A stretch of 64,000 bases of DNA from Photobacterium profundum SS9 (GTDB taxonomy: Bacteria > Pseudomonadota > Gammaproteobacteria > Enterobacterales > Vibrionaceae): assembly GCF_000196255.1 (NCBI RefSeq), contig NC_006370.1, positions 3,609,411 through 3,673,410 on the forward strand. The letters are read 5' to 3'. A program made the position numbers and the translations under genes. Shown here piece after piece: positions 1-64,000 of the stretch. The notes below the pieces were generated by a model that made no database searches, had not been told where the DNA came from, and saw only the letters and a program-made list of their open reading frames with translations. Within the stretch, counting starts at the first letter, position 1, and each line of letters opens with the position of its first letter.

Positions 1-975
1 ATTCAATATTAAATGTGAATTTACCACTAATGAATGCCCCTGATACTGCACGGTATAACGGCAGTTATCACCCATAAATTGTTGCTCTACAATTACCCCA
101 TCCCCGTCTATTTGAGGCTGAACATGTAGATTTTGAGGGCGCAGTAACCATTCAACATTGTCATCTTGCTGGTAAGCGTATTCAGAACTGAATTCAATAT
201 CACCAAATGGCGTAAATAGGTGCTTGTCGTTCTTCACTGTCGCCGGAAGATAAGAGCCAGCTCCTAAAAACTCTGCAACAAAACGACTGCTTGGGCGATA
301 ATAGAGATCAGTTGCACAGCCAAATTGCTCAATAATACCGTTATTCATAACAGCAAGACGATCGGCAAACGCGAAAGCCTCTTCTCTACTGTGAGTAACA
401 AAAATCGCAGTAACGCCCTGCGCTTTAAAAATACGACGAATTTCTTTAATCAAACCGTGACGTACTTGAGTATCAATATTTGAGAACGGTTCATCTAATA
501 AAATTAAATCAGGCTCACAAGCTAATGCGCGTGCAATGGCAACTCGTTGCTGCTGCCCACCCGATAACTGATGTGGATAGCGATCATCAAGTTTAGTGAG
601 GTGAACAAGCTCTAACATTTCCTGAATTTTGGCCAGAATGCGGGTTTTATCCCAATCTTTCAAACCAAAAGCAATGTTCTCAGCCACGGTGAGATGTGGG
701 AATAATGCATAGTCTTGAAATATCATGCCGATATTACGCTTTTCGGGGGGTAACCAAGTCGTATCATCCACCACAACACGACCATTAATCGTCATGCAGC
801 CACTCTCTAATGGCAGTAAACCTGCAATAGCTTTAAGCAAGGTTGTTTTACCGCAACCACTCGCGCCAAGCAAACAGACAATTTCGTTATCTTCAACAGG
901 CAATGAGAGATTCTGTAATACCGCCTGACCGTTATAACGGCACGTTAAATTAGTAACGGATAATGCACTACTCAT
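1..975 (-). CDS. fbpC: Ferric iron ABC transporter ATP-binding protein (3' end outside window)
   Basis: This is the ATPase subunit that powers periplasmic binding-protein-dependent Fe(III) uptake at the inner membrane. The reading frame is open from the ATG at 975 to the window edge, giving 325 codons; the family is about 340-350 aa, so only the extreme C-terminus is missing. Visible motifs are Walker A GASGCGKT (residues 37-44, Ala in place of the more usual Pro), signature LSGGQ (137-141), Walker B LILLDE (157-162) and the switch His in FVTHS (about 195). A regulatory domain follows. The start overlaps the permease stop as TGATG, so translational coupling is likely. The iron assignment rests on the neighbouring permease and binding protein. 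Confidence 0.93.
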   Translation of the reverse strand, partial: MSSALSVTNLTCRYNGQAVLQNLSLPVEDNEIVCLLGASGCGKTTLLKAIAGLLPLESGCMTINGRVVVDDTTWLPPEKRNIGMIFQDYALFPHLTVAENIAFGLKDWDKTRILAKIQEMLELVHLTKLDDRYPHQLSGGQQQRVAIARALACEPDLILLDEPFSNIDTQVRHGLIKEIRRIFKAQGVTAIFVTHSREEAFAFADRLAVMNNGIIEQFGCATDLYYRPSSRFVAEFLGAGSYLPATVKNDKHLFTPFGDIEFSSEYAYQQDDNVEWLLRPQNLHVQPQIDGDGVIVEQQFMGDNCRYTVQYQGHSLVVNSHLILN

Positions 976-2603
976 CAGTGTTTCTGCTCCAAAGAACGGT
1001 TAATCATCACCAATGGGATCAGACCAACGATAACTAATAAAATTGCGGGGAGAGCGGCCTGCTCTAACTGCTCATCCGAGGCAAAATTAAAAACATAGGT
1101 CGCCAGTGTTTCAAAATTAAAGGGGCGTAATAATAATGCCGCATTTAATTCTTTCATCGATTCAATAAACACCAACAAACCTGCAATTAAACAACCACGA
1201 CGAATTAACGGTAAATGAATGCGACGCAACATCGCTGTGGATGCATAGCCCATGGTTTTTGATGCCATATCTAACGATGGGGATATCTTCGCTAAGCTGC
1301 TTTCAACACTACCAATGGCTACCGCCGCAAAGCGCACCACAAAGGCAAAAACAATGGCAAACATCGTACCTGAGAAAATCAAACCTGGTCGACCGAATCC
1401 GTAAGCTTGCGTAAAGTCATTCACTAGGTGATCAGCAGAGGTAAGAGGGATCATCACCCCAATCGCTAATACAGTACCCGGTACGGCATAGCCTAATGAA
1501 GCCAAACGCATTGGCACCGCAGTATACTTACTGCCGTCTAAGCGACGGTAGAAATTAACGATCAATGCCAAGATAACAGCGACAACAGAAGTAATAATTG
1601 AAACAGATAAACTGTTAAGGCTGTATTGCAAAAATTGAGTGGTCCAGCTTTCTGCAAAATAGTGCCATGCATAGTAACCAAGCTGAAGTAATGGGAACGC
1701 AAAGGCCATACAGACCAATCCCCAGCACCATATGATTGCACACCATTTTTTAGCACCCGTTAAGGTGTAGCGAACATCATCACCATGCTCAAACTGCTGT
1801 TGGAATAACTTCTGCTTTCTACGGCTAAAACGCTCAGTACTGATCAAAAAGAAAATCACTAATAACATCAGTGATGATATTTTGGCTGCCGCATTTAAAT
1901 TTGAGTACCCTAACCACGTATCATACACCGCGGTTGTTAGCGTATTAACGGCAAAATAACTCACCGTACCGAAGTCACCTAAGGTTTCCATTGCCACAAG
2001 AGATAACGCCACTGCGATAGAAGGGCGCGCTAAAGGTAATGATATATGACGGAAACTTTGCCATGGCGAGCACCGCAGCAAACGTGCAGATTGCAGCAAA
2101 CTAACGCTTTGTTCCATAAAGGCCGCACGGGCTAATAAGTAGATATAAGGATAAAGAACGAGTGCTAGAACAATACAAGCTCCACCCAAAGAACGAATAT
2201 TAGGGAACCAATAATCGTGGATTGTTTGCCAGCCAAACACATCACGTAAGAAGATTTGAACCGGGCCAGCATAATCAAACCAATTGGTATAAATATACCC
2301 CACAATGTAACCCGGCATTGCCAACGGCAATACCAATGCCCATTGCAGCATTTTTTCTCCCGGAAGACGACACATAGCCATAATCCAAGCAGAAGGTAGA
2401 CCTAACAGAAGCGCTAAAACGGAGGTACCTAATACCAACCAAAATGTATTGGCGGTATACGTCCCCATTACGGTACTTATTAAATGAGAAAACACCTCAT
2501 CAGAATCACCCAATGCGGTGTAAAAAATAGCTAGAATTGGTAGTACCAACAACAAGGATAATACCCAGCTACTGGATTGCCAAAATATATGTTTTTCTTT
2601 CAT
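975..2603 (-). CDS. fbpB: Ferric iron ABC transporter permease, fused double-domain type
   Basis: This inner-membrane permease of the FbpB/AfuB/SfuB group carries Fe(III) from the periplasmic binding protein into the cytoplasm. At 542 aa it holds two consecutive binding-protein-dependent permease domains (roughly residues 55-265 and 335-535) joined by a polar linker around residues 265-280, so one chain supplies the whole channel. About 12 hydrophobic segments are visible. EAA-like cytoplasmic loops appear in both halves, for example around SARLLRCSPWQSF and DMASKTMGYASTAM. It lies downstream of fbpA across a terminator hairpin and overlaps fbpC by one base. Confidence 0.94.
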   Translation of the reverse strand: MKEKHIFWQSSSWVLSLLLVLPILAIFYTALGDSDEVFSHLISTVMGTYTANTFWLVLGTSVLALLLGLPSAWIMAMCRLPGEKMLQWALVLPLAMPGYIVGYIYTNWFDYAGPVQIFLRDVFGWQTIHDYWFPNIRSLGGACIVLALVLYPYIYLLARAAFMEQSVSLLQSARLLRCSPWQSFRHISLPLARPSIAVALSLVAMETLGDFGTVSYFAVNTLTTAVYDTWLGYSNLNAAAKISSLMLLVIFFLISTERFSRRKQKLFQQQFEHGDDVRYTLTGAKKWCAIIWCWGLVCMAFAFPLLQLGYYAWHYFAESWTTQFLQYSLNSLSVSIITSVVAVILALIVNFYRRLDGSKYTAVPMRLASLGYAVPGTVLAIGVMIPLTSADHLVNDFTQAYGFGRPGLIFSGTMFAIVFAFVVRFAAVAIGSVESSLAKISPSLDMASKTMGYASTAMLRRIHLPLIRRGCLIAGLLVFIESMKELNAALLLRPFNFETLATYVFNFASDEQLEQAALPAILLVIVGLIPLVMINRSLEQKH

Positions 2604-2762
2604 CGCCTACTACTTTAGTTACTTTTACAATAAATCTGCAGCATCAGCACGAACTCGCTTATCACAACGTCATGCTCAAATATCATTGCTACCTGATGAC
2701 ACTATTTTTCAAGCTAGAGAAACTACCACAACTGATTGGAAAAGGTACTAGGCTTTAACCAA

Positions 2763-2790
2763 AAAAAGGGGCATAAAGCCCCATTTTTTT
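2763..2790 (-). terminator. Terminator/attenuator between fbpA and fbpB
   Basis: GGGGC and GCCCC arms (2768-2772 and 2778-2782) enclose a 5-base loop and are flanked by A and T runs, so the hairpin has a U tract on either strand. On the minus strand it follows the fbpA stop closely and precedes fbpB by about 160 bp. It probably lets most transcripts stop after the binding protein gene, giving more FbpA than FbpBC, as in many binding-protein operons (inference). Confidence 0.8.
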
Positions 2791-2799
2791 TGTATTTAT

Positions 2800-3813
2800 T
2801 TATAAATCAAATTTCACTTCATCAAGAAGCTTGATTGCCGCGCTGTGATATTCAGCCACTTTTTCTAATGGTAAGTCGTCTGCTTTGAAGTCGCCCCATG
2901 ATGCAACAAGCTCTGAGCGCTTAACACCCTCTTTAACTGGGTACTCATAGTTTATTTCTGCATACATCTGCTGAGCTTTATCGCCTGTTAGGTATTCCAT
3001 CAGCTTTTGAGCATTATCTTTGTTCGGCGCATATTTCGCCATTGCCATGCCACTTACGTTTACGTGCGTGCCATTGCCTTTTTGTCCAGGGAAGTCGATG
3101 TAAACCGCTTCAGCCCATGCCTTCTGCTTCTCATCGTTCATCATCTTACCAAGGTAATAGCTGTTACCTATGGCTAAATCACAAAGACCTTCTTTAACAG
3201 CTTTAACCTGATCACGGTCATTACCTTGTGGCTTACGTGCAAGGTTCGCTTTCACGCCTTCTAGCCATGTTTTCGCTTCAGCTTCGCCGTAGTGAGCAAT
3301 CATCGAAGAAACCAGTGAAACATTGTAAGGGTGCTTACCTGAACGAGTACAGATTTTGCCTTTCCACTCAGGTTTTGCAAGATCAGTGTAATCAAATTCA
3401 GCGGGTAGATGACCAACACGATCGCGTGATGAATACACGTTACGGCTACGTAATGTCAGTGCAAACCACTCATCTTCTGAATCACGGTATTGTGCAGGAA
3501 CATTTGACTCAATAACTTTGCTATCAACAGGTTGAACTAGCTTCATATCAGCAAGTTCAACTAAACGGCTAATATCCGTTGTTAGTACAACATCAGCAGG
3601 GCTGTATTCGCCTTCTTGCTTTAGCTTCTCTGACAAACCTTTTTTTGCGAACTTAACGTTTACTTTAATACCCGTTTCTTGAGTAAATTCATTAAACATT
3701 GGCTCAACCAAAAATGGTTGACGGTAAGAGTAAACATTCACTTCTTCAGCAGCAATAGCCGCTTGAGGTGCAGCAAGACCAAATAAGATTGCCGAAGCCA
3801 ACAGCTTTTTCAT
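2800..3813 (-). CDS. fbpA: Periplasmic Fe(III)-binding protein of the FbpA family
   Basis: This is the periplasmic receptor for the FbpBC transporter. The ATG at 3813 gives 337 aa with a classic signal peptide (MKKLLASAILFGLAAP, cleavage near residue 21-22, AIA-AEE) and a preceding AAGGGA Shine-Dalgarno. A longer reading from a TTG would put extra residues ahead of the signal peptide and run into the Fur box, so I reject it. The mature protein begins EEVNVYSYRQP and carries the adjacent tyrosines of NSYYLGKM, which match the two iron-ligating Tyr of FbpA proteins. A Fur box and a sigma-70-like promoter lie just upstream. Confidence 0.95.
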   Translation of the reverse strand: MKKLLASAILFGLAAPQAAIAAEEVNVYSYRQPFLVEPMFNEFTQETGIKVNVKFAKKGLSEKLKQEGEYSPADVVLTTDISRLVELADMKLVQPVDSKVIESNVPAQYRDSEDEWFALTLRSRNVYSSRDRVGHLPAEFDYTDLAKPEWKGKICTRSGKHPYNVSLVSSMIAHYGEAEAKTWLEGVKANLARKPQGNDRDQVKAVKEGLCDLAIGNSYYLGKMMNDEKQKAWAEAVYIDFPGQKGNGTHVNVSGMAMAKYAPNKDNAQKLMEYLTGDKAQQMYAEINYEYPVKEGVKRSELVASWGDFKADDLPLEKVAEYHSAAIKLLDEVKFDL

Positions 3814-3840
3814 TGAGTTAAATCCCTTAATGCAAAATGC

Positions 3841-3859
3841 AATGATAACAATTATCAAT
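3841..3859 (-). promoter_or_regulatory. Fur box upstream of fbpA
   Basis: The sequence AATGATAACAATTATCAAT is a near-palindrome that agrees closely with the 19-bp Fur consensus built on GATAAT repeats. It lies just downstream of the predicted fbpA -10 element and ahead of the Shine-Dalgarno. Iron-loaded Fur bound here would cover the transcription start region and repress fbpA when iron is plentiful. Confidence 0.88.
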
Positions 3860-3867
3860 ATCGCTCA

Positions 3868-3895
3868 ATTATACTGTAGCACTTCAACAAAACAA
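3868..3895 (-). promoter_or_regulatory. Predicted fbpA promoter
   Basis: On the minus strand, a perfect -10 TATAAT (3868-3873) stands 16 bp from a -35-like TTGTTT (3890-3895). The expected start site falls about 3861, abutting the Fur box, which fits iron repression. Confidence 0.65.
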
Positions 3896-3916
3896 TGCTC
3901 TGAAACAAAATAAATA

Positions 3917-3944
3917 AAAAAAACGCTGCTAATTAGCAGCGTTT
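3917..3944 (-). terminator. Terminator of glnK-amtB
   Basis: Inverted arms AAACGCTGCT and AGCAGCGTTT (3921-3944) around a 4-base loop are followed on the minus strand by a T run. This is a strong intrinsic terminator about 75 bp after the amtB stop. Confidence 0.88.
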
Positions 3945-4017
3945 TCTAAAGTTGTGAACTAAATATATGTTACCTATTTCGTATGCGATTTCACACAGAT
4001 AAACTTAATTCACATTA

Positions 4018-5247
4018 TTATTTTAGACTTACAAATTCAGGATAAGCATCGACACCACAGTCATGTAAATCCATTCCTGCCATTTCTTCTTCTTCCGTAA
4101 CACGGATACCAATGGTCACTTTAATAACAAACCAAACCACAAAGCTTGCCGTAAACACCCATGCAAAGATAACCGCAGCACCTAATAACTGAGCACCAAA
4201 TGATGCATCACCGTTGCTGAAAGGTACAACCATAAGGCCAAAGAAACCACACACACCGTGTACCGAAATCGCACCGACTGGATCGTCAATCTTAATCTTA
4301 TCTAGCATAATAATACTAAAGATCACTAATGCACCCGCAACCACACCCACAATCACAGAGGCAATCGGTGATGGTGACAGTGGATCGGCAGTGATAGCGA
4401 CTAAACCCGCCAATGCCCCGTTCAATATCATGGTTAAATCCGCTTTACCCCACATAGTTTTACACACTGCTAGTGCTGCAACAGCACCTGCCGCAGCGGC
4501 TGCATTGGTATTTAGGAAGATTTGACCAACAGCTGATGCGTTTTCAAAGTCAGACAACATTAGCTGTGAACCACCGTTGAAACCAAACCAGCCTAGCCAA
4601 AGAATAAAGGTACCTAAAGTGGCTAGTGGCATATTAGAACCAGGAATCGGGTTGATTTCACCGTTCTTACCGTATTTACCTTTACGTGCACCCAATAATA
4701 AAACCCCCGCCAATGCAGCTGAAGCACCCGCCATATGAACAATACCCGAGCCAGCAAAATCACTAAACCCTGCTTCAGATAAGAAACCACCGCCCCATGT
4801 CCAGTAACCTTCCATCGGGTAAATAAAGGCTGTCAAAACAACAGAGAAAAGAAGGAACGACCACAGTTTCATACGCTCTGCCACCGCGCCCGATACCACA
4901 GACATCGCGGTTGCGACAAATACAACTTGGAAGAAGAAATCAGACTCAAGTGAGTGATCGGCACCTTCTGCTTGCGTACCAATTAAGGCACCAATTGAAG
5001 GTAACCAGCCCCCCTCACCATTATCAACGTACATGATGTTATAACCAACAATAAGGTATGTAGTACATGCAATCGCATATAAGCAAAAGTTTTTGGTTAA
5101 AATTTCAGTGGTATTTTTTGAACGTACCAGACCAGCTTCTAGCATGGCGAACCCTGCCGCCATCCACATAACCAATGCGCCTGATATTAAGAAGAAGAAT
5201 GTATCGAGAGCATAACGCAACTCTGTAACAGTTGTTGTCAATTCCAT
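4018..5247 (-). CDS. amtB: Ammonium transporter AmtB
   Basis: This is an inner-membrane ammonium channel of the Amt/Mep/Rh family, 409 aa with about 11 transmembrane segments. The two pore histidines of the family sit in recognisable contexts, GSGIVHMAGA and ISVHGVCGFF. The protein starts directly with a periplasmic-type segment and lacks the long cleaved signal of E. coli AmtB. The ATG at 5247 is preceded by AGGGGAA. It follows glnK by about 50 bp, the classic glnK-amtB pair in which GlnK blocks AmtB when nitrogen is sufficient. Confidence 0.96.
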   Translation of the reverse strand: MELTTTVTELRYALDTFFFLISGALVMWMAAGFAMLEAGLVRSKNTTEILTKNFCLYAIACTTYLIVGYNIMYVDNGEGGWLPSIGALIGTQAEGADHSLESDFFFQVVFVATAMSVVSGAVAERMKLWSFLLFSVVLTAFIYPMEGYWTWGGGFLSEAGFSDFAGSGIVHMAGASAALAGVLLLGARKGKYGKNGEINPIPGSNMPLATLGTFILWLGWFGFNGGSQLMLSDFENASAVGQIFLNTNAAAAAGAVAALAVCKTMWGKADLTMILNGALAGLVAITADPLSPSPIASVIVGVVAGALVIFSIIMLDKIKIDDPVGAISVHGVCGFFGLMVVPFSNGDASFGAQLLGAAVIFAWVFTASFVVWFVIKVTIGIRVTEEEEMAGMDLHDCGVDAYPEFVSLK

Positions 5248-5300
5248 GGTTGTTTCCCCTGTAACTGCTAATTTTTTATTTTAAATATATAAAATGTTGC

Positions 5301-5675
<375 letters not shown>

Positions 5676-5685
5676 TTAATGCGTT

Positions 5686-5700
5686 ACAAGCTTTATGCCA
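5686..5700 (-). promoter_or_regulatory. Candidate sigma-54 (-24/-12) promoter of glnK-amtB
   Basis: On the minus strand the sequence reads TGGCATAAAGCTTGT, compared with consensus TGGCACNNNNNTTGC. The essential GG and the TTG of the -12 element have the right spacing, and the only departures are T for C at two positions. It lies 47-61 bp upstream of the glnK start. NtrC/sigma-54 control of glnK-amtB is well established in other proteobacteria. No NtrC enhancer site was identified. Confidence 0.6.
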
Positions 5701-5754
5701 ACTTTTAAAGCAACTAAAAATCAACAACTTAAACGATCCACCTTATAAAAATAG

Positions 5755-5787
5755 AAAAAGGCCGCACCAATATGATGCAGCCTTTTC
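5755..5787 (-). terminator. Terminator of yacL
   Basis: Arms AAAAGGC and GCCTTTT extend inward by an imperfect CGCA/TGCA pair around a short loop, with a T run on the minus strand. The hairpin lies about 40 bp after the yacL stop and upstream of the glnK promoter. Confidence 0.75.
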
Positions 5788-5827
5788 ACTATAAGTAAGC
5801 AATGCCGTAGGTTAAGTGTTAATATAC

Positions 5828-6196
5828 TTAAAAACGGGTCACAAATGCCTGCCAAGCTTGCAGTACTAACTCAAAATCTTCAAACCCACAACACGACACA
5901 CTCTCTTCATCATAGAAATGCATGTCTTCATCGAAATCTTCTTCTTCTTCAGAGAACAAGTAGTTAGCTTGAATTATTGCTTCATGATCTTGCAAAATCA
6001 AACTGAGATCATCACCCAGTAACCGCCATTCTTTCGTGCTATTTTTTAATGCACCGATTTGGCTCAGGATGGTATCCATCTTCTCAAAATCTTTACCAAC
6101 CTCTTCAATCAACCAACGGCCAATAATTTCATGGCCCATAGAAAAAGTGGCATGATAGCTACCGTCTAGGGTGTTTTTCTTAAATTCGTAGTCCAT
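5828..6196 (-). CDS. yacL: UPF0231 family protein YacL
   Basis: This 122-aa acidic protein of unknown function matches E. coli YacL: it starts MDYEF, carries [15 protein letters not shown], and has the shared [17 protein letters not shown] block near the C-terminus. The ATG at 6196 is chosen because homologues begin MDYEF; an upstream in-frame start would add 24 residues and overlap the cdaR promoter. A run of Glu and Asp lies around residues 80-93. In E. coli yacL follows acnB directly; here a glycerate cassette separates them. Confidence 0.9.
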
Positions 6197-6223
6197 AGCT
6201 AGCCTCAAACTCTGTCGTATTCT

Positions 6224-6232
6224 TGGTATAAT
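6224..6232 (+). promoter_or_regulatory. Extended -10 promoter of cdaR
   Basis: TGGTATAAT matches the extended -10 pattern TGNTATAAT exactly. It lies 38 bp before the cdaR ATG in the short divergent region shared with yacL. No convincing -35 is present, as expected for extended -10 promoters. Confidence 0.6.
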
Positions 6233-6270
6233 ATCTGGAAGACCGCACATTCTCAGGATCTGAACCAATA

Positions 6271-7428
6271 ATGCAACTGAATGCCACCATTGCTCGACAA
6301 ATAGTTGAGCGCACCATGAAGATCATTAAATATTCCGTCAATGTGATGGACGAACAAGGCCGCATTATTGGCTCTGGTGATACCTCACGCCTAAACCAGC
6401 GCCATGAAGGGGCAATTCTGGCACTCAACGATCATCGTATTGTTGAAATAGATGATGCCACCTCAAAACAGCTTAAAGGCGTTAAACCGGGTATTAATTT
6501 CCCCATCATCTTCCAACATAAAGCGATTGGTGTCGTGGGAATATCTGGCGAGCCGGATTTAGTGCGCAATTATGGCGAGTTAGTAAAGATGACCGCTGAG
6601 TTAATCGTAGAACAAGCCGCATTAATGGCGCAGGTTCAGTGGAATAAGCGCCACCGTGAAGAGTTGGTTCTGCAGTTGATTGAAGAAGGTTCTGAATTAA
6701 ATGAAAACCAACTGCTTTCCATTGCTGAACGGTTAGGTTTAGATCTTGCTCAGCCTCGTATTGCTGCGATTGTAAAAGTATACCCAGTAAAAGGTAAAAG
6801 CTTATCGTTAGATCACCTGCAACGTTTAGTCCATCTGCTTGAATACCCAGAGCGGGATAATTTAGTCGGAATTGCCTCGGTATCGATGAATGAAGTTGTG
6901 GTGCTCAAACCCATTACCTTGAGCGATAACGGTTGGTCTCGCGCACTGGAGCAAAAACGCGTCAATCAATTAATGAAGCGGGTCACGAAAGAAGGTGACT
7001 TTACTATTCGAATCGCCTTAGGTGATTACTTCCCTTCGTTGCAAGGCCTCTCTCAGTCTTTCATGACGGCAAAAGCCACTATGGAAGCCAGTAATACAAT
7101 AAATAGTCAGCAAGATAACGTGCTGTTCTATCAAGATCATATCTTGCCAGTTTTACTAAACGGTTTAAAAGATGATACTTGGCGTCAAGAACAATTGCTA
7201 ATGCCGTTAGTCAAACTGCAACAAAATGACCCTCGTGGTGTGTTAATCAAAACATTGAAAGCATTTTTTGTTCAAAATTGTGATTTAGCTCAAACGTGCG
7301 AAATGTTACATATTCACCGAAATACGCTTCGTTATCGCCTAGAGAAAATAGAGCAAGAAACATCGTTAAGTTTCAATAATATAAGCGACAAAACACGGCT
7401 TTACTTATCCCTATTAAGCCAGCCATAA
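6271..7428 (+). CDS. cdaR: Sugar diacid/glycerate utilisation regulator CdaR (SdaR)
   Basis: This is a 385-aa transcriptional activator of the CdaR/SdaR family. The N-terminal diacid-recognition domain (about 1-135) includes [20 protein letters not shown] and RIIGSGD, very close to E. coli CdaR. The C-terminal PucR-type helix-turn-helix (about 325-385) includes [16 protein letters not shown]. In E. coli CdaR activates galactarate, glucarate and glycerate genes. Here it heads a permease and a glycerate kinase, so glycerate is the likely signal. The ATG at 6271 has an AGGA Shine-Dalgarno upstream. Confidence 0.92.
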
Positions 7429-7437
7429 AAATCAGTG

Positions 7438-7455
7438 ATTGTGCAAATGCACAAT
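7438..7455. promoter_or_regulatory. Perfect palindrome between cdaR and the permease, probable CdaR operator
   Basis: ATTGTGCAAATGCACAAT has two perfect 8-bp inverted arms around AA. It starts 10 bp after the cdaR stop and lies 150 bp before the permease ATG. No T run follows, so it is unlikely to be a terminator. Its position ahead of the transporter-kinase pair suggests a binding site for CdaR or another dimeric regulator (inference). Confidence 0.55.
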
Positions 7456-7607
7456 TAATACAATATTACTTCTTCATTATTTGTCACTTCGCCTAAAGCA
7501 TCCACTCGTTTAACTCCGTACAGTTGCGGCAACTCAGACATTTTATGTTTGCTTATCATTTTTCGTAATCGCCAACAGGCTATTACATCTTTACGGAAGA
7601 ATAGACG

Positions 7608-8873
7608 ATGGTAGAAGTATCAACCCTCGGAGCTCTAGCGGCTCTAGTGGTCGCAATCAGTTTAATCCTAAAGAAAGTACCACCAGCTTACGGCATGATC
7701 ATTGGTGCGCTTGTCGGGGGTGTTATCGGGGGGGTATCACTCACCGACACCGTTAGCCTGATGATTGGCGGTGCACAAGGCATTGTTACTGCTGTATTAC
7801 GTATTTTAGCGGCTGGTGTGCTGGCTGGTGTATTGATTGAGTCGGGTGCGGCAACATCGATTGCTGAAACCATTGTCAAAAAAGTCGGTGAAACCCGCGC
7901 ATTACTAGCCCTTGCAGTCGCCACAATGATTCTAACGGCTGTGGGTGTATTTGTAGATGTGGCTGTTATTACTGTCGCGCCTATCGCGCTTGCCATTGCA
8001 CGCCGTGCCGATTTATCGAAAATGGCGATTCTACTAGCCATGGTTGGCGGCGGTAAAGCGGGTAACGTGATGTCACCGAACCCCAATGCGATTGCAGCAG
8101 CTGACGCATTTAATGTCCCTCTTACATCAGTGATGGCTGCGGGTGTTATCCCTGGTCTATGCGGTATGTTCTTCGCTTACTTCATTGCTAAGAAGCTGGT
8201 TAACAAAGGCAGTAAAGTTCAAGAGCATGAAGTGGTCGCCGTTGATCACAGTCGCTTACCCACATTCGCCGCTTCAATCGTTGCCCCTCTTGTTGCGATT
8301 GCACTATTAGCGTTACGTCCAATTGCTGGTATTAATGTCGACCCTCTAATTGCATTACCTCTTGGTGGCCTAATGGGCGCTGTAGCCATGGGACGTTTTC
8401 GTGATACCAACCACTTTGCCGTTTCAGGTCTTAGCCGTATGGCTCCTGTCGCTGTCATGTTATTGGGTACAGGTACGCTTGCCGGTATTATCGCAAACTC
8501 TGGCTTGAAAGATGGTTTAATCGATATCCTAACGGCCTCTGGTTTGCCTTCTTACTTATTAGCACCCATCTCAGGTGCCATGATGGCACTGGCTACTGCC
8601 TCAACCACGGCGGGTACAGCGGTTGCATCAAGTGTCTTTAGCCACACCATCCTTGAACTCGGTGTACCAGCACTTGCAGGGGCGGCAATGATCCACGCTG
8701 GCGCAACCATTACCGACCACATGCCACATGGTAGTTTCTTCCATGCAACTGGCGGTGCAGTGCACATGGATATTAAAGAACGTTTAAAACTTATTCCTTA
8801 CGAATCTGCTGTCGGTCTGATGATCGCTGTTGTTTCAACTCTCATCTTTGGTGTATTTGGTCTGTTCGTTTAG
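7608..8873 (+). CDS. GntP family permease, probable glycerate transporter
   Basis: This 421-aa inner-membrane protein has about 12 hydrophobic segments and belongs to the GntP (gluconate/D-serine/glycerate:H+) family. Characteristic blocks include GGGKAGNVMSPNPNAIAAAD and the C-terminal HAGATITDHMPHGSFFHATGG. The neighbouring glycerate kinase gene begins 13 bp downstream with a GAGG Shine-Dalgarno, so the substrate is most likely glycerate, though gluconate or another hydroxy acid cannot be excluded from sequence. The 179-bp gap from cdaR, with a palindrome, suggests its own regulated promoter. Confidence 0.88.
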   Translation: MVEVSTLGALAALVVAISLILKKVPPAYGMIIGALVGGVIGGVSLTDTVSLMIGGAQGIVTAVLRILAAGVLAGVLIESGAATSIAETIVKKVGETRALLALAVATMILTAVGVFVDVAVITVAPIALAIARRADLSKMAILLAMVGGGKAGNVMSPNPNAIAAADAFNVPLTSVMAAGVIPGLCGMFFAYFIAKKLVNKGSKVQEHEVVAVDHSRLPTFAASIVAPLVAIALLALRPIAGINVDPLIALPLGGLMGAVAMGRFRDTNHFAVSGLSRMAPVAVMLLGTGTLAGIIANSGLKDGLIDILTASGLPSYLLAPISGAMMALATASTTAGTAVASSVFSHTILELGVPALAGAAMIHAGATITDHMPHGSFFHATGGAVHMDIKERLKLIPYESAVGLMIAVVSTLIFGVFGLFV

Positions 8874-8885
8874 AGGCTTATTATT

Positions 8886-10022
8886 ATGAAAATTGTTATT
8901 GCTCCTGATTCTTATAAAGAAAGCCTGACGGCAATGGAAGTGGCTACCGCGATTGAAGCCGGCTTTCGCCAAGTTATGCCAAATGCTGAATACCAAAAAT
9001 TGCCAATGGCTGATGGCGGTGAAGGAACCGTTCAGTCATTAGTTGACGCGACAGACGGCACTATTATCAAACACACGGTTACCGGCCCTCTTGGCGAGCA
9101 AGTAAAAGGGTTTTATGGCCTAATGGGTGGCGGTAAAACCGCAATCATTGAAATGGCCGCAGCATCTGGTTTGCACTTAGTGCCAGCAGAAAAACGTAAC
9201 CCGTTACTGACCACCAGTTTTGGTACTGGCGAACTGATTAAAGCCGTTCTTGACCAAGGTGTTGAGCATATCATTGTGGGTATTGGTGGTAGCGCAACCA
9301 ACGATGGTGGTCTTGGCATGGCGCAAGCGTTAGGCATCAAAATGCTTAATGCTCAAGGTAACGAGCTAGGATACGGCGGTGGTGAATTAGCACAACTTGC
9401 GCGTATTGATATGTCTGGTATTGATCCTCGCCTTGCAAAGATCAAGCTTGAAGTCGCCTGTGATGTGAATAACCCATTATGTGGATTAAAAGGTGCATCG
9501 CATATCTTTGGCCCACAGAAAGGGGCGACTCCTGCAATTGTTGAACAGCTAGATGCTAACCTTGCGCACTACGCTGAGATAATCAATGCGCAGCTAGGCC
9601 AAGATGTAAAAGATATTCCCGGTGCAGGTGCCGCTGGTGGTTTAGGTGCGGCATTACTCGGACTGTTTAACGCAAGTTTACGCCCAGGTATTGATATCGT
9701 CATGGATGCCGTCAATTTTACCGATATCGTCTCTGATGCAGATTTAGTCATTACAGGTGAAGGGCGTATTGATAGCCAAACCGTACATGGAAAAACCCCG
9801 ATTGGCGTTGCACGTGCAGCCAAAAAGTTCCATATACCAGTCATTGGTATCGCAGGGTGTTTATCAAACGACTGTGATGTGGTTTACGAGCACGGTATTG
9901 ATGCCGTATTCAGTGTGGTACCACGTGCAATGGCATTATCTGATGCTTTCGAGGAAGCTGCATTCAATGTTCAGATGACGGCACGTAATGTTGCGGCCAT
10001 GCTAACGATAGGGAAGCGATAG
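8886..10022 (+). CDS. glxK: Glycerate 2-kinase (GarK/GlxK family)
   Basis: This 378-aa cytosolic kinase phosphorylates glycerate with ATP, feeding lower glycolysis as 2-phosphoglycerate. Family I glycerate kinase signatures are present: KIVIAPDSYKESLTA at the start, PMADGGEGT near 42-50, GIGGSATNDGGLGMAQALG near 133-151, and VITGEGRIDSQTVHGKTPIG near 288-307. Length is standard (E. coli GarK and GlxK are about 381 aa). It is the third gene of the cdaR-permease-kinase cassette. A heptad repeat array begins at the base after its TAG stop. The garK and glxK names cannot be distinguished by sequence alone. Confidence 0.94.
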   Translation: MKIVIAPDSYKESLTAMEVATAIEAGFRQVMPNAEYQKLPMADGGEGTVQSLVDATDGTIIKHTVTGPLGEQVKGFYGLMGGGKTAIIEMAAASGLHLVPAEKRNPLLTTSFGTGELIKAVLDQGVEHIIVGIGGSATNDGGLGMAQALGIKMLNAQGNELGYGGGELAQLARIDMSGIDPRLAKIKLEVACDVNNPLCGLKGASHIFGPQKGATPAIVEQLDANLAHYAEIINAQLGQDVKDIPGAGAAGGLGAALLGLFNASLRPGIDIVMDAVNFTDIVSDADLVITGEGRIDSQTVHGKTPIGVARAAKKFHIPVIGIAGCLSNDCDVVYEHGIDAVFSVVPRAMALSDAFEEAAFNVQMTARNVAAMLTIGKR

Positions 10023-10064
10023 CGAGAAACAGACTCCTAGAACCGAGTTTCGAGTCCCTAGAAA
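10023..10064. repeat. Heptad repeat array 1 (after glxK)
   Basis: Six consecutive 7-bp units fit one phase, including CGAGAAA, CTAGAAC, CGAGTTT, CGAGTCC and CTAGAAA. The array begins at the base following the glxK stop and runs into the glxK terminator hairpin. It belongs to the same family as the arrays near 10137, 25448, 26489, 28890, 32885 and 33343. Confidence 0.7.
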
Positions 10065-10105
10065 AAAGGGTAAGCCCCAAAATGGCTTACCCTTTCTCTT
10101 TTTAT
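10065..10105 (+). terminator. Terminator of the glycerate cassette
   Basis: Perfect 12-bp arms AAAGGGTAAGCC and GGCTTACCCTTT (10065-10076 and 10084-10095) with a 7-base loop are followed by a T-rich tract on the plus strand. Confidence 0.9.
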
Positions 10106-10136
10106 CAAGATCCAAGTTCTCCTAAGGCTAACTTAC

Positions 10137-10164
10137 CTAGCCTCTAGAATCGCGTCCCTCAATA
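10137..10164. repeat. Heptad repeat array 2 (between glxK and acnB)
   Basis: Four phased 7-bp units CTAGCCT, CTAGAAT, CGCGTCC and CTCAATA occur in the convergent gap between glxK and acnB. Weaker units (CAAGATC, CAAGTTC) occur at 10107-10120. It looks like a second array on the far side of the glxK terminator, or the other arm of array 1. Confidence 0.55.
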
Positions 10165-10198
10165 CTATTATTTAAACCACAGCGCTATTACTTAAACC
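10165..10198. repeat. 14-bp direct repeat covering the acnB stop codon
   Basis: CTATTATTTAAACC (10165-10178) and CTATTACTTAAACC (10185-10198) match at 13 of 14 bases, 20 bp apart. The second copy contains the acnB stop codon, so the gene's 3' end appears to have been duplicated downstream. Confidence 0.6.
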
Positions 10199-12789
10199 GC
10201 TTCTTGAATAATCACATCAGCCGCTTTCTTGGTATAAGAATCCATACGATGGAAATTCAAGTAACGGTATGTATCTGCCGCTGTCGCATCAATCTGCCTC
10301 GCGTACTCTAGGTATTCTTCCATTGTTGGAATGCGACCTAAAATAGCCCCTACCGCAGCAAGCTCTGCCGACGAAAGGTACACATTCGCCCCTGTACCTA
10401 AACGGTTCGGGAAGTTACGGGTTGATGTTGAAATAACCGTCGCTTTATCTGCAACACGTGCTTGGTTACCCATGCACAGTGAACAACCTGGCGTTTCAAT
10501 TCGCACACCAGCACGGCCGAAGATGCTGTAATAGCCCTCTTCAGTTAACTGATCACGGTCCATCTTGGTTGGCGGAGCCACCCAAAGACGCGTATCAAGC
10601 TGACCACCGAATTTCTCAAGTAGTTTACCAGCGGCACGGAAATGACCGATGTTCGTCATACAAGAGCCAATGAAGACTTCATCGATTTTCGTACCTTGAA
10701 CATCAGATAGTAGACGCGCATCATCTGGATCGTTTGGCGCACACAGGATCGGTTGATCAATGTCTGCTAAATCAATTTCGATAACATGTGCGTATTCCAC
10801 ATTTTTATCAGCTTCCATTAATTCAGGATTCGCTAACCACTCTTCCATCGCAGTAATACGACGTTCAATCGTACGACGATCACCATAACCTTCAGCGATC
10901 ATCCACTTCAGCATCACGACATTAGAGTGTAGATATTCTGAAATAGACTCTGGCGATAACTTAACAGTACAGCCCGCAGCACTTCGTTCAGCAGATGCAT
11001 CCGATAGTTCAAATGCTTGCTCAACACTTAAGTGTTCAACACCTTCAATTTCTAGTATTCGACCAGAGAATTCATTGATTTTCCCTGTTTTTTCAACAGT
11101 CAACAAACCTTTCTGAATCGCGAAATAAGGGATCGAATGCACTAAATCACGCAGGGTGATCCCTTCTTTCATTTCGCCTTTGAAACGAACCAAAATTGAT
11201 TCTGGCATATCAAGAGGCATTACACCTGTCGCGGCTGCAAATGCCACTAAACCAGAACCCGCAGGGAACGAAATACCCAGAGGGAAACGTGTATGTGAAT
11301 CACCCCCCGTACCTACAGTATCAGGTAGTAGCATACGGTTTAGCCATGAGTGAATAACACCATCACCAGGGCGCAATGCAACACCGCCACGATTCATAAT
11401 GAAATCTGGCAATGTATGGTGAGTTTTTACATCGATTGGTTTTGGATATGCCGATGTATGACAAAAAGACTGCATGGTTAATTCAGCAGAGAAGCCAAGA
11501 CAAGCTAGATCTTTTAGTTCGTCACGCGTCATAGGGCCAGTGGTATCTTGCGAGCCTACCGTGGTCATTTTAGGTTCGCAGTATGTACCAGGACGAACAC
11601 CATCAACACCACATGCTTTACCGACCATTTTCTGTGCAAGGCTATAGCCCCTGCCAGTGTCTTCCACAGTGCTAGGGCGACGGAACACATCTGATGATGG
11701 CAGACCCAATGCTTGACGTGCGCGATCGGTTAAACCACGGCCGATAATCAATGGAATACGACCACCAGCACGTACTTCATCAATCAGTACATCAGTTTTC
11801 AGGGCAAACGTCGAAACAACATCGCCGCTATCGTGGCTACGCACTTCACCTTTAAATGGGTAAACGTCAATCACGTCGCCCATATTCAGTGCAGATACAT
11901 CAGCTTCAATCGGTAGTGCGCCTGCATCTTCCATTGTATTGAAGAAAATAGGGGCAATTTTACCGCCAAGTACATAACCACCAGCACGCTTGTTGGGTAC
12001 ATATGGAATGTCATCACCCATGAACCAAAGCACGGAGTTAGTCGCAGATTTACGAGAAGAGCCCGTACCGACAACATCACCAACGTAAACGAGTTGATGG
12101 CCTTTTTCTTGTAGCGTGGCGATTTGTTTAATTGGACCAATTGAACCCTGCTGATCTGGTTCAATGCCTTCACGTTCACTCTTTAACATCGCCAGTGCGT
12201 GAAGTGGAATATCAGGGCGAGACCATGCATCGGGGGCGGGTGACAAATCATCAGTATTTGTTTCGCCAGTCACCTTAAATACGGTTAAGGTGATTTTTTC
12301 TGCCAGTGCAGGTTTAGATAGGAACCACTCAGCATCTGCCCATGATTGGATCACTTGCTTTGCGAATGCGTTACCTGACTTGGCTTTCTCTTCTACATCA
12401 TAGAAAGAATCAAACATTAGCAGAGTGTGAGAGAGCGTTTTCACTGCAATTGGAGCAAGCTCAGCATCATCAAGCAGCGAGATAAGTGGTTCAATATTAT
12501 AACCACCCTGCATAGTGCCAAGCAGCTCTGCCGCTTTTTCTTTACTTACGATTGGAGAGGTAGCATCACCCGTTGTGATTGCTGCAAGAAAACCCGCTTT
12601 AACATAAGCGGCTTCATCTACGCCTGGGGGAATACGGTTTTCTAACAGATCAAGCAGTACAGATTCTTCACCCGCTGGCGGTGTTTTTAACAACTCAACG
12701 AGAGCGGCAACCTGCTCAGCATTTAACGGCTGAGCGACAACCCCTTCTGCAGCACGCTCTTCGACGTGTTTACGGTAGGCTTCAAGCAC
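10192..12789 (-). CDS. acnB: Aconitate hydratase B / 2-methylisocitrate dehydratase
   Basis: This 865-aa TCA-cycle enzyme interconverts citrate and isocitrate through a [4Fe-4S] cluster. Length and alignment follow E. coli AcnB throughout. The cluster cysteines are visible in [10 protein letters not shown] (near residue 710) and PGCSLCMG (near 770). The N-terminal HEAT-like domain and the swivelling domain ([20 protein letters not shown]) precede the catalytic core. The start is a GTG at 12789 ([13 protein letters not shown]) with GAGGAA just upstream; no ATG lies in frame nearby. The gene is monocistronic here because the usual neighbour yacL is displaced by the glycerate cassette. Confidence 0.97.
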
Positions 12790-13026
12790 GACATATTCCT
12801 CTTATTTACGGTTTAGCTTTTATTAACTAAACATCCTTGGAAGTGATTGATCTCTTCGCTTTCCCGTATTATTTAGACTGGCATATACAGCACCAAATAC
12901 GTGCGGAAGAGATCAAAACCGTTCACACACCATACCATTTTTAACTTAAAATTAAAATCCACTCGTTTTTTACAACATTCACACTTTCGAGAAAATTACA
13001 GCTGTTACGCGATAATTTACGGTTTA

Positions 13027-15357
13027 TTAAAAGGCGCCACCGATGAATAAGTAAAAAGAATCATAGTTTTCTTCTGTTCGACCATAAGCGACCAGGAAAG
13101 GTCCTATAGGTGAATTAATGCCAGCAAAGACACTACCAGCCCAGTACAGAGGCAGGTTATTAAATGAGGTTGACGAGTCGTTATATACCCCACCCCACTC
13201 TATTGAACCACCGATATACACGGGGGATTTGAATAAACCAAAATCATAATCAGCAATACGGTAACGGTAAATTGCCGCAGAGAAAATTTTATTGTTGCCC
13301 ACTAAGCTGTTTTTAGGGATACCTGAAAGATTAAGAAAACCACCGATTTCTTTCGGGTCGAGTTGAATGTCTTCTTCTGACTCTACATGCCCAAATTCAG
13401 TTTTGCCCATAAATGTATGACGTTGATAGGTATAAGCCCCTTTCCATGCAATGTCTAAGTGATAGGCAAGATCAGTGCCTTGGAGCCTCTCACCATCAAC
13501 CGTCCAATCCACACTATCATCAGAAAGAGCCAACTCAATACTGAATAAATTGCCTTTACTGGGTAGTTCAAAGTCATCGAGTGTATCGATATTGTAGTTA
13601 ACATACCCAACACGGCTGTTACGTTCTCTAACCCCTAAAATTGTACCCGCTAAGCCTTGATAATCAACCTCACCAATAATGTAGCGATATCCCAAGCGCA
13701 TTTCTTGCCACAGCATAGGCTGCCAGCCAACAGATGCATCAAATGTTATGGTGTTATAAATAGTGGGTATAAATAGCTCAGTATCACTTAACTTAGGTTC
13801 ATCATCATCGTCATCACTAAGTGCCAGATATTTATTGCTCTTATCATACTCTGCGCGTAGTAAGCCAAACCACTCTTGGTCACTAATAAAAGGCATATAT
13901 ATTTCTGTGGCAGCACGTTTGTTATAACCGTATTCAAGCTCAGTTCGCCATTCAGCCCCTGCTTCACTCAAACCTGTGACATTAAAGGCCACGCCGATGG
14001 AGTAATCGGTAGAATTCTTAAAGTCATCTTCCATCGCAAAACGAAAATCAAGATAATTAGGTCCCCAACTTTTTTCAGTAACATCAACGAGAATAATGTT
14101 TTTATCATCACCTTTCTCAATGCTGTAATCAATACGCTCAAAACGATCAAGCGCGTAAAGATTCCGTACACTTTCGGCTAATTGTTCAGAACTCATCTTT
14201 TCGCCTGAATGCAAGTCGAGGCGATCGAGCAATGCCTGATCTGAATATTGACTGTTATTCACTAAACGAACTTCATCAATATACAGCTCATCAATACGTG
14301 AGAGTTGATGACGGCGTGCTTGCTTATGATCGATATAATTTTGATAAGGAATTGCGCCACCCAGTTTAGATAATTGAGGGCGCAGAGCCATTGTGGCTAA
14401 ATATCCGATATCATACGCATCAACCATACGATCAAAATCTGTTGTACCAATGCCTTTCGTATTCGGTCGAATTAAATAATCATTTTTTGTCAGTAATTTT
14501 TTTTGTTGTTCGGCGTTATTACTCACCATAAAATCAGTCAGCTGATCCATAATGGCAAAGTAATTATTTAGCTCATCACGCTTTTTAAAATCATTACTAA
14601 TATCGACGGCAATAACAATATCGGCTCCCATCGCTTTCACCACAGAAATTGGTAAATTATTGGTAATTCCCCCGTCAACTAACAATCGATCATTCAGCTC
14701 CATTGGCGGCAATATACCCGGAATTGACATACTCGCTTGCATCGATTTCGCCAAATCACCTTTATCTAATACCACAGGTTTCAGCGTTTCAATGTCACTG
14801 GCGACTGCTCTAAAAGGGATCACTAAATCATCAAAACTCGCGAATTCAGGCTGATTACCAGAGGTAGAACGGATAATTGCTCCCATGTTTTGTCCTTGAA
14901 CAAAACCTTTGGGCACTTTTAATTCCCACAGATCAAAGCCAACATCAGTTTTAATCTGAAAACGGTCTTCTTGGTGTTTTTCGCGCACACGGCGATCGCT
15001 ACGTTTAACACCGTCTTGATATCCATCACGCCAGTTTATCGTCTCAAGAAAAGACTCGATTTCATCAGCACTCATACCAGACGCATATAAGCCACCGACA
15101 TACGCCCCCATGCTGGTGCCTGCAATGTAATCAATCGGGATATGCATCTCTTCTAATGCTTTTAATACCCCAATATGCGCCGCCCCTTTTGCACCGCCGC
15201 CCCCTAACACAACCCCGATTTTAGGCCTTTCTTTCGCGACAGCATCGAAAGAGAGAACAAAAGCAAAAAAAGTGACGAAAATCACTAAAGTAATGTAACG
15301 GACTGGCAGATAAACATTAGAATAACAGTTTGTAATCGATGGCTTAGCAAAGGTCAT
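13027..15357 (-). CDS. Patatin-like phospholipase fused to POTRA and outer-membrane barrel (type Vd autotransporter architecture)
   Basis: From the ATG at 15357 this is a 776-aa secreted protein. A hydrophobic signal segment ([17 protein letters not shown]) is followed by a patatin domain with oxyanion loop GGGGAKG, nucleophile elbow GTSMG and catalytic Asp in VDGG, so the Ser-Asp dyad is intact. A single POTRA-like domain follows ([13 protein letters not shown] to [11 protein letters not shown]), then an Omp85-type beta-barrel ending in Phe (LFIGGAF). This is the layout of Pseudomonas PlpD, which exports its lipase domain. The start is uncertain: another ATG at 15393 and a TTG at 15432 are in frame, none with a good Shine-Dalgarno. 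Divergent from the chemoreceptor gene. Confidence 0.88.
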
Positions 15358-15421
15358 TGTTTTTGTAATCCGTGCTCTGAGTATTTTGCTCATAACTATT
15401 AAAATAAAGACAATCAATTTA

Positions 15422-17338
15422 ATGAATTTCAATCAGGTAAGTATTAAACAAAAACTGATCTTCGCCATGGTCATTGCTGTTCTTTCTTCGACGACTTTAG
15501 TCGGTTTTATCAGCCAAAATCAAGCCCGTAACGTAGTGGAAACACGCCTGTTAGAATCAGAGCTTCCCGCTACCTTAATGCAAATCAGAAATACTATCGA
15601 TAAAGAAGTATCGGTATTACAGTTTGCGGCACAACAACTCGCCTCTAATCGCTTCATTCTGGAGTCCTTTAAGCAGGAATCGTCTAAACAATCAAATGCT
15701 CAACTCATTCAAGTGTTGAATGATATCAGAACCCAATATGATTTGTTCGATGCTTCTATTGCCGATCGCACGACAGGAGATTATTGGAATCAAACCGGTT
15801 TTTTACGCCGCTTAAACCAACAGCAAGATGGCTGGTTTTTTGGTTTTATCAATAGTGGCAACGAGAAGATGCTTAACGTTTTCCGTGAAAACAACGGGGA
15901 TGTAAAACTGTTCGTCAACTACCAGCAGCTAAATGGCAGCGGGATGGCAGGTTTATCAAAATCTCTGGATGACATGGTGGCTTTTATTAACCAATTTAAG
16001 CTAGAAGAAACAGGCTTTGTTTACCTTGTCGATGCCAAAGGTGCAGTACGGCTACATAAAGACAGCAGCAAGATGGGCAACGCTAGCCTGACTCAAATGT
16101 ACAGTTCTGATGTTGCCCGCACACTACTCAACAAAAACAACGTTAACTTTTCTGAATATACAATCGCAGGTAAAGATACGTTGCTTGCAACTAGCTATAT
16201 TCCCTCAATGGATTGGTATGTCGTTGCTGAACTACCAAAGGAAGAAGCGTTTTCAGCATTAAACCAAGCACGAAATGAAATAATGATCTGGACAGCTATC
16301 ATTGCTGTTACTTTCATCTTTATTGCGATTTGGTTAGGCACTAATATCACTCGCCCTATCGAACGCCTTGCTGCTGTATTTAAAGATCTAGGAGAAGGTG
16401 AAGGTGATTTACGTCATCGTATCGATGTGCAGGGAAAGGATGAAATCGCTCAGCTTTCTATCGGCTTTAATAGCTTTATTGCGAAAATTCATTATTCCGT
16501 GAAAGAAGTCGCTGAAACAGGTAACTCGCTACGTGATGCTGCAGAATCTGTTGCTTCACAAGCACAAATCACCTTAGATAACAGCCATAGCCAGCGTGAC
16601 CGTACTATTCAAGTTGTTACTGCAATCAATGAAATGGGTGCAACAGTCAATGAAATTGCGGGTAATGCCGCGAATGCAGCAGAAGCAGCGCACAACGCTG
16701 AAGAAGAAACGAAAAATGGTCAGCTTGTTGTCGCTCAAGCACGCGATACCATTAATCAATTAGCGAATGATGTTGATCAGGTGAGCGAGGTGATTGGCTC
16801 GCTAGCCCACAATACCCAAGCGATTGGCAGTATTCTCGATACCATTCGCGGTATTTCAGAACAAACCAACCTGTTGGCATTAAACGCTGCTATCGAAGCT
16901 GCCCGGGCTGGGGAACAAGGGCGTGGGTTTGCTGTGGTCGCCGATGAAGTGCGTAATTTAGCCAGCCGCACGTCTGATTCAACCAACGAAATCCAAACGA
17001 TGATTAATCGCCTGCAAGAAGAAGCCAGTGATGCCGTTACCGCAATGCAACAAAGTCGTCAGCTAACATCAAATGGGGTTTCTGCTGCCGACGAGGCATC
17101 TGGTGCACTGATTTCGATTAGCGATCGAATTGCCTTAATCTCTGATATGAATACCCAAGTCGCCACCGCCACAGAAGAACAGTCAACGGTAGTGAATGAC
17201 ATTAACTGTAATATTGAAGAGATTAACGAAACCACCCAACGTACTGCAGAGACGGCGTCGGAATTAGCCGATTCCAGTCAATCATTACGTGGTTTATCTA
17301 AACGTCTTGATGATATGGTTGGCACCTTCAAACTGTAA
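15422..17338 (+). CDS. Methyl-accepting chemotaxis protein
   Basis: This 638-aa inner-membrane chemoreceptor has TM1 near residues 10-30, a large periplasmic sensor region to about 275 that looks like a Cache-type domain, TM2 ([19 protein letters not shown]), a HAMP domain beginning [10 protein letters not shown], and a long coiled-coil signalling domain. The hairpin tip is the conserved [20 protein letters not shown]. No CheR/CheB-tethering pentapeptide is present at the C-terminus, which ends GTFKL. The ATG at 15422 ([12 protein letters not shown]) is preferred to an upstream in-frame start that would add 12 residues. The ligand is unknown. Confidence 0.92.
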
Positions 17339-17371
17339 TATTCAGACATATAGAAAAGTTGTCGACATAAA

Positions 17372-17400
17372 AAAGGCGCCTTATAGGCGCCTTTCTAGCA
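17372..17400. terminator. Bidirectional terminator between the chemoreceptor gene and lpdA
   Basis: Perfect 9-bp arms AAAGGCGCC and GGCGCCTTT (17372-17380 and 17386-17394) enclose TTATA, with an A run before and T-rich bases after. It lies between two convergent stops and probably serves both genes. Confidence 0.85.
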
Positions 17401-17416
17401 AATTAATGGAAGAGAA

Positions 17417-18859
17417 TTACTTCTTCTTTTTCTTTGCTTTTGCGTTTGGTAAGTCAGTGATGCTACCTTCGTAGATCTCAGCAGCCATACCAATTGATTC
17501 ATGCAGTGTTGGGTGTGCGTGTACAGTTAACGCGATGTCTTCTGCGTCACAACCCATCTCGATCGCTAGACCGATTTCACCCAGCAGCTCACCCGCATTT
17601 GTACCAACGATAGCACCACCGATAACACGGTTAGTATCTTTATCGAAGATAAGCTTAGTTAGACCATCAGCACAATCAGATGCGATTGCACGGCCTGACG
17701 CAGCCCAAGGGAAGCTTGCCGTTTCGAAGTTAATGCCTTCAGCTTTAGCTTCACGCTCTGTTTTACCAACCCACGCAACTTCTGGTTCCGTGTAGGCAAT
17801 TGAAGGAATCACTTTAGGATCGAAGTAGTGCTTCTTACCAGAGATAACTTCAGCAGCAACGTGACCTTCATGCACACCTTTGTGAGCAAGCATAGGTTGA
17901 CCTACGATATCACCAATTGCGTGAATATGAGGTACGTTAGTACGCATCTGCTTATCAACGTGAATGAAACCACGCTCATCGACTTCAATACCAGCAACGC
18001 CAGCATCAAAAAGCTGACCGTTTGGAACACGACCAATAGCAACCAATACTGCATCGTAACGGATAGGCTCAGCAGGTGCTTTTTTGCCTTCCATTGATAC
18101 GTAAATACCGTCTTCTCTCGCTTCAACCGCTGTCACTTTCGTTTCTAGCATTAGGTTGAACTTGCTCTTTATACGCTTGGTATAAACTTTAACGATATCT
18201 TTATCTGCTGCAGGGATCACTTGATCAAACATTTCAACAACGTCGATCTTAGAACCCAGAGCGTGATAAACCGTACCCATTTCTAGACCGATAATACCGC
18301 CACCCATAACAAGCAGTTTTTCAGGTACTTCATTCAGTTCTAGCGCGTCTGTAGAATCCCAGATACGTGGATCTTCATGAGGGATAAACGGCAATTTAAT
18401 TGGACGAGAGCCCGCCGCAATAATTGCGTTATCAAAGTTAATCGTTGTCGTTTCTTCACCTTCACCGCTGTTGTTTGTAACAGCAATAGAATTAGGGCCA
18501 GTAAACTTACCGAAACCATTAACAACCGTTACTTTACGCATCTTAGCCATTCCGCCAAGACCACCAGTTAACTGGTTAACAACCTTTTCTTTCCAAAGAC
18601 GGATCTTAGAGATATCAGTCTGTGGTTCGCCAAAAACGATACCGTGATCGGCCAGCGCTTTTGCTTCTTCAATAACTTTAGCTACGTGAAGTAGCGCTTT
18701 CGATGGGATACAACCCACGTTCAAGCAAACACCACCAAGGGTGCTGTAACGTTCGATGAGTACTGTTTCCAGACCCAAGTCAGCACAACGGAAAGCTGCG
18801 GAGTAACCGGCAGGACCGGCACCAAGTACCACGACCTGGGCTTTGATTTCTTTGCTCAT
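17417..18859 (-). CDS. lpdA: Dihydrolipoyl dehydrogenase (E3)
   Basis: This 480-aa FAD flavoenzyme reoxidises dihydrolipoamide in the pyruvate and 2-oxoglutarate dehydrogenase complexes, passing electrons to NAD+. The FAD motif GAGPAG (13-18), redox-active pair Cys45 and Cys50 in GGVCLNVGCIPSK, a second nucleotide-binding loop GGGIIGLEMG, and the C-terminal catalytic His-Glu in HAHPTLHES are all present. The protein ends in a lysine-rich tail. It is the last gene of the pdh cluster, 247 bp after aceF, a gap with room for its own promoter. GAGGT precedes the ATG. Confidence 0.97.
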   Translation of the reverse strand: MSKEIKAQVVVLGAGPAGYSAAFRCADLGLETVLIERYSTLGGVCLNVGCIPSKALLHVAKVIEEAKALADHGIVFGEPQTDISKIRLWKEKVVNQLTGGLGGMAKMRKVTVVNGFGKFTGPNSIAVTNNSGEGEETTTINFDNAIIAAGSRPIKLPFIPHEDPRIWDSTDALELNEVPEKLLVMGGGIIGLEMGTVYHALGSKIDVVEMFDQVIPAADKDIVKVYTKRIKSKFNLMLETKVTAVEAREDGIYVSMEGKKAPAEPIRYDAVLVAIGRVPNGQLFDAGVAGIEVDERGFIHVDKQMRTNVPHIHAIGDIVGQPMLAHKGVHEGHVAAEVISGKKHYFDPKVIPSIAYTEPEVAWVGKTEREAKAEGINFETASFPWAASGRAIASDCADGLTKLIFDKDTNRVIGGAIVGTNAGELLGEIGLAIEMGCDAEDIALTVHAHPTLHESIGMAAEIYEGSITDLPNAKAKKKKK

Positions 18860-18998
18860 CTTGACCTCGTTATAGTCATTTATCCCTGACAGGCTAAAAT
18901 AAAGATTCGATTTTATTGCTTTTCGACCTAAACACTTTACAGATGTGTTAACAGAGTGAAAAATAAAATCGTGTAGCCTGTGAGCTAGACAACAATTC

Positions 18999-19025
18999 CG
19001 GCATCAGATTTTTTCACTGATGCCG
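18999..19025 (-). other. Hairpin in the aceF-lpdA intergenic region
   Basis: Perfect 9-bp arms CGGCATCAG and CTGATGCCG (18999-19007 and 19017-19025) enclose a 9-base loop. On the minus strand no T run follows, so it is more likely an mRNA-stabilising or processing hairpin, or a weak terminator, than a full terminator. It lies about 80 bp after the aceF stop. Confidence 0.6.
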
Positions 19026-19106
19026 AAATTTAGCAGTAATAACCTTACTGTTCTGATTTTTATCTAAACAGCGATTTATATATCCAATAAATATCGGCAG
19101 TACGAA

Positions 19107-20999
19107 TTACAGTACTAAGCGACGAATATCAGATAGGCAACCGTTTAGGTAAGTAATGAAACGTGCACCTTCAGCACCATCGACCACACGGTGATCGTAA
19201 GATAGTGATAGAGGAAGCATTAGGCGAGGTTCAAAATCCTTGCCATTCCATACAGGTTTCATTTCAGACTTAGATACACCTAAGATACCCACTTCTGGTG
19301 CGTTCACGATTGGTGTGAATGCAGTACCACCTAAGCCACCAAGGCTAGAGATAGTGAAACAGCCGCCTTGCATATCAGATGCAGTTAGCTTGCCAGAACG
19401 TGCTTTCTTAGAAATAGCCATTAGCTCTTCAGATAGCTCGTAGATACCTTTCTTGTTCACATCTTTAAAGACAGGAACAACTAGGCCGTTAGGTGTATCA
19501 ACCGCGATACCCACGTTCACGTACTTCTTCAGAATAAGGCTTGCACCGTCATCTGAAAGAGAAGAGTTGAAAGATGGGAATGCTTCAAGCGCTTTCGCAA
19601 CAGCTTTCATGATGAACACAAGTGGTGTGATCTTCATGCCAGTATCTTTCTTCGCTTCAATCGCGTTCTGCTCTTTACGGAATGCTTCCAGAGCCGTGAT
19701 GTCTGCGTTGTCCCACTGTGTAACATGCGGGATCATTACCCAGTTACGGTGCAGGTTAGCGCCAGAAATCTTCTTGATGCGAGATAGAGGCTTAGTTTCA
19801 ATCTCACCAAACTTGCTGAAATCAATTTTCGGCCAAGGTAGAAGACCCAGTGCAGAACCGTCGCCACCTTTAGCAGATGCAGCTGCACCAGATTCAAGAC
19901 GCTTAAGCGCATCTTTCACGTAGTTCTGTACGTCTTCTTTCTGGATACGGCTCTTACGACCAGTACCTTTAACTTTAGAAAGGTTAACGCCAAATTCACG
20001 AGCAAGACGACGAACAACTGGAGATGCATGCGCATATTCGTTGTTTTCTTGGAAATCGCCAGCTGGAGCTGCTGCTTGTGCAGGCTTCGCTGCAGGAGCA
20101 GATGCTGCTACTGGAGCTGCCGCTTGAGCAACAGGTGCAGGTGCGGAGCCAGCTACTTCAAAGACCATGATCAAAGAGCCTGTAGACACTTTATCACCAG
20201 CAACGATTTTGATTTCTTTAACAGTACCAGCAAACGGTGCAGGCACTTCCATTGAAGCCTTGTCACCTTCAACAGTAATAAGAGATTGCTCTTCTTCTAC
20301 TGTATCGCCAACAGCAACCATGATTTCAGTAACTTCTACTTCATCACCGCCGATATCAGGAACGTTTACTTCTTTAGCAGCAGATGCTACTGGTGCCGCA
20401 GCAACAGGCGCCGCCGCTTGAGCAACAGGTGCTGCAGGTGCAACTGATGCGCCAGAACCTGCTACTTCAAAGATCATTACTAGCGAACCAGTTGATACTT
20501 TATCGCCAGCTGCAATTTTGATTTCTTTTAGTACACCAGCAAACGGTGCAGGTACTTCCATTGATGCTTTGTCGCCTTCAACAGTAAGAAGAGATTGCTC
20601 TTCTTCGATGCTGTCGCCGATAGCAACCATGATTTCAGTCACTTCTACTTCGTCGCCGCCGATATCTGGAACATGTACTTCTTTTAGCTCAGCCGCCGCA
20701 GGCGCTGCAGCAACAGGTGCCGCCGCTTCAACTGCTGGCGCAGCTGCTGCGCCTTCTGCTTCACTTTTTTCTTCAACGAACAGCATAATTAAAGAACCAG
20801 TAGAAACCGTATCGCCTTCAGCGATTTTAATTTCTTTAACGATACCCGCTTGAGAAGCTGGTACTTCCATAGAGGCTTTGTCACCTTCTACAGTGATCAG
20901 AGATTGCTCTTCTTCAACCTTGTCGCCAACGCTAACAAGAATCTCAGTTACTTCAACCTCGTCTGCACCAATGTCAGGTACATTAATTTCGATTGCCAT
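19107..20999 (-). CDS. aceF: Pyruvate dehydrogenase E2, dihydrolipoyl acetyltransferase with three lipoyl domains
   Basis: This 630-aa core of the PDH complex moves the acetyl group from E1 to CoA. Three lipoyl domains carry their lysine in the same [10 protein letters not shown] context at residues 41, 144 and 247, exactly 103 residues apart, separated by Ala/Pro-rich linkers. A peripheral-subunit-binding domain ([20 protein letters not shown]) follows, then the catalytic domain with SYDHRVVDG near the end. The ATG at 20999 ([11 protein letters not shown]) is chosen from homology; the longer frame overlaps the end of aceE. The gene starts 13 bp after aceE. Confidence 0.97.
20142..20999 (-). 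repeat. Three tandem lipoyl-domain coding repeats in aceF
   Basis: Three copies of a 309-bp unit encode lipoyl domain plus linker, at about 20760-20999, 20451-20690 and 20142-20381. The second and third copies are the most alike ([13 protein letters not shown] is shared). The exact 103-codon spacing points to unequal recombination or gene conversion keeping them uniform. Confidence 0.8.
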
Positions 21000-21012
21000 G
21001 TTTAATTGCCTC

Positions 21013-23679
21013 TTACGCGTATAGCGGGTTCGTCTTGTCTGCATCGATGTCGAATTTAGCGATTGCTTGTGCAACAACAGATTTGTCGATATCACCTCGT
21101 TTTGCCAATTCAGCTAGTGCTGCAACTACAACGTAGCCCGCATTAACTTCGAAGTGACGACGTAGGTTCTCACGGCTATCAGAACGACCGAAACCATCAG
21201 TACCAAGTACTTTGTAAGACTCAGCAGGAACGAATGCACGTACTTGCTCAGCGTAGTTCTTCATGTAATCCGTTACTGCGATTGCAGGTTCGTTACCAAG
21301 AACTTGAGTGATGTACGGTACTTTCTCTTCAGCTTCTGGGTGAAGCATGTTGTCACGCTCGATAGCTTGGCCGTCACGCGTCAATTCGTTGAAAGACGTT
21401 ACAGAGAAAACATCAGAGGCAACGCCGTAGTCATCGCTAAGGATCTGTGCTGCTTTACGCGCTTCGTTCATGATAGTACCAGAGCTCATTAACTGAACTT
21501 TAGCCTTAGAACCAGCGTAAGATTCTAGCTTGTAGATACCTTTACGAATGCCTTCTTCAGTGCCTTCTGGCATTGCTGGCATTGCGTAGTTTTCGTTCAT
21601 TACCGTTAGGTAGTAGTAAATGTTCTCTTGGTTCTCACCGTACATGCGACGGATACCGTCTTGCATGATAACTGCAACCTCGTAAGCAAACGTTGGGTCG
21701 TAAGAGATACAGTTAGGAATTGTGTTCGCTAGAACATGAGAGTGACCATCTTCATGTTGTAGGCCTTCACCATTCAGTGTTGTACGGCCAGCCGTAGCAC
21801 CAAGAAGGAAGCCACGTGCTTGTTGGTCACCTGCTAGCCATGCCATGTCACCAATACGTTGGAAACCGAACATTGAGTAGTAGATGTAGAATGGGATCAT
21901 TGGCAGATCGTTGGTGCTGTACGATGTTGCCGCAGCAACCCAAGATGCCATTGAGCCAAGCTCATTGATACCTTCTTGCAGAACCTGACCAGAGGTCGCT
22001 TCTTTGTAGTAAGAAACTACACCGCGGTCTTCAGGTGTGTATTCTTGACCATGTGGGTTGTAGATACCAACCTGACGGAACAGACCTTCCATACCGAACG
22101 TACGTGCTTCATCACAGATGATTGGTACGATATTCTTACCGATACTTTTATCTTTCAGTAAGATATTTAGCGTACGTACGTAAGCCATAGTCGTAGAGAT
22201 ATCACGCTTCTGCTCACCCAGTAGAGGTGCGAATTCCTCTAATCCAGGTACCTTAAATTCTTGTGTGAACTTAGGCAGACGCTTAGGCGTGTAACCGTGC
22301 AGAGCGTTACGACGCGCGTGCAAGTAGTTATATTCTGCAGAACCTTCTTCCAGTGTTAGGTATGGAAGAGCTTTCATGTCTTCGTCAGAAACAAGATCTT
22401 GCAGACCTAAACGATCACGTAGGTGTTGAACATGTGTCATGTCCATTTTCTTCACACCGTGCGCAATGTTCTTACCTTCAGCCGCTTCACCCATGCCGTA
22501 ACCTTTTACAGTTTTAGCAAGAATGACGGTAGGACGACCTTCCGTTTCTTTTGCATTGCTGAACGCAGCAAACAGCTTAGAAGACTCGTGACCACCACGC
22601 TTAAGTGCGAAGATTTGGTCATCAGTCATATCTGCAACGAGTGCCGCTGTTTCTGGATACTTACCAAAGAAGTGTTCACGTACGTAAGCACCGTCTTTAG
22701 ATTTGAATGTTTGGTAGTCACCATCGATAGTTTCGTTCATTAACTGAAGAAGCTTACCTGTAGTGTCTTTTGCTAATAGTGAATCCCAGTTGTTACCCCA
22801 GATCACTTTAACAACATTCCAGCCAGCGCCCTTAAATAGGCCTTCTAGTTCTTGAATGATGCTACCGTTACCCATAACAGGGCCATCTAGGCGCTGTAGG
22901 TTACAGTTGATTAGGAAACATAGGTTATCTAGCTTTTCACGTGCAGCGAATGAAATCGCACCACGTGATTCTGGCTCATCCATCTCGCCATCGCCCAAGA
23001 ACGCGTAAACACGTTGAGCTGATGTATCTTTCAGACCACGACCAGCCAAGTACTTAAGGAAACGTGCTTGATAGATAGCTGAAATAGGACCAAGACCCAT
23101 AGAAACTGTTGGGAACTGCCAGAATTCAGGCATCAGTTTAGGGTGTGGGTATGAAGGAATACCTTTACCATCAACTTCTTGACGGAAATTATCTAACTGT
23201 TCTTCAGTTAAACGGCCTTCAACAAACGCACGAGAATAGATACCCGGAGAGATGTGACCTTGGTAATACACCAAATCGCCGCCATCAACTTCGTTTGGTG
23301 CACGGAAGAAGTGGTTGAAACATACTTCGTAGAATGCAGAAGCAGACTGGTAAGAAGCCATGTGGCCACCTAGGTCTAAATCTTTTTTAGAAGCACGTAG
23401 TACGATCATGATTGCGTTCCAACGGATAATGGAACGAATACGGCGCTCAAGAGTAGTATCACCAGGATACGCAGGCTCTTGTGCTGATGGAATCGTATTA
23501 ATGTAGTTGGTAGTCATGCCAGTTGGCATATCCACACCGTCTAAACGTGCTTTATCCAGAACTTGTTCAAGTAAGTACTGTGCGCGTTCTACACCTTCTT
23601 CACGGACTACTGATTCTAGAGCTTCTAGCCACTCTTGAGTCTCAAGTACGTCAACGTCATTTTTCATGACTTCAGACAT
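21013..23679 (-). CDS. aceE: Pyruvate dehydrogenase E1 component (homodimeric)
   Basis: This 888-aa thiamine diphosphate enzyme decarboxylates pyruvate and acetylates the E2 lipoyl groups. It is the single-chain E1 of gammaproteobacteria, with the ThDP-binding block [14 protein letters not shown] followed by [13 protein letters not shown]. Active-site and dimer segments such as [12 protein letters not shown] and [14 protein letters not shown] match E. coli AceE. AAGGAAG precedes the ATG. It is the first enzyme gene after pdhR (80-bp gap) and is followed within 13 bp by aceF. Confidence 0.97.
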
Positions 23680-23759
23680 GCAATCTTCCTTTCGTTGATA
23701 ATCTACAAAACTTACAATGTCGCGACTGTTTAATACCTTACGTTATAGTTATGAAGGTA

Positions 23760-24533
23760 TTAATCCAGCCCGTCCTTGCGCTGTTGAATTCGACGAAGAG
23801 AGCGTTCACGCCTGCTATCTTCACGCGATAATTCCAACAATGTTTCCTCAATGAAAGCCAAGTGTGCATGGGACGCTTCGCGGGCCTTTTCAGGTTGCCT
23901 AGAAACAATCGCTTGCACAATATCGGCTCGATGCTTTCTCACTTTCCCCGCTACACTGTCGCGGCGGTTCAGTAGTTCAAAGTTTTGTAATACGTTTTGC
24001 TCAAGCAAAGGGGCAAGGCTACGAATGATATGAAGCAGTACGACGTTATGCGCGGATTCTGTTACCGCGATCAAATACTGCATTACAGCTGATGCTTCAG
24101 CTTTAAAATCACCTTGTTGCTGAGCTGCCTCTATCCGTGTATGACAATCACGAATACGAGTGTAATCTTCTTCTGTGCCGCGTAACGCCGCGTAATAAGC
24201 AGCTAAGCCTTCAAGGGCATGACGAGACTCAAGTAAATCTAATTGTGTTTCAGGGTGCGACGCTAATAATTCCAACAAAGGCTCAGAAAAACTCTCCCAG
24301 AGCTTATCGGTTACAAATGTTCCACCGCCCTGACGGCGTGTTAGCAAATTTTTAGCCTCAAGCCGTTGAATCGCTTCTCGTACCGAAGGACGTGAAACAT
24401 CGAATTGCTTAGCTAACTCACGCTCTGGAGGCAATTGTTGACCAGAAGACAGAATGCCTTCCAAAATCCAACGTTCCAGTTCTTGCTCAATAGCATCAGA
24501 GAGCTTAGGTTGGCGAATTCGTTTATAAGTCAT
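23760..24533 (-). CDS. pdhR: Pyruvate-responsive repressor PdhR
   Basis: This is a 257-aa GntR/FadR-family regulator with an N-terminal winged helix ([31 protein letters not shown]) and a C-terminal all-helical FCD effector domain. In E. coli PdhR represses pdhR-aceEF-lpd and releases DNA when pyruvate binds. Here it leads the same operon, and an operator of the known PdhR sequence lies 65-81 bp upstream of its start, so autoregulation is well supported. Confidence 0.95.
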
Positions 24534-24597
24534 TTATCGTTATGCTTCTTATACTTATATCGTTTCAGGCAAATCCACTCTTAAATTAAGCGTGGAC

Positions 24598-24614
24598 AAT
24601 TGGTCTTACCAATT
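24598..24614. promoter_or_regulatory. PdhR operator
   Basis: On the minus strand this reads AATTGGTAAGACCAATT, a perfect palindrome with a 3-base centre. As I recall it, this is the same sequence as the E. coli pdhR operator. Relative to the predicted start near 24623 it covers about +10 to +26, the same position as in E. coli. Confidence 0.92.
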
Positions 24615-24629
24615 TACTAACAGGGCGAA

Positions 24630-24657
24630 ATTCTACAGAAATAATTATAGATGTCTA
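24630..24657 (-). promoter_or_regulatory. Predicted pdhR promoter
   Basis: On the minus strand, -35 TAGACA (24652-24657) and -10 TAGAAT (24630-24635) are separated by 16 bp. This places the start just ahead of the PdhR operator. Another TATAAT inside the spacer leaves the exact -10 uncertain. Confidence 0.55.
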
Positions 24658-24781
24658 GCCGCGACTTGATGGAAATCATAGAAGCAGGGTGGATTTAACA
24701 AAAATGTCAAATTATGAAAACTTGTTAAAACAATGCGAACCATAGGTGGTAACAGAAGATAGCGCAAATATGAGCAAGAAA

Positions 24782-24811
24782 ATAAGCAATGGTCTGACCA
24801 ATTGGCTTTAT
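24782..24811 (-). terminator. Hairpin after ampD with PdhR-box-like core
   Basis: An imperfect inverted repeat spans this stretch. Its core AATGGTCTGACCAATT (24788-24803) has one perfect PdhR half-site (ACCAAT) and one with a single mismatch. Read from ampD it forms a hairpin with a T-rich tail, so it may be the ampD terminator, a second PdhR site, or both. Confidence 0.5.
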
Positions 24812-24864
24812 TGTTACAGCGTATGACTTAACGCTAATGTGTATTGCTCAATTTTGATTATGAT

Positions 24865-25422
24865 TTATCCATTCACACGCAATGTTGCTTTAAATGCATG
24901 CCAATCAAACGCTAAACCGGGATCTGTTTTTCGCCCAGGCGCAATAAATTCATGCCCAGTAATACGGGAAGAATCGATATGTGGATACAGTGTCATGATA
25001 ACCCGAGATAACTCAGTCAGTGTTGCATACTGAGCTTGGGTATAAGGGAGGGTGTCCGTTCCTTCCAGCTCTATACCAATAGAATAATCATTGCATTTGT
25101 CGCGCTTGGCAAATTGTGACACTCCAGCATGCCATGCCCGACAATCAAACGGTACAAATTGAATGATATCGCCATTCCGCCTAATTAAACAGTGAGCAGA
25201 CACACGAAACCCTGAAATTAACCCGAAATAGGGATGTTCGTTCGGATCCAGCTTCCCCGTAAACAGCTGTTCAATATACGGTCCACCAAACTCCCCTGGT
25301 GGCAAACTAATATTGTGTACCACCAGCAAAGACACATCTTGCGCATCGGGGCGCTGATCAAAAAATGGTGACGGCACATGTTTGACGCCTTCCACCCAGT
25401 GGGTGTCGTTAATTGTTAACAT
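24865..25422 (-). CDS. ampD: 1,6-anhydro-N-acetylmuramyl-L-alanine amidase AmpD
   Basis: This 185-aa cytosolic zinc amidase removes the stem peptide from anhydro-muropeptides in peptidoglycan recycling. In organisms with an AmpR/AmpC system its loss induces beta-lactamase. Amidase_2 zinc ligands fit His36 in VVHNISLP, the His of TGHEFIAPGRKTDPG and its Asp. HAGVSQF is also characteristic. There is no signal peptide, which separates AmpD from its periplasmic paralogues. It is divergent from nadC, with a long heptad repeat array between them. Confidence 0.95.
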   Translation of the reverse strand: MLTINDTHWVEGVKHVPSPFFDQRPDAQDVSLLVVHNISLPPGEFGGPYIEQLFTGKLDPNEHPYFGLISGFRVSAHCLIRRNGDIIQFVPFDCRAWHAGVSQFAKRDKCNDYSIGIELEGTDTLPYTQAQYATLTELSRVIMTLYPHIDSSRITGHEFIAPGRKTDPGLAFDWHAFKATLRVNG

Positions 25423-25447
25423 TTTTCATAAGCCTAGAGATTAAGGG

Positions 25448-25534
25448 CGAGTATGAGTATTGAGTATTGAGGGGCGAGTGTCGAGTGTCGAGGCCTTCTA
25501 GCACCTCGACACTCGCTTCTAGGAACTCGCATCT
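25448..25534. repeat. Heptad repeat array 3 (between ampD and nadC), the longest
   Basis: Twelve consecutive 7-bp units in a single phase fill 25448-25531. The left arm uses GAGNNNN units (GAGTATT twice, GAGGGGC, GAGTGTC twice); the right arm uses the complementary pattern (CCTCGAC, ACTCGCT, TCTAGGA, ACTCGCA). CGAGTGTCGAGG and CCTCGACACTCG form a perfect 12-bp inverted pair across the centre, so either strand of RNA would fold into a long hairpin. Confidence 0.8.
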
Positions 25535-25537
25535 TAA

Positions 25538-26488
<951 letters not shown>

Positions 26489-26551
26489 CGGTTTAGAGAA
26501 TAGAGTTGAGAGGGGCGAGTTGAGAGAGGCTCGCTTCTCGCCCCTAGATTG
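26489..26551. repeat. Heptad repeat array 4 (after nadC)
   Basis: About nine 7-bp units in one phase start at the base after the nadC TAG stop, including GAGAATA, GAGTTGA (twice), GAGGGGC, GAGAGGC, TCGCTTC and TCGCCCC. GGGGCGAG and CTCGCCCC form a perfect 8-bp inverted pair, so it can fold as a hairpin and may double as the nadC transcript end. Confidence 0.75.
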
Positions 26552-26789
26552 GATTACCTCGCCAGCTCATTTTTGAATACTTTCTATAACTGATACTTAG
26601 AACACTACCCTCGATCTCCCTTCTAAATTTAAATTCGCCTCTAATATCATATGCAACGAATGTAACCGCCATTGAATTAATTCAAACTGCGCCGCGTAAC
26701 CTTTTCATTATGATTCAGCCACTTGATGTCTACTCGTATTCTGAACCCACTTAAATTTAATGCTTACGGGCAATATAAGGGAAAGAATA
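26489..26789 (+). other. nadC-pilA intergenic region
   Basis: This 301-bp stretch has no supportable gene. Its first 60 bases are heptad array 4. A perfect 14-bp palindrome TTGAATTAATTCAA lies at 26672-26685. The pilA promoter must lie between there and 26780, but I could not identify convincing -35/-10 or sigma-54 elements. Confidence 0.6.
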
Positions 26790-27197
26790 ATGAAAAAGAT
26801 GCAAAAAGGTTTTACGCTAATTGAATTGATGATTGTGGTGGCAATTATTGGTGCTCTATCTGCAATCGCTATTCCAGCATATAAAGATTATGTGAAAAAG
26901 AGTGAGTTAGCAGCTGCTGTTGCTACGATGAAGGCATTGGTAACAGAAGCTGAATTAATTTATCAAGAAAAAGGGGCTGTTGTAAGTACTACCCCCCTCA
27001 CCGACTTAGGTACGAAAGCTGATGCCAACCCATTAGGAGTAATATCTGTATCAGCAGATAATAATCTGCAATTTAAATTTGGGGATAACAGTGCTTCAAA
27101 GGACTTGCTAGTCACTTTTGATCGTTCTGCTACTGGTTGGGCTTGTACACAAACTACAGGCGCCGAGATTGATAGCTGCCCAGCACCTAAATCTTAA
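26790..27197 (+). CDS. pilA: Type IV major pilin PilA
   Basis: This 135-aa prepilin polymerises into the type IV pilus used for adhesion, twitching or DNA uptake. The short leader MKKMQKG is cut by PilD before Phe of [14 protein letters not shown], leaving the N-methyl-Phe hydrophobic helix with the conserved Glu5. The C-terminal disulfide loop cysteines are in GWACTQ and DSCPAP. The ATG at 26790 has a TAAGGGA Shine-Dalgarno; an upstream start would spoil the leader. It is the first gene of pilABCD, with pilB starting 4 bp later. Confidence 0.95.
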
Positions 27198-27201
27198 TTA
27201 A

Positions 27202-28887
27202 GTGCAAACCAACCTCGCTTCAATTTTGCATCAGGCTGATTTAATCAGCTTGGTGCAAGAGCAAAACGTGGTCGATACCGTTCATGCAGAAGGCATTAAC
27301 GTGCCTTCTGCGTTAACGCGTTTGGGCATATTCAGCGACAGTGAACTTGCTCGCCATATCGAACTCATTTTTGCCATCGCGCTGATTGATATTCACCAGT
27401 ACGATTACGCAGAGTGCTGTAAAAAAGTCTATCAACGTGAATTGGTATTGCGCCATCGGGCAATTCCGCTGCAATTTAACGATACCAGCCTATTTCTGGG
27501 CATTAGCGACCCCACTAACTTAGATGCACAAGACGAGTTTCGTTTTGCTACCGGCAAAAATGTTGAACTGCTGCTGTTAGACAATAAGCAGCTAGAAAGC
27601 GCTATTCGACGCATTTACGGCAGTGACGTCGGTGAAACCGAACACGCGCGCGATATCAGTAACCAAGATTTAAACAACTTGGTCGATATTAGCGAAGGGG
27701 AAATTGACGACACCACAGATTTGAGCCGAGACAGCGCCCCCGTTACCCGCTATATCAACCAAATATTGCTAGAGGCAGTACGTAAAAAAGCCTCTGACAT
27801 TCATTTTGAACCCTATGAAGAAAGCTACCGGATCCGTTTTCGCTGCGATGGTATTTTGCATCAACATGCTACCCCACCCACGACGTTATCGCGCCGCTTA
27901 TCGACCCGTTTAAAGGTAATGTCGAAGCTCAATATTGCCGAGCGCCGTAAACCTCAAGATGGGCGTATTAAGCTGAAATTAACCCCAACGCTAGCGATTG
28001 ATCTGCGAGTATCATCGCTGCCAACGTTATGGGGTGAAAAGGTGGTACTGCGGATCCTTGATAGCTCAGCCGCCAGTTTAGACATTGATATTCTGGGTTA
28101 TAACGACAAACAAAAGCACGACTACCTTGCCGCATTAGCACAACCACAAGGCATGATCTTAATGACCGGGCCAACAGGCAGCGGTAAAACCGTTTCGCTA
28201 TATACCGGGCTGAAAATTCTTAATACCGAAGAGCTCAATATTTCCACCGCTGAAGATCCGGTCGAGATCAACCTGCCGGGCATTAACCAAGTTCATATCA
28301 ATACCCAAGTTGGGCTCAACTTTTCTGATGCGCTACGATCGTTTCTTCGCCAAGATCCAGATGTGGTGATGGTCGGTGAAATACGAGACATAGAAACCGC
28401 AGCAATTGCAGTAAAAGCCGCCCAAACTGGTCACTTGTTACTCTCGACCTTGCATACCAATTCTGCCGCCGAAACCATTACGCGTTTAACCAATATGGGC
28501 ATTGAAGATTTTAACCTCGCGTCGTCACTCAGTTTAATCATCGCCCAGCGTTTAGCACGGCGCTTATGCCCGTACTGTAAAGAAGTACATGATCTTGATG
28601 TCCTCACCAGAGACAAATTTGAGATACCAGCAGACAGCCTAATTTATAAAGCCAGCGAACGAGGCTGTGATGATTGCAATAAAGGCTATCTAGGGCGGGT
28701 TGGCATCTATGAAGTCATGCCATTTAGCCCAGAACTCGCCCAAGCACTCGTCGCGGGCGCATCGACCCTAGAGCTTGAACGTATTGCCTGCCAGCAAGGT
28801 ATGCAGCGATTACAACAATCTGGCATAGAAAAATTAATGGCGGGCACCACCAGCTTAATCGAACTACAGCGAATACTGCATTACTGA
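27202..28887 (+). CDS. pilB: Type IV pilus extension ATPase PilB
   Basis: This 561-aa cytoplasmic hexameric ATPase drives pilus assembly. The N-terminal GspE/PilB domain (about 1-150) is followed by the ATPase core with Walker A GPTGSGKT, Asp box (STAEDPVEI), Walker B (VVMVGEIRD) and His box (LLLSTLHTNSA). A tetracysteine zinc site is formed by CPYC and CDDC. The start is a GTG 4 bp after pilA with no clear Shine-Dalgarno, so translational coupling to pilA or a later start is possible. Confidence 0.95.
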   Translation: MQTNLASILHQADLISLVQEQNVVDTVHAEGINVPSALTRLGIFSDSELARHIELIFAIALIDIHQYDYAECCKKVYQRELVLRHRAIPLQFNDTSLFLGISDPTNLDAQDEFRFATGKNVELLLLDNKQLESAIRRIYGSDVGETEHARDISNQDLNNLVDISEGEIDDTTDLSRDSAPVTRYINQILLEAVRKKASDIHFEPYEESYRIRFRCDGILHQHATPPTTLSRRLSTRLKVMSKLNIAERRKPQDGRIKLKLTPTLAIDLRVSSLPTLWGEKVVLRILDSSAASLDIDILGYNDKQKHDYLAALAQPQGMILMTGPTGSGKTVSLYTGLKILNTEELNISTAEDPVEINLPGINQVHINTQVGLNFSDALRSFLRQDPDVVMVGEIRDIETAAIAVKAAQTGHLLLSTLHTNSAAETITRLTNMGIEDFNLASSLSLIIAQRLARRLCPYCKEVHDLDVLTRDKFEIPADSLIYKASERGCDDCNKGYLGRVGIYEVMPFSPELAQALVAGASTLELERIACQQGMQRLQQSGIEKLMAGTTSLIELQRILHY

Positions 28888-28889
28888 TT

Positions 28890-28931
28890 AGCGTTGCGAG
28901 TTACGAATCACGAGATACGAGTTGCGGCAAT
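28890..28931. repeat. Heptad repeat array 5 (between pilB and pilC)
   Basis: Five or six 7-bp units in phase begin 2 bp after the pilB stop: CGAGTTA, CGAATCA, CGAGATA, CGAGTTG, then CGGCAAT. This is a one-armed array with no inverted partner. It sits inside an operon, so it is transcribed between pilB and pilC. Confidence 0.7.
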
Positions 28932-28986
28932 ATATTCGCACCATCAGCATTACCCATCTATATCATCCCTTAAAGTAGGATACATC

Positions 28987-30207
28987 ATGAATCCAGCCAC
29001 TAAATTACGTTATTACCATTGGCGCGGCTTAAACCAAGCAGGGCGTAAAGTCTCTGGCGTCATTATTGGCTATCAAGAACAAGAAGTTCGTAGCAAACTG
29101 ACCGAACAAAGGATCCATATAAAAAAAATTAAACGACGTAAGCCTTCAACCTTCAGTAAACTCAGAAACCAAATGAAACCTGAAGATATTACGGAAACCA
29201 CTCGTCAATTAGCCACCATGATCGAATCTGGCGTGCCTGTTGTTCAATCGTTAAAGCTGATTGCTAATAGCCACCACAAAGCAGAAGTGCGTGCAACACT
29301 CAGCCAAGTAACCATGCAAGTTGAAGCGGGAGCATCACTGTCTAAAGCCTTGAAAACCAGCTCACCACTGTTTGATGATTTCTATTGTGATCTGGTGGCA
29401 ACCGGAGAGCAAACTGGTCACCTTGGCGAGGTCTTTTCGCGTATAGCCACTTACCGTGAAAAAGGCGAAATTATGCGAAAAAAAGTCATCAAAGCCATGA
29501 TCTACCCTACTATGGTTACCCTTACTGCTGTCATCGTCACCGTGATGATGCTGATATTTGTTATCCCTCAGTTTGCCAGCATATTCAGTAGTTTTGGCGC
29601 TGAATTGCCACTGTTTACCCAGCTAGTGATTAATGCCTCAGATTTTTTGATCGCTCATGGGCTTTACTTCACCATCGGACTCGTGTCGATAATTTGCCTG
29701 TATTATTACAGCCATAAAAAATCGTATAACTTTAGATTGAAAGTCGACCGATTGAGTTTACGGTTACCCATTTTAGGCAATGTATTATTGAAAGCGACCA
29801 TTGCACGGTTTGCCCGTACCCTTGCCACCACCTTCACTGCCGGTATTCCCTTGCTTTCGGGTTTACAATCTGCCGGTAAAACTGCCGGTAACTTGTATAT
29901 TGCAAATGCAGTGTATGAGGCTCACGCCAATACTGCGGCTGGTATGCCGTTATATCTCGCCCTACGCCAGTCTGGCGTTTTTCCTGAGCTTATGTTGCAG
30001 ATGACAATGATCGGTGAAGAATCAGGTTCGCTAGACGACATGCTCAACAAAATGGCCCTGCTATACGAAAATGATGTCGATAATACGGTTGATAATCTGG
30101 GTAAAATTCTCGAACCTTTAATCATCATTATTTTAGGTGGGTTAATCGGCGGCTTATTAGTCGCGATGTATATGCCGATATTCAGCTTAATGAGCGTGAT
30201 GGGTTAA
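28987..30207 (+). CDS. pilC: Type IV pilus inner-membrane platform protein PilC
   Basis: This 406-aa polytopic protein anchors PilB and the pilus base in the inner membrane. Two GspF-type domains are visible, each with a cytoplasmic helical bundle (ETTRQLATMIESGVPVVQSL; ARFARTLATTFTAGIPLL) and membrane segments near 170-200, 220-245 and 375-400. The ATG at 28987 has a GTAGGA Shine-Dalgarno. An earlier in-frame start would encode repeat array 5, so I reject it. Confidence 0.95.
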   Translation: MNPATKLRYYHWRGLNQAGRKVSGVIIGYQEQEVRSKLTEQRIHIKKIKRRKPSTFSKLRNQMKPEDITETTRQLATMIESGVPVVQSLKLIANSHHKAEVRATLSQVTMQVEAGASLSKALKTSSPLFDDFYCDLVATGEQTGHLGEVFSRIATYREKGEIMRKKVIKAMIYPTMVTLTAVIVTVMMLIFVIPQFASIFSSFGAELPLFTQLVINASDFLIAHGLYFTIGLVSIICLYYYSHKKSYNFRLKVDRLSLRLPILGNVLLKATIARFARTLATTFTAGIPLLSGLQSAGKTAGNLYIANAVYEAHANTAAGMPLYLALRQSGVFPELMLQMTMIGEESGSLDDMLNKMALLYENDVDNTVDNLGKILEPLIIIILGGLIGGLLVAMYMPIFSLMSVMG

Positions 30208-30354
30208 CGTTAGTCCGCATACTCCCTCTAAATTAGCCAATCTTACGTATTTTCTGCAGGAGATCAGCGTCTTTGCCTCCGATTGCTCACTCTGTGTTAA
30301 AAAACACGGTAAAATACATTTAGTCTCAATCCTTTATCAATATTCGGACCCGCA

Positions 30355-31254
30355 ATGGAATTGTTTACATACTACCCTTGGTTATTTCCGGTTTTCGCCG
30401 CTATTTTTGGTTTGCTCATTGGTAGTTTTTTGAATGTGGTGATCCACCGCTTACCGATCATGATGGAACGTCAATGGAAAGCCGATTGCATTGAATGCTT
30501 TCCTGAATTTGATAAAGAAAATAAACAAGAGAAAGATAATAATTCCGTCGCAACAACGCCTGTTTTTAATCTTAGTGTGCCGCGCTCACGCTGCCCTCAT
30601 TGCCAACACGCCATCACCATGTGGGAAAACATCCCTGTCATTAGTTGGTTAGTGTTAAAAGGGAAATGCAGTGCCTGCGGTGCAAAAATCAGTGCTCGCT
30701 ACCCTACCATTGAATTGCTGACTGCGGTCATGACCACCATTATCTCGCTCATGTTACCGTCATCATTGTGGGCTGTTGCGGTTATCTTTTTCAGCTTCGC
30801 CCTGATTGCCCTGACTTTTATTGATATCGATACCATGTTACTGCCGGATCAAATTACCCTCCCTTTAATGTGGGCTGGTATTGCAGCGGCCCTCGTGGGC
30901 TTGAGCCCTGTATCACTGCAAGATGCCATTATTGGTGCGATGGTGGGCTATCTGTCACTTTGGAGCCTATTCTGGAGCTTTAAACTGATCACAGGCAAGG
31001 AAGGCATGGGATACGGTGATTTTAAGCTGTTAGCGGCTTTGGGCGCTTGGCTGGGCTGGCAAAGTTTACCTTTTGTGGTATTACTTTCTTCCTTGGTTGG
31101 CGCAGTTTGTGGCATTATCTTATTAAGAGTGCAACGTTCTGATTCACAAACACCTTTTTCATTTGGTCCTTACCTTGCTATGGCGGGCTGGATTAGCATT
31201 CTATGGGGCGATCAAGTTATTAGCTGGTATCTCCATTCATATATAGGCATGTAA
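30355..31254 (+). CDS. pilD: Prepilin peptidase and N-methyltransferase PilD
   Basis: This 299-aa inner-membrane aspartyl protease cleaves and methylates type IV prepilins and type II secretion pseudopilins. GSFLNVVIHRLP lies at the N-terminus. Two CXXC pairs (CPHC, CSAC) form the zinc site, and the catalytic aspartates fit FIDIDTMLLPD and GYGDFKLLAALGAWLG. About eight membrane segments are present. An insertion with charged residues precedes the first CXXC. The 147-bp gap from pilC may hold a separate promoter. coaE starts 2 bp after the stop. Confidence 0.95.
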   Translation: MELFTYYPWLFPVFAAIFGLLIGSFLNVVIHRLPIMMERQWKADCIECFPEFDKENKQEKDNNSVATTPVFNLSVPRSRCPHCQHAITMWENIPVISWLVLKGKCSACGAKISARYPTIELLTAVMTTIISLMLPSSLWAVAVIFFSFALIALTFIDIDTMLLPDQITLPLMWAGIAAALVGLSPVSLQDAIIGAMVGYLSLWSLFWSFKLITGKEGMGYGDFKLLAALGAWLGWQSLPFVVLLSSLVGAVCGIILLRVQRSDSQTPFSFGPYLAMAGWISILWGDQVISWYLHSYIGM

Positions 31255-31256
31255 TA

Positions 31257-31859
31257 ATGACAATGGTTATTGGGCTAACTGGCGGTATTGGTAGCGGTAA
31301 AACGACAGTTGCCAACCTTTTTGGCGACTATGGCATTGATATTATTGATGCTGATATCATAGCCCGAGAAGTAGTTGAACCTAATACTACAGGGTTAAAC
31401 GCAATTGTAGATAAATTGGGCGCTGACATCCTGTTGACAGATGGCACGCTTGATCGCAGTAAGCTAAGAAACGCTATCTTTAACCAGCAGCAACTTAAAG
31501 ACTGGCTCAATGGTTTATTGCACCCATTGATTCGAGAAAAAATGCTCTCAAATATCAGTAAAGCAACATCGCCATATTGCTTATTGGTAGTTCCTTTAAT
31601 GGTAGAGAATAACCTGCAAACGATGACTCATCGTTTATTAGTGGTTGATGTCGACGAGTCGGTACAAATTGATCGCACTCAAGCACGAGATAATGTAGCA
31701 CCAGAACACGTAAAAAAAATCCTGATGGCACAAGCGTCTCGCCAAAATCGGAATGCAGCCGCTGATGACATTATTAGCAATAATGGCAATAGTGCAGAGC
31801 TTAAAAATAAAGTGGCCGAATTACATCAAAAATACATAAAAATGAGCCATCTTTATTAA
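31257..31859 (+). CDS. coaE: Dephospho-CoA kinase
   Basis: This 200-aa enzyme performs the final step of coenzyme A synthesis, phosphorylating the 3'-hydroxyl of dephospho-CoA. The P-loop GGIGSGKTT lies at residues 9-17, followed by DIIDADIIAREVVEP. The lid region includes DRTQARDNV, and the second half is standard for CoaE. It is tightly linked to pilD, the usual pilD-coaE-zapD-yacG order of gammaproteobacteria. Confidence 0.96.
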   Translation: MTMVIGLTGGIGSGKTTVANLFGDYGIDIIDADIIAREVVEPNTTGLNAIVDKLGADILLTDGTLDRSKLRNAIFNQQQLKDWLNGLLHPLIREKMLSNISKATSPYCLLVVPLMVENNLQTMTHRLLVVDVDESVQIDRTQARDNVAPEHVKKILMAQASRQNRNAAADDIISNNGNSAELKNKVAELHQKYIKMSHLY

Positions 31860-31913
31860 AAGGCTCCTTATTTATCAATAATACAGCTGTCAAAATTAAG
31901 TAGATGACAACAT

Positions 31914-32651
31914 ATGCAAACTAACAGATTTGAACACCCACTAAATGAGAAAGTACGTATTTACTTACGTCTTGAATATTTAATTCGACAAATGACTCAC
32001 GCGAGCCAATTGAGCGATCAATGGCAGCATCAAATCTTTTTCCGTGCTTTGTTTGATCTATTAGAAATTTTAGATCAAGTGCAACTCAAAACAGAGCTCG
32101 CAAAAGATCTTGAAAAACAGCGGTGCAAACTAAAAAATTGGCTCAACATCGATGGGGTTGATCAAAATGCCTTATTAGAGCTACTTGATAGTATGGATAT
32201 GGCACATCATAAATTGATTGCTGCCAACCGATTAGGTCAAGATTTACGAGATGATCGTTTCTTAAGTGGTATTAAACAGCGCTTTTCAATTCCAGGAGGC
32301 AGCTGTTGTTTTGATTTACCGACCTTGCATCATTGGCTACATTTGCCATTGGCGCATAAGCAGAATGACTTAAGTACTTGGCTATCCCAGCTAACTGAAA
32401 TGACTGATGCATTAAACTTATGGCTGCGCTTTACCCGAGAGTCGGGGCCATTCCAGCCACAAATAGCGCGAGCAGGTTTCTTTCAACATACCGCAGAAGA
32501 TGCCAGCCTATTACGATTACAAATTTGCCCTAGCTATGGTGTATACCCTATGATATCAGGACATCGTGGTCGTTTTGCTATTCGCTTCATTCCTTTTGAA
32601 GAAGGTGCAACGATTGCTGATACTATTGAATTTAAATTAGCTATTTGCTGA
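31914..32651 (+). CDS. zapD: Cell division protein ZapD
   Basis: This 245-aa cytosolic protein binds the C-terminal tail of FtsZ and bundles its filaments, aiding Z-ring assembly. It matches the ZapD (YacF) family: [21 protein letters not shown] at the N-terminus, [16 protein letters not shown] in the middle, and [15 protein letters not shown] near the C-terminus. It lies between coaE and yacG, with its stop 8 bp ahead of the yacG GTG. Confidence 0.95.
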
Positions 32652-32659
32652 GGTTACCC

Positions 32660-32875
32660 GTGTCACAATCAAACACGCCAACAACACCCATTATTGTTAA
32701 ATGCCCAACGTGCAAGAAAGAAGTAGAATGGGGAGAGCAAAGCCCTTACCGCCCTTTTTGTACCAAACGTTGTCAGTTAATTGATCTGGGTGAATGGGCA
32801 GAAGAAGAGAAGTCAATTCCTGGCGCACCTGATCTATCTGACTCAGATGGCTGGTCGGATGATATGGGATATTAA
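32660..32875 (+). CDS. yacG: DNA gyrase inhibitor YacG (zinc-binding)
   Basis: This is a 71-aa protein starting at a GTG at 32660 (VSQSNTPTT) with AGG upstream. A zinc site of four cysteines (KCPTCKKEV and FCTKRCQ) gives the YacG fold, and E. coli YacG inhibits gyrase by binding GyrB. The acidic C-terminus ([14 protein letters not shown]) is also typical. The possible TTG start at 32645 overlaps zapD and is less likely. Confidence 0.92.
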
Positions 32876-32884
32876 CCCCAGTGC

Positions 32885-32919
32885 CGAGAAGCGAGTTCCT
32901 AGAGACTAGGATCTCGCGA
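32885..32919. repeat. Heptad repeat array 6 (overlaps the 3' end of mutT)
   Basis: Five 7-bp units in phase, CGAGAAG, CGAGTTC, CTAGAGA, CTAGGAT and CTCGCGA, form an inverted pair GCGAGTTCCTAG / CTAGGATCTCGC with one mismatch around AGA. The array lies 9 bp past the yacG stop, and its right half (from 32899) codes for the last residues of mutT. Confidence 0.75.
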
Positions 32920-33318
32920 CTTCAGCGAAGCCAGCTTTGCCAAAACCGCGTCATTCGCTTCAGGAAAACGGTAGTTAGCTAAATCGCACAGATTAACCCA
33001 CTCACTAGGTTGCCCTTCTTTCCCGTACGCTTCACCGCTAAACGCTTTCACCAAAAAGAAATCAAACTTTAAGGCTTTATCTGGATAGTTATGATCCAAT
33101 GCCATGAAATGTTCGATCTCGGTAACGCGAATACCGACTTCTTCAAATAATTCACGTACCACCGCCTGCTCTGCGGTTTCATTGACTTCGACTTTGCCAC
33201 CCGCGAATTCCCAAAACCCACCTTGATGCGCCTTATCAGCACGACGAGTAATAAAAACCTGATCCCCTTGAGGGTTTAGAATAATCCCAGCAGAAATCCA
33301 AACTGTCTTCTTTTCCAA
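32899..33318 (-). CDS. mutT: 8-oxo-dGTP diphosphatase MutT
   Basis: This 139-aa Nudix hydrolase clears oxidised 8-oxo-dGTP and so prevents A:T to C:G mutations. The Nudix box is complete: GGKVEVNETAEQAVVRELFE followed by EVGI. The body ends AVLAKLASL and is followed by a short tail KSRDPSL encoded by heptad array 6; E. coli MutT stops at 129 aa shortly after the same point. It is downstream of secA in the conserved secA-mutT order, with array 7 and the secA terminator between. Confidence 0.94.
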   Translation of the reverse strand: MEKKTVWISAGIILNPQGDQVFITRRADKAHQGGFWEFAGGKVEVNETAEQAVVRELFEEVGIRVTEIEHFMALDHNYPDKALKFDFFLVKAFSGEAYGKEGQPSEWVNLCDLANYRFPEANDAVLAKLASLKSRDPSL

Positions 33319-33342
33319 ACTAAAAACCTATATAAAAGAAAT

Positions 33343-33412
33343 GAGTATCGAGGTACGAAAAATGTCTGATTCCTCGGAACTCGCTTCTCGCTTCTCGCTT
33401 CTCGAGTTGGGG
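33343..33412. repeat. Heptad repeat array 7 (between secA and mutT)
   Basis: Ten 7-bp units hold one phase: GAGTATC and GAGGTAC on the left, then TCCTCGG, AACTCGC, TTCTCGC twice, TTCTCGA on the right. The CTCG tetramers at 33373, 33380, 33387, 33394 and 33401 are exactly 7 bp apart. The array separates the secA terminator from mutT. Confidence 0.8.
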
Positions 33413-33418
33413 ATAAAC

Positions 33419-33442
33419 AAAAGGCCGCTTGCGCGACCTTTC
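33419..33442 (-). terminator. Terminator of secA
   Basis: Arms AAGGCCGC and GCGACCTT (33421-33428 and 33433-33440, one mismatch) form a hairpin followed on the minus strand by a T-rich tract, about 30 bp after the secA stop. Confidence 0.8.
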
Positions 33443-33470
33443 TGTATAAAGCAATGGCTCAATGGATCAA

Positions 33471-36203
33471 TTAGTTGATCTTACCGTGACATTGCTTGTA
33501 TTTCTTACCAGAACCACATGGGCAAGGTTCGTTACGGCCAACCTTACGCGCTTCACGTTCAAACGTACCAGACTCTGCAGGCTGTCCAGCATCGCTTTCA
33601 TCTGCAATTTGACTTGCAGCATTTTGATGCTGGTACTGCTGACGACGTGCAAGCTCTTCAGCCTGTTGGCGACGTTCTTCTTCCATGCGATCAACTTCTT
33701 CTTGTTGCTGCACACGTACTTTACTCAAAATCGATACAACATCAGATTTCAAGCTATCTAGCATTTCCTCAAACAGTTCAAACGATTCACGCTTGTATTC
33801 CTGCTTAGGGTTTTTCTGTGCGTAACCACGAAGGTGAATACCTTGACGAAGGTGATCCATTGCCGCTAGGTGCTCTTTCCACAGCGTATCAAGATTCTGC
33901 AACATCACAGTTTTCTCAAAGTTACGCAGTACTTCAGCACCAACCACTTCTTCTTTTTGCTGGTAAACTTCAATCGCTTTCGCAACAATGCGCTCACGAA
34001 GTGCTTCTTCGTAAAGCTTTTCTTCTGTATCTAGCCACTCTTGAATAGGAAGCTCTAAATCAAAGTCTGCTTTTAAGCGTTCTTCTAGACCTTTAATATC
34101 CCACATTTCTTCAAGAGACTGTTGTGGAATATAAGTATCAACAACAGCAAGAATCACATCATCACGGTTTTGCGTAATCATGCCGCTGATATCGTCAGCA
34201 TTCATCAACTCATCACGTAGTTCATAAACCACTTGTCGTTGATCGTTGGCAACATCATCGAATTCAAGCAATTGCTTACGGATATCGAAGTTACGACCTT
34301 CAACTTTACGCTGCGCGTTTTCAATCGCTTTCGTTACCCAAGGGTGCTCAATCGCTTCGCCTTCTTCCATACCCAGCTTCTTCATCATGTTTGATACACG
34401 ATCTGAAGCAAAAATACGCATCAAGCCATCTTCCATTGAAAGATAGAAGCGCGATGAACCTGCATCACCTTGACGACCAGAACGACCACGAAGCTGGTTA
34501 TCGATACGACGAGATTCGTGACGCTCAGTACCCGTGATATGTAAGCCACCAGCAGCTAATACTGTTTCATGACGTACTTTCCAATCCACTTTAATCTGAG
34601 CAATTTGAGCATCAGTTGGATCTTGCAGATTCGAAATTTCTTCCTGCCAGCTACCGCCCAACACGATATCGGTACCACGACCAGCCATGTTAGTTGCGAT
34701 GGTTACAGCGCCAGATTGACCAGCATTTGCAATAATATACGCTTCCTTCTCGTGGAATTTAGCATTCAGTACTTCATGCTTAATACCCTCTTTTTTCAGC
34801 GCATTAGAGAGCAATTCTGATTTTTCAATCGAAACAGTACCGACAAGAACAGGCTGACCTTTAGCAAAGCGTTCTTTAATATCTTCACAAATGGCCGCGA
34901 ACTTTTCAGCTTCTGTCATATAAACCAAATCGCCCATATCGTCACGGACCATCGGCTTATTGGTTGGCATTACAACCGTTTCCAAACCATAAATAGATTG
35001 GAATTCAAATGCTTCTGTATCTGCCGTACCCGTCATACCAGATAGCTTGCTGTACAGACGGAAATAATTCTGGAAAGTGATTGATGCCAGTGTTTGGTTT
35101 TCGTTCTGGATCTTAACGCCTTCTTTCGCTTCAACAGCTTGGTGAAGACCTTCAGACCAACGACGTCCAGGCATGGTACGACCCGTGTGCTCATCAACAA
35201 TAATGACTTCATCATCTTTTACGATGTAATCAACATCACGTTCAAATAGTACATGGGCACGTAAAGCAGCAGTAATATGGTGTAATAAGCTGATATTAGA
35301 AGGAGAATATAAAGTATCGTCCTCAGCCATCATTCCCTGTTGCGTCAATAACTCTTCAACAAACTCTTGACCATTTTCTGTCAGGTGAGTTTGCTTCGAT
35401 TTTTCATCGACGGTGTAGTGACCGTCGCCACGGAAATCTTCGCTATCTTCTTGATCTTGTTTTACTAACTGTGGGATCAATAGATTAATTCTAGTGTACA
35501 GATCTGAGCTATCTTCAGCAGGGCCAGAGATAATCAGCGGGGTACGAGCTTCATCGATTAAGATTGAATCCACTTCATCGACTACGGCAAAGAAACGTTC
35601 ACGTTGTACGCGATCTTCAGGGCGGAAAGCCATGTTGTCACGTAAGTAATCAAAGCCAAATTCGTTATTCGTACCGTAAAGTACATCGGCACTGTATGCT
35701 TCTTTCTTTGCTTGAGGTGGCATATTAGGCACGTTGATACCAACGGTCATACCTAAGAATTCAAACAATGCACGGTTAGTTTCTGCATCTCGCGCGGCGA
35801 GGTAATCGTTCACTGTTACAATGTGAACACCTTTACCAGTCAAGGCATTTAAATACGCTGGTAAGGTTGCGGTTAGGGTTTTACCTTCACCAGTACGCAT
35901 TTCTGCAATTTGGCAATTATTCAGTACCATGCCACCAAGCAGCTGCACGTCAAAGTGACGCATACCAAAGACACGCTTTGATGCTTCGCGTACTGTTGCA
36001 AATGCTTCAGGTAGAAGTAGATCTAATGATTCGCCTTGATCTAGACGCTCGCGGAATTCAACGGTTTTAGCCTTTAAATCTTCATCTTGTAGGCTGTCAA
36101 ACTGAGGCTCTAGTTTATTGATCTCATCGACAATTTTGCGCATACGACGCAGAGTGCGGTCGTTACGGCTACCGATAACTTTAGTCAGTAGTTTTGATAA
36201 CAT
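33471..36203 (-). CDS. secA: Preprotein translocase ATPase SecA
   Basis: This 910-aa motor drives secretory proteins through SecYEG. Walker A MRTGEGKT (near residue 103), DEVD helicase motif II in [19 protein letters not shown] of the second nucleotide domain, and the C-terminal zinc site [14 protein letters not shown] are all present, so it can bind SecB. The last 60 residues before the zinc site form a Glu/Gln/Arg-rich linker. No SecM-like arrest peptide gene lies upstream. dciA is divergent across a 354-bp gap. Confidence 0.98.
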
Positions 36204-36557
36204 GGCTATGTCGTTTCTCTTTGTTATATCAGCTTATAATACGTGCTGAATAGCTTAATCAGGGTTTCATTCGGGGAGCATTAATCCCTGTCCCGCCGGT
36301 AATCTGTCATGTAATATGACAGTGAATCCAACAACTGAAACAATACGGTTGTAAGAGATATTGTGCCACTCTTTTATTAATTCAAGGGCTATACAGAAAC
36401 TATCCTCAGTATGACGATGTGTTTCGAGTATCTTCACTTACAGAACTGATATAATAAGCCATATTAACGGCATAGCCTATGGCTAAAGCTGGTGTCTTTC
36501 TTTTCATATTCGAAAAATTAGGACTTAGACCTCAATTATTGATACGGAAGACGTGTT
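36204..36557. other. secA-dciA divergent control region
   Basis: This 354-bp region must hold both promoters. I see a perfect 7-bp-arm hairpin CTGTCAT/ATGACAG (36304-36322) and a second inverted pair CAGGG/CCCTG near 36260-36290, both in the secA leader direction. No open reading frame longer than about 20 codons with a Shine-Dalgarno reads into secA, so there is no secM equivalent. Confidence 0.6.
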
Positions 36558-37031
36558 ATGAGAGACCATCGCCCTCAAACCCCTGCAAGTTTGCTGGATA
36601 ACAAAGGCTTAAACAACATCCAACAACGTGCTATTGCACTGAGTAAACTCAATGCAGCCGTTAGGCAGCACTTAAATTGCGCTCAACACTGCCGCGTCAG
36701 TAATTACCGCCAAGGCACATTAATCATTGAAACATCTTCGGCATCATGGTCAATGCGTTTGAATTACGAACGTAATAGTTTGATGATGACGTTACGCGAG
36801 AAGCTATTACCTCAATTATCAAACATTGAGGTTAAGGTGAATCCTGAACTGGCTGCAATACAAAGAGCCAAAGAAGATAAAATACCGGATATCATTCAAA
36901 AGCCAATCAGTGAAATAGCTGAACAATATCTACTGGCCATAGCGGTAAATGCACCTGAAAAGGTGAAGCGCCGACTAGAGCGCCTAGCGCAAATTGCTCG
37001 AGACAAACGCCATAATAAAGGATCGGTTTGA
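36558..37031 (+). CDS. dciA: DciA-type replicative helicase loader (DUF721)
   Basis: This 157-aa protein of the DUF721/DciA family carries an N-terminal KH-like domain (about 30-110, with SKLNAAVRQHL, TLIIETSSASWSMRLNYER) and a charged C-terminal tail. DciA is the ancestral bacterial loader of DnaB helicase, shown to act in Vibrio cholerae, and was replaced by phage-derived DnaC in E. coli. The position between lpxC and secA is where E. coli carries secM. ATG at 36558. A bidirectional terminator separates it from lpxC. Confidence 0.88.
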   Translation: MRDHRPQTPASLLDNKGLNNIQQRAIALSKLNAAVRQHLNCAQHCRVSNYRQGTLIIETSSASWSMRLNYERNSLMMTLREKLLPQLSNIEVKVNPELAAIQRAKEDKIPDIIQKPISEIAEQYLLAIAVNAPEKVKRRLERLAQIARDKRHNKGSV

Positions 37032-37063
37032 TCTATATCCGCTAAAACCCGTATTTCAGAGAC

Positions 37064-37092
37064 AAAAAAGCCGAACTGAGTTCGGCTTTTTT
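37064..37092. terminator. Bidirectional terminator between dciA and lpxC
   Basis: Perfect 13-bp arms AAAAAAGCCGAAC and GTTCGGCTTTTTT around TGA. It is symmetrical, so it can stop transcription of both convergent genes. Confidence 0.92.
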
Positions 37093-37115
37093 TAATTCTT
37101 ATCGTGCTGCAAAAA

Positions 37116-38030
37116 TTACGCTAGCACCATACCTGGTTGAGCAAATGTCACTGGCACTTCTTCGGCTTGGAAAGTAGCCCATTCATACGCTTCTTGATCG
37201 GCTAACACTGCACGCAATAATTGGTTGTTAAGTGCATGGCCTGATTTATAAGCACGCATTTCACCAATAATATTATGGCCACACATATAAAGGTCGCCAA
37301 TAGCATCCAATACTTTATGTGTCACCAATTCGTTATCGAAACGTAGACCGTCATCATTAAGAATACGGTAGTCATCCAACACGATAGCATTATCGAAACT
37401 ACCACCCAGAGCTAAATTCTGAGATTGTAAGTATTCAATATCACGCATGAAACCAAAGGTTCGTGCACGACTAATGTCTTTAATGAATGACTGACTCGAA
37501 AAATCGAGCACTAAGCGTTGCTGATCGGCATCAATTGCAGGGTGATTAAAATCGATAGTAAAATCTAACCGGAAGCCATTAAATGGAACGAGTTCGGCCC
37601 ATTTATCACCATCTTCAATACGTACAGGTTTTTTAATACGTAGAAAGCGCTTAGGCGCATTCAATGTATCAATACCTGCTGATTGCAGCAGATAAATAAA
37701 CGGACTAGCACTGCCATCCATAATCGGAATTTCAGGTGCATCGACTTCGATAATAACGTTATCAATACCCATGCCCGCTAATGCGGCATTTAGGTGCTCA
37801 ACGGTTGAGATACGCACGCCGTCCTCGTTAACGAGGGCTGTACATAACATGGTATCACGGACAGAATTCGCATCTGCAGGGAAATCTACAGGTGGATTTA
37901 AATCTGTACGGCGATAAATCACGCCAGTATTTGCTGCGGCAGGACGCAGAATAAGCGTCACTTTACGCCCAGAGTGGAGGCCCACACCAGTCGTTTGCAC
38001 TATGCTTTTAAGTGTACGCTGTCTGATCAT
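37116..38030 (-). CDS. lpxC: UDP-3-O-acyl-N-acetylglucosamine deacetylase LpxC
   Basis: This is a 304-aa zinc deacetylase, the committed step of lipid A synthesis. It aligns with E. coli LpxC from [20 protein letters not shown] onward. Zinc ligands fit the His in [12 protein letters not shown] and the later H/D in CGHNIIGE and LDAIGDL, with KSGHALNN near the C-terminus. The family start is the ATG at 38030. An in-frame pair of start codons at 38060 and 38063 (MMARKQL) has a better Shine-Dalgarno but it lies inside a hairpin. It terminates the dcw cluster after ftsZ. Confidence 0.95.
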
Positions 38031-38068
38031 CTGCTTATATCTCAACTGTTTTCTAGCCATCATTTACT

Positions 38069-38093
38069 CATTTCCTACTACAAGCAGGAAATG
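38069..38093 (-). promoter_or_regulatory. lpxC leader hairpin enclosing a Shine-Dalgarno
   Basis: Perfect 8-bp arms CATTTCCT and AGGAAATG. In the lpxC mRNA the AGGA of the 3' arm is the only good ribosome site nearby. It serves either the extended lpxC start at 38063 or a mini-ORF ATG AGT AAA TGA overlapping it. A role in lpxC translation control is inference. Confidence 0.5.
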
Positions 38094-38214
38094 GTCAGAA
38101 ATAATACCATGGATCTGGTTGTTTCCCAAACAATTTACAGATTAGCTATCCAATCATGCGCTTACAAAATAAGACAATCATGGATAACTATATCACTGAC
38201 CTTGTTATCTCTAC

Positions 38215-39399
38215 TTAGTCAGCTTGCTTACGCAAAAATGCTGGAATATCCAAGTAATCATGATCAGCCTGAGGCTTAGATTTCGGTGCTGCAGCTGCTG
38301 ATGCCGGCTGTTGCACGTTACTTTCTGTTGCCACTGACGACTGCATCATTGATGAAGATTTAGTTTCTTCAACTGATACTGGCGCGGCTGGTGTTGCTTG
38401 TACCGGCTTAGAAGCGGTTACCAGAGTAATATCTGGCTTAGACTCTTTACCAATACCCGTTGCAACAACCGTTACACGTAGCTCGTCGCTCATGTCTGGG
38501 TCAAGTGAAGTACCGATAACAACGGTTGCATTATCTGATGCAAACGCCTTCACGGTATTACCGACAGTCTCAAATTCGTCAAGACGCATATCTAGACCAG
38601 CAGTGATGTTAACAAGCACACCACGAGCACCAGCTAGATCGATATCTTCAAGTAACGGACTAGAAATAGCCATTTCAGCGGCTTCTTCAGCACGATCATC
38701 ACCAGTAGCAATGCCACTGCCCATCATCGCATGACCCATTTCAGACATCACGGTACGAACATCGGCGAAATCGACGTTGATCATACCAGGACGGGTTATT
38801 AGCTCTGCAATACCCTGAACGGCATTTTTAAGAACATCATTGGCCTTAGCAAATGCATCCAATAACGTAATGCCACGACCAAGTACTTTAAGCAGTTTTT
38901 CATTCGGAATCGTGATTAAAGAATCAACATGCTTAGACAGCTCTTCGATACCTTGTTCAGCAAAAGCCATTCGCTTCTTACCTTCAAAGCTAAATGGTTT
39001 GGTTACCACCGCTACAGTAAGAATACCCAGCTCTTTTGCTATTTCAGCAATGATTGGTGCAGCACCTGTTCCAGTGCCCCCGCCCATGCCTGCCGCGATA
39101 AAGATCATGTCAGAACCTTCAAGTTCTGCCTTGATCGCATCGCGATCTTCCAGTGCCGAATCTCGGCCCACTTGTGGGTTTGCACCCGCACCCAGACCTT
39201 TAGTGATATCACCACCAATCTGAATAACAGTGCTTACACTGGTTTTACGAAGTGCCTGCGCATCAGTATTAACACTGATGAACTGAACGCCTTCAATCGA
39301 TTCACGTACCATGTGATCGACAGCATTACCGCCGCCGCCGCCAACGCCAATGACCTTAATAACAGCGTCATCAGACATTTCCATCATCGGTTCAAACAT
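38215..39399 (-). CDS. ftsZ: Cell division GTPase FtsZ
   Basis: This 394-aa tubulin homologue polymerises into the Z-ring. The tubulin signature GGGTGTG lies near residue 107, the T7 loop [11 protein letters not shown] near 205, and the conserved C-terminal tail [14 protein letters not shown], which binds FtsA, ZipA and ZapD, is intact after a variable linker rich in Ala, Ser and Gln. A strong GGAGAGA precedes the ATG. It lies 33 bp after ftsA. Confidence 0.98.
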
Positions 39400-39432
39400 G
39401 TGTTCTCTCCGTTCATCCTGTTCGCATCAGGG

Positions 39433-40689
39433 TTAAAATTCTTTTTTAAACCAGCCACTAATTCTAGCAAATAATCCCGAAACTGAACGTTTTGGTTCTA
39501 TATCACTATCATCAAATGCCTGACTGTCCTTTCCGTAATGCAGTAATCCTACTGCCGTTGCAAAATGCGGAGCCTGAACATAGTCAGTTAGTCCATTGAG
39601 CTCTAAAGGTTTACCTATACGTACTTGATTACGGAAAACCCGTTCAGCACATTCAATCAAACCTTCCATCTGTGAAGCGCCGCCCGTAAGGACGATGCCT
39701 GCCGCCAAATGATGTTTAACACCCGCATCTCGCATTTGATCTTGTATATCTATGAGCTTCTGATTAACCAGCCCTAATAACTCACTGTACCGAGGCTCTA
39801 TCACTTCCGCTAAGGTTTGGCTTTGTAAGCTACGTGATGGTCGACCGCCCACACTGGGAACATCGACTTTTGCATCTTTACTCACCAACTCACTTAACGC
39901 ACAACCGTATTTCACTTTAATTTCTTCAGCATCGCCTAGGGGAGTACCAAACGCATAAGCAATATCACTAGTAACAACATTGCCTGCATATGGAATCACT
40001 TCTGCATGACGTAATGCCCCACCAGACCACACAGCTAAATCCATTGTGCCGCCGCCAATATCCACAACACAAACGCCAAGTTCACGCTCATCCGGGGTTA
40101 GCACAGCATGGCTCGCCGCAAGGCCAGAGAAAATTAAGTGATCCACTTTTAATCCACAACGCTCTACCGCTTTAACGATATTACGCGCCATGTCATTGTG
40201 ACAAGTGATCAAATGAACACTGGCTTCCATTCGAACTCCTGATAAACCAACTGGGTTTTTAATTCCCTCTTGATAATCAATAGCAAATTCCTGAGGAATT
40301 ACATGTAAAGTTCGGTGTTCATCGCTAATTTTTACTGATTTCGCCGTATGAATGACATTATCAACGTCATCCTGAGTTACCTCTTTATCAGAAATAGGCA
40401 CCATGCCTTTTTCTGTTTGGCAACTAATATGCTTACCTGATAACGACAAGTATACGGAAGATATCTGACAATCTGCCATTAATTCGGCTTGATCCACCGC
40501 GCGTTGAACAGATTTTACGACAGATTCAAGATCATTGACTCCACCCTTATCCATTCCCCGTGACGGGCTACTACCCACACCGATAACGTTCACATTGCCA
40601 TCTGGAAGCACTTCCCCTACCAAAGCACATACTTTGGAGGTGCCGATATCAAGACCAACTATGAGTTTTTTATCTGCCGCCTTCGTCAT
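39433..40689 (-). CDS. ftsA: Cell division protein FtsA
   Basis: This 418-aa actin-like protein tethers FtsZ to the membrane. ATP-binding blocks KLIVGLDIGTSKVCALVGE and CVVDIGGGTMDLAVW are present, along with the 1C subdomain (HTAKSVKISDEHRTLHVIPQ region). The C-terminal amphipathic targeting helix ISGWFKKEF is intact. It sits between ftsQ and ftsZ in the conserved order. Confidence 0.97.
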   Translation of the reverse strand: MTKAADKKLIVGLDIGTSKVCALVGEVLPDGNVNVIGVGSSPSRGMDKGGVNDLESVVKSVQRAVDQAELMADCQISSVYLSLSGKHISCQTEKGMVPISDKEVTQDDVDNVIHTAKSVKISDEHRTLHVIPQEFAIDYQEGIKNPVGLSGVRMEASVHLITCHNDMARNIVKAVERCGLKVDHLIFSGLAASHAVLTPDERELGVCVVDIGGGTMDLAVWSGGALRHAEVIPYAGNVVTSDIAYAFGTPLGDAEEIKVKYGCALSELVSKDAKVDVPSVGGRPSRSLQSQTLAEVIEPRYSELLGLVNQKLIDIQDQMRDAGVKHHLAAGIVLTGGASQMEGLIECAERVFRNQVRIGKPLELNGLTDYVQAPHFATAVGLLHYGKDSQAFDDSDIEPKRSVSGLFARISGWFKKEF

Positions 40690-40704
40690 TAGCGCACGCT
40701 CTTA

Positions 40705-41466
40705 TTATTGTTCAGGAACAATTTTCCAACCCACAGCTGCGCCAATATCATAGCGCAAATCTACGTAATCTATTTCTTTGCCTTGTTTTTCTAATTCAGG
40801 GTAAAGCCATATAAAACGTTCAAGTCGTTCGATTCGAGCTTCTCGACCAAGTTCTAGTCGAATGCCATTTGTTAACCAAATACGCCAAGCTCGACGTTCA
40901 TTAAGTGCAAGAGTATCAATTTCAAATCCCGCACGTTGTAATCTGGGTTGCATTTCACGCAACACTTCAAGCTCTTCTTTACTACTGCCTTCAGGGCCTG
41001 CCAAATGAACCAGCTGCAAATCAGTAACTTGTTTCGAATCTGCTTTAAATACACTTCCCTGTTGATTCACCAAATACTTACTATTCCACACAGCAATTGG
41101 TTGGTGCTCAACAAGGTATACTTTTAATGTATCTGGCCACTGCTTTCGTACAGAGGCTTGTGCTACCCAAGGTAATGCCTCAAGTGCAGCTTGAATATCA
41201 TCGACATCTTGTGTCATGAAACTGCTTAGATGATCAAGATGCCATATCGCCTGGCGTACATCGTCAGTCGTCAAATAATCCAAATCACCCTGAATAACCA
41301 GTTGTGACAAGGGTAAACGGTTTGCATCTGTCATCCAGTTCATCGTGGCACTAATCAGCCACACAGTGAAACCAATGACAAAAAGAAAAAACGCCAATCC
41401 CCCCCAGCGTTTCATTACAACTGAAGGTGAAAGGAAATTTATTCTTTTTACGACTGCTTCAGTCAT
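40705..41466 (-). CDS. ftsQ: Cell division protein FtsQ
   Basis: This 253-aa bitopic divisome protein has a short cytoplasmic tail, a single TM (WGGLAFFLFVIGFTVWLI, about 21-38), a POTRA domain beginning LVIQGDLDYLTTDDVRQAI, and a beta domain that recruits FtsB/FtsL. It is 253 aa against 276 in E. coli, typical for Vibrionaceae. The 265-bp gap to murC upstream is where E. coli has ddlB. Confidence 0.95.
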   Translation of the reverse strand: MTEAVVKRINFLSPSVVMKRWGGLAFFLFVIGFTVWLISATMNWMTDANRLPLSQLVIQGDLDYLTTDDVRQAIWHLDHLSSFMTQDVDDIQAALEALPWVAQASVRKQWPDTLKVYLVEHQPIAVWNSKYLVNQQGSVFKADSKQVTDLQLVHLAGPEGSSKEELEVLREMQPRLQRAGFEIDTLALNERRAWRIWLTNGIRLELGREARIERLERFIWLYPELEKQGKEIDYVDLRYDIGAAVGWKIVPEQ

Positions 41467-41731
41467 TTTTTAATTCGCTTTACCTATCGCAAAGGAGAGT
41501 ATCCCTCCAAAGCTTGAGCATAATGCTTTTTAGCCCTAACAAGCAAAGTTGGACGATTATACCGACCAACTCGTTGCTCTCCAACTGTTCTTACTACTTT
41601 TAGCCACAACAAGTGAAATCAATTCCATTATGATGATAATAACTATCTTACTATTGTTGGCAGAATAAACAAAATAATGCCAATTATCACAAAAAAGTTC
41701 TGAAAATTACCATCACTAATAGGCCAGACGA

Positions 41732-43192
41732 CTATTCTGCTCGCATTGCTGCGATATCTAACTGCAAGTCTGCCAATTGACGGGCTATTTTGCCAACGTC
41801 ACCAGCACCTTGTGTCAGAAGTAGATCATCATTCTGAAGAATATTAGCTAATACTGATGGTAAATCTTCATGCGTTGGTACAAAAATAGGGTCAATCTTG
41901 CCACGACCACGAATCGTTCTGCACAAAGATCGTCCATCGGCACCAGGAATTGCTACTTCTCCTGCAGAATAAACATCTAGCATCAACAAAACGTCAACCT
42001 GTTCCAGTACATGCGCAAAATCTTCATAAAGATCGCGAGTACGGCTATATCGATGAGGTTGAAAAATCATGACCAGACGTTTCTTTTCCCAGCCAGCACG
42101 AGCAGCTTGAATCGTAACATCAACTTCACTTGGGTGATGACCATAATCATCAACCAGCATCACACTGCCGTTACCCGTTTCAAACTCACCAAGATGATCG
42201 AATCGACGCCCTGTGCCTTCAAATTCCAACAGTGCACGAATGATGGCATCATCATCAACGCCTTCTTCGGTAGCAACAGCAACTGCCGCGGTGGCATTCA
42301 GTGCATTGTGCTTACCTGGAATATTTAATTTCACATTTAAATCAGGCTTTCCTGCGCGTAAAATAGTGAAGTGTCCCTGATGAGCATGTTGACCATATTC
42401 AACTATACGCACATCGGCATCATCAGAGAAACCGTACGTTATGATCTGACGTCCAATTCGCGGTAATAACTCTCGTACCACTGGATCATCGACACACATA
42501 ACAGCCAAACCATAAAACGGTAAATTATGTAAAAAATCGATAAATGTTTGTTTTAAGACTTCAAAATCACCACCATACGTATCCATATGATCAGCTTCAA
42601 TGTTAGTAACAACGCTAACCATAGGTTGAAGGTGCAAGAAAGATGCATCACTTTCATCGGCTTCAGCAATCAGATAACGACTACAACCTAAGCGCGCATT
42701 CGTACCAGCACTTTTCACTAAACCACCGTTAACAAACGTTGGATCTAAGCCTGCTTCAAAATAGATTTGAGTCATTAATGCCGTGGTTGTCGTTTTACCG
42801 TGTGTTCCTGCAATCGCAATACCATGACGGTAGCGCATTAATTCAGCAAGCATCTCAGCACGGCGAACCACGGGAATGCGAAGTTCACGAGCAGCAACAA
42901 GCTCTGGGTTATCTTGAGCAATGGCGGTTGATACAACAACAACACTCGCTCCATTCACATTTTCAGCAGCATGTCCAAAAAAGATTTCAGCGCCTTTTTG
43001 GGTTAAACTGTCTGTTACCGCATTCGGCGCAAGATCAGAGCCACTAATGCGATACCCTTCATTCAGTAAAACTTCTGCAATGCCGCTCATGCCAGCACCA
43101 CCAATCCCAACAAAGTGAATACGTTCTACACGACGCATCTCTGGTACCATTGTTCTAATTTTTGCTAATTGCTGGTTGTCCAGTTTACTCAT
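41732..43192 (-). CDS. murC: UDP-N-acetylmuramate-L-alanine ligase MurC
   Basis: This 486-aa enzyme adds L-Ala to UDP-MurNAc, the first stem-peptide step. The N-terminal Rossmann motif [14 protein letters not shown], the ATP loop [12 protein letters not shown], and [10 protein letters not shown] are intact. The ATG at 43192 (MSKLDNQQ) is preferred to a GTG just before it. murG ends 15 bp upstream. Confidence 0.97.
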
Positions 43193-43207
43193 CACTCTGT
43201 TCTCTTC

Positions 43208-44272
43208 TTATTTTCGTGCCAACGATTTAATGACATCTGCGACGCGTACATCTGCATCAACAATCGCGGCTTCCCGTGCAGCAACAGCCATTTGCTTTAA
43301 TACTTCACGATCTAATTGGTTCAATTCTTCAGCTAGCCCTGCAGCTGTTAAATCCATTTGTTCTATCATCTTTGCCGCCCCACACTGCACTAAATGGTCG
43401 GCATTCAGTGCTTGCTGGCGATCTTTGTGCATAAACGGTACAAAAATAGCACCAACACCGGCTGCCGATAGCTCCGACACAGTTAATGCGCCCGAGCGGC
43501 AAACAACAACGTCAGCCCATGCGTACGCAGCAGCAACATCGTCGATAAATTCAGTCACCTTATGCGGCACATTGGTGCTCTTTGCATAAGCCTGCTCTGT
43601 GACTTGCAGGCTGCCTTTTCCTGCTTGATGCCAAATCGTCACTTTATCACCGAGCAAACCTGCGACTTCAGGTAACGTTTGGTTAAGAATTCGCGCCCCT
43701 TGGCTTCCCCCCATAACCAAAATTCGCACAGGACCTTGTCGCCCTGCAAATCGTTCTTGAGGGCTTGCTAGTGCCGTCACATCTTGACGGACAGGGTTAC
43801 CAACAACGTCTTTATTAGCAAAAGCCCCCGGAAAAGCTTGTAAGACTTTCGCAGCAATACGTGATAGCCATTGATTGGTTAATCCAGCAACTGCATTCTG
43901 CTCATGTAAGACAACAGGTACCCCGGATAACCAAGCGGCGATACCGCCAGGACCGCTTACATAGCCCCCCATGCCTAATACCACATCAGGCTGCCAAGCT
44001 TTTATGTATTTCCGAGCTTGTAAAATAGCACCTACAATCTTGAATGGTGCCGCAAGCATACGAATGATTCCTTGCCCACGCAGCCCTTTTACTTTAATGA
44101 AATCAATTTCGATGCCATGTTTAGGCACTAAATCAGCTTCCATACGGTCAGCGGTTCCTAACCAGCGGATCTCCCAACCTTCTTGTTGCAATTTTTTTGC
44201 CACCGCAAGACCTGGGAAAACATGACCACCAGTACCACCAGCCATCACGAGTAAGCGTTTATTCTTGTTCAT
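43208..44272 (-). CDS. murG: Lipid II synthase MurG
   Basis: This 354-aa membrane-associated GT28 glycosyltransferase adds GlcNAc to lipid I. The N-terminal glycine loop [14 protein letters not shown] and the donor-site blocks [25 protein letters not shown] are intact. I choose the ATG at 44272 ([10 protein letters not shown]), which matches related MurG proteins; an ATG six codons upstream (44290) is possible. Either start overlaps the end of ftsW. Confidence 0.96.
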
Positions 44273-45494
44273 CGTTGTTGTTACTGTCATTTAAACCACT
44301 GTCATCCAATTCTTCAGATTCTGCTGGACCGTATTTGGCAAACAGCCTCTGTTCATGATCAATACGGAGCAAAATACCCACCGCGGTAGCCATTATAAAT
44401 AAGCTCGAACCACCGTAACTGATCAAAGGTAAGGTTAATCCTTTTGTTGGTACCATACCGATTGCGGCACCGACATTCACCAGCGTTTGGAATGCAAACC
44501 AAAAGCTAAACCCACATGCTAAGAAGCCACCAAATAACTGCCCAGACTGCAAACACTTGCGCCCAATGAATAGCGCTTTAAATACCAAGGCAAAAATTAA
44601 TAGCAATACAACCGTAACGCCAATCAGGCCTAATTCTTCACCCAATACAGCAAACACAAAATCCGTGTGCGCTTCCGGTAAATATTCTAATTTTTGAATG
44701 GAGTTACCTAACCCTTGCCCCATCAGCTCGCCACGTCCAAACGCCATTAATGACTGGGTGAGCTGATATCCACTACCAAAGGGATCTTCCCATGGATCAA
44801 GAAAAGAGGTCACTCGACGTAATCGATAAGGTTCGAAAACAATCAAAAGACCAATGCCTAACAGTGCGCCAGAAATCATCACTAAGAATTGCCAGAGCTT
44901 AGCCCCGGCAATGAACAACATACCCACAGTGGTAACGAACATTACAACAAATGAGCCTAAATCAGGCTGCATTAACAATAAAAAAGCGAGGACACCCAGC
45001 ACGGCAAGTGGCTTTATAAAGCCAATAAAACTAGCGCGAACCTGACTATATTGGCGGACTAAATAACCCGCCAAAAAAATAAATAATGAGAGCTTAGCCA
45101 CTTCAGCAGGTTGAAGATTAAAAATCCCTAATGGGATCCAACGAGCCGCACCATTCACCGATCGCCCAATAAGCAGAACGATAATAAGCAATACAATCGA
45201 CAGAAATAACATTGGCACGCTGAATTGCTTCCAACGCGATAATGGTACTTGTACGACCCCAGCGATGATCACTAAAGAACAAACAAGAAAGAAGGCATGT
45301 CGTAGTGCAAAATAAAAAGGGATGCCCGTTAAACGTGTCGCAACAGGTACTGAAGCTGATGTAACAATCACCAGACCTGTGATCATTAGAGATAACGTAA
45401 TCCAAACTAATTGGCGATCATACAAACACGGTGCTGGGGGTTTCGTTAACCACTCACCGACGATTGAAGCGCCATTTTTAGCTTGGCTTAACAT
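44259..45494 (-). CDS. ftsW: Septal peptidoglycan polymerase FtsW
   Basis: This 411-aa SEDS-family glycosyltransferase works with FtsI to build septal wall. About ten membrane segments are present, with the conserved [20 protein letters not shown] and [12 protein letters not shown] blocks. The C-terminus is a short acidic tail. The start overlaps the murD stop by 7 bp and its end overlaps murG. Confidence 0.96.
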
Positions 45495-46831
45495 GCCTTT
45501 GCTCCTGCAACACGAGGTTGTAAGGCTTTAGCTTGTTCAATAAATGCATCACCTCGTGCCATAAAGTTGGGAAATTGGTCAAAGCTAGCACATGCTGGTG
45601 ACAATAAGATCATGTCGCCTTTTTGCGCGGTATCTGCAGCTATTGCCATTGCTTGAGCCATTGTCTCAATACAAATAGGCGCATCAACCAGCGGCATAAA
45701 CTGGTTTCCATCACGGCCAAAACAGTAAAGTTGTACATTTAAGTCAGCCAAAACAAGCTTTAGTTCCGAAAAATCAGCCCCTTTCCCATCACCACCCACC
45801 AGCAAATGCAACTTGCCCGGTAAGTTTAATCCTTTAAGCGCGGCTAACGTACTGGCTAGATTCGTTGCTTTTGAATCATTCACCCATTTTACATCATGTT
45901 GATTTACCACTAACTGACAGCGATGCGCTAAACCGTTATAACGCTGCAAAGCTCGGCATACCGCTTGACGATCGATGTTGACCGCATCTGCCAAGGCTAA
46001 TGCCGCCAAACTATTCGCAACATTATGTCGACCAACCAATGCAATATCACTTGTCTTCATGATCGGTTGTTCGTCTAGGGCTAAAAACTCTTCTCCGTGT
46101 AACGTCACCAAACCATAATCTTGGTTATCAAAGCCAAAGCTGGTGATTTGATGGCTGAAGCTGACAGGAAAAGTAGCCAGATCATCGCGGTTATATACCG
46201 CTAATTCGGCATGTTCAAAGATCCGCATCTTTGCCAAGCTATAATCTTCTAGCCCGTTATAGCGATCCATGTGATCTTCAGAAAGATTAAGGTATACGGC
46301 AGCTTTTAACTGTAACGATGAGGTCGTTTCAAGTTGAAAACTGGATAGCTCAAGCACATACAAATCATGCTCGTTCACTAACATATCTAACGCTGCAAAG
46401 CCGATGTTGCCACCAACGCCAACATTGATACCGGCTTCTTTTGCCATTTCACCAATCAGGCTCGTCACCGTACTCTTGCCATTAGAGCCTGTGATCGCCA
46501 CAACAGGCTTTGTCACAACACGGGCAAATAGCTCAATATCACCGACGATTTCAATACCTGCGGCTTTAGCAGCAACTAGTTCAGGAGTTGCCAGCGCAAT
46601 GCCTGGACTCGCAACAATCAAATCAGCCTCTAACAGCCAATTCATATTCCACTGCCCTGCACATAGCTCAACGCTAGAAGGGAGTTTATCTTGCCCAGGC
46701 GGTGTTGCGCGGGTATCAATCACTTTGATATCACGATCGCCAGTTTGACGTAGCCAGAAATTAACAACCGACAGGCCTGTCATCCCTAAACCAATGACAA
46801 CAACCTTTTTTACACCGCCTAAGCCATTCAT
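45488..46831 (-). CDS. murD: UDP-N-acetylmuramoyl-L-alanine-D-glutamate ligase MurD
   Basis: This 447-aa enzyme adds D-Glu to the stem peptide. The N-terminal [16 protein letters not shown], the ATP loop [11 protein letters not shown] and the [15 protein letters not shown] region are present. It begins at the base next to the mraY stop and overlaps ftsW by 7 bp at its end. Confidence 0.97.
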
Positions 46832-47914
46832 TTATCGAACCTTCAATGTTGCCAAAGCAATCAATACTAGCATTAACGTAATGATCCAAAAGCGCACAAT
46901 AACCCGAGGTTCAGGCCAACCTTTTAGTTCGTAATGATGGTGGATCGGTGCCATGCGGAAAATACGCTGCCCGCGAAGTTTGTAAGAACCCACCTGTAAA
47001 ATAACAGACACAGTTTCCATTACAAACACACCGCCCATGATCACTAATAGCAATTCTTGACGCACTAATACCGCAATGGTACCCAGAGCTCCGCCTAGCG
47101 CTAATGAACCCACATCGCCCATAAACACTTGTGCAGGGTAAGTGTTGAACCACAAAAAGCCTAAACCTGCCCCTACGATTGCGGTACATAATACCACCAG
47201 CTCACTGGTATCTTTGAGATAAGGGATATGTAGGTATTCCGCAAAATTGACGTTACCTGTAGCCCAAGCAATAAATGCCATACCACCAGCAACCATAACC
47301 GTTGGCATGATTGCTAAACCATCAAGGCCATCAGTCAAGTTAACCGCATTACTGGTGCCCACGATAACAAAATAGGTTAATACGATATAAAGCAAGCCAA
47401 GCTGTGGCATGACATCTTTAAAGAAAGGCACAACTAATTGAGTGGCTGCGGTATCTTTACCATGCATATACAAGGCAAAAGCAATAACAAGTGCAATAAC
47501 GGATTGCCAGAAATATTTCCAACGGGCAATCAGGCCATCAGAATTCTTGTGCACCACTTTACGGTAATCATCAACAAACCCAACTACGCCATAACCCAGC
47601 ATTACGGCCAGCACAGCCCAAATATAGGGATTTGATAAATCAGTCCACAATAACGCAGTTATCGTAATCGCAGCCAAAATCATGATACCGCCCATGGTTG
47701 GCGTACCACGCTTGCTGAAATGAGATTCTGGTCCATCATTACGGACAACCTGTCCGATTTGCAACATTTGCAAACGCGCAATAAGGCGTGGTCCCATCCA
47801 TAGCGAAAGTATCAATGCTGTCAATACGCTCATAATGGCGCGGAAAGTCAGGTATTCAAACAATCTGAAAAATGGATATGATGGTTCAAGTAAATCAGCT
47901 AACCAATAAATCAT
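46832..47914 (-). CDS. mraY: Phospho-MurNAc-pentapeptide transferase MraY
   Basis: This 360-aa polytopic enzyme makes lipid I by moving phospho-MurNAc-pentapeptide to undecaprenyl phosphate. Ten membrane segments are expected. Conserved catalytic segments include [19 protein letters not shown] and [15 protein letters not shown]. Its ATG overlaps the murF stop by 4 bp (ATGA). Confidence 0.97.
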
Positions 47915-49317
47915 TGTGTATCTTCCTGCAGCGCTGCAATCACGTCTTCCATTCGAGAACTACGTGCACCTTTTGCTAGCACCGTTACCTCTTGGTAATG
48001 TTGTTGATTAATATTACGCGGATGAAGCTGCGCTTGTAATTGTTCAATTAATGTTGATTTGTCTGCAAAGTGCTGCCCTTGATTTAAGTCACTAACCACT
48101 GCACTCGCACAACCGAATGTGAATACCTTATCTAAGCCTTTCGTCATGGCATACTCTGCCACTTCCCGGTGTAAGCTTGCACTGTCTTCACCCAGCTCAG
48201 CCATATCACCGAGTACAAACCAACGTTGACCAGTAAAAGAGGCTAATAGATCAATCGCAGCTTTAACCGAAGCAACACTCGCATTATAGGTATCATCGAT
48301 TAAACGCAAACCTTCTCGAGGATGGCTCACATCCACTCGGCCTTTTACGTTAACTACTTGCTCAAGACCCGCTTTAACCTGCTCTAACGTTGCTCCAACC
48401 GCCATTGCTAACGCAGCTGCGGCAAGCGCATTGGACACATTGTGAGTACCCGCTAACGTTAATGTAATATCAGTCGAGCCTTCAGGAGTACACATTGTAA
48501 AACAAGCTCGCCCTTCAGAGTTAATAAAAATATCAGTTGCAGAGAAATCTGCACTAATATCCGTTAAAGAAAAAGTTTTTACAGCATGTTGAGCTAAAAA
48601 TGGCAGCCACATCGCGACATCATTGGAGTCTAAATTAATAATGGCAGTACTTAAACCTGAACCATTCAAGGGAGCAGTTAACCCTTCAAAGATTTCACCT
48701 TTCGCTTGTGCAACGCCCGCAAGCGAGCCAAACCCTTCAAGGTGCGCAGCAGCAAGGTTATTGATCAAGGCGACTTGAGGCTTGACTAAATTGGTGGTGT
48801 AAGCAATTTCTTGTTGATGGTTAGCACCCAGTTCGATAACGGCAAATTCATGCTCTGGGGTTAAACGTAATAATGTCAGTGGTACACCGATGTCATTATT
48901 GAAGTTGCCCGCCGTGGCTAACACATTACCTTTTTGGCTTAAAATTTCAGCGACCATCTCTTTAACTGTCGTTTTACCACAACTCCCCGTCAATGCCATC
49001 GTCTTCAGACCATGATCTTGCTCCATTGTCTGCTTTAACCATGCACCTAATAACCCAAGCGCTTGATGAGTGTCTTTAACGACTAACTGGGGCAGTTCAA
49101 CAGGTAAGTGACGACTCACCAATAATGCTGCAACGCCGTTATCCATTGCATTTTGACAAAAGTCGTGGGCATCGAAACAATCCCCTTTTAACGCAATAAA
49201 CAAGGTATGAGCAGAGACAGTTCGCGTATCTGTCGACACATTGGCAACAGTGATATCACTGCCTATTAACTCTGCATCTAAGACATCAGCCAATTGCGCT
49301 AACTGAACCTCTATCAT
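47911..49317 (-). CDS. murF: UDP-MurNAc-tripeptide D-alanyl-D-alanine ligase MurF
   Basis: This 468-aa enzyme attaches D-Ala-D-Ala to complete the pentapeptide. The ATP loop [26 protein letters not shown], and [16 protein letters not shown] are characteristic. It overlaps murE by 4 bp upstream and mraY by 4 bp downstream, so the three genes are translationally coupled. Confidence 0.97.
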
Positions 49318-50840
49318 GCTATTTCCCCAAATAAAGCTTGCACCGTTTCACGGTCGGAATAATGAATGGTTCGATCGGCGAGAACTTGGTAATCCTCATG
49401 ACCTTTTCCTGCTAATAAAATAATGTCATTCACCTGTGCATGCTCGATTGCATAAGTGCAGGCTAATTTACGATCGTGGATCACTTGTGCTTGCTGTGGT
49501 AATGCTAACCCTTGCAACATATCACTGACGATAGCGGCTGGCGCTTCTGTGCGCGGATTGTCATCCGTTATAATTATCCGATCAGCTAAGCGTTCTGATA
49601 TTTCAGCCATCATAGGACGCTTACCCGTATCTCGGTCGCCACCGCAGCCAAAGATACACCACAACTTGCCCTGACAATGCACACGTAACGCTTGCAGTGC
49701 CTTTTCTAAAGCATCTGGCGTATGAGCATAATCAACCACTACCATAGGTTTGTCAGGACTTTGAAAAACTTCCATCCGACCAATCACTGCAGTCAAGTGT
49801 GGTGCTGTTGCAATCAATTTATCAATAGAGTGCCCTAACGCTAATAATGTCGCGAGTGCCAGCAATAGATTCGACACATTAAATGAGCCAACAAGCGGTG
49901 CTGTAAACTGACCAGCCCCCCAGCTAGAATCAAAGCTTATATTAACGCCTTGAGTGCTGTACATGACATCCGTTAACCATAACGCTTGTCCCTGATAATG
50001 CTCGCCTAAACGGGCTTTATCCGTTACAACCGCGACGGCATGGGGCAAATCGGCTAACCAAGTAAAGCCTATATCATCATCGGCGTTAATAACCGGTATG
50101 CCCGCTTGATGTTCGGTAAACAAACATTTTTTGGCATCAGCGTAATTTGCCATATCACCATGATAATCAAGGTGATCGCGGCTTAAATTGGTAAAGATAC
50201 TGGCAACGAACTGCAAGGCTTTAACGCGTCCTTGCACTAGCCCGTGTGATGAAATTTCCATTGCGGCAAAATCAGCACCTTGATCGACAAGATCATGCAA
50301 TACATGAGGGATTTCAATCGCATTACCCGTGGTATTCACCGCAGGAGTAAGGCTATTTAACAAACCATTGCCAGTCGTGCCCATAACTCCTGCGTTATAA
50401 CCAATGAGATTCGCCCATTGTGCTAACAGTTGGCTAATGGTGGTTTTCCCATTCGTACCTGTCACAGCCAATAATTTAAGACGTGTATCGGGTTGGGCAT
50501 AAAAGCGGTTGGCAATTGCTGAAAGGTACTGATTCAATTGCTGAAAATAAATAATCACGATACCGTCTTGCTCAACAATATCGCCATGTTTAGCGATATT
50601 GTCGGCTTCAGCGAGAACAGCGGTTGCCCCAGCGTTAATTGCCGCCGGAATAAAGCCACGACCATCAACGGCATGACCATTAACCGCAACGAATAAGTCA
50701 TCGGCTTCAATTTGACGACTATCAATCGTCATATTCACCACACTGTGTTCACGCCACTTTTCTTGCCAATCAGATGTTGCCATCCACGGTGAAAGCAATG
50801 AACCAAGTGTGATCGATTGACTAGGACTTAACATTTGCAT
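49314..50840 (-). CDS. murE: UDP-MurNAc-tripeptide meso-diaminopimelate ligase MurE
   Basis: This 508-aa enzyme adds the third stem residue. The ATP loop GTNGKTTISQL is present. The DNPRTEAP block is the known signature for meso-diaminopimelate specificity, so the cell wall should be A1-gamma type, as expected in Gram-negatives. ATG at 50840, 8 bp after ftsI. Confidence 0.97.
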   Translation of the reverse strand: MQMLSPSQSITLGSLLSPWMATSDWQEKWREHSVVNMTIDSRQIEADDLFVAVNGHAVDGRGFIPAAINAGATAVLAEADNIAKHGDIVEQDGIVIIYFQQLNQYLSAIANRFYAQPDTRLKLLAVTGTNGKTTISQLLAQWANLIGYNAGVMGTTGNGLLNSLTPAVNTTGNAIEIPHVLHDLVDQGADFAAMEISSHGLVQGRVKALQFVASIFTNLSRDHLDYHGDMANYADAKKCLFTEHQAGIPVINADDDIGFTWLADLPHAVAVVTDKARLGEHYQGQALWLTDVMYSTQGVNISFDSSWGAGQFTAPLVGSFNVSNLLLALATLLALGHSIDKLIATAPHLTAVIGRMEVFQSPDKPMVVVDYAHTPDALEKALQALRVHCQGKLWCIFGCGGDRDTGKRPMMAEISERLADRIIITDDNPRTEAPAAIVSDMLQGLALPQQAQVIHDRKLACTYAIEHAQVNDIILLAGKGHEDYQVLADRTIHYSDRETVQALFGEIA

Positions 50841-50848
50841 CGCCTCAA

Positions 50849-52603
50849 TTATTTATTTACGATATTCATTTTATCAATGGTGTCGGCATCAGGCGGCACA
50901 TTCAAAATCTGTAATGCGTTTTGCATGACTTCAGCGAAAATCGGAGCGGCTATTGCGCCACCATAATACTGCTCGCCTTTCGGTTCATTCACCATCACAA
51001 CCATCGCTAAACGCGGCTTACTGACTGGGGCAATACCTGCGGTGTAGGCAATATAGTCATCACCATACCCCCCCGCGATCGCTTTTTTAGCGGTACCCGT
51101 TTTCACTCCAACACGATAACCAGGAACGCCTGCGCGCCAGCCGCCGCCACCACCCGCTTTATCGGTTACAGATTCAATCATCGTCAGTACTTTCTCGACC
51201 AATTTAGGATCTATAACCTGTTTGCCAGGTACGACTTTCTCTGTTTTTAAAATCGACAGCGGACGTTTCAGCCCCTTGGCGCCTAATGTCGCGTAAACAT
51301 GCACTAACTGAATCGGCGTAACAGACAAGCCATAACCGTATGCGAATGTTGCTCGTTCAATATCAGACCAACGACGACGATTAGGGAACAAGCCCACAGC
51401 TTCCCCCACTAAGTTAATGCCCGATGGCTCATCAAACCCAACGCGCTGGTACATCTCGATAAGATCTTCAATTGGCATGGCAAGTGACAGCTTAGTCATG
51501 CCGATGTTACTGGATTTCTGCAAAATGCGGCCAACCGTCGCTTCTTTTTCGATCCGAGAGACATCTGAAACATAATTACTACCGACACGTAAACGACGCC
51601 CTGGTATTTTAATCAGTGTGTTTTCATCAACAATGCCACTTTCCATGGCTTCCAATACACCAAACGGTTTTACCGTCGAACCTGGCTCAAAAGAATCGGT
51701 TATTACACGGTTACGCATTTTATACGATTGGCGATCATTTCGATTATTAGGATTAAATGACGGTGCATTAACCATCGCTAATATTTCGCCAGTATTGACA
51801 TCAACCAGTACAAGGCTAGCTGATGTTGCCGGTAAATTAACGATGGCTTCTTTCATCGCACGGTAAGCTACCGCTTGAATACGTTGATCAATACTTAATT
51901 CCAGCGGTTTGCCGGGTTCACGTTTTTGCAGGGAAATATTTTCAACCACACGCCCATAACGATCTTTTCGTACCGTGCGTCGACCGGGTTCACCGGTTAA
52001 CCAGCCATCGTAAGTGCGCTCTACACCTTCTAAGCCATGACCATCAATACCCGTCACACCGATCAAGTGAGCACTGACTTCACCTGAAGGGTAAAAACGA
52101 CGAGATTCATCTTTTAATCCAATCCCCGGTAATTTCAATTTGCTGACATAATCTGCCATTGCAGGGCTGACTTGGCGGGCTAAATAAACAAAACGGCGCT
52201 TTTTGTTTTTTTCGACACGGGCTAGTAATTCTTGTCGATTTAAACCCAACACATCTGCAAGAGCATGCCATCGCTCAACTTGCTGCATCCCGCCATTCTT
52301 ATAGATTTGAACAGGATCAGCCCAAACGGCTTGAACAGGAACGCTAACCGCTAATTGCTCGCCATTACGATCAGAAATAATCCCTCGAGCTGAAGGCATG
52401 GCTTTTACACGTAATGAGCGTAAATCACCTTCTTGAATTAATCTTCCGGGCTCGAGTACTTGAATATATGCGGCACGGCCGATAAGACCAACCAAGGCAA
52501 GAAATATACAACCGCATATAACACCAAAGCGCCACGGAATAAATGCCGATGGCGCTTTCTGGCGTCGCTGATTTTTTGTCTTTGCGCTTTTAAATAATGC
52601 CAT
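50849..52603 (-). CDS. ftsI: Septal transpeptidase FtsI (PBP3)
   Basis: This 584-aa bitopic class B penicillin-binding protein cross-links septal peptidoglycan. TM near residues 25-45, dimerisation domain, then transpeptidase motifs STVK (in EPGSTVKPF, near 310), SSN (in KSSNIGM) and KTGT (in VGVKTGTAKKA). It is the target of aztreonam-type beta-lactams in relatives. It starts 3 bp after ftsL. Confidence 0.97.
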   Translation of the reverse strand: MALFKSAKTKNQRRQKAPSAFIPWRFGVICGCIFLALVGLIGRAAYIQVLEPGRLIQEGDLRSLRVKAMPSARGIISDRNGEQLAVSVPVQAVWADPVQIYKNGGMQQVERWHALADVLGLNRQELLARVEKNKKRRFVYLARQVSPAMADYVSKLKLPGIGLKDESRRFYPSGEVSAHLIGVTGIDGHGLEGVERTYDGWLTGEPGRRTVRKDRYGRVVENISLQKREPGKPLELSIDQRIQAVAYRAMKEAIVNLPATSASLVLVDVNTGEILAMVNAPSFNPNNRNDRQSYKMRNRVITDSFEPGSTVKPFGVLEAMESGIVDENTLIKIPGRRLRVGSNYVSDVSRIEKEATVGRILQKSSNIGMTKLSLAMPIEDLIEMYQRVGFDEPSGINLVGEAVGLFPNRRRWSDIERATFAYGYGLSVTPIQLVHVYATLGAKGLKRPLSILKTEKVVPGKQVIDPKLVEKVLTMIESVTDKAGGGGGWRAGVPGYRVGVKTGTAKKAIAGGYGDDYIAYTAGIAPVSKPRLAMVVMVNEPKGEQYYGGAIAAPIFAEVMQNALQILNVPPDADTIDKMNIVNK

Positions 52604-52606
52604 AAA

Positions 52607-52927
52607 TTATTGCACAACGATTTCATTCTTAGCAGAAGGCCGTTTCATGTCGATTTCCTCTTCGGCAAAGCGCTCAACTCGGCTATGCTCCGCTAGTGAA
52701 TTCTCTTCTAGAATTTGATTTCGCCATTCTATATCTAGCTGATCCCGCTCTATGAACAGCTGCTCTTGCTGAGCAATCATTTGCCGTGATTGATGGGTGA
52801 CATACACCACAGCCAAAGCTGATATTAATATCAGGATCAACAAGATCACAGGAACGCGTCCGACCGACACGATATCTCGTGCGATCAGACGGGCTAAATT
52901 AGAAGGCGGTTGTGGGTCTAGACTCAT
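52607..52927 (-). CDS. ftsL: Cell division protein FtsL
   Basis: This 106-aa bitopic protein has a short cytoplasmic tail, one TM segment ([19 protein letters not shown], about 27-45) and a periplasmic leucine-zipper-like coiled coil ([20 protein letters not shown]). It forms a complex with FtsB and FtsQ and activates FtsWI. The ATG overlaps the rsmH stop (ATGA). Confidence 0.95.
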
Positions 52928-53871
52928 AGACGTTCAGCAAGGCGCAGTACAGAACTACGTGCTCGCTTATTATCACCTAGCTCATCTTTTGAAGGCTTAA
53001 TGGCTTTGCTCGCCATTTTTAAATCAGCAGAACCCAATGCTTTAATTTGATCTTCTGTTAATGGGAAACCCGCTGGCACTTCAGGCCCTTTACTATTCTT
53101 TCGAATAAAGCGCTTTACCATGCGATCTTCTAGCGAATGGAAGCTAATTACCGATAAACGTCCTTGTGGTGCTAGTACTTTAACCGCACCATTTAGTGCT
53201 GTTTCAATTTCATCAAGTTCGCTATTAATATAAATACGGATCGCTTGAAAACTGCGCGTTGCAGGGTGCTTATGCTTGTCTCTAAATGGAGATACATCTG
53301 AGATTAAAGCCGCTAATTCTTTGGTACGTGTTAATGGCTTTTTATCCGGATTTTCGCGATGCTCAACAATGCCACGTGCAATACGTTTAGCAAAACGTTC
53401 TTCACCAAACTCTTTCAATACCCATGCAATATCATCAGCTTCTGCTTCTGCTAGCCACTCTGCCGCTGAAATGCCTGATGTAGGATCCATGCGCATGTCT
53501 AACGGACCGTCACGCATAAAACTAAAGCCACGTTCAGCATCATCCAACTGCGGTGATGATACACCTAAGTCAAGTAATACGCCGTCGACACGACCAATTA
53601 AATCACGCTCTTCCATGTATTGAGCCATGCCCGAAAACGGACCATGGATAATACTGAAACGTGGGTCATCAATGGTTTGTGCTTCTGCAATCGCTTGAGG
53701 ATCACGGTCGATACCATATAGACGACCATTTTCACCTAGATGAGATAGGATCAGGCGGCTATGACCACCACGTCCAAAAGTACCATCGATATAAATACCG
53801 TCAGGTTTAATCGCTAGACCGTCAACCGATTCATGAAGTAGGACGGAGATGTGCTCAAATTGTTCAGACAT
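52924..53871 (-). CDS. rsmH: 16S rRNA (cytosine-1402-N4)-methyltransferase RsmH
   Basis: This 315-aa SAM-dependent enzyme methylates C1402 of 16S rRNA together with RsmI. The N-terminal [25 protein letters not shown] and the [18 protein letters not shown] block match the MraW family. It is the first gene of the dcw cluster here. The family usually has mraZ directly upstream, but none is present. rsmI, its partner for the same nucleotide, lies about 1 kb upstream. Confidence 0.96.
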
Positions 53872-54361
53872 ATAATTAATTGGTTTCAGCTAAAGTGAAA
53901 GCTTACTGAGGCGGTTCATTAAAAGCCACCCCAGCCTGAAGTTGTATCTTGTATCTAACGATTTGCGGTTAAAGCGGTTTATACCCAATCTTAAAATAAT
54001 AAAACTGACAATAAACAGACTTAATACAGCAAACCTAAAAATGGATAAATTATCGTATCAGCAAAGAGACTATCACAGGTATCACAATAGCGCTTTGTCA
54101 TCGCCAACAGCCTTTTCATCCTTGCACTGTCATCGCAGCTTTAAGCATAAACAGCTATCATTTATATCCCTAAATTCATCAATAACTTATAACACTATAA
54201 TGGGCATTCATCGTTACGAAGGCAGTGCTGCACTTATTTTCCCATAAAGTGTACGTATGAGACAAAAAAGTTGTCAAGCAAGTAAGAACATTTAACGTCA
54301 GAGATACGTCATAAATTAACAATTTTAGATTTGATGGGTAATTTCATACGATATAAACGAC
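53872..54361. other. Leader region of the dcw cluster, mraZ absent
   Basis: These 490 bp between rsmH and the rnpB terminator contain no gene I can support. Reading the rsmH strand I found no MraZ-like frame and no set of evenly spaced TGGGN boxes. An imperfect inverted pair CTGGGGTGG / CCGCCTCAG (two mismatches, about 53907-53935) lies about 40-65 bp before the rsmH start. The region is AT-rich and should hold the cluster promoter, but I could not identify it. Confidence 0.6.
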
Positions 54362-54406
54362 AAAAGGTGATGTTAACTTCAATAAGAGAAGTCAACATCA
54401 CCTTTT
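54362..54406 (-). terminator. Terminator of rnpB
   Basis: Long 19-bp arms (54362-54380 and 54388-54406, one mismatch) enclose a 7-base loop. On the minus strand they end in CACCTTTT, giving a very stable terminator about 10 bp after the mature RNA end. Confidence 0.88.
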
Positions 54407-54414
54407 ATTCGAAT

Positions 54415-54798
<384 letters not shown>

Positions 54799-54805
54799 GT
54801 GGCGG

Positions 54806-54813
54806 ATTCTATA
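54806..54813 (-). promoter_or_regulatory. Predicted -10 of rnpB with GC-rich discriminator
   Basis: On the minus strand TATAGAAT is followed by CCGCC right before the RNA 5' end, the arrangement of stable-RNA promoters under growth-rate control. No strong -35 was found. Confidence 0.5.
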
Positions 54814-54936
54814 AGAGTCCAGCACCAGTTACCAGTAAAAGATCATTCACGAGCACAAAGTGTCTAAATATCGAACAATAATCAGTGTTGCTACGCAATT
54901 GTAAACAAACACACTCAGTACATCATACTTAAAATC

Positions 54937-55797
54937 TTAATCTAGGTTTTCTAATCCCCACTTATACAGCGCATTTTTCTTTACACCATGGATCTCAGCC
55001 GCCAGTGCTGCCGCTTTCTTAAGGGGGAGCTCTTTGACTAATAAACCCACGGTACGTAGCGCTTCAGAAGGTAAGTCATCTTTTGCTTTACGGTGTCCGG
55101 CAACTAAAACCACCATTTCGCCACGAACACGATTGCTGTCTTCACTTAACCAGTCGATCAGCTCGCCTAATGGTGCCCCATGGATTGTTTCATACGTTTT
55201 TGTTAACTCTCTCGCTAACACAACTTGGCGTTCTGGGCCTAACACCGCTAACATATCAGCTAAGGAATCTGTAATTCGGTGCGGTGATTCATAAAAAATT
55301 AATGTGCGCTCGTCGTCAGCAAGTGATTGAAACGTATCACGGCGTCCTTTACTCTTTGGTGGAAGGAATCCTTCAAAACTAAAGCGATCAGACGGTAAAC
55401 CGGCACCACTTAGTGCAGTAATAACCGCACAAGGGCCAGGTAAAGGCACAACTTTTACACCCGCCTGACGACAGCGGTTAACTAAATGATATCCTGGATC
55501 ACTAATCAGAGGTGTGCCAGCATCGGATACAAGTGCGATACTGGTACCCGCCTGAAGCTTCTCGATCAAATAATCAGCTTTTTGCTGTTCATTATGGTCA
55601 TGAAGCGCAAAGGTGCGGGTAGAGATAGAGAAATGCGATAGCAAGCGCGACGTGTGACGAGTGTCTTCAGCAGCGATTAAATCAACATTTGCTAAAACAT
55701 CCAATGCACGGTGTGTAATGTCTGCTAAGTTACCGATTGGTGTGGGTACGATGTACAAAGTTGCAACATCTACCATGCATGAATTGGTCTCTCTCAT
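54937..55797 (-). CDS. rsmI: 16S rRNA (cytidine-1402-2'-O)-methyltransferase RsmI
   Basis: This 286-aa SAM-dependent tetrapyrrole-methylase-fold enzyme modifies C1402 of 16S r[41 protein letters not shown], and the C-terminal [17 protein letters not shown] are near-identical to E. coli RsmI. ATG at 55797; an in-frame ATG at 55776 is possible. Divergent from lpoA as in E. coli. Confidence 0.96.
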
Positions 55798-55849
55798 TTG
55801 TTTAAGATCTCATCTGCAATTAATATAGTAAGTAATTTTTCACAGTTGA

Positions 55850-57665
55850 ATGAATTCAATGCTCAATTTTACCCATAAGCGTAAAAGTGTATCACGACTC
55901 TTGGCACCTGTAGCCCTTGCCGTGATTTTGGCGGGCTGTAGTTCGTCAAACCAACAACAGGCTTCTGCCTCTAATATCACCGCTATAGCGACTGATACTT
56001 CGGCAAATTACCTCATAAAAGCAGAATCCAGTGATGGTATTGAAAGCATCGACTGGAATATTCTTGCTTTAAAAGCCTTAATTAAAGAAGGCCAATGGAC
56101 TCAAGCAGATAACCAATCAAAACGCTTGAGCCGCATGTCTCTTAGCCCAATACAAATGGCTGAGTGGCAGCTTGCACGCGCAACATTGCGCTATCAGCAA
56201 GGACAACTGCAAGAGGCATTGAATACATTAAATTTCCAACCTTGGTGGCCGCTGCCTGATAACCAATATAAACGTTATTTCATGCTACGTGCAGAGCTAC
56301 TTGGTCAATTAGGCCAACACTCCAAAGCCGCTCGTCAACGCACAATGCTTGATCAGTACTTGCCATCAAACCAAAAGAACGCCAACTGGCAAAACCTATG
56401 GCAAGATCTATCAAGCTATAATAACAGCCAACTTCAATCTGTTAGTTTGAAGGAAGATGAAACAGTATTGCGAGGCTGGATTCAATTAAGCATCTTGAAA
56501 AATACCTATTCACAACGACCTGTTCGTCTTAAAAGCGCCGTTGATGAATGGTTAAGTATGAATCCTTATCACCCTGCGCATCAATATTTGCCGACCGAAC
56601 TTGAAGCCATCATGTCAATGGAAGTGGCACAACTCGATAATGTCGCGTTATTACTTCCTCTAACAGGCCGATTTGAATCACAAGGTAAAGCCGTACGTGA
56701 TGGTTTTATCAATGCAATGCTTGATGATACCAGTAGAGATACAGACACTGAGTTGACAGTTTTTGACACTGAAGCGGAGTCAATGACTGCGATCATGGCA
56801 AAATTACAAGCCAATGGTACGCAGTTTGTTATCGGGCCTTTACGCAAAGAGAAAGTGACCGCATTTCAACAAAGCAATACCAGCCAAATCAACCTGCTGG
56901 CACTTAATCAACCAGAACAGCTAGATGTAAGCCAAACCCAGTCTTGTTACTTTTCGCTATCACCAGAGCAAGAAGCAGAACAAGCCGCGCAACATTTATT
57001 TGCTAAAGGGCACCAATACCCACTCGTGCTCGCACCAAAAAGTAAATTTGGGCAACGTATGACAGACGCTTTTAACGAACAGTGGCAGCAATTAACAGGC
57101 CGTAATGCCGATATTGATACCTTCGGTTCACGCAAACAAATTCAGCAACAGATATCACGTATTTTTGGCTTAAACGACAGCCAAGCACGTATTAGCCAAA
57201 TGAATCAATTAACGGGTGTTAAACTGGAATCACAGCAGCGTAGCCGTCGTGATACAGATGCCGTCTATCTGATTGCGAATAAAAGTGAGCTAACACTGCT
57301 TAAGCCATTTATCGAAGTGGCAATTAACCCAGAAGTTAAACCACCGAAACTTTACGCAAGCTCACGTGGCAACCCTAACGCTAATAGCGACAATAGCGAA
57401 TTACGTGGGATTGAATTTAGCGATATTCCTTTAATCATAAATCCTGAGTTAAGCTTTATGGAACGCTTTGATAGCCTATGGCCAAATGAAAGCAATACCA
57501 GCATTCGTTTACACGCTTTTGGTATGGATGCCTATAAGATGGTGAATGAATTACCGCAGTTGCGTGTTGTTGATAATTACACCGTTCAAGGTATGACTGG
57601 CCAGTTAGGTATTGATAACCAATGTGTCGTTCAACGCGAAATGGACTGGGCTGTATTTACGTCTG

Positions 57666-57691
<26 letters not shown>
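55850..57691 (+). CDS. lpoA: Outer-membrane lipoprotein activator of PBP1a, LpoA
   Basis: This 613-aa lipoprotein crosses the periplasm to stimulate PBP1a. The lipobox LAGC sits at the end of the signal peptide (Cys near residue 29). The N-terminal half is TPR-like helical repeats; the C-terminal half has a periplasmic-binding fold beginning VALLLPLTGRFESQGKAVRDGF. An ATG at 55859 is an alternative start. E. coli LpoA is longer by a flexible insert that is absent here. It is the first gene of lpoA-yraN-diaA-dolP. Confidence 0.94.
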
Positions 57692-58636
<945 letters not shown>

Positions 58637-58639
58637 AAA

Positions 58640-59179
58640 ATGATACTACGCCAAGTATTGGTGGTTGCTTTGTTGATGCTATTACAGGGTTGTTCGGGGT
58701 TATCGTCGAATGATCCTCGTAATACCAAACAACAGTGGCACGATCAAAAAATTGAAATGGAAATCGGCGGGCTCGTCAATAAACCCCCTTTTCGCCAGCA
58801 GGCAAGAATAAACGCTATTGCGACAGAGGGAAATGTTTTACTGGTTGGTCAAGCCGTCGATCAGGAAACCCAATCGTTACTCGGCGAAAAAGTACGAGAG
58901 CTGAGTAATGTGCAGCATGTTTACAATCAGGTGAAGGTTCGTGCTCTACCTACGCTTGGTGAGATCAGTAGTGATAGCTGGATCACCACAAAAGTGAAAT
59001 CTCAGATGGTGGCAAGCAAGCAGCTAAAAGATGCCTCTATTAAAGTAATCACTGAAGGGCAGGAAGTATACCTATTAGGTTACGTTACTCGCACACAGGG
59101 CGATACAGCGTCAGAAATTGCCCGTAATGTGTCAGGCGTTAAGAATGTCATCAAAGTATTTCAATACCCTGAAGGTTAA
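58640..59179 (+). CDS. dolP: Outer-membrane BON-domain lipoprotein DolP
   Basis: This 179-aa lipoprotein (lipobox LLQGC, Cys18) has two BON domains that bind anionic phospholipid; E. coli DolP (YraP) maintains outer-membrane integrity at division sites. Domain 1 spans about 45-110 and domain 2 about 115-178. It is the last gene of the lpoA operon, 3 bp after diaA, and ends at a bidirectional terminator shared with sspB. Confidence 0.93.
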   Translation: MILRQVLVVALLMLLQGCSGLSSNDPRNTKQQWHDQKIEMEIGGLVNKPPFRQQARINAIATEGNVLLVGQAVDQETQSLLGEKVRELSNVQHVYNQVKVRALPTLGEISSDSWITTKVKSQMVASKQLKDASIKVITEGQEVYLLGYVTRTQGDTASEIARNVSGVKNVIKVFQYPEG

Positions 59180-59226
59180 ATCTCGCTAGCAACAGCACTC
59201 ACTAGAAAATATAAAGCTAGAAAATA

Positions 59227-59252
59227 AAAACGCAGCTCAAAGGCTGCGTTTT
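59227..59252. terminator. Bidirectional terminator between dolP and sspB
   Basis: Perfect 10-bp arms AAAACGCAGC and GCTGCGTTTT (59227-59236 and 59243-59252) around a 6-base loop, with A and T runs on both sides. Confidence 0.9.
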
Positions 59253-59253
59253 T

Positions 59254-59760
59254 TTATTTTACGACACGAAGACTTGGACGACCTCTAGGGCGAGGTGGTT
59301 CATCATCAGGTTCATCGTCATCACTTATTTCAGCAGTCACTGCCACAGGTGCTAACGTTTCTGCCTGAACTTCTACGATACCGTCAATTTCAGCTTCTTC
59401 ATTTTCGTCAAAAGCATCAAGGTCAGTCGCATAAGCGGGCTCTGGATCGAACGTTGTACCGGCACCATTTTCTCGCGCATAAATCGCAACAACAGCATAC
59501 ATAGGTACAATAACAGCATGTGGACGGCCACTAAAACGCGCATTAAAGCTAACAGCTTCATTACCCAATTCTAAGTTGCCTACCGCACGCGGCGCAATGT
59601 TCAGAACAATCTGACCATCACTTACGAACTCCATTGGCACTTGTGCACCAGGTAACGTGGCATCCACGACCAAGTGCGGTGTCAAATCGTTATCCACCAG
59701 CCAATCATAAAACGCACGCACCAAATAAGGACGACGCGGCGTCATTTTTTCCATGTCCAT
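59254..59760 (-). CDS. sspB: ClpXP adaptor SspB
   Basis: This 168-aa adaptor delivers ssrA-tagged proteins to ClpXP. The folded substrate-binding domain is at the N-terminus (about 1-115). A flexible acidic linker with many Glu and Asp follows, then the ClpX-binding tail RGRPSLRVVK, almost the E. coli RGRPALRVVK. sspA ends directly before it, so the two form one operon. Confidence 0.96.
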   Translation of the reverse strand: MDMEKMTPRRPYLVRAFYDWLVDNDLTPHLVVDATLPGAQVPMEFVSDGQIVLNIAPRAVGNLELGNEAVSFNARFSGRPHAVIVPMYAVVAIYARENGAGTTFDPEPAYATDLDAFDENEEAEIDGIVEVQAETLAPVAVTAEISDDDEPDDEPPRPRGRPSLRVVK

Positions 59761-60399
59761 TTACTGTCCAGTCAAGCGCATTTCACGCTCAGCTTCAGTA
59801 AGAGATGCAAGGAAAGAATCTCGTTCAAACACACGAGTCATGTATGCTTTAACTTCTTTCGAACCAACACCACTTAGCTCAATACCCATTTCAGGTAAAC
59901 GCCATAGTAGCGGAGCAAGGTAACAGTCTACCAAGCTAAATTCATCACTCATGAAGTAAGAATATTCAGCAAAAACAGGTGCAAGTGCTAAAAGCTCTTC
60001 ACGCAATTGCTTACGTGCTTTGTCTGCTTCGTCCGCAGTACCTTTGTTCACTTTTTCAGCTAACGTGTACCAGTTACGTTCAATGCGGTACATCATCAGA
60101 CGACTATTACCACGAGCAACAGGGTACACAGGCATTAGAGGTGGGTGAGGGAAACGCTCATCCAAGTACTCCATAATGATGCCTGCTTGATATAAAGCGA
60201 GTTCACGGTCAACAAGAGTTGGCACTGAATTGTATGGATTTAGGTCAAGCAGATCTTCAGGCAGGTTATTTGGATCAACCAGCTCAATTTCAACACTAAC
60301 ACCTTTTTCAGCTAGTACGATACGCACCTGATGGCTGTAAATATCCGACGCATCAGAATATAGAGTCATCACAGAGCGTTTATTGGCAGCAACAGCCAT
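59761..60399 (-). CDS. sspA: Stringent starvation protein A
   Basis: This 212-aa GST-fold protein binds RNA polymerase and is needed for acid tolerance and phage P1 late transcription in E. coli. PHPPLMPVYPVARG, the surface patch required for activity, is intact. The ATG at 60399 (MAVAANKRSVM) has a GGAGG Shine-Dalgarno; a longer frame overlaps the petC terminator side. Confidence 0.96.
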   Translation of the reverse strand: MAVAANKRSVMTLYSDASDIYSHQVRIVLAEKGVSVEIELVDPNNLPEDLLDLNPYNSVPTLVDRELALYQAGIIMEYLDERFPHPPLMPVYPVARGNSRLMMYRIERNWYTLAEKVNKGTADEADKARKQLREELLALAPVFAEYSYFMSDEFSLVDCYLAPLLWRLPEMGIELSGVGSKEVKAYMTRVFERDSFLASLTEAEREMRLTGQ

Positions 60400-60426
60400 T
60401 GACCCCTCCAGTATAATTAAATTACA

Positions 60427-60458
60427 CAAAAAGCAATGGGGGCTGGAGCCCCCATTGC
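60427..60458 (-). terminator. Terminator of the petABC operon
   Basis: Perfect 12-bp arms GCAATGGGGGCT and AGCCCCCATTGC nearly abut and are followed on the minus strand by TTTTT. Very stable, about 30 bp after the petC stop. Confidence 0.9.
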
Positions 60459-60486
60459 GAGATTCTTAACCGTCTAGATTACCCGA

Positions 60487-61224
60487 TCAGTGGACATCAC
60501 GCCAATATTCTTTCTTCAACAACACTGTTAATACAAAGAATATAACGATAAAGCCCATTACCCATAAGCCTAAACGCTGACGTTCAAGCTTCATCGGTTC
60601 AGCTGAATACTCAAGAAAGTTAACAAGATCACGTACGACTTCGTCATATTCGTCGGCGTTTAATTCACCGGCACCATTAGACTTTATTCCTACATATTCT
60701 TGAACTTCTTCACCATCAACTAGACGCGTTTCATATACTTTTGTTGGTACACCTTGCAGTTCTTCCAATACATGTGGCATACCCACGCTTGGGAATATGA
60801 CATTATTCACGCCAAATGGACGTGATGGGTCAGCATAAAAAGAACGTAAATAAGTATACAACCAATCGGTACCACGCACTCGAGCAACCAACGTCAAATC
60901 TGGAGCTGGCGCACCAAACGATACCGCGGCGTATTCCTTCGAAATGGAATTCGTCATCAGATCACCCACTTTCGCATTTTTATCGAAAATCAGGTTATCT
61001 CTCATCAGATCTAATGGAATATCCAAATCTGTCGCCACACGCTCATAACGCTGATATTGCGTTGCGTGACAACCAAAGCAATAGTTTACAAACGTTTTGG
61101 CACCACGTTGTAACGATGCTTTGTCCGAAAGATCATTATTTGCGGCATCTAAATGCACGTTCCCACCCGCCGCCATAACCACTGACGGCAACAGAGCTAG
61201 CAGCATTACAATCAATTTTTTCAT
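60487..61224 (-). CDS. petC: Ubiquinol-cytochrome c reductase, cytochrome c1 subunit
   Basis: This 245-aa haem protein of the bc1 complex passes electrons from the Rieske centre to cytochrome c. It has a signal peptide (MKKLIVMLLALLPSVVMA), a haem motif CFGCH near residue 50, and a C-terminal TM anchor (LWVMGFIVIFFVLTVLL). The axial Met is probably in SVGMPHVLEE. Overlaps petB by 4 bp. It is the last gene of petABC. Confidence 0.96.
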   Translation of the reverse strand: MKKLIVMLLALLPSVVMAAGGNVHLDAANNDLSDKASLQRGAKTFVNYCFGCHATQYQRYERVATDLDIPLDLMRDNLIFDKNAKVGDLMTNSISKEYAAVSFGAPAPDLTLVARVRGTDWLYTYLRSFYADPSRPFGVNNVIFPSVGMPHVLEELQGVPTKVYETRLVDGEEVQEYVGIKSNGAGELNADEYDEVVRDLVNFLEYSAEPMKLERQRLGLWVMGFIVIFFVLTVLLKKEYWRDVH

Positions 61225-62486
61225 TTGAATGTCACCCTCTCTGGTAGTGGTTTCGTCGCTTCATTTTTACTGTACACAAACAATAAAATGAAGAACATAA
61301 AGTACCCAAGGCTGAAGATCCGAGCCATATAGGTATAAAGTTCCGTCGCAGGTAGCGAGCCAAGAATACCAAGCGCAATAAAGCTAATTGTAAACTGAAT
61401 AATATTCGCTAAATGCAGCTTACTACGGTAACGGTAAGAGCGTACTTTACAGCGATCAAACCATGGTAGTAAGAACAAGAAGACAATCGACGCCCCCATT
61501 GCAGCAACACCTAATAACTTATCAGGCACCGCACGCAAAATGGCGTAAAACGGAGTGAAATACCACACAGGAGCAATATGTTCAGGCGTTTTCAGTGGGT
61601 TTGCTGCTTCAAAGTTAGGTGGCTCAAGGAAATAACCACCCATCTCTGGATTGAAGAACAACACATAGCTGAACAAAAATGCAAACACAGCAACACCGAC
61701 TAAATCTTTCACCGTACCGTAAGGATGGAATGGGATTGAATCAATAACGTCGTATTTACCGCTGTATTGCTTATGGAATGGGAATTGCGTTTTGTAGCCT
61801 TCCCCTTTACTGCCTTTCGGAAGCTTCGTCTCGATACCATCAGGGTTGTTTGAACCCACTTCATGCAGTGCAAGTACATGCAATACAATTAATAATAACA
61901 ATACAATAGGAAGAGCAATCACGTGAAGAGCAAAGAAACGGTTTAACGTCGCACCAGAGATAACATAATCACCACGAATCCATAGTGTTAAGTCATCACC
62001 GATTACAGGAATAGCACCAAACAGTGAAATGATGACCTGCGCACCCCAGTAAGACATTTGTCCCCAAGGTAGCAAGTAACCCATGAAAGCTTCAGCCATT
62101 AACACGAGGAAAATCAGCATACCAAATAGCCACAATAATTCGCGAGGCTTTTGATAAGAACCGTAAATTAACCCACGAAACATGTGCAAATATACAACAA
62201 TAAAGAACGCAGATGCGCCCGTTGAATGCATATAACGCAGTAGCCAACCGTAGTCTACATCACGCATGATGTATTCCACAGAAGCAAATGCACCATCACC
62301 AGATGGAACATAATTCATGGTAAGCCAAACACCCGTTACTAGCTGATTAACGAGTACCAACATGGCTAATGAACCAAAAATATACCAAAAGTTAAAGTTC
62401 TTCGGCATAGGGTATTCAGATAAATGCTTTTTATAGGCATCCATCACGGGTAAACGTTTTTCAATCCAACCGAGTAAAGCGTCCAT
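61221..62486 (-). CDS. petB: Ubiquinol-cytochrome c reductase, cytochrome b subunit
   Basis: This 421-aa membrane subunit of the bc1 complex holds two haems b and both quinone sites. The haem-ligand helices include RYMHSTGASAFFIVVYLHMF and RFFALHVIALPIVLLLLIVLH, and the Qo-site PVWYF motif (APVWYFTPFYAILRA) replaces the PEWY of mitochondria. About nine TM segments. Starts within the petA stop (TAATG). Confidence 0.97.
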   Translation of the reverse strand: MDALLGWIEKRLPVMDAYKKHLSEYPMPKNFNFWYIFGSLAMLVLVNQLVTGVWLTMNYVPSGDGAFASVEYIMRDVDYGWLLRYMHSTGASAFFIVVYLHMFRGLIYGSYQKPRELLWLFGMLIFLVLMAEAFMGYLLPWGQMSYWGAQVIISLFGAIPVIGDDLTLWIRGDYVISGATLNRFFALHVIALPIVLLLLIVLHVLALHEVGSNNPDGIETKLPKGSKGEGYKTQFPFHKQYSGKYDVIDSIPFHPYGTVKDLVGVAVFAFLFSYVLFFNPEMGGYFLEPPNFEAANPLKTPEHIAPVWYFTPFYAILRAVPDKLLGVAAMGASIVFLFLLPWFDRCKVRSYRYRSKLHLANIIQFTISFIALGILGSLPATELYTYMARIFSLGYFMFFILLFVYSKNEATKPLPERVTFK

Positions 62487-63076
62487 TAGGCAGCCCCCTC
62501 ATCAATACCGATAATAATCGAATGATCGCTAACAAACATATGCGGCGGTACCACCAAGTTTAATGGTGCAGGTACGCCAGCAAATACACGACCAGCCATA
62601 TCGAACTTTGAACCATGACAAGGACAGAAGAAACCTGAACTGACACCACTCACTTGCTCACTAAAACTGTCTGGTAAATAGGTAGGGGAACAACCGAGGT
62701 GGGTACAGATACCTACGGCTAAAAAGATTTCAGGTTTAACTGAACGGAACTTATTGTGGGCATAAGTAGGTTGCTGCGGTTCATCCGAATTGGGATCACG
62801 AAGCTGAGCATCATGCTCACCTAACTCTTTCAAAATAGCATCACCACGACGCACAACCCAAACTGGTTTACCACGCCATTCGACGCGAACCATTTGGCCA
62901 TCTTCCAATTTACTAATATCAACTTCAACTGGAGCCCCGGCAGCTTTCGCTCTCGCACTTGGGTTCCACGATTTGATAAAAGGTACGGCTACAGCTACTG
63001 CACCCAGACCTCCAACAACCGAAGTCGTCGCAGTTAGGAAGCGGCGTCTGCCGTTACTTACTGGCGCATTGCTCAT
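62486..63076 (-). CDS. petA: Ubiquinol-cytochrome c reductase, Rieske iron-sulfur subunit
   Basis: This 196-aa subunit carries a [2Fe-2S] cluster. A Tat-type N-terminus ([11 protein letters not shown]) precedes a membrane helix. The cluster ligands are in CTHLGC and CPCHGSKF, the classical Rieske pair. The ATG at 63076 ([13 protein letters not shown]) has GGAG upstream; a longer frame adds five residues. It is the first gene of petABC. Confidence 0.96.
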
Positions 63077-63405
63077 CCAAACATTCTCCAATGTGCTCCC
63101 GCGCTGGATTATTATTATGTCCTTATGCGCCCCTGGAGCTTACGACTAACTTTAAAACAACAAGAAACAACAGATATTTTGTTACAATTTCTAGTTATGA
63201 TTAACGAGTCAAATGATAAAGAAAACCCCACTTTTTGACAAGTTAAAGCTACCTTTTCGCAACAAATGTGAGAGGTATGTTCTTTTTGTTTCAAAACCTC
63301 GACGAACACATTAAAAAATGACACATTTAAAGCAAAAAAAAACCCAACCCGAGGGCTGAGCTTTTCTGGTACACAGTAACCAGATATAAAATCTGGCGCG
63401 TAATA
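63077..63405 (-). other. petA upstream region and rpsI 3' end
   Basis: This 329-bp stretch has no supported gene. It carries the petABC promoter region (AT-rich, no clear -35/-10 pair found) and, at the right end, the rpsI terminator. Confidence 0.6.
63333..63360 (-). terminator. Terminator of rplM-rpsI
   Basis: On the minus strand CAGCCC and GGGTTG pair (one G-T) around a very short loop and are followed by a run of nine T. About 50 bp after the rpsI stop. Confidence 0.75.
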
Positions 63406-63798
63406 TTAACGCTTTGAGAACTGTGGTTTACGACGTGCTTTACGTAGACCAACTTTCTTACGCTCAACTTTACGTGCATCACGAGTAACATAACCCGCTG
63501 AACGAAGAGTAGGACGTAGAGTCTCATCGTATTCCATAAGTGCACGGGTAATACCGTGACGAATAGCGCCAGATTGACCAGTAATACCACCACCTTTAAC
63601 AGTGATGTTTAGGTCAAACTTGTCTACCATGTCTAGAAGAACTAGCGGCTGGTTAACAACCATGCGAGCTGTTTCACGACCAAAGTAAACTTCAAGGCTA
63701 CGCTTGTTGATTACAATTTTGCCAGTACCCGGTTTGATGAAAACGCGAGCAGCTGAGCTTTTGCGACGGCCAGTGCCGTAATATTGATTCTCTGCCAT
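63406..63798 (-). CDS. rpsI: 30S ribosomal protein S9
   Basis: This 130-aa protein (same length as E. coli S9) has a C-terminal tail, [12 protein letters not shown], that reaches into the ribosomal P site near t[19 protein letters not shown] and [18 protein letters not shown] are family signatures. The ATG at 63798 (MAENQYYG) is preferred to a longer frame five residues upstream. It follows rplM by 15 bp. Confidence 0.98.
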
Positions 63799-63813
63799 TG
63801 TCATAATTCCCAA

Positions 63814-64000
63814 TTAGATGTCTAGTACTTTAGGCTGCTGTGCAGCATGGTTGTGCTCAGTACCCGCATAAACTTTAAGTTTACGGTACATTGCACGGCC
63901 TAGAGGACCCTTAGGAAGCATGCCTTTAACAGCAGTTTCGATAACCATTTCTGGCTTCTTATCGATAAGCTTTTCAAAGCTGATTGACTTAAGACCACCG
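63814..64000 (-). CDS. rplM: 50S ribosomal protein L13 (5' part outside window)
   Basis: The last 61 codons of L13 are present, running off the right edge. Readable segments include [32 protein letters not shown] and the C-terminal [11 protein letters not shown], close to E. coli L13. It forms the conserved rplM-rpsI operon. Confidence 0.97.

Follow-up and report, generated by a model that had tools for sequence, protein, structure and literature searches.

What are the short phased repeats that occupy several intergenic gaps of Photobacterium profundum SS9, and why does their direction turn in the middle? The question was raised by a window of 64,000 nucleotides on the contig of 4,085,304 bases in a genome (G000) of 6,403,280 bases and 3 contigs. 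A sequence-only reading of this window had described seven intergenic arrays of 7-bp units, in which a core of CTAG, CTCG or CGAG is followed by three variable bases. Phased runs of at least 3 such units were detected 6 times in the window versus 0.035 times on average per dinucleotide shuffle (200 shuffles), and runs of at least 4 units were detected 4 times versus 0.0 in the same shuffles. The reading had named similar runs in shuffled DNA as evidence against it, and the shuffles did not give them. At control steps of 5, 6, 8, 9, 10, 11, 12 and 13, no run of 3 units was found in the window except for one at step 9. In 714 kb of the congener G029, a total of 79 phased runs was found versus 0.4 by chance.

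An array was defined as at least four cores, with up to two defective units tolerated between cores. Five of the seven arrays, each claimed to hold 4-12 units, reached four cores (those at 10023, 25498, 26516, 32885 and 33373), while the one at 10137 has 2 and the one at 28890 has 3. Array 1 (10023..10061; cores at 10023, 10037, 10044, 10051 and 10058, one defective unit at 10030) begins directly after the stop codon of a gene ending at 10022 and forms the left side of an intrinsic terminator. A terminator-like hairpin with a T tail (10065..10095, plus strand) is located between it and array 2 (10137..10147), which consists of two exact CTAG units only, with CGCG at the next step. Array 3 sits in a divergent gap between two genes that we take to be ampD and nadC. 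Its left arm (25448..25492) carries CGAG at 25448, 25475, 25482 and 25489 and TGAG at 25454, 25461 and 25468, and its right arm (25498..25529) reads CTAG, CTCG, CTCG, CTAG and CTCG. Array 4 (26516..26561; CGAG at 26516, CTCG at 26530, 26537 and 26558, CTAG at 26544) is located 3' of the stop codon of a gene ending at 26488. Array 5 (28897..28921; CGAG at 28897, 28911 and 28918, CGAA at 28904) is under the threshold, as is array 2. Array 6 (32885..32916) runs CGAG, CGAG, CTAG, CTAG and CTCG in unbroken phase and contains the stop codon of the mutT ORF (32899-33318, minus strand). Array 7 has a single CGAG on the left side (33349..33352) and a right arm (33373..33404) of five in-phase CTCG units, including three identical copies of CTCGCTT. 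Inverted arms, as claimed for arrays 3, 4, 6 and 7, are present at all four, but the claim that phase is kept without slips did not survive: in array 3, the TGAG at 25454 comes only 6 bases after the CGAG at 25448 and the right arm is offset by 2 from the register of the left (CGAG at 25489, CTAG at 25498), and in array 7 the left CGAG is out of phase, 24 bases from the first CTCG at 33373.

Searched against Rfam at gathering score, the window gave no match at the arrays; its sole match was bacterial RNase P RNA class A (54415-54797, minus strand). Another repeat in the window, at 20152-20930, is a 309-bp unit in 2.5 tandem copies of 76% identity, which perhaps, as a guess, encodes repeated lipoyl domains of an acyltransferase.

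Counterparts with the near-constant core and the step of 7 were found elsewhere in the genome and also among its relatives. Four successive CTMG units gave 35 matches in G000 versus 2 for the backward pattern, with overlapping matches counted singly and CTAG runs matching on both strands. Such arrays were detected in 37 of 51 congeners, with 2 to 437 matches each and the most in G029 (437); the backward control gave 0 or 1 in most congeners, and was equal to or above the signal in G024, G032, G010 and G033. With a wider set of cores, 14 array sites were identified in G000, 4 of them in the window. All 14 are located on the 4.09 Mb contig (the large chromosome) and none on the other two contigs, C1 and C3 (P 0.0019 if placed by length). 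Most of these sites fall between 3.06 and 3.88 Mb. In a core-free scan for any 7-bp repetition in stretches of G000 and G029, 40 of 42 arrays carried, as we read them, one of the three cores, the two exceptions being arrays of TAGAGAG and AAAAGTT units; four further stretches, 3 from G016 and 1 from G001, entered the core-free scan and no other analysis. Six period-8 arrays with CCACAG-, CCGCAG- or CTATGG-like cores and otherwise variable units were found in 400 kb of G025 (L322 9638-9700; L324 5226-5308 and 12893-13141; L328 7800-8010; L329 14039-14060 and 14172-14212), together with 3 of period 7, indicating that core and period vary by lineage.

At the family level, the two-sided pattern (CGAG to the left, CTCG to the right) was detected in 18 of 296 genomes, 7 of the genus of the window and 11 of one other genus, versus 7 of 296 for its reverse. 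The 11 genomes of the other genus have one match place each. A near-identical 25-bp match, CGAGCAACTCGCAACGAGYTACTCG, is common to 8 of the 11, for instance at L387 (G642) and L389 (G648), and it looks like one conserved locus rather than an array family. Among 369 genomes of the class, 8 besides G000 have a single match to the two-sided pattern, which in 7 of them comes from CGCG units, and 9 match the backward control. Heptamer arrays of CTAGNNN or CTCGNNN type were also observed in other families of the order, at L027 (G083), L029 (G068) and L030 (G078). The array counts leave out 400 kb of G036, in which parts of the sequence read N, and the genus and family pattern counts include the G036 genome. 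The heptamer repeat family is real, grows by whole units and is abundant in a few Photobacterium genomes; since most of the G029 stretches and three to four of those of G000 were picked because they hold matches, the densities of arrays given here are not genome-wide.

For the analysis of unit structure, 71 arrays with at least four cores were collected: 453 kb of G000 yielded 11 of them, and 714 kb of G029 the other 60. Neighbouring units have identical spacers in 113 of 353 pairs versus 4.6% expected, indicating that the spacer is copied together with the core, and the proposed copying mechanism with a 7-nt step is supported by this identity. The unit is not largely fixed within a genome: its only invariant bases are the core C and G, and 44 different spacers were counted in the arrays of G000 and G029. 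The 41-step array at L098 12205-12488 (C2 of G000, about 3.10 Mb) contains higher-order repeats of several heptamers, copied as blocks.

Comparison of orthologous gaps between relatives, as had been suggested, revealed differences of whole units. In the mutT-secA gap, G015 has two CTAGCTT units (14 bp) more than G028, and G000 is 7 bp longer than G009 between common anchor words; G029, whose mutT is 79% identical to that of G000 and lies on a contig of 234,028 bases, carries a long array there that is likewise two-sided. Among MutT proteins with an organism name, those nearest to the one encoded in the window come from Photobacterium, with 80% identity for P. sagamiensis and P. lipolyticum. 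The ampD-nadC gap holds a large array in G000 and one or two units in G028, G009 and G015. On the ampD side of this gap, G041 and G050 (L261, L262) and G027 (L263) carry long runs of other 7-bp units (ACCAAGG, CCAGTAC), located between the apparent ampD promoter and the ampD start codon. In the yacG-mutT gap, one array is common to G000 and G009; in G028 and G015 its place is taken by different DNA, which contains an inverted repeat (in G028, GGCAGGT..ACCTGCC) and no clear T tract. A mobile element family inserting between genes would account for the many dispersed copies and for this varying presence among close relatives, but with no fixed ends seen and with change in place, unit by unit, we regard it as highly improbable.

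The direction of the arrays was then compared with that of the genes. Among the 36 arrays with both CGAG and CTCG, 33 have CGAG on the left and CTCG on the right, and 3 have the reverse order; the other 35 of the 71 hold at most one of the two cores. The CGAG-left polarity was 16 to 1 between codirectional genes and 14 to 2 between convergent genes. This agreement indicates that polarity is a property of the array rather than of the genes, and gene direction as its source is ruled out by the codirectional gaps. Genus-wide, on one strand of 52 genomes and with overlaps included, the forward layout gave 38 matches in 7 genomes versus 7 matches in 3 genomes for the reverse. In G029 the register is kept through the change of side: of the CGAG-to-CTCG pairs within 88 bp, 346 are in phase versus 52-104 in each other phase, while the CTCG-to-CGAG pairs gave 89 in phase versus 41 to 91. 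In G000 the corresponding CGAG-to-CTCG counts are 42 in phase versus 28-41, and register across the change is not clear. Since CTAG is one transversion away from either CGAG or CTCG, an in-phase change of side needs only point changes.

The two halves also differ in the spacers, and the claim that three positions vary freely does not hold. On the CTCG side of the arrays in G000 and G029, the share of G is 10-13% at position 5, 4-5% at position 6 and 1% at position 7, and on the CGAG side it is C that is rare. The spacers of the 29 strictly two-sided arrays contain 21 C and 63 G in the left half, and 83 C and 17 G in the right half. Broken down by setting, C richness of the right half was seen throughout, and arrays in convergent and codirectional gaps have in addition a G-rich left half; the left G richness is missing in the few divergent (G 1, C 4) and in-ORF (G 2, C 4) arrays. 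General composition was rejected as the source of this asymmetry: in array-less gaps of G000 and G029, a left-right strand switch was looked for and was absent. Array-less convergent gaps of G025 lean weakly the same way (G/C 1.27 left, 1.01 right). The idea that one arm arose as an inverted copy of the other was also rejected, as 0 of 49 mirrored spacers are complementary (0.3 to 1.8 by chance). Vsr repair was examined as a cause and rejected; Vsr is present in 8 of 52 genomes, both array-rich (G016, G007, G027) and array-free (G043, G035), and in neither G000 nor G029.

As for the genomic place, 67 of the 71 collected arrays lie in gaps between genes according to a crude ORF caller, which placed array 7 in a convergent gap even though mutT and secA are codirectional, and assigned wrong neighbours to array 6. 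The sequence-only reading had proposed to tabulate the position relative to stop codons: a stop codon lies no more than 30 nt away for 45 of the 67 gap arrays, and a start codon for 7 of 67. Convergent gaps hold 32 of the 67 arrays and make up 130 of 617 gaps (P 6e-6), and divergent gaps hold 5 of 67 and make up 137 of 617 (P 0.004), these P values being somewhat too small because arrays of one gap were counted singly.

In convergent gaps of 40-400 bp, an intrinsic terminator was predicted in 10 of 25 gaps with an array versus 60 of 90 without (P 0.0207), and three further terminator settings gave P 0.0215, 0.068 and 0.0042 for the same comparison. In G000 alone there is no deficit, with terminators in 3 of 3 convergent gaps with arrays and 25 of 33 without. 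A hairpin with a T tract is not a property of the arrays, since none was found in 15 of the 25 array-bearing convergent gaps under the first setting; in some gaps, such as 10023-10147 of the window and L099, array arms flank a true terminator. Origin of the arrays from intrinsic terminators was considered and rejected. The 3' arms of terminators contained CTCG and CGAG 2 and 2 times in G000 (99 terminators), 4 and 6 times in G029 (156), and 5 and 0 times in G025 (90); G is at least as common there as C, and the array cores are not enriched. Because terminators of G000 and G029 lack a preference for CTCG in their 3' arms and the array-less gaps of both genomes lack the strand switch, the arrays are probably not remodelled terminators.

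Our tentative choice, held at well under even odds, is that the arrays are a dispersed heptamer satellite driven by slippage, the direction of which is perhaps kept by a putative role at transcript ends. Replication slippage at a 7-nt step would supply new units, and point changes from CTAG to CGAG or CTCG would be kept by selection, with the result that RNA arriving from either direction would meet a G-poor, C-containing stretch past the middle. The most likely use would be a two-way transcript-end element for termination or insulation, perhaps Rho-dependent, by which arrays would partly stand in for intrinsic terminators. A two-way loading site for Rho would need a strand that turns G-poor past the middle in both directions, to which the array halves may correspond in part. 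The excess over shuffles, the polarity, the register in G029, the spacer asymmetry, the change by whole units, the proximity to stop codons, the convergent-gap excess and the terminator deficit all lend this explanation some support, which we regard as tentative.

Other results stand against it. The terminator deficit is a weak argument for a transcript-end role, being based on small samples, dependent on setting (P 0.004 to 0.07) and absent in G000 alone. Use by Rho is disfavoured by the step of 7, by the G in each unit and by arms able to pair: according to the available part of PMC9160355, YC dimers in such sites stand 9-13 nt apart, so only every second unit would fit, and even in the G-poor right half each core holds a G. 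Against the explanation as a whole are also the arrays that flank a real terminator, the unclear register in G000, and the left asymmetry missing in the few divergent and in-ORF arrays.

Nearly as likely as the transcript-end reading is that the arrays are neutral heptamer repeats, produced by 7-nt slippage with a bias to the C..G core and tolerated away from promoters, with a polarity inherited from a few two-sided ancestors. Heptamers are described as over-represented among repeats of many bacteria, and a step fitted to the polymerase footprint has been proposed as the cause (parts of PMC4692102 and PMC4679880). The matches listed also include six-unit CTMG arrays in many unrelated bacteria, lineages differ in core and period as in the case of the period-8 arrays of G025, and the location behind stop codons with scarcity in divergent gaps would fit mere tolerance. 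However, plain slippage gives neither a direction that turns at the array middle in codirectional gaps nor a base bias that corresponds between the two arms when their spacers otherwise differ, and the difference of spacers from array to array argues against recent common descent.

A stronger version of the transcript-end reading is a punctuation system of some Photobacterium lineages, in which putative phase-locked, outward-facing arrays would end transcripts from both sides, would replace intrinsic terminators gap by gap, and would have their strength tuned by 7-nt units. In this full form we consider it rather doubtful.

By analogy, the arrays might be candidate DNA-binding sites for a protein whose dimers each cover 7 bp on direct and inverted units, in the manner of the ribbon-helix-helix protein Omega on its WATCACW heptads. 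According to the available part of PMC9499535, Omega dimers occupy 7-bp repeats that adjoin one another in either orientation, full activity requires 4 or more of these, and the parS heptads of plasmid pSM19035 resemble the present arrays in being contiguous 7-bp units in both orientations. The parS heptads differ in their WATCACW unit, their known binding protein and their six plasmid sites over promoters (PMC9499535, same part). A symmetrical assembly would be well served by two sides locked in phase. On the other side, a range of 0 to 437 matches between congeners would be odd for sites of a common regulator, and cores and spacers are very loose; we regard this proposal as improbable.

RNA hairpins at transcript 3' ends, built of 4-bp stems and 3-by-3 internal loops and protecting the RNA or binding a protein, are less probable again. 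The sequence-only reading had pointed out that the arms could fold, and in 29 arrays the actual two-sided order folded better as RNA than a shuffled core order (mean -20.3 vs -18.3 kcal/mol; better in 22 of 29) and slightly better than arrays with shuffled spacers (-20.3 vs -19.5 kcal/mol; 19 of 29). Left and right unit numbers are weakly correlated (Spearman 0.38, n=29, P 0.039). With the polarity swapped, however, the arrays fold slightly better (-20.9 kcal/mol), the actual arrays being better in only 6 of 29. The side taken by CGAG is thus not set by pairing, and folding was rejected as the cause of arm direction. The lack of complementary mirrored spacers also counts against hairpins. Pairing may favour two-sidedness as such.

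How do the arrays compare with known repeats? REP and BIME elements of enterobacteria are, like the arrays, extragenic, most frequent at gene 3' ends and palindromic, and they are tied to transcript ends, as the arrays may be, but they are fixed palindromes of about 20-40 bp with no 7-bp register. The STRR of filamentous cyanobacteria are short tandem heptamers dispersed between genes, as here, but of fixed sequence, and we know of no two-sided layout among them. In the open-licence literature, no paper was found on a unit of CTAG, CTCG or CGAG plus NNN in Vibrionaceae. The claim that no named family fits holds for the exact unit and is too broad for the kind, since dispersed heptamer repeats of other bacteria are described in parts of PMC4692102, which also names the STRR, and PMC4679880. 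The present arrays belong to this kind in having 7-bp tandem units above chance, many intergenic loci and whole-unit changes in copy number.

The repeats GGGNATC of Xanthomonas and GGGGA(C/T)T of Nostoc, as far as the available text of PMC4692102 describes them, share with the arrays a period of 7 and a mostly intergenic location. They have four constant positions plus one more, with the rest variable, in 2 to 26 units, and, as here, they differ in length between related species and form some inverted pairs. The Photobacterium units, CTAG, CTCG or CGAG plus NNN, do not read GGGNATC or GGGGAYT. The Xanthomonas and Nostoc repeats are G-rich and tied to G-quadruplexes, and their inverted pairs appear in that text as single examples (PMC4692102); in contrast, the Photobacterium unit has a C..G core with two inner bases tied to the side, and polarity turns at the middle in most arrays with both kinds of core. 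The TAACTGA heptamers of Beggiatoaceae and others likewise have a period of 7 and a dispersed, intergenic distribution, one genome containing 169 sets, but in the available part of PMC4679880 all seven positions are fixed and the repeats are often directly upstream of start codons, unlike the arrays near stop codons observed here. In period and instability the Photobacterium arrays are thus like the heptamers of Xanthomonas, Nostoc and Beggiatoaceae, and they stand apart in the bare C..G core, the turn of polarity and the matching spacer asymmetry.

Both the earlier observation and its interpretation hold only in part, and what has emerged differs from the usual picture of heptamer repeats as slippage noise: here a tandem repeat turns its direction at its own middle, whatever the orientation of the genes. 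The arrays look like a fast-evolving mark at gene ends with a putative function. If transcript ends are involved, the arrays would represent a terminator that evolves like a microsatellite. They would also offer a possible answer to an observation made in the same species as the genome of the window, where 975 of 2128 transcript ends mapped by RNA-seq (46%) have no predicted intrinsic terminator, according to the available part of PMC3505737.
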